From Chrysochromulina parva (taxonomy: Eukaryota; Haptophyta; Prymnesiales; Chrysochromulinaceae): 28,954 nt of DNA. The stretch is taken from NCBI GenBank assembly GCA_002887195.1, contig PJAB01000355.1:1-28954 (forward strand). The letters run 5' to 3'. Under the pieces are notes generated by a model. The model was not told where the DNA came from and made no database searches. It saw nothing but the letters and a program-made list of their open reading frames with translations. Below are positions 1-28,954 of this stretch, piece after piece; the first letter of the stretch is position 1; each line of letters begins with the position of its first letter. The translations under genes and the position numbers were made by a program.

Positions 1-59
1 TCTTTTGTGTGGTGACTTGCCTTGACTTGACCTGACTTGTCTTGCTTTGCCTTGACTGC

Positions 60-122
60 GGTAGAAGTCTATGCCCCCGGGGCGGGGTCGACTTCTACCC
101 GTAGCGGGGTAGACTTCTACCC
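60..122. repeat. Short inverted and direct repeats upstream of the first gene
   Basis: The 11-mer ggtagaagtct (60-70) is the reverse complement of agacttctacc (111-121). A near-identical direct copy of the right arm, tcgacttctaccc, lies at 88-100. The set sits 20 to 80 bp upstream of the ATG at 140, so it could be a protein-binding or hairpin element in the promoter or 5' leader. The preceding 15-57 is a degenerate run of cttga-like pentamers, the same pentamer that fills introns further right. No TATA box is evident. Confidence 0.5.
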
Positions 123-139
123 CCCTTCGCGGAAAAGCC

Positions 140-2458
140 ATGACCACCGTCATCCGCGTCCTCGACCCAAGCTGTGCGGCCATCCAGGCGGTCCTGCACG
201 ACAAGGCCGCGGTCGTCGCAAACGGTCGCGATGTGGGCTTCATCCGCAACGCCGCCGCGCACTCGATCGGCCTGAACGTGTTTGCGGTGCTGGCTGCACC
301 GCAGCACCATGAGCGCCTCGAGGACCTTGCCAAGTCTTTCAAGGTGTTCCCCGACATGAAGGACATCCGAGTCAACAGCCAGCTATTGTTGGCCGCTACC
401 AGCAGGATCGCCTTGCTTATCTCCTCCGCCAACAAGAGCACCTACGATTCGCAGCTCAAGTGTGATGAGAGCAAGCAGAAGGCGTCCTCGGCGAATCACA
501 AGAAGGCGCGCAACATCTACACCAAGCGCACCGACTTGGGCGCTGCGATCACTGAGGAGAAGTTCAATGAGATCCTCGCCCTGGTCCAGACGGACTCGTG
601 CACCGCTGAGCTCAAGCAGAAGCTCAAGGATCGTGGCATCCCCGAGGACGAGTACCTGATCGAGATCAACGACAAGGCCTTCGACGTGATGAAGTCGCTG
701 GTAAGCGCATCGATCGAGCGCGAACGTTCTCCGGCGTCCGTCCCGCCTCCGCTGCAGTCGCAGCCGCAGCCGCAGCCACAGTTCTTGCTGCAGCTGCCGC
801 CGCCGCCGCCGCCGCAGCCGCAGCTCATGTCGCAGCCGCAGCCTCTTCTGGCACTGCAGCAGTACGCGAACTACGCGCGCATCGACAACCTCGACGTCAA
901 CGACCTAGTCGGAATGCTTTCGTCGCCGCAGTCGCAGCCGCAGTCGCGGCCGCTGTCGCAGGTGCAGCAGCTGCCGCAGACTTCTGCACAACCCGCTGTG
1001 CCGCCAATCATCTTCGACGACGTCCAGCTGCGCGACAATCTCGGCGACGATCTGGGCCTGCCGCCGCCCCAGGCTAGCTTCACCGCTGCCTTTGGCACCC
1101 TCGGCGGAGGGCTCGGTGGCGGGCTGAGCGGCCGGAAGAAAAAGCGCCTCCCGCCGACCAATGAGTGGGGAGGCAAATACACAGTCGTTCCCCGACCCCT
1201 CGACCCCCCGTTTGCCGCACCGCCGCAGCAGCTTCTGCCGACCGAGACCGTCGTGAGCGGCAGCATCGTCCTCGCACCCGAGGTTGAATCACCGGGGGCA
1301 TACGGCGCCGGCCTAGGCGCCGGCTTTGGCGCCGACTTCGGCGACCTCGGCGGCCTCGAGACCCTCCTCGATGGCACGTTGGGCGGCTCGACGGTCATGG
1401 GGCGTGGCATGGCCTGGCATGACGGGCATGGCATGGCCGCCCCTGCGCCCGGCCTCGAGCCTCTCTTTGGGCTCGGCCCTCTGTCGAGACTGACAGAATT
1501 GACGCCCATCGGACCGGACGGCGCGCAGCCGGGCGCGGCGTTCCACGAGGCGCCAGAGCCGCGCCTGCCGTCCCGTGCAGGGAGCAGCCGTACTTCTCGC
1601 CTCGTCACTGAGGGTGAGCTCGCGCGCGTCGCCGCGGAAGCACACGCGCGTGGCTTTGCCTCGGGCGCGGCAGCCGGCTCAGCCCACGGGCTCGTCAAGG
1701 GCATGGAGATTGGCGCCAGCGTGGCCTCGAAGACCGTCGCTTGTCTTGCGGATCGATTTGTCGACCTCGAGAACAAGATCGAGAAGTCGGGACAGGCGGT
1801 GCTCAAGGCGGTCGAGCATTCAAGCAACGAGACGCTCGAGGCGGTCGAGGAGGTGCGCGAGGCCGTCGAGAAGTCGGGACAGGAGGTGCTCAAGGCGGTC
1901 GAGCAGTCGAGCAACGAGACGCTCGAGGCGGTCGAGGAGGTGCGCGAGGCCGTCGAGGAGACACGTTCTGAGCTCAAGGAAGGCTTTCAGGGTGTCGCCG
2001 ACGCATTCATGCGCCTAGAGGAGAGCCTGTTCAATGGTCTGGATGCTCTGGAGGATCGGCAGGCGGAGCTCCGCAAGGCGGAGGAGGATCGGCAGGCGGA
2101 GCTTCGCAAGGCGGAGCGCGCGGTAAGGCGCGAAATCTCCGCCGGCGAGGCGCAGCGCCATGCGGCGCTCTACAGCAAGGTCAGCGAGATCGCCGCCAGC
2201 ATGAGCGGCGCCGTGATGAGCGCGGGGTTCGACGCGGGCGTGGAGAAGAAGAAGCCCGAGGAGGCAACGATGGAGGTCGCCGATGGTGAGGCCAAACGCG
2301 TGGCCAAGCGCCAAGCCAGCGCCGAGGCGAACTCGGTCAAGCGCCTCAAGGAGGCCAGCCGTGAGCGCAGCCACATCTTGCCGTTCACCGCTCGGCGCAG
2401 CTTCGCCACCCCGCCGCTGTCGCCTTTGAGCAAGGCTAAGGCCAACAGGGGGCTTTGA
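140..2458 (+). CDS. Hypothetical coiled-coil protein with Pro/Gln-rich centre
   Basis: A single uninterrupted frame of 772 residues starts at an ATG. I do not recognise the family. Residues 1 to about 195 form a mostly helical, charged N-terminal region. About 195 to 315 is rich in P and Q. A basic RKKKR cluster at 332-336 could be a nuclear localisation signal. About 340 to 510 is a Gly/Ala/Pro-rich linker. About 530 to 700 is strongly coiled-coil, with two 29-residue repeats (548-576 and 577-605) followed by two 11-residue DRQAELRKAE-type repeats (639-660). The tail is basic. There is no signal peptide or membrane segment. The well-behaved frame and ordered N-terminus argue that it is coding. 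The lack of introns is not unusual here, but a captured viral or element gene cannot be excluded. Confidence 0.7.
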   Translation: MTTVIRVLDPSCAAIQAVLHDKAAVVANGRDVGFIRNAAAHSIGLNVFAVLAAPQHHERLEDLAKSFKVFPDMKDIRVNSQLLLAATSRIALLISSANKSTYDSQLKCDESKQKASSANHKKARNIYTKRTDLGAAITEEKFNEILALVQTDSCTAELKQKLKDRGIPEDEYLIEINDKAFDVMKSLVSASIERERSPASVPPPLQSQPQPQPQFLLQLPPPPPPQPQLMSQPQPLLALQQYANYARIDNLDVNDLVGMLSSPQSQPQSRPLSQVQQLPQTSAQPAVPPIIFDDVQLRDNLGDDLGLPPPQASFTAAFGTLGGGLGGGLSGRKKKRLPPTNEWGGKYTVVPRPLDPPFAAPPQQLLPTETVVSGSIVLAPEVESPGAYGAGLGAGFGADFGDLGGLETLLDGTLGGSTVMGRGMAWHDGHGMAAPAPGLEPLFGLGPLSRLTELTPIGPDGAQPGAAFHEAPEPRLPSRAGSSRTSRLVTEGELARVAAEAHARGFASGAAAGSAHGLVKGMEIGASVASKTVACLADRFVDLENKIEKSGQAVLKAVEHSSNETLEAVEEVREAVEKSGQEVLKAVEQSSNETLEAVEEVREAVEETRSELKEGFQGVADAFMRLEESLFNGLDALEDRQAELRKAEEDRQAELRKAERAVRREISAGEAQRHAALYSKVSEIAASMSGAVMSAGFDAGVEKKKPEEATMEVADGEAKRVAKRQASAEANSVKRLKEASRERSHILPFTARRSFATPPLSPLSKAKANRGL
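1781..1954 (+). repeat. 87-bp tandem duplication inside the coiled coil
   Basis: Two in-frame copies (1781-1867 and 1868-1954) differ at only a few bases and encode 29-residue units starting EKSGQ and ending VREAV. A third, diverged start (EETRSELKE) follows. The low divergence points to a recent duplication that lengthened the coiled coil. Confidence 0.85.
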
Positions 2459-2940
2459 GGTGCTGATCGGCATGCCACCGGCAAGGCCGCTGGCGCCGGA
2501 CGGCCGGCACGCTCAGAGGATGAGCGCGCGGCGACTGGCGCGATACATGTAGGGATCTGCCACGTGTGCAGAAAGATATGATGCCGGGTGGCGTGCGGGA
2601 CAGTGGCATGTTGCGTGCGACGGTTGCAGGGATGGGGGCGTGGGAGAGGCTGGCGTGTGATGGAGGGGTGCGGGGGGCGCGTGAGTCCCCCGCAGACAGG
2701 ATGTGAGCTCAGGATCTACAATGGGCCGTGCTGTGAGCTCACATAGTGCTGCGTGGCTGAGATGGCGGCCATTGGCCTCGCGCACACGTACTACGGTCTA
2801 CGCCACACGTTTAGCAACTTCAGTAAGGAATGTCAGGAGCTCAGAACGCTATAGCCTAGGTACTAGCGACCCCAGCGGGACCGGACGGAGGTGACCTCTT
2901 GTACGGGTTGTAGACGGCCTGTTCCGAAAATTCAAATCGA

Positions 2941-3060
2941 CAAATGCGCGCGCGTGGGCCGTTAGTCTTACCGCTCCTACTACGTACTGCCCCTCTCTTA
3001 CAAATGCGCGCGCGTGGGCCGTTAGTCTTACCGCTCCTACTACGTACTGCCCCTCTCTTA
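2941..3060. repeat. Exact 60-bp tandem duplication
   Basis: Bases 2941-3000 and 3001-3060 are identical over all 60 positions, starting caaatgcgcgcgcgtggg. Exact identity in non-coding DNA implies a very recent event, or a collapsed or expanded assembly artefact. Confidence 0.95.
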
Positions 3061-3242
3061 TCTGGACGTCTTCTCTTTCTCTCTCTCTGCGTGCCTCTCG
3101 CCGTCACGACGTATCTATGCCCACAAACAGCTAATGCCTGTGGGGGGCGCCGGAACGGGCGGAAGGGTTGAGGCGGCTGAGAGGTGAGGGTGTGGAGGGA
3201 GGGGAGGAGAATGCAGGGAGGGAAGTGGGTGCACGCTGAGTA

Positions 3243-3306
3243 GGGAATGCACGCTGTGGGGAATGCATGCTGTGGGGAGTGCACGCTGTGGGGAATGTAC
3301 GCTGAG
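3243..3306. repeat. 16-bp minisatellite, four units
   Basis: Four consecutive units of the form gggaatgcacgctgtg differ by one or two bases each. A diverged partial unit precedes them near 3226-3242. Confidence 0.85.
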
Positions 3307-3595
3307 TTCAAGACCGCCCGTGCCATTGGTAGGGCGGGGCAGCCAGACATATATCAGACGGTTTCTGCACCTGCTTTGACGCCCATCTCCGGCGCATGGG
3401 GGTTGCACCATTGGGAAACACGGGCAGGTGGGACAGCCGCGGGGCTCTGATGGGCTCTGATGGCGCTGATGGCCTCTGATTGGGCGGGGAGCAGGGGGCG
3501 GGGGCAGGGGGAGAGGGCAGGGGGCGGGGAGCAGGGAAGGATCGTCGATGCCTTGCGCTCACCACGGCGCTCAGCGACTCTCACGTCTCCTCGTC

Positions 3596-5995
3596 TCACG
3601 GCGCGTACACGCCCACGAGCTCGGCCTGGAAATCGTCGAGCATGCGGACGTTGTGCACCGTCTCGTACATCTCGGTGCCATCAGTGCCTCCGAGCTTGAG
3701 GATCGACTCGGGCCCCGCCGGATGCTCATCAAGGAAGGCAGTGAAGTCGTACACCTTGCCGTGCAGCGCCACCCAGCAGCTCTGCCAGCTGTTGTGCGCT
3801 GCCAGCTCCTCGGCGCTCACGGTACGAAGCGCGGCGGCGGCGGCGCTGGCGTCCGCGCCCTCGGCGGCCACACCCCCAGCAGCCGGCAGCGGCGCGGCCG
3901 CGGCGGCGGCGGCCGGCAGGCCGGCAGCGAGTGTGGGCGGTGCCTCGAGAGAGGCGATGGGTAGGCGCTCCCCCACGATGGACCCAAAGACCGTGCACTC
4001 GAGCAGAGAATTGCCGCCCAGCCGATTGTTGCCATGCACGCCTCCGGTCACCTCTCCAGCGGCCGAGAGCCCCTCTATGACAGACCCATCCTCCCGGAGC
4101 ACCCGCCCCCCCTCGTCCATTCGGATCCCCCCCATTGTGTAGTGGAGTACCGGTACAATCCGGCCGGCGTACAGCGTCGCCTCCGGCTCGAAGTCGCCAT
4201 GACGAAAATCCTTTTTGCCAAAGGTGTCGTGGCCCGCCTCGGCTGCGGCCGCGTACGCCTCGAGCGTCGCCCGCAGCCGCGCCGCCAGCGCCGCCACGCC
4301 CGCGCCGCCCGCACCGTCGGTGCAGTTGGCATTCGCCTGCGCGGCGCCGGCGACGCCATCCGGCGAGAGCATCCATTGGGCGAGCCCGTCCACGCTCGCG
4401 ACTTTGACGAGCAGTCCTTTCTTGACGTAGAGCTCGACGTGTCGGCCTGCCTCGGTGGCCATGGGCTGGTTGAGGACGAGTACAAACTCGGAGGCACCGG
4501 TAGCGATCTGGCCGTCGACGACCTTATCTCGCGGCGCGAGCTCGTTGACGAAGCGCTCGCCCGCTGGGGTGAGGAGGATGCCCCCCACGCCGCGCATCAT
4601 CTCGCCACAGAGCACCTTTGTCGAGGCAGTGGGGTGCGCGGGGTCGACGAACCCCGTCGGATGGATCTGGACGCGATCCATATCGACAGAGCCGGCCCCG
4701 ATGGCCATCGCCATCTTCATCCCATCGCCCGTCGCCCACTCGCCGTTGGTCGTTGGGTACACGAGGAGATCCGGCCGATGCCGAGCGAGCAGCGACGTGT
4801 TCGTGCGGTCGTTGGCAAAGCCACCCGTTGCAAGGACCGTCTGTGCGGCGCGAAGCTCGACCACGGCGCCCGTGGCCACTTCCACATAACGTACGCCCAC
4901 CACGCGCGCCGCCGGCACGGCACCCGCGGCCGGCGCGCTGCCGTCGCCTTCGGCCGAGGCGCTCAGCTGCCCATCGGCGCCCTCGAGAAGGAAGCCGGTC
5001 ATGCGGCAGCCCGTGCGCAAAGAGAGCTGCCCCGTCTTGACGTACGCTTTGAGCTCCTTTTGGAGGGCGAAGGTGAGCTCGGCTCCGACCATCCCGTTCG
5101 CGGGCCGGTGCGTGCGCGCGTGCGCGTGCCCGCCGAGCTGGGACACCATCGAGAGATCAATCGAGGTGCGCTTGAGCAGCCAGCCGATGGCTGCGGAGGA
5201 GTGCTGCACGAGCACGGAGATGAGCCCAGATCGAGCGAGATGGCTCGCCGACTTGGCCGTGTCTGCCGCGAAGGCGTCGACGGTGTCGTTGGTGTTCTCC
5301 TTGGAGCGACTGTGCGGCGGGCAGCATGCATTGATCCCCGAGGACGCCTTGGCGCTATTCCCGCCCAGCTGCCTCTCCTTCTCGAGCACCACCACCTTGG
5401 CCCCACGATCGAGCAGCCGCAGGGCGGCGGTCATGCCCGCCACCCCTGTACCGACGACCACCGCGTCCGGGATCTCCCCTGGCTGGACACCCGGCCGCAT
5501 CGCCATGGGACCGCCCGCCGCGGCGGCTGCGGCGGCGGGAGCGGCGGCGGCGCGCGGCGAGAGGTAATCGGCAAGGAGGGTCGAGCGCACATGGGTGGCA
5601 AATGAAGGGAAGGATCCCAAATGCTTGGCGGCCAGTAAGAGACGTGCGTCCGGCCGAAGCGCCAGCGAGACCGCGGCAACCTCCTCCGCGCGGGTCAGCT
5701 CTCCCGCAGCAGTGGCGCGTGCGAGCGCCGCGAGCGCCGTGTCAAGCAGGCTCACATAGCCCGGGCCGCCGTAGGCCACTTCCAGAGCCGATCGATCAGA
5801 GGCGGCGGCGATGGCGATGGACGCGGCGGCGGAGGCGGCGGCGGCGGCTGCGGCTGCGGCTGCGGCGGCGGCGGCGGCTGGCGGCGTAACGGCAGCTGCC
5901 CCAGGGTACGTGAGGGTTCGCTGCTGCAGCGACGCGCCCGTGACGGCCGCGGCGGCGGTGGCGGCCTTGGCGGTGGCGGTGGCGGTGGCGGTGGC

Positions 5996-6027
<32 letters not shown>

Positions 6028-7604
6028 GCCCATCGGCGGCATAATACCGAGCGTATCTGAGCTCCGTGAGCTCCTTGACGTGGGTGATGGCCGAGGAGAA
6101 CTTATGGAGCGTGTTGAAGAGGGCGGCGACCTCGTCTCGTGAGACCGATGTGGGAAAGAGCTCGGGAGGGAGCAGCAGCAGCTTGAGCGCGGTGCCATAG
6201 CCGAGCATCGTCACCTTGGCGTGTAGTCGGCACTTTTGGCACGAGACGCAGTCGATGACGCGGCTCACGTTGTGGAAGACCCCCTTGAATTGCTTCTTGA
6301 GGCTCCACCAGCTCGCCTGTGGGGAAGAGGCGAGGGCGCCGTGGTGAGCCCTTGCATGCAGGGAGGGCTCCACCAGCTCGCCTGTGGGGAAACGCGCTCG
6401 GATGGCCCCATGGGATGGCCGTTCGGGGTAATGTTCGGGGTAATCGGGGGCGTCCGAGGGGGCGATCCGAGGCCGAGGTGGCACTCGAAGACGGCAATCT
6501 CGCGGCAATCTCGCGGTAATCTCGCGGCAATCTCACCTGCTCCTCGCGGAATAGAAGTCCCTCGTCGAAGGCCTCAAAGACCGCCGAGCACGACTTGAGG
6601 ATCGCCGTGTCGAGGAAGCGGCGCACGAGCGCAGTCGCGTCCATCATGCCGCCCACCTCTTTCAAGCTGCCCCGCTCCGCCGCCGCCGCCGCCGCCATGG
6701 CCGAGGGCATCAAGTTGTAATCGTACGTCGACAGGAAGGGCGAGGCGCGTCGCACCGCCCGAAGCAGCACGACGAAGGCGAAGTGAAGGTTCTTGAGGCG
6801 CTCGGGGTGGCCATCGAATTGGCGCGCAAAGTACGCGAGATCGGGCTCCCAGTCCGTCCGGTTCTTGCGCTTCGAGGGCGGGTGGTAGAAGCGCGCCACG
6901 TGTGTGTTGGTCGCCGCATGCATGCCCGAGAGTAGCCGGTAGAGCACGCGCTCCTCGAGGCAGATGTTCTGGTCGGAGCCGGTGCGCACGAGGCAGTTCT
7001 CGTTGTAGATGGCCGCCCACACGTGCGAGCCGTTGTACCCCGTGTAGCTCTCCTCATTCAGCTGAAGGTTGACATAGTCGGAGGCATTCGTCGGGATCGC
7101 CGAGCACATGTCGAGCCAGAACGACGGCAGCGTCTCGTCGTTGCAGTCCTCGGCGATGGTGCCCACATACGCGTGCTCCTCGGGCGTGATGGTCACGTCC
7201 ACCGGGTCCGTGGGTACGCTCGACTGCTCGCGCGGCGGCGACATGGAGCTCGAGAACGGGCTGCCGCCGCCGCCCATCGCCGCAGCGCCAAACGGGTCGG
7301 ACGCCGAGTTGTCGGTGCCGAGCGTGCAGAGCGGCTCGGCAGTGTCCTCAGCCTTGCTCACGCACACGTGCTCCTCCTCCTCGGGCCCGCCCCAGTACTG
7401 GCACTTGCCATCCATGTTGACGTTGATCAGCCGAAAGAAGGGCGCCGTGCTGAGCTCGGCGAGCAGCGTGTGAAGCTGGTGCTCATTGGCGGCCTCGACG
7501 GTCTCGAGGTTACACTGCGTGTCGGCTAGCGGCCCGGAGGGCAGCACGTCGAAGGGCGAGAACGGCGACGCGGCGAGCACCAGCGCTGCGAAGGCGGCGA
7601 GCAT
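3596..7604 (-). CDS. ERO1: ERO1 - fumarate reductase - cytochrome b5 fusion protein
   Basis: Two exons, 7604-6537 and 6316-3596, join in phase 0 across a GT-AG intron and give 1262 residues. The ATG at 7604 opens a clean signal peptide; the frame upstream starts only at GTG. Residues 30 to about 450 are ERO1: CQYW (C68), the FAD-contact motif SGMHAATNTH (226-235) and the active-site triad C379-VS-C382-QK-C385. An Ala/Thr linker and an unrecognised helical stretch (about 450-635) follow. Residues 640 to about 1145 are a soluble fumarate reductase: GTGVAG (645-650), HPTG (H908), E928/R931, R952 in LAPRDK (equivalent to the catalytic acid), HYTMGG (H1081) and NNRLGGN (R1121). About 1188-1262 is cytochrome b5 with heme ligands H1221 and H1244. 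N-glycosylation sequons support a lumenal location. Known ERO1 oxidises PDI; coupling to fumarate is inference. No stop or GT-AG break separates the domains. The ERO1 CX4C shuttle motif is not seen intact (C81 and C93 are 11 residues apart). Confidence 0.85.
6300..6391 (-). repeat. Introner-like repeat covering the ERO1 3' splice site, two copies
   Basis: The 27-bp block at 6300-6326, which spans the intron end and the first codons of exon 2, is repeated inside the intron at 6365-6391. Read on the minus strand, the interval is nearly identical to the PPR-gene intron repeat at 25280-25367: about 7 differences in about 80 bases by hand, sharing gcatgcaag, ctcaccacggcgccctcgcc and cttccccaca. 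The whole intron is 6317-6536. Its 5' part carries a separate short repeat of gcgagattgcc. Confidence 0.85.
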
Positions 7605-7845
7605 CCGTGGGCGCGTCCAGAGCGCCTGTGTCGACCGCCGTGCAGACGTGTCAGGCGAACGCCGCGTCACGCGTCACCGACGAAAATCGTGGTTTCGTTG
7701 ATTGGATTGAGCGTTGTCGCACCATGGCGATTAGGACTAGCGATTAGGACTGTGTTCCCAGACAGCAAAAGCGCCGTCTTGTGCACCGCTTTTCTCACGT
7801 GCCTCACAGCTTCGCGGCCGGCCATCGAGTGGGGCGCGCAAGGAG
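7605..7845. promoter_or_regulatory. Shared upstream region of two divergent genes
   Basis: The start codons of the ERO1 fusion (minus) and the ORAI-like gene (plus) are 241 bp apart and face away from each other, so both promoters must lie here or overlap the genes. The duplicated word gcgattaggact (near 7728-7750) is the only repeat I see. No TATA box is obvious. Confidence 0.5.
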
Positions 7846-9478
7846 ATGGCGTCGATAAGGACCGTGCGTGAGGATAAGAAGCCGGTCGTTCGCAGCTCTG
7901 TGTCAAACGACGTCGATCACCTCGTCAACATGGGCGAGAAGGCTCTGCTCGAGACGGCGGCCAACACCGTGCACGACTTGCACAAGGACCAGATTCGCAT
8001 CAAGAAGATCAACGTGGGCATGACGGAGCTTTCGCACCTGCACGCGCAGCTCAATAGCATCAATACCCAGTCGACGCTCATCGTCGGTTTCGCCGTCAGC
8101 TCGCTAGGCGCGGATTCGCTCGCAGAGCTCGCGGACAACACGGGCCAGTTTTGCATCTACAAGTCCGTCGCCTCGAAAATTGTCGGCTTTATCTTCATCA
8201 ACGTGGGCGTCTTCTGCATCTTGAACGCGTTCACGGTGATCACGTGCGCAACGGCCATCACCACGTGGTCCAACCGTCGCTGCTTCGACTACCCGGACAC
8301 GCAGCATGTGGTGCGAGCGGTGCAGAAGATTATGTACGGCGACACGAACGTGAAGCTGCCCAGGTGGCGCGATGTGTGCTGCGACCCCGCTATGCGACGA
8401 CCCGTGCGCCACTTCCTCGACCTGCTCACCCAACGCTACGGCATCATCTCCTTTTGCTACAACGCCGCCTTCCTCTCCTTTTTCATCTCGACAGCCTCCC
8501 TGCTCTGGCTCTTCCTGATTACGGATAATTACGTGCGTCTCACGCCCGAGGGCAAGGCACCTGAGTGCACCTGATGGCTACCTGATGGCCTCCCTCATCA
8601 TCTTGCAGGTGTGCCTCACACCCGCGGACAAGGCGGAGGCGCTGATTGCCAAGGATTGCATCTGAGAGCGTCTGAGAGCGTCTGAGTGCGTCTGAGAGCG
8701 TCTTAGTGCGTCTGAGTGCGTCTGAGTGCGTCTGATTGCCTCCCTCATCAGGTGCGCCTCACACCCGAGGACAAGGCGGAGGCGCTCGCCGCGGTGGCGC
8801 AGCCGCTGCCCGGCAATGCGAACTATACCGTGTGGAACCCGTTTGTCATTCGTACGACGCGCGGCATCTATGCGGTACAGTGTACGAACCCGTACGTGAT
8901 GGCATCTGATGGCATCTGATGGCATCTGATGGCACTGATGGCACATGCACCCATGCAGTGAATATGCATACGATCGCACCTATGCTGTGGATTTTGCATA
9001 CGATTGCACCCATGCTGTGAATATGCTGTGAATATGCATACGGTTGCACCCATGCTGTCCAGTGTACGCCCACACTCCCTGACGAACCTGACGAACCTGG
9101 ACGAGTGGGAGGCCTCTGATTGCCTCTGATTGCCTCATCAGGTACGGTTACAGGCTGGACGAGTGGGAGGATAATTCGTACGGCATCATCCTGACCACGT
9201 TTGCGACCCTCATCGTGCTCTCGTGCATCGCGGTGCTCTGGAAGATACCCAATGACGTGGCACAGCAGTTCACCGACGAGAACCTGCTCAAGCTGTGGGG
9301 AGAGGTCACCTTCCGCCTGCCGACCCTCTCGGCAGGCGGCTATGTCGGAGCGGTCGGAGCGAGCGACGCTGCCGCATCGAGCTACGTCGGTCCGCGCGCG
9401 ACCCTCCCACCCCCGCGCCGAGAGTTTGTGCCGACGCAGCTGCAAGAGTTCATGGATCAGCCGCCGCGTGGCCAGTAA
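7846..9478 (+). CDS. Four-TM membrane protein, ORAI (CRAC channel)-like
   Basis: Three exons, 7846-8532, 8752-8891 and 9142-9478, give 387 residues (junction phases 0 and 2). The second junction restores the reading TNP-YGYRLDEWE. A basic, helical N-terminus with HLHAQLNSINTQSTLIVGFA leads into TM1. TM2 (GFIFINVGVFCILNAF), TM3 (FCYNAAFLSFFISTASLLWL) and TM4 (GIILTTFATLIVLSCIAVLW) follow, with a long TM3-TM4 loop carrying an NYT sequon. The topology and the TM1 pattern resemble ORAI store-operated Ca channels, with an acidic residue (D in GAD) near where ORAI has its selectivity glutamate. The homology is weak; another four-TM family is possible. Both introns contain copies of their flanking exon sequence. 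Confidence 0.6.
8533..8793 (+). repeat. Three copies of an exon start around intron 1
   Basis: The sequence encoding V-R-L-T-P-E-D-K-A at the start of exon 2 (8752) occurs as a diverged copy directly at the 5' splice site (8533-8558, encoding VRLTPEGKA) and again in mid-intron (8610-8651, encoding VCLTPADKAEAL, preceded by its own cttgcag). Between them runs a minisatellite of gcgtctga units (8664-8732). The first intron bases are therefore a degenerate copy of the first bases of the next exon. Confidence 0.85.
8892..9141 (+). repeat. Intron 2 with minisatellites and a decayed copy of the exon junction
   Basis: The 5' part is tandem gatggcatct (8897-8932); the middle repeats a unit around cccatgctgtgaatatgca. 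The 3' part carries cagtgtacg (compare exon 2 near 8879) and an exact 16-mer ctggacgagtgggagg at 9097-9112 that recurs in exon 3 at 9155-9170. The pentamer gtacg occurs at both ends, at the donor (8892) and right after the acceptor (9142), like a short target-site duplication. Confidence 0.8.
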
Positions 9479-9751
9479 GGTAGCCATTAGTCAGCCGTTG
9501 TCCGCTTTGAGCCCGTCGACCGTTAACGATGGCAAGATGGCAACGGTGTACACGTGAATACGAGCGGTCACCAGCCTTGCGCATGCGAAGCAATCCGTGT
9601 GTACGCGAAAACCGCCCGTCCCGTACATGTCACCGAGTAACGGCATGAGTACTTAGCAGGCGGATCTAGGTCGTCAGGCGTCGTCTTGAGCGACCGCGTC
9701 TTCTTGAGCATGCGGCTGTTCTGTGCAAGCTTTTTGCACTGAAAACCATCC

Positions 9752-10399
9752 ATGCCTTGTTGGGCCAACTTTTACGAGGCGGCGTCGCAATTTGACCCGC
9801 TCAACCCGGAACCGCTGCTCGAGATCATCAACAGCGGCGCCCACCTCGACCTTCCCGACCGGGACGGCCTCACGCTGCTTCACTACGCCGCCCGCGAGGG
9901 GCACTATGACGCCGTCCGGATGCTGGTGGAGGTGGGCGTCAAGCTGGAGATTCAGGACCGCGAGTACGTGCAGCGCCGCGTTGGCCCGCGCCCGCCTTTC
10001 CCCTCCGCTGCGCCCTCACCCGCCGCGCGCTCGCTCTCGCGCTCCTCCTCTCGTAGAGGCCGCACGCCGCTGCACCTCGCCTGCCTCTACGCCAACTACC
10101 CGCAGCGGACGGCGGGCTCACAGCACGTGGAGATCGCCAAGTATCTCCAGCACGAGCACGCCAACACGAGCACCGCAGACAAGTACAATCGCGTACCGCT
10201 GTCCTACCTGCCGCAGTCCGCCAAGAAGCACGGCGTCGTGAGCTCGGTGGCCCTCCGCACTCCGGCCGTGTACGAGCCGCGATCGGTGTGGGCGGTGGAG
10301 CAGGTGGTGCATGCGAACCGCGCGATGCTCGGCACGGGCGGAGGCGTCCTCGACGGCAGCGTCGCGCAGGCGAGCGCCATCATCCTCAGCCGTCCGTGA
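9752..10399 (+). CDS. Small ankyrin-repeat protein
   Basis: Exons 9752-9963 and 10057-10399 give 184 residues. The 93-bp intron (gtacgtgc...ctcgtag) is a multiple of three and has no stop, so it stays open if retained, but removing it restores a perfect ankyrin repeat: LEIQDRE-GRTPLHLACLYA. One clear upstream repeat is DGLTLLHYAAREGHYDAVRM; a diverged third begins near DKYNRVPLSYL. There is no signal peptide or membrane segment. The family mediates protein-protein contacts, and the partner cannot be inferred. Retention would add 31 Ser/Pro/Arg-rich residues between repeats, a possible alternative isoform. Confidence 0.8.
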   Translation: MPCWANFYEAASQFDPLNPEPLLEIINSGAHLDLPDRDGLTLLHYAAREGHYDAVRMLVEVGVKLEIQDREYVQRRVGPRPPFPSAAPSPAARSLSRSSSRRGRTPLHLACLYANYPQRTAGSQHVEIAKYLQHEHANTSTADKYNRVPLSYLPQSAKKHGVVSSVALRTPAVYEPRSVWAVEQVVHANRAMLGTGGGVLDGSVAQASAIILSRP

Positions 10400-10775
10400 G
10401 CGTAGCCGCGGTGTCAGAGAACAGACTGAGAGAGAGGTGATCGTGATGGAGAGAGAGAGGTGACGGGACCTACAGCTCTCGAGATCGAGATTCGAGATCG
10501 CGATCTGGGCCGGTCGAGGGCTCTCGAGATCCGGATCAGCGAACTCCTCGAGTCTTGCTCTCTTTGCCCGACCGGGACCGGCGGGGGATCGGCGGTGATT
10601 ACGTTAAGGCGGTGTCGTCCGGGCGGTGAGTCGGCACGACGCGATGACGTTGACGACGCGTTTGCCCTAGAAAATCTAAAACAGTTTACCGACCGCGTGT
10701 TGCGTCCCGACGTCGGCCGGGTGCGTTTTTGCGGCGAATTCCTTCACACCGCCCGGCGCTCATCGTCACACTTCG
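10400..10775. other. Intergenic region between convergent genes
   Basis: This separates the 3' ends of the ankyrin and HAD genes. Around 10475-10535 are overlapping palindromic words built on ctcgaga and gatcg (for example ctctcgagatc twice and gagatcgcgatc). I see no gene or RNA. Confidence 0.5.
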
Positions 10776-11933
10776 TTATCGAATAGTTTTCGCAGTCGCA
10801 CGGCCAACAAGCAAGCCGAGCGCAAACGCGAGTGCGCACGCTGTCCCGGCGGCTGTCGCCGCTGAGCCCGAGGGACGTCCCACGCCCGAGGACTGCGCCG
10901 TGCTGAGCACGCCAGCTACCAGTGGCAAGGACAGCACCCAGCGCCACTGCCTTGACCATCCGGGCGGCGTGCGCAGTTCGGCGCTCGCGTCGAGAGTGCT
11001 CAGCGCTCTTGCCACGCGTGAGCGCGCTACGGGACCAGCCGCAAGCGCGCTCGCAAGCAGTGCCCAGCCACGCGACACGCCGACCGTCTCGGCGGCCGAG
11101 GCGCCCAGAACGGCGCCCGCGGCCGTGCGGTGCGGCGCGGTATGCGTGTAGTGGAGTCCAAGGAAGGCTCGCCCACGCGCAGAAAGCGCATCGCCAACTG
11201 CCTGGCAGTGTGCTTGACGATCATCCACGAGCACCACCCTCGGCTGCGGCAACGGCTGCGGCCGCGCTGCAGCCGATGACGGTGCCATCGCGGCCGCCTC
11301 CTTGGATGCGGCCTCGTACGCGAGAAGGCCCTGAGGCTTCCGCGAGCCGCTGCAGAAGACGATGCCGTTCGCGTGGGCAAGAGGCGGAGATTGCAATCTC
11401 GGAGAGTGGGGAACAGTCGACACCGGCACGTCCGGCGGAGATTGCAGCTCGCCGAGCGACCGGGTCTCGTCAAACAGGCCTCCCAGTCCACAGCGCGCGA
11501 GCTGGGCGAGCGTGTCCTTGGCCATCTCCGGGCCGCGTGCTGTGAGGCCGATCATGGTGTAGCCGGCGGCCTTGAGATCCAAGAGAACGCGTTGTGTCGT
11601 AGCGCCTTCCGGTGGCACCACTGTGCACGTGCATTGCAACGCCTGCCACAGCTGCACGGCCACCGTCCACGAAGTTTGAACCTCCACGCCTGCATCTACA
11701 AGCGCGTCCTTGAAACCGACCGCCCACGGCTCGCTTGCGTCATTCTCGGGCGAGACGAGCGTCTCATCAATATCCAGATAGAGCACGTCGCCCGGCACCA
11801 GGTGAGTCTTGAGGTCGGCGATTGTGGAGAGGGGCGTCACCACGTCGCCGGGCACCAGGTGAGTCTTGAGGTCGGCCATTGAGAGGGGCGTCAAACAGAG
11901 CCTTTGTGTGCTTGGGTGTCGAATTCTAAACAT
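10776..11933 (-). CDS. HAD-superfamily hydrolase, DUF2608 type, membrane-anchored
   Basis: This single-exon gene encodes 385 residues from an ATG. The HAD motifs occur in order: LYLDIDETLVSP (motif I, DxDxT), GLTARG (motif II Thr), SGSRKPQGLL (motif III Lys) and VVLVDDR (motif IV). The GLTARG and FCSGSRKPQG surroundings fit the DUF2608 group of predicted phosphatases; the substrate is unknown. Near the C-terminus are two hydrophobic segments (WVLSLPLVAGVLS and CALAFALGLLVG), suggesting tail anchoring. The N-terminus contains a tandem duplication, TPLS(M/TI)ADLKTHLVPGDV twice, just before motif I. Translation could also start at the second Met (11879). Confidence 0.8.
   Translation of the reverse strand: MFRIRHPSTQRLCLTPLSMADLKTHLVPGDVVTPLSTIADLKTHLVPGDVLYLDIDETLVSPENDASEPWAVGFKDALVDAGVEVQTSWTVAVQLWQALQCTCTVVPPEGATTQRVLLDLKAAGYTMIGLTARGPEMAKDTLAQLARCGLGGLFDETRSLGELQSPPDVPVSTVPHSPRLQSPPLAHANGIVFCSGSRKPQGLLAYEAASKEAAAMAPSSAAARPQPLPQPRVVLVDDRQAHCQAVGDALSARGRAFLGLHYTHTAPHRTAAGAVLGASAAETVGVSRGWALLASALAAGPVARSRVARALSTLDASAELRTPPGWSRQWRWVLSLPLVAGVLSTAQSSGVGRPSGSAATAAGTACALAFALGLLVGRATAKTIR
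11786..11894 (-). repeat. About 55-bp tandem duplication at the N-terminus of the HAD gene
   Basis: The copies at about 11843-11894 and 11786-11839 differ by a 3-bp indel and a few bases. Both encode ADLKTHLVPGDV preceded by TPLS, so the duplication stays in frame. Confidence 0.85.
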
Positions 11934-12119
11934 TGGCTGTGAATACGTCTTTGAAGAGCTTCAAAACCAGAATCGAGCCTACACTCTCGATTTCGTCGCC
12001 ACACATGTCTTCCCGGTCGATGGACTCCAGGAGCTGTATGGCCGCCGCGCGTGTCCGGCAAGCGCTTCGGTCCCAGTATTGTACACGCACAGAACCAGTA
12101 CGACGCTTGCGAACGTCAC
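11934..12119. promoter_or_regulatory. Shared upstream region of the HAD and proline-rich genes
   Basis: The ATGs at 11933 (minus) and 12120 (plus) are 186 bp apart and divergent. I see no clear core-promoter motif. Confidence 0.4.
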
Positions 12120-13001
12120 ATGGCTTCACGCCAACCGTCCGTGGTGGTGCCGCCGCACGGTGCGGCACGCTGGCTGGGCCTCGCGCTTCTCGCTGCGGGC
12201 GCTTCGTTGTCTACCTGCCAGCTGATCCGCCCTCCGCCTCCGTCGATCCGCCCTCCGCCTCCATGGAGGCCACCTCCGCCTCAACCGCCACCCTTGGGGG
12301 ACTGCAACTGTCCGGGCAGCTATTGCTTGGGCTATTGCTATGGCGGCCTGTGTGTGACGGGTGAGAGTGGCTACGGCTGCGCCGCACCTCCGCCACTTCC
12401 CGCTCCTCCACCTCCGTCACCGCCGCCGCCGCCGCCTTCCCCTAATCCGCCGCCGCCCTTCCCACCAAGGCCGAAGCGACCGCCTTCTCCACCGAGACCG
12501 CCGTCGGCCCCCCCCCCGCCTCCTCGGCCACCTCCGCCTCCGCCTCCGCCGTCACCACCTCCGCCTTGGAATACACCCACCGGGCCGCTAGGCCAAGCGT
12601 TAGGCATGAGCGAAGAACAAACGAACTTGATCATGCTCGGATACGGCGCCGGCAGCATTGCTGCCATATTTATCTGCGGTCGCATGTGCTTTGTCTACTC
12701 CAAACGCGCAGCAAAGCGGCGGACCGCGAAGCCTAGTATCAAGCGCGGCGGCGTGCAGGTCGAGGAGGACGTTATCCTTTATCTGAATTCGGGAGAGCAC
12801 TATGCGGCGAAGGGTGGACGCGTGCGGGTGAATCCTGAACTTGGCGATTCCCCGCGCGGGGGGATTCGCGCGTCCTTTGATACGGAGCTCTCCGAGCCTC
12901 CGGCGACGGAGGAGGCCGAGGCCGATGCGACGCTACCGACGATACCGAGCTCTCCGAGGCTGACCCCAGAGAAGCGTGAGGAGAGGATGACGTGGGCGTG
13001 A
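12120..13001 (+). CDS. Proline-rich type I membrane protein (hydroxyproline-rich style)
   Basis: The start is the ATG at 12120; the open frame extends upstream only to a GTG. The 293-residue product begins with a signal peptide (WLGLALLAAGASLSTC). A Pro-rich stretch is split by a Cys-rich module (CNCPGSYCLGYCYGGLC ... GYGC). A long PPPPSPPPP-type spacer then leads to one membrane segment (LIMLGYGAGSIAAIFICG), followed by a basic stop-transfer (SKRAAKRR) and an acidic cytoplasmic tail of about 100 residues. The P/S spacer resembles extensin or pherophorin-type wall glycoproteins of algae, so a cell-surface role is likely, but the family is not identified. Confidence 0.75.
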   Translation: MASRQPSVVVPPHGAARWLGLALLAAGASLSTCQLIRPPPPSIRPPPPWRPPPPQPPPLGDCNCPGSYCLGYCYGGLCVTGESGYGCAAPPPLPAPPPPSPPPPPPSPNPPPPFPPRPKRPPSPPRPPSAPPPPPRPPPPPPPPSPPPPWNTPTGPLGQALGMSEEQTNLIMLGYGAGSIAAIFICGRMCFVYSKRAAKRRTAKPSIKRGGVQVEEDVILYLNSGEHYAAKGGRVRVNPELGDSPRGGIRASFDTELSEPPATEEAEADATLPTIPSSPRLTPEKREERMTWA

Positions 13002-13592
13002 TCGTCCGTCCTCCGTCGATCATCGTTGCTTCAGTGGTATTGAGTCTTCGGACTTCGCGGGAGCCTGCAGCCTCGCTGCGACTCTCTGGCGCGTTCCACC
13101 ACGCCGTTGTAGAAGTCTTGCTATCGTGCCCGTGGCCGTGCCGCGTGGGCTGGCAACTCTTTCTCGTAATCAACCGTAACACGTGTCGGCGGCTCTCTCG
13201 TCTCTGTGTATCGGCTATGTCGGCTCCCCGCCGACCGGGCGGGCCGGTCCGACTCAGTGCAGTCGCCGACTCCGCGCGAGCCGAGCCCCTGAGACGCTGA
13301 GAGGCAGCTCTGGGTTCGAGCCGTTCGACGGAGGCGCCTCTCATCGCATCGCGTGTGGCGCCCCCCGTAACGCGGCGGCGAGATCCACAATAGTTAATAA
13401 TGGACCGTACGCCTCCCTGGGGCCTCAAAAAAAAGGCGTGAGTCCGCCGCCGGGGCGCGGGCCATGGCCACGGTCGCGCATGCGCCCGCGACATCACCTC
13501 ACCTAACTTTTCCTAATTCGCAGAGCTGTCGCAGCATGTGTCGCTGTGACGCGCCGAGCCCGAGGGTCACAGTCACACCCTCGCTTTGAAGC
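13002..13592. other. Intergenic region between convergent genes
   Basis: About 590 bp contain only short, biased frames. There is an A8 run near 13428 and a ggtcacagtcacacc word near 13565. I see no gene, RNA or repeat worth naming. Confidence 0.5.
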
Positions 13593-15092
13593 TCAACTCG
13601 CCGCTCGCTGACGATGACGCATGAGGAGCTGATCGCGTGTGCTGTCACCGCCGAGCTGCTCACACGAAGGGTGCGGCGTCACCGGCAGCCCGCGCGCACC
13701 GAGCGCCGCACCGAGCGCTGCGGCGGGCGTGGACGGCGTCAACGGGCGCGTCGCCAGCGCCTCCAGCGCCTCCGGTTCCTCCTCCTCCTCGATGCCCATC
13801 GCCAGTCCGGTGCTCTGCCCAAACGAGCCCCCATGCGAGCCCCCGGAGGACAGCGAGGCTGCGGCCCGGGGCGGCAGCGAGCCGAGAGCGCGTAGGTGGG
13901 CGGATCGGAATGGCTTGGTGCGCGGCAGGCCGGTGCGTGGCAGCGGGCGCGTGCGCCCCACGCCCGGCGGCACCGCGTACTCGTGCGCTGGTCCAGGCAT
14001 CTCGACCGACGCGTTGCGCATCGCGAGCTGACGTGCGAGAAGTCCTCCATGGCCGTCCTGTACTCCTGTGGTCGCAACGAGGCGCCCACGGATATTGGTT
14101 CGTCCGCGCGAGTGGCGGTTGGTGTGAAACAAGCTCCCACTGGGCACCTGAGCGCCCTTGGCTGAGCCCCCGTCGCCCTCCGCTCCCCAGTCCTCAGATG
14201 CCGGAGTGCTCGTCGCCATGGCTATCGGAGCGCCGGCCGGAGTCGAGACGCGAGATGATGAGGTACCGGTATGGACCCACTGTTCGGCCGTGCCGCCGGC
14301 CAAATTAGGGTCGGCCGTGCCGCCTTCCAAATTCGGATCGACCGTGCCGCCGGCCTCGCCGGTGGGCGAGCCGTGCGGTAAGGGCGCGGGCACGACCTGA
14401 CGTTGCAGGTGGTCCACGTGTTGATAGCGTGAGGGCGGCGGCGCCCCGAAGGCCGCGGAGGGCAGATCCCGGTTAGGCAGCGGGTTGGCGTTGGTGCCAT
14501 CGTGCCAATCGGGCGCACCCTCCATGAGATCGGGTGGGCCGCCCGTGCCGCTCAGCTTCGACGTGCGCCCGGCGCTCCGGCTAAAGTCGACGTGCCGCGC
14601 CGCGAGCGCAATCCGCGTGTCGAGTGGTGAATAGCTGAACGGTGAAGGAAGCTCGGGCGGCGGCTGGCGTGTATTCGGCGCGCCGTCGATGGGGCGCAGC
14701 TGGCCATCCGGCGTCTCCTCATAGATGAAGCCAGTCGCCGTTTGGGCCCGTATCGACGGCGTCGTGCCGCGCTGCCGGATCTCTTCGCGCGCCGCGAGCA
14801 TCGGCCTGCGCACTGCTTTGGCTGTGGCGATGCGCGGCGGCGGCTGCGACTGCGGACGGACCATGGCCGTGTACAGCTCGGGACGGTGCGAGCCCGGGCC
14901 AAGGGCGCTGGTGACCGTCTTCTTATTGCACGCACGCTCCGGGCCCAGGAAGGCTGAGAAGCCTGCAACCGATTCGCCGGACCGGGCCTCCACCCTGAAT
15001 GAGGGCTGCTCGTAGCGGCCCGGTCCGACGCCGGGCGGCGTACTCCTTACCATCGCCGATGCGGAGCGCGAGGAGGTGCTGTTGCCAAACAT
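13593..15092 (-). CDS. PG-rich, probably disordered protein; possible axonemal STPG/SHIPPO type
   Basis: A single-exon frame of 499 residues starts at an ATG. The N-terminus has TPPGVGPGRYEQP and SALGPGSHRPELY, and a later stretch reads EMPGPAHEYAVPPGVG. These resemble the PGPGxY repeats of sperm-tail PG-rich (SHIPPO/ODF3/STPG) proteins that bind flagellar microtubules. The rest is basic, Pro/Ser/Gly-rich and largely disordered. It includes a short in-frame repeat of GGT(V/A)(D/E)PNL units near 14290-14365 and an EEEEEPEALEAL acidic patch. There is no signal peptide or membrane span. The flagellar assignment rests on a few motifs and is tentative. Confidence 0.6.
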   Translation of the reverse strand: MFGNSTSSRSASAMVRSTPPGVGPGRYEQPSFRVEARSGESVAGFSAFLGPERACNKKTVTSALGPGSHRPELYTAMVRPQSQPPPRIATAKAVRRPMLAAREEIRQRGTTPSIRAQTATGFIYEETPDGQLRPIDGAPNTRQPPPELPSPFSYSPLDTRIALAARHVDFSRSAGRTSKLSGTGGPPDLMEGAPDWHDGTNANPLPNRDLPSAAFGAPPPSRYQHVDHLQRQVVPAPLPHGSPTGEAGGTVDPNLEGGTADPNLAGGTAEQWVHTGTSSSRVSTPAGAPIAMATSTPASEDWGAEGDGGSAKGAQVPSGSLFHTNRHSRGRTNIRGRLVATTGVQDGHGGLLARQLAMRNASVEMPGPAHEYAVPPGVGRTRPLPRTGLPRTKPFRSAHLRALGSLPPRAAASLSSGGSHGGSFGQSTGLAMGIEEEEEPEALEALATRPLTPSTPAAALGAALGARGLPVTPHPSCEQLGGDSTRDQLLMRHRQRAAS

Positions 15093-15575
15093 GGCAGCAG
15101 CGTGAGCGCGGTGCCGCGAGCGTCAGCAGCAGCGCCAAGCAGAGGCGGCGTCGAGCAAAGCGATCTCGCACACATGCTAAAAACAGTCCGGCGCCCACGA
15201 CGACGCGTTCGTGTTCATGTTTAACACAGCGTGATGAGGCGCACTCGAGCGCCTCGATCGCTTTTTCTATGATGCAACTAGAATTTCATCTGGTTCGTCG
15301 TGTGTGTGTGGGCTTACGGCGTCGCAGCCGCGCGTGTCCGCGTGGTCCGCGTGCGTCGGTGGTGTCGATCGCGGTCGGCCCAGCAGACCCCAGTCGCCCC
15401 AGAGTTGCAGAGAGCAGAGTCCCCATATGTGTGAAAAAACCGTCAGCCGCATTCCGAAATTGTACTGAGCTCGAGAGTGGAAGTACTTAAAGTCAAGTAC
15501 TGAATCACCATGTGTCGGAATCCTGACCGAGGTCCAGTATTGCATCGCGCCGCCGGCACAAAATTGCAGTACCGG
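15093..15575. other. Intergenic region between two minus-strand genes
   Basis: About 480 bp hold the presumed promoter and leader of the PG-rich gene and the 3' end of the TMBIM gene's surroundings. A palindrome-like gtacttaaagtcaagtac lies near 15482-15500. No other feature is seen. Confidence 0.45.
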
Positions 15576-16442
15576 TCATCTCTCGTCCCTGTCCATGATG
15601 GTGGCGAGGTGCATGAATAGGCTCACAATGTCGGTGTACAGAGTGGCAGCGGCGAGCAGGTGCTCGTTCGGCCGGATCTGTCGCTTCTTCTTCCCGCCCA
15701 TCATCATCTGGGTGTTCACGACGAGGTAGCCCATGTAGAGAGCCACACCCGCCGCCAGCCTGACCGTTATCATCCAGTCGCCGCCAAAGAGCATCTGGAA
15801 GCCGCCGAGGACGAAGAGGGCCCACATGCCGCCCGAGAGCAGCCCGCCGGACGCGGTCACGTCGCGTCGCGTTGTGAGCGCGTACAGGGTGAGCCCGCCT
15901 GTCGCGGCCGCCGTCGTGGCTGCTGCGCGCAGTAGGAGCGCCGTCGACATCCCTGCGGTGACCGAGCCGATCGAGAGGGCCTCAAAGGCAGTGAAGATGC
16001 CGAGGAGAAGGTAGGCGAGCGGCGAGGACGCTTGCCGCTGGTTGGGCATGTACTGCAGCGCGACGAGCGGCAGGAGCGGCAGGAAGACCATCCCAAGACC
16101 GAGCCTGCTCATCAGCTGCACGGCCATGAGCGGCGAGGCACGGAGCAGCGCGATGATGGCAGTTGTGAGGAGCAGCTGGACCGTGACGGTCGAATAGACC
16201 TTTTGCATGAAGGCCTTGCGGACCGCGGGCCGCTCGAACTGCTGCACCACGAACACGCGCTCAGCATTGCTCATCTCCGGCTCAGCAGGCACGCGCGCTC
16301 TCGACGGCTCGACGGCAGACCGACCGCTCTGGTACCGGGTGGACGAAGCGCCGCCTCTCAGGCTGAGGACGGGTAACCGACGGTCGGCTCCCGCGGCCGC
16401 GAGCAGAGCCAGCACGCCGATGAACTGAAGCGAGCGTGCCAT
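15576..16442 (-). CDS. Bax inhibitor-1 / TMBIM (LFG) family membrane protein
   Basis: A single exon encodes 288 residues from an ATG. A cleavable signal peptide (FIGVLALLAAAGA) is followed by LSLRGGAS, a motif I associate with precursors in algae with secondary plastids. Seven hydrophobic segments then follow, ending with VNTQMMMGGKKK and LYTDIVSLFMHL, the hallmark C-terminal pair of TMBIM/GRINA-type calcium-leak and anti-death proteins. In the usual family signature the first of these reads DTQ; here it is NTQ (N243), while the second Asp (D271) is kept, so the proposed Asp-Asp pH-sensing pair is half lost. A plastid, ER or Golgi location cannot be decided from sequence. Confidence 0.88.
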   Translation of the reverse strand: MARSLQFIGVLALLAAAGADRRLPVLSLRGGASSTRYQSGRSAVEPSRARVPAEPEMSNAERVFVVQQFERPAVRKAFMQKVYSTVTVQLLLTTAIIALLRASPLMAVQLMSRLGLGMVFLPLLPLVALQYMPNQRQASSPLAYLLLGIFTAFEALSIGSVTAGMSTALLLRAAATTAAATGGLTLYALTTRRDVTASGGLLSGGMWALFVLGGFQMLFGGDWMITVRLAAGVALYMGYLVVNTQMMMGGKKKRQIRPNEHLLAAATLYTDIVSLFMHLATIMDRDER

Positions 16443-17045
16443 TTGTGAAGTTCACGCTCTGGTGAACCACGTTGGTGCGTGAACGTGATGGACGTTCACA
16501 TCAGCGGAGAAAGTGCACCTCGAGTTGCCATCTTAAGAAGTAGTTTCTTCAGAAGCGCGCGCGCGCGCGCAAGGCCGAAGCCCGACGCCGCGCGCGCCGC
16601 ACGCCTGCGCGCGGCACGTTGGCGCGCGGCTCGTTCTCAGAGGCAAGGCAGATGCATCAGAGGCCCCATTATAAAGACGTACCGCCCGCCTGCGAGGCTC
16701 TCTCTATCATCCTTCGCTGTTCGCTATACTGCCACCTTGACTGAGCACTTCCAACTTGCACTCCGCGACACACTGTTCGAGCATGAGCGCGAGCCCAACA
16801 CCACACTCATGACCTGACTTGATCCGCACACTGTGCACAAAGACCAACCCCAAATGGGTGGCAGGGAGATGGCATCTCGTCGGCAGATCCATCGGGAGAT
16901 GGCATCTCGTCGGCAGATCCATCGGGAGATGGATGGCAGCGCTCGCCCTCCGATGCTGCGGGGCGCGTCGCGCTGGGCGCGTCGCGCGGGGCGCTGAATA
17001 AATAGAGGCGCCAGCGACGCCCCGGAGACTGGTGGCTGCGATTCG
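16443..17045. other. Intergenic region with simple repeats
   Basis: The presumed TMBIM promoter contains short inverted words (cttaagaag, gtgaacgt/acgttcac) and a (gc)n run at 16557-16571. Further right is a 30-bp tandem repeat, listed separately. No gene is supported. Confidence 0.5.
16864..16932. repeat. 30-bp tandem repeat
   Basis: Two identical units starting gggagatggcatctcgtcgg (16864-16893 and 16894-16923) are followed by a partial third. It lies just downstream of the permease gene. Confidence 0.9.
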
Positions 17046-18350
17046 TTAATGAGGCGTCAGCGGCGCCCCGGACATGATCTTCTGGATGATGAGCCCGAGG
17101 GAGAGCGGCATGATGGCCAACCCGATGCACAGGAGGCCGAAGCCGACCCAGCGTGACGCCCGGTCGGGGAAGAGGAGAAAGTAGGAGGCGCCTGGGAGGA
17201 TGTACGAGACGATCGTGGAGCCGGTGGCGCCCACGATGGAGAGGATCATCCCGAGGTCGTCGACCATGAAGGCGATCGAGCCCGTGCACACGACGAAGAG
17301 CGTGGTGATCGAGTAGTGCAGGACGTCCTCGTCCACGGTGGCACAGTTCTTCACAATCGACGAGAAGGCGGCGCGCGACGGGTGCGCCTGGAGCGGGTAG
17401 CAGCACGTGACGACGAGCGAGATGGCGAGGCGCGCGACGGCGACGGTGATGTTCGCCTGAGGATACGAGACGAGGATGTCCTTGGAGACGAAGCTGCCGA
17501 AGGTGTAATAGCCCGAGGAGCCGAGAAGAATGTAGATGACCAGTGCCACCGAGACCGCAATGAACGCGACCGTGGCGTTGCGCTCGCGCGTCGGGTTCGC
17601 CAGCTCGTTCGTGATCGAGAAGATGTTTTGGTGGCACGTGTACGAGAAGACGAACACCGGTAGGGCGCGCAGGATCGTCATTGGGGACTGCACCAGGACG
17701 ATGGTCCCTTCGCACTCGTCCTCTTTCTCGGCGCACGCGTCAAAGTCGGGCATGAGGTCCGGGAAGGCCTTTTCGATGGCGAAGACGACGATCATGACCG
17801 TGATCAGCAGCACGCACGAGAGCGCCACCTTGGACGCGTGCTGCAGCGCCGTGATCTGCTTCATGTAGGCGAGCGGCCCCGCGACCGCGAGCGCCGCGAT
17901 CGTCCACAAGCGCCGGTCGAGCCAGATTCCGGTGGCGCCGAAGGCGGCGATGGCCTTGGGTACCGAGTCGGCGATGACGATCAGGTACGACGTGGCCACG
18001 CCGAAGCACTTGATCGCCACCGCCACGTCAATGTACACGCCCGCGCCCGGCACCGCAAGCTCCGAGACGGAGCGGAAGTTGGCCGGGCGGCCGGCATAGT
18101 CGGCGGCCTCCGAAAGGCACACGAGGGCGGTGGCGGAGCATAGGCCAAAGGCGAGCAGCATGATCGGACCCAAAAGGAAGCCGCACTGCGCGAATGCATA
18201 CGGCAGCCCAAGCATACCCGCACCCAAGATGGTGTTGGAGAGGACTAAGATGCCGCCCACGAGGGGAGTACCCGAAGCAGCCGCGCCGGTCGTCGGAGGG
18301 AGGAGCGGCTGAGCGAGTGCGCCCGTCGGGGCCGTCTTTGCCCCTGGCAT
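17046..18350 (-). CDS. Amino acid/auxin permease (AAAP, SLC38-like) transporter
   Basis: The ATG at 18350 gives 434 residues; the frame is open for 34 more codons upstream but has no ATG there. TM1 has the family signature ILVLSNTILGAGMLGLPYAF, and about ten more hydrophobic segments follow, including FVFSYTCHQNIFSITNEL, a typical AAAP TM segment, and a lumenal loop with paired cysteines (CAEKEDEC). The C-terminus ends shortly after the last span. Known members move neutral amino acids with Na+ or H+ across plasma or vacuolar/lysosomal membranes; substrate and membrane are not evident here. No introns are seen. Confidence 0.9.
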   Translation of the reverse strand: MPGAKTAPTGALAQPLLPPTTGAAASGTPLVGGILVLSNTILGAGMLGLPYAFAQCGFLLGPIMLLAFGLCSATALVCLSEAADYAGRPANFRSVSELAVPGAGVYIDVAVAIKCFGVATSYLIVIADSVPKAIAAFGATGIWLDRRLWTIAALAVAGPLAYMKQITALQHASKVALSCVLLITVMIVVFAIEKAFPDLMPDFDACAEKEDECEGTIVLVQSPMTILRALPVFVFSYTCHQNIFSITNELANPTRERNATVAFIAVSVALVIYILLGSSGYYTFGSFVSKDILVSYPQANITVAVARLAISLVVTCCYPLQAHPSRAAFSSIVKNCATVDEDVLHYSITTLFVVCTGSIAFMVDDLGMILSIVGATGSTIVSYILPGASYFLLFPDRASRWVGFGLLCIGLAIMPLSLGLIIQKIMSGAPLTPH

Positions 18351-18664
18351 CGGATCGCTCTGTAGAAACAGCAGCGGGGCGCGCTCCTCGGCTATTGATG
18401 TGCACCCGGAGGCGGTCCGAGGGCTCCGTTTCGAGATGCAGAAAATAGCCAAGTTTGGCCACGTGTCACCCGGTTGGCCGCTTCCCGATATTCATTCTCG
18501 GCGTGCACGACCCCTCCAGGCCCCGAATCTCAAAATCTGGAGTGAATCACCGCCGCCACTCGCCACGATCACGCGCAAAGTCGACGGGCAGCTAAAAGTC
18601 TATAAGAGCAAAGACGAGGACCTACAATAGTAAGGCCGCGGGGAGTGCGCGGTCGCCAGCATCA
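18351..18664. other. Intergenic region with permease 5' leader
   Basis: About 310 bp lie between the permease start and the stop of the next minus-strand gene. 18351-18452 is open in frame with the permease but lacks an ATG. I see no repeat or RNA gene. Confidence 0.45.
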
Positions 18665-19499
18665 TTATACGGCTGCTGGCGCCTCGCCCGCGCCCTTGGT
18701 CGGCAGCTTGTCCAGGTAGCCGCTGGCTGCGGCCTGCCCGGGTGACATGATCTGCACGCGGTTCTCCTCCCTCGGCACGCCATCGGGCGGCAATCGAACG
18801 TAGAATCCCTTTTGGTCTTCGGCCGAGTATTGCTCTGGAAGGAAGCCGCACTCGTCGATCGAAAGTGGCGCGGTGCCATCGACGCCGGCTCGGAGGCCAT
18901 CAAGGCGGCGGAGCGCCTGCTGCCGCTGCGCAACCTTCATCTCCGAGTTGGGAGGCGCGCACCATAACTGCCGAACGGAGCGAGAGACTCGAAGCACACA
19001 AGCAGCTGCTGTCAGCGAGGCACGCACAGCCGGAGGCGATACGACGGCCGTCCGCATGCATTCCATTCGCGCCACGAACCTCGAGTGTCTTGCTCAGGCC
19101 GATTTCGCGCGGCTGCAGCAGCTTCGCGTGCTCGAACACGAGCCGCTTCTGCACGACGGCTGCGAGGCCATAGTCGTCAGTGGCCTCCGCTCGAGCAGCG
19201 ACCTTGCCGACGAACCAAAACTTGTCCTTACCAGGCGCGTGCACGTACACGTCCACCACGTTCGGCGGCGGATAGCCATCGATACGCAGCGCATTGTACG
19301 AGTTCATCTGTCGCTCAAAGTCTTTCTTGTTCAGCGGCTTCTTTGGCGCCGCCGCCTTGGGTTGCGGCGCGCCAAAGCCACCCATCGAGCAGCAGTGGCA
19401 GCGATGGGAAGTGGCGACGTTGAGCAGGCCCGGGGCCACGTGAAAGGTGCTAGAGCCGGCAGGGTAGGAGAGGAGCACGATCGCTTGGAGGAGGCGCAT
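18665..19499 (-). CDS. Probable plastid-targeted protein of unknown function
   Basis: Exons 19499-19080 and 18967-18665 join in phase 0 across a 112-bp GT-AG intron, reading SKTLE-LWCAPPNSEMKVAQ, and give 240 residues. The ATG at 19499 opens a signal peptide (LLQAIVLLSYPAG), then SSTFHVAP, which resembles the cleavage-site motif of bipartite plastid leaders, then a Ser/His/Cys region. The mature part has an Ala/Pro/Lys spacer and a conserved-looking core: NVVDVYVHAPGKDKFWFVGK, AAVVQKRLVFEHAKLLQP and RQQALRRLDGL. I do not recognise it with certainty; a distant relation to the photosystem-associated HHL1 family is a low-confidence thought. No membrane span appears after the leader. Confidence 0.72.
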
Positions 19500-19810
19500 G
19501 CGGCGGCACCAGCCGGCGGGATGGACGATTGTGTGTGACGTCAAGATAAGCGAGATCGCGCCTCGCCAAACCCCGCAATAGAAAGTGTGGGTCTCTACGT
19601 CGTCTAGCGGCAGAGACCAGCGACCCTCGCCTCCGCTGTGGAGACGAGCTGAACTACGCCAACCCCCAGCGCCATCAAATTGCCAAAGGCCAAGAGCGCC
19701 CACGAGAGCTTAAGAGCGTCGGGCCACCCGCGCTCACTTATGCTCAGGCCTCAGCTCTTGCAATCTTGCATATTTGAGCTCACAGCTCTCAGCTCTCATC
19801 TCTTGCTTGC
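19500..19810. other. Intergenic region between two minus-strand genes
   Basis: About 310 bp hold the upstream region of the plastid-type gene. Near 19744-19800 the words ctcagctctt, ctcacagctctc and cagctctcatctc repeat loosely. Nothing else is seen. Confidence 0.45.
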
Positions 19811-21709
19811 TCAGAGCAGTAGCGGCAGCGCGACGGCGAAGAGATCGAGGGTCGGATCGAGCTGCCGACCCAGCCCCTCGAGCACCACGATGGCAGTGAC
19901 CAACGTCGTGAAGTTGGGCTCCACCTGATGAGGGGGGCAATCACCACGATGGCAGTGAAGTTGGGCTCCACCTTGACGCGGTGCAATCAGAGGCAATTAG
20001 AGGCAATCAGAGGCAATTAGAAGTTGGGCTCCACCTTGACGCGGTGCACCCGCACCAGGGTCGTCAGCTCAAGCAGCACGTCGCCAATCTTGAGGGCCTT
20101 GAGGTTGAACGCACCCCGAGACCCCAGACCGACGCCCTGCACGATGCGCTGCACACCCTCCTCAAAGGCCGTCGGGTCTTCACACGCGTGCTCGGGCGAG
20201 TGCTCCAGCATCAAGCGCGCTGCCTTCCGCCCGTCGCCAGCGCCCAGGGCACGAAAGAGGCGCTTGAAGTTGGCCTGCAGCACTCGGAGTGCCACGTAGT
20301 CAAGTCAAGTCAAGTGCCACGCAGGAGGAGGCGCTCGGGAGGGCACTCTGTGAAGGGGCACTCTGTGAAGGGGCACTCTGTGAAGGGGCACTCTGTGAAG
20401 GGCATTCTGTGAAGGGGCACTCTGTGAAGGGGCACTCTGTGAAGGGTAATGTGATGGGGGCTCCATTCACTTGATCTCGTGCGCTCAGCTCGACGGCAAG
20501 GCCCGCATCGACGAAACTGATTCCAAGGGGCGCGCTCGGGTCGTCCGGTGCCATGACGAGCACATTGCCTGGGTGCAGGTCTGCATGCACGAAGTTGTGA
20601 CGAAGCACCATCGTGAAGAACGCCTCGAGGCCGCGGCGAGCGAGCTCGCGATCTCGCGCGATCCCGAGCCCGAGCTGTCCCATCTCCGGCCGGAGATCGC
20701 CGCGATGTCGCTCGAGCATCTGCGAGAGCGGCGTGCCGTTGACGAAACTCTCGACGAGCACCGATCTCGCGACAAGACCTTCGTCGAGAAACGGTCGCGG
20801 GAATTGGATGGCGCCGCCGCGTTCGGAGCCAAAGTTGGCGCGGAAGCGAGCCAGATTCGTCGCCTCCCGTCGCAGGTCGAGTTGGGACGCCATGAACGCT
20901 GCGAACTCGTCTGCCGAGTCCGATAGCGCGAGCCAGCGCAGCCCACGCACAGGCAACCAGTCTTCCACCAACTTGGCAGCGGTGCGCATCAGGTACACGT
21001 CGAGCGCCACCTGCCGGATGACGCCCGGGTGAAGTACCTTGATCGCCACCCGCTCGCCCGCGGCCGTGGCGCCGCAGTGCACCTGCGCAATGCAGCCTGA
21101 CCCGACGGGAACTGGATCGACGTGCGCAAAGAGTTTCGTCAGCGGCGCTCCGAAGGCGGCCTCGATGGTCGCGCGCGTGTGCTCGACGCTGTGCGCGGGC
21201 ACGGTGTCGTGCAGCGTCGCGAGTGTGCGGCACACGGAGAGCGGCAGCACATCGGGCCGCGTTGAGGCCCACTGACCCAGCTTGATGGTGCACGGCCCTC
21301 CGCGTTGCAGTGCTCGAAGCATCTCGAGCTCGAGGCGACGCTGGAAGAACTCCGGAAGGAGGTACGCGGGAAGCAGCAGCAGCAGCGGCGGAAGCATCAC
21401 GGCCCCCAGCCAAAGTGCACGCGCGATCAGACGGAGCACGTCTGCCACCGTATGCACTCGGAACGTGGAGAGCTCGTCGTCGGCCGCCGAGTCCTCACGG
21501 CGGTGGCTCGCGAGCCTCAGCACAGTCGGCGCCGGCCGTCGAGGCGGCACGAGCCATGCTCGGTCGGTCGGAGAACACGCACAAAGCCACGGGCGCACGC
21601 GCGAGCAGCACAGAGGCGCGAGCGCCGTCGAGGAGCTCACCATGTGACGCAACATGCCGCAAATAGTTTTTCGTTCCTCCTCGAGTTGGTGTGTTGTGAA
21701 TAAAGTCAT
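19811..21709 (-). CDS. ADCK2: ABC1/UbiB atypical kinase, ADCK2-like
   Basis: Three exons, 21709-20471, 20274-20035 and 19924-19811, give 530 residues from the first ATG, or 512 from the Met at 21655, which starts a better mitochondrial presequence (MLRHMVSSSTALAP, Arg-rich). Signature motifs are in order: KxGQ (IKLGQWASTRPD), the loop GSGCIAQVH, the lysine of VAIKVLHPGV, the catalytic HADLHPGN and FVDAGL in place of DFG. Spliced junctions read ARDQ-ANFKRLFRALGAGDG and VHRVK-VEPNFTTLV, both matching the family. A hydrophobic span (LWLGAVMLPPLLLLLPAYLL) precedes the kinase core. UbiB-family proteins support coenzyme Q metabolism; the ADCK2 subfamily call rests on GCIAQV and is less sure. Both introns are repeat-built. 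Confidence 0.85.
19910..20048 (-). repeat. Three copies of an exon junction in and around ADCK2-like intron 2
   Basis: The 15-mer gtggagcccaacttc (minus strand) starts the intron (20034), recurs inside it (19971) and starts exon 3 (19924). The internal copy carries upstream exon 2 bases as well: 29 bases at 19957-19985 match 20020-20048. It also carries the exon 3 continuation encoding T-A-I-V-V. The intron (19925-20034) therefore contains a joined copy of exon 2 end plus exon 3 start, plus a ctaattgcctctgattgcc repeat. Confidence 0.9.
20341..20447 (-). repeat. 16-bp tandem array of seven units inside ADCK2-like intron 1
   Basis: Seven near-identical units, gggcactctgtgaagg on the plus strand, fill the first part of the intron (20275-20470). 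On the gene's strand each unit reads ccttcacagagtgccc and so carries a cacag that looks like a 3' splice site. A short caagt pentamer run (20299-20315) lies near the real acceptor. Confidence 0.95.
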
Positions 21710-21765
21710 GTGTTACTGATCACGTTATAGCGTGATTTCACAGTGAAGAAAACGCACGAGAACAC
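21710..21765. promoter_or_regulatory. 56-bp divergent spacer (ADCK2-like / rhodanese)
   Basis: Only 56 bp separate the two ATGs (112 to 122 bp if the kinase starts at the second or third Met). The word gatcacgttatagcgtgatt at 21718-21737 is an imperfect palindrome (atcacg...cgtgat) at the centre of the spacer and is a candidate shared control site. Confidence 0.5.
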
Positions 21766-22380
21766 ATGATTCGCCTTCTCTTTCGCCAAGCTTCCTCGGT
21801 GCGCGGACGATTGCCATCGCTGCCAATGGTCATCTCGCGCGGATGCTCCACCGAGGACCCCTCGCGGCGTGTGGCCGCATTCCGAGTCGCCGAGCTGCGT
21901 CGACGACTACAGGCTGAGGCGGCAGGGCCAGGCGCGAAGGTGAATGCCGAATGGATTCCTGGACTGCTCAAGTCGCCAGCCGGTGGCACGCCGGCACGTC
22001 TTGCGCCGGGGATGGCTGCGGAGCTGCTCTTTGAGGTCGGCTGGAACGCGCGGCACCGCTACCTCGACGTGCGGGAGCACGCTGATGGCGGCAAGGTACC
22101 TGGGGCACTGCATTGCCCATTCCTTCCAGAGGCACACAGCTTCGAGGCACGCGCGGGCGACGCGCTTCGAGGCGACGGAGGCGGGATTCCCAAGGCAGCA
22201 CGTGTCATCGTCGGCTGCGACGGGAGCGAGGACTCTGAGGACGCGCAGGCGGCGGTGACGATCCTGCAGCGCGCGGGGTATGTCAATGCGGTCGTCCTCG
22301 ACGGCGGATTCGAGCGTTGGCGCACCGAGGGGTTGCCCGTCGAGAAGGAGGAGGAGATGATCCCAGATAGCACGCTGTGA
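21766..22380 (+). CDS. Rhodanese-domain protein, probably mitochondrial
   Basis: A single exon encodes 204 residues from an ATG. The N-terminus (MIRLLFRQASSVRGRLPS) is Arg-rich and non-acidic, like a mitochondrial presequence. The rhodanese fold is marked by YLDVREHADGGKVPGALHCP, VIVGCDGSED with the active-loop cysteine C151, and AVVLDGGFERWRTEGLPVE. Single-domain rhodaneses carry persulfide sulfur; the acidic loop after C151 differs from the CRxGxR of thiosulfate sulfurtransferases, so the substrate may differ. It shares a very short upstream region with the ADCK2-like mitochondrial kinase. Confidence 0.88.
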   Translation: MIRLLFRQASSVRGRLPSLPMVISRGCSTEDPSRRVAAFRVAELRRRLQAEAAGPGAKVNAEWIPGLLKSPAGGTPARLAPGMAAELLFEVGWNARHRYLDVREHADGGKVPGALHCPFLPEAHSFEARAGDALRGDGGGIPKAARVIVGCDGSEDSEDAQAAVTILQRAGYVNAVVLDGGFERWRTEGLPVEKEEEMIPDSTL

Positions 22381-22680
22381 GTGAATCAGTACAAATCGCC
22401 GCTCTTCGGACCGTTTCTCCAGGTCTACAGCCCCATTCGTAGTACCTGTGCTGTCGTACGGTGGAACCGTTGCGCGGTCGCTCCGCGCGTTTTGGAGCGG
22501 AGGGCGACGAGGGTGGGTATATACTATATTATAAATACGGGTCTGAAGTATAGAACAGATTTAGTACGACCCGCAGGGGCTGAACCCGTCCTGAAATGAC
22601 ATGATGTCAGAGTCTTCACTGTCATGCACTGTGTCTTCACAGCCACTCAGATCTCAGTCCTCACAGGGCGCGGTCCTCGG
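22381..22680. other. Intergenic region between convergent genes
   Basis: 300 bp follow the rhodanese stop. An AT-rich patch (tatatactatattataaata at 22518-22537) stands out in GC-rich surroundings. I see no gene. Confidence 0.45.
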
Positions 22681-23667
22681 TCAGGACGGCCCATATTTGG
22701 CCTCGAGCCCCCGGCGAACCATCTCCATTTGGATCGCATGACCCGTCGCCTTGTCCACCTGATGCGACTCCCGCACCTCCGGGGGCATCGGCTCCTTACT
22801 TAGCCAGATTAGGATGACTTCGCTGTTGCCACGGCTTCCGTCTGCTTCACTGCCACCGCCGCCGCCGCCCTCGCTACCGCCGCCCTCGCCGCCGCCTTCC
22901 TCGCCGCCGCCGCCCTCGCCGCCTTCCTCACTCTTGTACCCGCGTACTTGCCATTCACTCGCCTTCCCTCGCACCCGCCAAAGACCGATACGGTAGCGTC
23001 GAGCATCCTTGGTGCGCGGATGGGTGAGGCACGCGCCTGAGCCCAAGTCGAAGATGTAAGCATGCGCAGGGCAGCTGATGCATGGTCCATGCGTGCTCCC
23101 TGCAAAGGCATCACTCAAGTCTTCGATGTCACTCATGGCCAACGAGATCGCCGCGTGCGGGCATGCCTCCTGCACCGCCCAAAAACTCGTCAGCCCGCGC
23201 CGCCACACGACGACACGCTCGCCCTCCCACGCCGCACACGTCGAGCGGTGGACGGCAAAGCTTTCGAAAGGGGCACCCACTCCAGCCGCCTCCCCAGCCG
23301 CTGCTCCAGCCGCTGCCCCAGCCGCTGCTCCAACCGCTGCTCCAACCGCTGCTCCAACTGGTGCCACGCTCGTCGCGTCGCTCGTCGCGTCGCTCACCGC
23401 CTCGGCCGTCGCCTCGTTTGTGACGGTGACCGTGTGCACGTGCACGTAGCTCGTTTCGATGCGGCCGCGTAGCAGCGCTAGCCGCAGCTGCAGACGCAGC
23501 TCACGCTCTTTGTCGCCGAGCAAAGCAAGCGAGGGTGGTGGGAGGGGCTTCGCGTGCGCGGCCGGTGCAGAGTGCTCAGAGGTTGCGGCTGACGATGCAG
23601 CGGGCGCAACGGACGTCACCACTGGCGCGACGGATGACTCGACGTTGGAAGGATCGGTGCGAGGCAT
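22681..23667 (-). CDS. Rieske [2Fe-2S] domain protein
   Basis: The first ATG in the frame is at 23667, giving 328 residues; the frame is open upstream to 23964 without an ATG, so a missed 5' exon is possible. The cluster-binding motifs are C169-P-H171 and C199-P-A-H202, in the contexts AVQEACPHAAI and CISCPAHAYIFDLGSG. The Cys-His blocks are about 27 residues apart. Before the domain is a long Ala/Gly/Val-rich linker; after it is a Gly/Glu/Ser-rich spacer and a short conserved-looking tail (EVILIWLSKEPMPPEV). No membrane span is seen, so it is more like a Rieske-type ferredoxin or small electron-transfer protein than a bc1/b6f subunit. The partner is unknown. Confidence 0.78.
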   Translation of the reverse strand: MPRTDPSNVESSVAPVVTSVAPAASSAATSEHSAPAAHAKPLPPPSLALLGDKERELRLQLRLALLRGRIETSYVHVHTVTVTNEATAEAVSDATSDATSVAPVGAAVGAAVGAAAGAAAGAAAGEAAGVGAPFESFAVHRSTCAAWEGERVVVWRRGLTSFWAVQEACPHAAISLAMSDIEDLSDAFAGSTHGPCISCPAHAYIFDLGSGACLTHPRTKDARRYRIGLWRVRGKASEWQVRGYKSEEGGEGGGGEEGGGEGGGSEGGGGGGSEADGSRGNSEVILIWLSKEPMPPEVRESHQVDKATGHAIQMEMVRRGLEAKYGPS

Positions 23668-23979
23668 CGGCTCTCGCGGTGGTGGTGGTGGTGAAGGCGG
23701 TGGCGAAGGCGGCGGTGGCGAGGGTGATGGGCAGGCGGTGGCGGCGAGGTTGCGGCGGAGGGTTGGTGTTCTCGTGTGGGGCACGGAGTTTTCTGTCCCA
23801 TGTTTACAGGTCCCTGCACTCGAGGACCGCTCATGCCATGCACTCGTGCTCACGTGACATTTCTCAATCAAGGTCTCAAAACTTACGTGACTTACGCGTC
23901 GAAACAGAGGAGACCCAAATCTCCGAAAAAGAGTCTCGCTTCTTTTTCTATTTGTAGTCTGCAAGCTGAGTGGATTTCA
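23668..23979. promoter_or_regulatory. Divergent upstream region of Rieske and PPR genes
   Basis: The two genes point away from each other. If the PPR protein starts at the alternative ATG at 23800, only 132 bp separate them. 23685-23730 is a ggtggtggtg/ggcggtggcgaagg simple repeat, which is Pro-rich coding in the open Rieske frame. 23935-23960 is a T-rich patch just upstream of the PPR ATG at 23980. Confidence 0.4.
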
Positions 23980-26900
23980 ATGAAAGCGAGGCGACAGACC
24001 TCCGCCCAGGACGCGCAGCGCGACGCCCTGAAGCGCATCCTCTTGTGCAAGAAGGAGAGGAAGTGGCAGGACGCCATCTCCATCCTCTCAAAAGCACGAA
24101 TGGAAGGTGCCCCGCTCTCGACTGTCTCGTACAATGCGGCCATTGATTGCTGCAGCAAGTCCAAGCAAGTCCGGGTGGCGCTCGAGCTCTTCGACGAGCT
24201 CGTGTGCGTGGGCAACTTCCCGGATGCGGTCACCTATACCACGCTCATCGACGCATGCGGCCGCGCGGGCCACCTAGACCAGGCATTCGCCCTCTTTAGC
24301 CGGTGAGCCCATGCCCGTCTCTGAATCGGTCGAGAACCTCCGCGCCCCTCTGGCGCCGAACCGCGGCCGGCCGCGCCGCGCAAGGGTCGTGGAGGGCCGA
24401 GCTGGGCTCTGCGGCGCGCCCGAACGCCCCGCGCGCCCTCGTCGCCCGTCGCCTCCGCAGCGGCGTGGTTGCCGGCGCCTCATGATGGTGGTGGTGCTGC
24501 TGCTCATGACTGCGCTGCGCCCTCGAGTGTTCCTCCACGTGGCCGCAGCATGCAACTGGCCAACGTGGCGCCCAACCTGATCACGTACAACGCGCTCATC
24601 CATGCGTGCGCGACGGTGGGCGCCACGGACGCGGCGTTCCAGGTGCGTTGTGCCCTCGACCCTGTGGAACCGCCCCCCCCCGTCCCCCCTCCGCCCCCTA
24701 TGGACCCGTCCCCCCGTCCCCCCCCGTCCCCCCTCGCCCCCTGTGCCGCCCCCTCGCCTGCCTATGACCGGAACACAAGGACCGTGCGCTCTCTCTGTCT
24801 GTGTGCGTAGGTGTGGCATCAGTTGCGCACATCGGGGCTGACCCAGCCGAACGTGCGCACGTTCACAGAGCTCATCAGCGCTTGCTGCAAGACCCAGGTG
24901 TGAAGACCCTGGCGCGCGTCCCTCGAACCTCCTATGGACTTCGCCTTGCATGCAAGTGCTCAACACGGCGCCCTCTCCTCTTCCCCACAGGCGCTCGACC
25001 TCGCCTTTGACCTTCTGTACCAGATGCTCCGAGAGCAGGTGGGCCCCTTGACTTGACTTGACTTGACGTGACTTGACTTGACTTGACGTGACTTGACTTG
25101 ACTTGACTTGACTTGACTTGAGATGCTCCGAGAGCAGGTGGGCCCCTTGAATTGAATTGACGTGACTTGACGTGACTTGACTTGACGTGACTTGACTTGA
25201 CGTGACGTGACTTGACTTGACTTGAGATGCTCCGAGAGCAGGTGGGGCCCTCCCAGCATGCACGTGCTCACCACGGCGCTACCCGTCCCCACACGCGAGC
25301 CGGTGGAGCCCTCCAAGCATGCAAGTGCTCACCACGGCGCCCTCGCCTCTTCCCCACACGCGAGCAGGTGGAGCCCTCCCGCGTGACGTATGACATCCTT
25401 CTGCGCGCCGCGTGGGCGATGAGCGCCACGTCGAGATTTCTCGAGCTCAAGGAGCTCATCGCCCAGGTGAGGGCTGCTGATGAGCCCTGATGATGAGCCC
25501 TGATGATGAGCCCTGATGAGCCCTGATGAGCCCTGATGGCTGATGACGGCTGATGATGGCTGATGATGGCTGATGATGACCTCTCTGATGACCTCTCTGA
25601 TGACCTCTCTGATGACCTCCCTGATGACCTCTGATTGCGCGCAGAGCCATGTGGACCTCTCCGGCGCGACGATCAGCCTCATTAACGAATTCCCTGATGA
25701 CCTCTGATTGCGCGCAGAGCCATGTGGACCTCTCCGGCGCGACGATCAGCCTCATTAACGAATTCGACCTAGCGATGAACCGCGGGGCCTACCGCGCGGA
25801 CCTGGGCAAGTCGGCGCCCGTCCGGCTGCTCGCCGAGAGGGCTCAGGCCGCGCCCGACACGGCGCCCGAAACGGTCCTCGAGGCGGCGGAGATCGAAGAT
25901 TCGGCGAGATTGCATCTGGAGGGGTTGCATCTGGCGGCGGCAGATGAAGAGGAGGCGAGATTGCATCTGGAAGGGTTGCATCTGGCGGCGGCAGATGAAG
26001 AGGAGGCGGAAGTGGATGGGAAACCACCTCTGTCTGATCTGGCGACGGAGAGGGGGGGGGACACGGAGAGGGGGGGGGACACGGAGAGGGGGGGGGACAC
26101 TCCTTCATCGAGCTCTACCTCATACCCCACGAGCGCCATGTCGAGCGCCATGTCGAGCGCCATGTCGAGCGCGTCGCCGACGGCCGAGGAAGCGTCGAGC
26201 GCCGTGACGGGCGCGACCAAGTTGACACCCCAGCTGGGCATGACGAGGGCCGCGGCGGCCAGACAGAATGCGCTCACCGCAACTTTAGCAGCGCTCCCAG
26301 TGCTGTCAGAGCCCGATACAGCGCTCCCAGTGCTGTCAGAGCCCGATACGGCGCCCCAAGTGCTGTCAGAGCCCGCGTCAGAGGCGGAGGATGCTTCCAC
26401 AGCGACGTTCACAGCGACGTTCACAGCGACGGATGAACGTTCACAGGCGAGGATGGCCTCCCAAATTAGGATGGCCTCCGGATTGAAACGACTGAGCGCC
26501 ATGTTGAGCGCCAATCCCCAAGGGGCACGGCCGCCGCCGTCGCCGTCGCCGCCGTCGCCCCCGCCGCCCCCGCCGCCCCCGCCGCCGCCGCCGCCGCCGC
26601 CGCCGCTCATACCCACCCCACCCCGAGGGACCCACCATTCCAATGCCAACCCCTACAGCTGGTTTGGGATGGCCCCGTCGCCGACCTCGCCCTCCGCGCC
26701 GACCATGGCCAACACGGCGCCATTCATGCCCAATACGGCGCCATTCGTGCCCAACACGGCGTTCATGCCGCCGCAGATGCAGTACCAGCACATGCGCTTC
26801 GAACCCTTCCACATGGGTGGCGCCGTCGCGGGCGGTGCCGCCGTGATGGGCGGGGACAGTGCTGGCGCCGTGATGGGCGGCGGCTCGATCGGCAGCCTGC

Positions 26901-27307
26901 ACGTGCACGGCGCCCACTACGGCGCCCAGCACGACGCCATGACGCCCACCGTGGCGCCCTACCCCCTCGACGCTTTCGGATATGCCCCGTACGGACCGAT
27001 TGGAGCGCTCCCGATGCAACTGGTGCTGGTGCACCAGCAGCAGTACCAGCAGCAGTACCAGCAGCAGTACCAGCAGCAGTACCAGCAAGAGTACCAGCAA
27101 GAGTACCAGCAAGAGTACCAGCAAGAGTACCAGCAGCAGCAGCCGCAGTACCTGCAGCAGTACCACCAGTTCCAGCAGGAGCACCAGCAGCAGCAGCTCC
27201 AGCAGCAGCCCCAGCAGCAGCCCCATCCCGGGAGGGTCTCCCAGCAGCCAGGCCAAACGCCGTACCAGCCCATGCTCATGCCATTCCAAGTCTTCTCCTA
27301 CTCGTAA
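23980..27307 (+). CDS. Pentatricopeptide repeat protein with Q/Y-rich low-complexity tail
   Basis: Six exons: 23980-24302, 24549-24642, 24811-24897, 24991-25038, 25368-25466 and 25718-27307. They give 746 residues (806 if the in-frame ATG at 23800 is used). Every junction keeps frame and restores PPR helices: FSR-MQLANVAPNLITYNALIHAC, DAAFQ-VWHQLRTSG, CCKTQ-ALDLAFDLLYQMLREQ-VEPSRVTYDILL. About five PPR motifs fill residues 30-220. PPR proteins bind organelle RNA base by base. The last exon is unusual: tandem peptides (RLHLEGLHLAAADEEEA twice, TERGGD three times, MSSA, LPVLSEPDTA), a poly-Pro run, then QQQY/QQEY repeats. Introns 3 and 4 carry introner-like repeats, and intron 5 has a duplicated 3' splice site. 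The organelle is undecided because the 5' end is uncertain. Confidence 0.85.
24943..24990 (+). repeat. Introner-like repeat, 3' end of PPR intron 3
   Basis: From ttgcatgcaagtgctca to the splice acceptor cttccccacag the sequence matches the repeat in PPR intron 4 and, on the other strand, in the ERO1 intron, with only scattered differences. The copy ends exactly at the splice site (exon 4 starts at 24991). Confidence 0.85.
25022..25249 (+). repeat. Three copies of an exon 4 end/donor separated by cttga satellites
   Basis: The block agatgctccgagagcaggtg, which spans the end of exon 4 and its 5' splice site, occurs at 25022, 25121 and 25225. The gaps are filled with cttga/cgtga pentamers (about 25048-25120 and 25149-25224). 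Each copy ends in cag|gt and could act as a donor. The unit length is about 100 bp. Confidence 0.92.
25250..25367 (+). repeat. Introner-like repeat, tandem copies ending at PPR exon 5
   Basis: Two consecutive copies (about 25253-25311 and 25312-25367) contain agcatgca(a/c)gtgctcac, cacggcgc and ccccacacgcgag. The second ends in gcgagcag at the acceptor of exon 5. The copies match the minus-strand ERO1 intron repeat. Confidence 0.88.
25618..25763 (+). repeat. Exact 73-bp tandem duplication over the 3' splice site of PPR exon 6
   Basis: Bases 25618-25690 and 25691-25763 are identical. Each copy contains cctctgattgcgcgcag, an acceptor, and then the exon start encoding S-H-V-D-L-S-G. Since 73 is not a multiple of 3, only the downstream acceptor (exon from 25718) keeps frame with exon 5; use of the upstream one would shift the frame. 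Upstream, 25470-25640 is made of gatgagccct and tgatgacctctc tandem units. Confidence 0.95.
25904..26005 (+). repeat. 51-bp in-frame tandem repeat in the PPR last exon
   Basis: Two copies (25904-25954 and 25955-26005) encode ARLHLEGLHLAAADEEE with one or two base differences. They are followed by a triplicated cggagagggggggggaca unit (26046-26100). Confidence 0.9.
27034..27142 (+). repeat. CAG/TAC codon repeat array encoding QQQY and QQEY units
   Basis: Twelve-base units cagcagtaccag, then cagcaagagtac, are repeated about eight times in frame and give a Gln/Tyr-rich, prion-like stretch near the C-terminus. A looser CAG-rich segment continues to about 27225. Confidence 0.92.
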
Positions 27308-28954
27308 CCACAGGGCGTCCTACTCGTAACCATAGGGCGGGGAGCGGCTCGGCACCGGGGGGGGGGCTGCCACTGTGGGGATGCATGCACGCATGGGGGG
27401 CTCGGCACGGGGGGGGGACGCTGCCACCGTGACCGGATGCATGCACGCATGGGGGCGCTGGATCACGACACCCACGTGCACGATGACGGAACGGAGAGCT
27501 AAGAGCCCGTTCCGGACTCCGGAGGCACGAGAGAAGATATGTCGCTCAGAGGGGCGATGGACGGGGGGAAAGAGCGAGGGGGGACGAGCAAGGGGGGGAA
27601 AGAGCGAGGGGGGGAAAGAGCGAGGGGGGGGGAGAGCGAGGGGGGGACGCGCGAAACCGTACCTGTACTTGTACGTACTTCAACGCGTGAAGGCGTGAAG
27701 TGGATGTACTACCCCGTGCATATTTCCAGGGCTCGGTGTTTTCGAGACGATGCTGGTCTACGTGTATCGCATATCTATGTGGTGTGTGCCTCCCCCGGCG
27801 GATGCGGTGTACGCAGAGTCGAGTAAACACCTCTCCTCTCGTTCACAAGTGAGACTGAGAGAGGTGTTTACTCGACAGGCGGTGTACGCAGAGTCGAGTG
27901 TGCGCGGCGTGTGGGCTCCGGCGTGGCCGCGCCGTGGCGGGGGGGGGCAGGTGGCCGTGGCCGCGGTACGGCCGCGGCCGCATGGCGGCGCCGAGGCGCG
28001 GCGGGGGGCGAGCGGACCGCGGTGGCCCCGGCCTGGGGGTGGGGCGAGAACGCGAGATGCCTGATGCGGCGCGTGCCGCCGCGCTATCGAGAAGAGCCTA
28101 CGAGGCCGCGACCGGGCGGGGTCGGCACGGTCTCGCCTGTAAAGCGTCTAGGAGCGTGGGGCCTGTGCTGCGGCTGTGGGGCGGGGCCGGTGTGTGCGCT
28201 GTGGGCGGTAGAGGGGCACGGGGGGGGCCTGGTTCCGCACCGCGATCCGCGCTGCGCTGAACCGAACGGGTTTTGGGTTAGATACTGTGATCGATATCCG
28301 ATCTATAGTATTGTGGAAGGCGGATGTACCGGAGGGTCGGACTACGGAGGTAGGTGGAGCGTTAAGGACCCTGGACGGGATGCGTGATTTAGATTTGACC
28401 CCGCAAAGGGGTAGGGCGGGAGGTACGGTATTCTTTCCGCTGTATTCACCACACTATCCCCACCACCTGACGTTTTGCATTTTCCGGTTTGAACAAGTTT
28501 GAACTCAGTGATGATGATTGTCTGATTGACCCAAAGGGGGGGTTACCGGTTAGCCGGTAGGGGGAGGTATTCTTTCTGAATTCACACGCTATCCCAACCA
28601 CCTGATTTTGAACTCAGTGGTGTGACGCTGCCGGGTGCTCTCCTTATTTCCACGTATTCCGACTTCCGGAGCACCGATCGGCGCGCAGCGCGGCGGGGCT
28701 GTGGGGCTGGGGGGCTGGGCTGAAGTTGCGAAGATGGCGAGACAGTTTGAGGTTAGTTTGAGGTCAGCTGGTACTGTCTTCCGCCTACATGTAGTGACCG
28801 GGGGCCATACATGTACCTTTCCATGCTTATCCGGTACAAGTACAAATTCTAATTATTATACGGGCCTAAAACTAAGGTCTAAAATGCACATTTACGGCCG
28901 CGTAGCGGCCGAAGAGGTTTTAGCGACTTTTCTAAGCGCACTTTTACGGCCGCG
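27308..28954. other. Non-coding, G-rich repeat region
   Basis: About 1.6 kb follow the PPR gene to the window edge. The open frames here are short and driven by composition. The contents are: a tandem duplication at 27346-27452 around atgcatgcacgcatgggg; purine units gggaaagagcgagggg (about 27566-27650); a hairpin with flanking repeats (27804-27899); a diverged duplication at about 28404-28480 and 28553-28622, sharing gtattcttt, ttcac, ctatcccc and gaactcagtg; and cggccgcgtagcggccg with two tttacggccgcg ends near 28889-28954. No gene is supported. Confidence 0.55.
27804..27899. repeat. Perfect 18-bp hairpin flanked by 21-bp direct repeats
   Basis: The arm gtcgagtaaacacctctc (27818-27835) is the exact reverse complement of 27859-27876, with a 23-base loop. 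A 21-bp direct repeat, gcggtgtacgcagagtcgag plus t, lies at 27804-27824 and 27879-27899, overlapping the left arm. The arrangement fits a small foldback (MITE-like) insertion or a regulatory stem-loop; it has no coding capacity. Confidence 0.9.

Follow-up and report, generated by a model that had tools for sequence, protein, structure and literature searches.

A minus-strand gene in the window, the 28,954 nucleotides of Chrysochromulina parva DNA analysed here, encodes a 1262-aa protein that joins in one chain a hydrophobic N-terminus, ERO1, a soluble fumarate reductase (FRD) and a cytochrome b5. We consider it probable (roughly 0.6) that this protein is a single-chain dithiol:fumarate oxidoreductase of the secretory pathway, acting in the ER lumen. 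The gene structure, the three domains and the conservation of catalytic and heme-binding residues are directly supported, as is the joined order, which is seen in the window and in 107 relatives.

Table 1. Coordinates of the fusion gene and of the parts of its product, in window positions.
Feature	Position	Strand	Basis
Exon 1: hydrophobic N-terminus and most of ERO1, aa 1-356 (356 codons)	6537..7604	-	
Intron, 220 nt, GTGAGA...CCCCACAG	6317..6536	-	
Exon 2: ERO1 end, linker, FRD, cytochrome b5 and TGA stop, aa 357-1262	3596..6316	-	
Hydrophobic N-terminal stretch, probable signal peptide, about aa 1-16	7557..7604	-	hydropathy only
ERO1 domain, aa 43-435, split by the intron	6080..7478	-	Pfam
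Outer (shuttle) cysteine pair C81-x11-C93, where CX4C is expected	7326..7364	-	
Inner active site C379-V-S-C382-Q-K-C385	6230..6250	-	
Ala-rich GCN-repeat linker	5801..6027	-	
Conserved helical linker segment of ~60 aa, aa 544-603, no Pfam match	5576..5755	-	
FRD domain, aa 640-1127, with H908, R931, R952, H1081 and R1121	4004..5467	-	
Cytochrome b5 domain, aa 1191-1248, with H1221 and H1244	3641..3814	-	

The gene starts at an ATG at 7604 and consists of two exons separated by a single GT-AG intron, with the TGA stop ending exon 2 at 3596. The preliminary description had placed ERO1, FRD and b5 in one spliced frame, which is borne out by the exon structure and by the Pfam matches of the window protein to ERO1 (259.1 bits, cut-off 27), FAD_binding_2 (219.9 bits, cut-off 20.4) and Cyt-b5 (62.3 bits, cut-off 23.7). 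The protein also matches the flavocytochrome c model TIGR01813 (323.5 bits, cut-off 285.45); its ERO1 part was assigned to the ERO1 fold and its FRD to the soluble fumarate reductase/flavocytochrome c fold. The residues named in the same description, the CVSCQKC motif at 379, five FRD substrate residues and both b5 heme histidines, are all present. The reading frame stays open across the GCN repeats of the linker.

A 26-mer containing the 3' splice acceptor has an identical second copy 65 nt upstream, within the intron; the acceptor at 6317 alone preserves the frame, giving 1262 aa compared to 394 aa with the other copy. The Chrysochromulina tobinii model P0111, 95% identical to the window protein across the ERO1 part, has its exon junction at the same place. 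Within exon 1, a 60-nt GT-AG stretch (6667-6726, minus strand) is open and was taken as coding in the window frame. P0111 skips this stretch, corresponding to 20 residues present in the window frame, and it is either an optional intron or an error of the P0111 model. Elsewhere in the window, a 60-bp unit downstream of the fusion gene (2940-3060) is in perfect tandem duplication (100% matches), and a 73-bp perfect tandem duplication (25618-25765) covers the point at which a long stop-to-stop frame (25628-27307) opens.

The intron of the fusion gene also holds a copy of a genome-wide repeat, which ends at the 3' splice site (6317-6385, minus strand), and further copies occur in the window at 24948-24971, 25256-25279 and 25317-25340 (plus strand). 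The repeat core, GCATGCAAGNGCTCACCACGGCGC, has 434 exact copies in the genome (231 + 203; reversed control 0), of which 282 (146 + 136; control 0) have CCACAG 5-25 nt after them. At two of six fetched loci (L024 and L028), the copy is clearly flanked by duplicated sequence and has a GT upstream. A further copy, also with CCACAG, separates two matched ERO1 stretches in a canonical ERO1 gene (G000:C209:1786-1827, plus strand). The repeat resembles an introner family, a putative source of new introns in this haptophyte.

The preliminary description had suggested looking for this architecture in related algae, and the outcome was strongly positive. Searching with the whole protein, among the 7,989 candidates that shared most words with it and measured 0.55-1.75 of its length, a limit that favours long proteins, gave 110 matches; according to profile models, 107 of these run from ERO1 through the conserved linker segment to FRD, and 91 of the 107 carry b5 as well. 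As 89 of these proteins went into the profile models, the models do not provide independent evidence on them; precomputed Pfam matches, which do, concur, with 107 proteins having ERO1 and FAD_binding_2 and 91 having b5. Of the remaining three matches, two are ERO1s and one is a b5 protein. The absence of b5 from 16 of the 107 fusions, 15 of them shorter than 1,050 aa, was counted against our explanation. Carriers of the fusion are haptophytes, diatoms (Bacillariaceae and Nitzschia among those named), a cryptophyte (Guillardia theta), a chlorarachniophyte (taxid 91329) and a Mesostigma code (Mesvir1), which would make one carrier a streptophyte alga; the Emiliania huxleyi entry, P0079, is a haptophyte model of 735 aa that includes only the start of the FRD. 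That 107 other proteins show this domain order is a strong argument against a local error of assembly; such an error, or a one-off, is very unlikely.

The preliminary description was aware of no earlier account of a protein with this order. Among the open-licence PMC papers listed, no title or abstract start describes an ERO1-FRD fusion; relevant matches are a paper on yeast Ero1-Osm1 (PMC6242907) and a plant paper citing that work (PMC9516139). The main text of the C. tobin genome paper (59 Mb, 3,472 contigs; PMC4580454) has no word starting with ero1, fumarate or oxidoreductin; the assembly that includes the window comprises 45 Mb in 2,199 contigs. The claim of novelty needs qualifying: the order also occurs outside this alga, and depositors had already named both kinds of domain, P0111 being deposited as 'ero1-like protein precursor fumarate reductase, partial' and P0101 as 'Endoplasmic Reticulum Oxidoreductin 1 (ERO1)/FAD binding domain'.

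Canonical ERO1 accepts electrons from PDI through an outer pair of cysteines spaced as CX4C, a spacing that defines the family. This is the arrangement in human Ero1-alpha and yeast Ero1p (PF04137), whereas the fusion instead has CX(10-46)C, together with the linker segment, FRD and b5. In our alignment, a CX4C outer pair is visible in six canonical rows and, in the outer-pair region, in none of the 108 fusion rows, a few of which are truncated there; 97 of the 108, those with three loop cysteines aligned, have the wider spacing, with a median of 15 residues between the two cysteines. Acidic residues average 23% between C68 and C93 in these 97 rows. Alignment A4 places the outer pair and the preceding cysteine in columns shared by fusion and canonical ERO1, in a gappy region that depends on the aligner, so the outer pair seems to have been kept and the loop enlarged. 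Because the fusions have no CX4C outer pair, we class their ERO1 as a distinct subclass rather than as canonical, and PDI may not be the partner.

The inner CxxCxxC (C379, C382 and C385) is kept in 108 of 108 rows. Among the positions that we take to be those of the FAD site, T188, W196 and S226 are conserved in 107 of the 107 rows with a residue, and H229 and R282 in all 108, with gaps and truncated ends scored as missing. A further position that presumably belongs to this site has Arg in 88 of 107 rows and Ser in the window protein, which was counted against our explanation. A tree of 83 ERO1 rows contains a branch (SH-aLRT 91) that parts 76 rows without CX4C from seven canonical rows; with only seven canonical rows, two of them from the window genome, the root is weakened. 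This tree took in 35 of the 108 fusions, omitting P0111-P0116, which are near-copies, and any row whose ERO1 match covers at most 330 residues, and 12 canonical matches lie outside it (P0210, P0212, P0214-P0216 and P0218-P0224).

Besides the fusion, at least three ERO1 loci with an ordinary CX4C shuttle are present in the window genome, reading CELDRC (C819), CDLERC (C1200) and CALRDC (C209). The fusion is therefore not the sole thiol oxidase of this alga, and it adds to the oxygen route, which it need not replace. The ERO1s of C819 and C1200 (L002 and L003) are diverged, carry no fused domains and share one very long branch in the ERO1 tree, separate from the other ERO1s.

The FRD residues of the window protein are conserved in nearly all fusion rows with a residue at the position (H908 102/102, R931 100/100, R952 97/97, H1081 95/97, R1121 92/92), as are the b5 heme histidines (H1221 92/94, H1244 93/93), the rest of the 108 rows being gapped or truncated there. 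The aromatic pocket that binds the second FAD in Osm1, the yeast ER fumarate reductase, is changed: W295, F297 and F362 correspond to T922, V924 and L985. A single one of 97 fusions has F at the F362 position, and the aromatic residue is kept in heme-free FRDs; the W295 position is not W in the 22 heme-free FRDs either, so W295 alone does not discriminate. P0225 and P0226 were left out of this comparison by hand. F362 is kept in only four of the 47 rows classed as stand-alone FRD-b5 proteins, showing that its change follows b5 and not ERO1. With the pocket aromatic lost, electrons probably enter the fused FRD other than via free flavin, from the b5 heme or from ERO1.

FRD trees, which are unrooted and lean towards diatoms, intermix fused and free forms, some of the 'free' rows being fragments of fusions; a single clade of fused FRDs was rejected (p 0.00197). 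This topology would fit either an old fusion with later duplications and losses or several separate fusion events.

The segment of ~60 residues between ERO1 and FRD has no Pfam match and is helical in models of relatives. In a further search, sixteen matches, of which some are short fragments, have ERO1 and this segment but no FRD. Two Pavlovales proteins, P0127 (Diacronema lutheri) and P0131, the latter from a transcript source, have the enlarged ERO1 loop and end just past the segment, which suggests that FRD was lost or separated in this lineage; they may also represent the ancestral, pre-fusion state. Their lack of FRD was counted against our explanation.

A signal peptide had been proposed, and a hydrophobic N-terminus is indeed seen, in the window protein and in 60 of 79 Met-start rows, judged by hydropathy. 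Sequons corresponding to N372 and N191 are common to 92/92 and 89/92 rows, respectively, and no KDEL-like C-terminal end was found in 92 rows. A secretory location of the fusion is likely.

We infer from this architecture that the outer cysteine pair would oxidise the dithiols of a PDI-like partner in the ER and pass electrons to the inner CxxCxxC and the ERO1 FAD, from where they would travel within the molecule, probably via the b5 heme, to the FRD FAD and to fumarate, without a need for oxygen. The earlier link to yeast Ero1-Osm1 stands, with differences. Yeast Ero1p and Osm1 are two separate proteins, reported to bind weakly (Kd about 150-200 µM; PMC6242907), whereas the fusion is one chain; Osm1 has no heme and works through a free-flavin pocket with aromatic residues that are absent from the window protein. 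Shewanella flavocytochrome c3 (Fcc3) is described with an N-terminal four-heme domain (PMC6242907), in contrast to the single C-terminal b5 and the N-terminal ERO1 of the fusion. Stand-alone eukaryotic FRD-cytochrome b5 proteins of diatoms and fungi share the FRD-b5 module, lack ERO1 and the linker segment, and are intermixed with the fused FRDs in the trees.

Distances between the ERO1 parts and between the FRD parts of the 92 four-domain proteins are correlated (r 0.914; 0 of 2000 permutations). This correlation and the conserved joined order speak against an alternative in which the domains are only co-localised: ERO1 would use O2 (or make H2O2), FRD-b5 would have another donor and manage the fumarate/succinate or flavin balance of the ER, and the fusion would set stoichiometry and place. 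ERO1-free FRD-b5 proteins with N-termini of their own, which are frequent among the matches, mostly diatom where named, and must have another donor, favour this alternative, as do the Pavlovales proteins that keep ERO1 and linker without FRD; we know of no luminal donor for b5 besides ERO1, and consider the alternative unlikely.

The five FRD catalytic positions match those of Osm1 and Fcc3 in the alignment, and the window FRD is presumably fumarate-reducing. A thiol:enoate oxidoreductase acting on another enoate (urocanate-like, a small lipid or a secondary metabolite) is quite improbable, given that all five positions are kept and that H908 stands at what we take to be the site at which UrdA differs. 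In-frame Met codons just ahead of FRD (Met627/Met629) and a long linker of low complexity could allow FRD-b5 to be released by an internal start or by proteolysis of the Ala-rich linker, giving two proteins in practice, but this is highly improbable, as the linker segment is conserved and at least five rows whose source is, in whole or in part, an MMETSP transcript assembly (P0008, P0031, P0045, P0071 and P0076; none of the transcript assemblies among the matches is from the window's own species) indicate that joined mRNAs exist in other algae.

The preferred reading remains dithiol oxidation coupled to fumarate reduction in one chain. Also weighed against it were the other ERO1 loci with ordinary shuttles, the altered outer pair, the lack of KDEL-like ends, the F362 change that follows b5, and the failure of the fused FRDs to form one clade. 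More tentatively, with odds somewhat short of even, the fusions could represent an old and distinct eukaryotic class of ERO1, set apart by a linker of its own and by a shuttle pair that is split, and wired to fumarate by the b5 heme, a form of anaerobic disulfide respiration in one molecule in the ER of many algae, beside ordinary oxygen-using ERO1.

As to the acceptor that takes electrons from ERO1 without oxygen, the answer offered by yeast Ero1-Osm1 is largely one of weak binding and in vitro assays. A natural covalent fusion across distant algae argues that the coupling of ERO1 to fumarate is real, provides a single protein in which to test it, and suggests a heme relay absent from the yeast system. 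An ER route to fumarate would avoid H2O2 and might serve in hypoxia, and the fusion suggests that these algae can fold secreted proteins with fumarate, not oxygen, as the electron acceptor.
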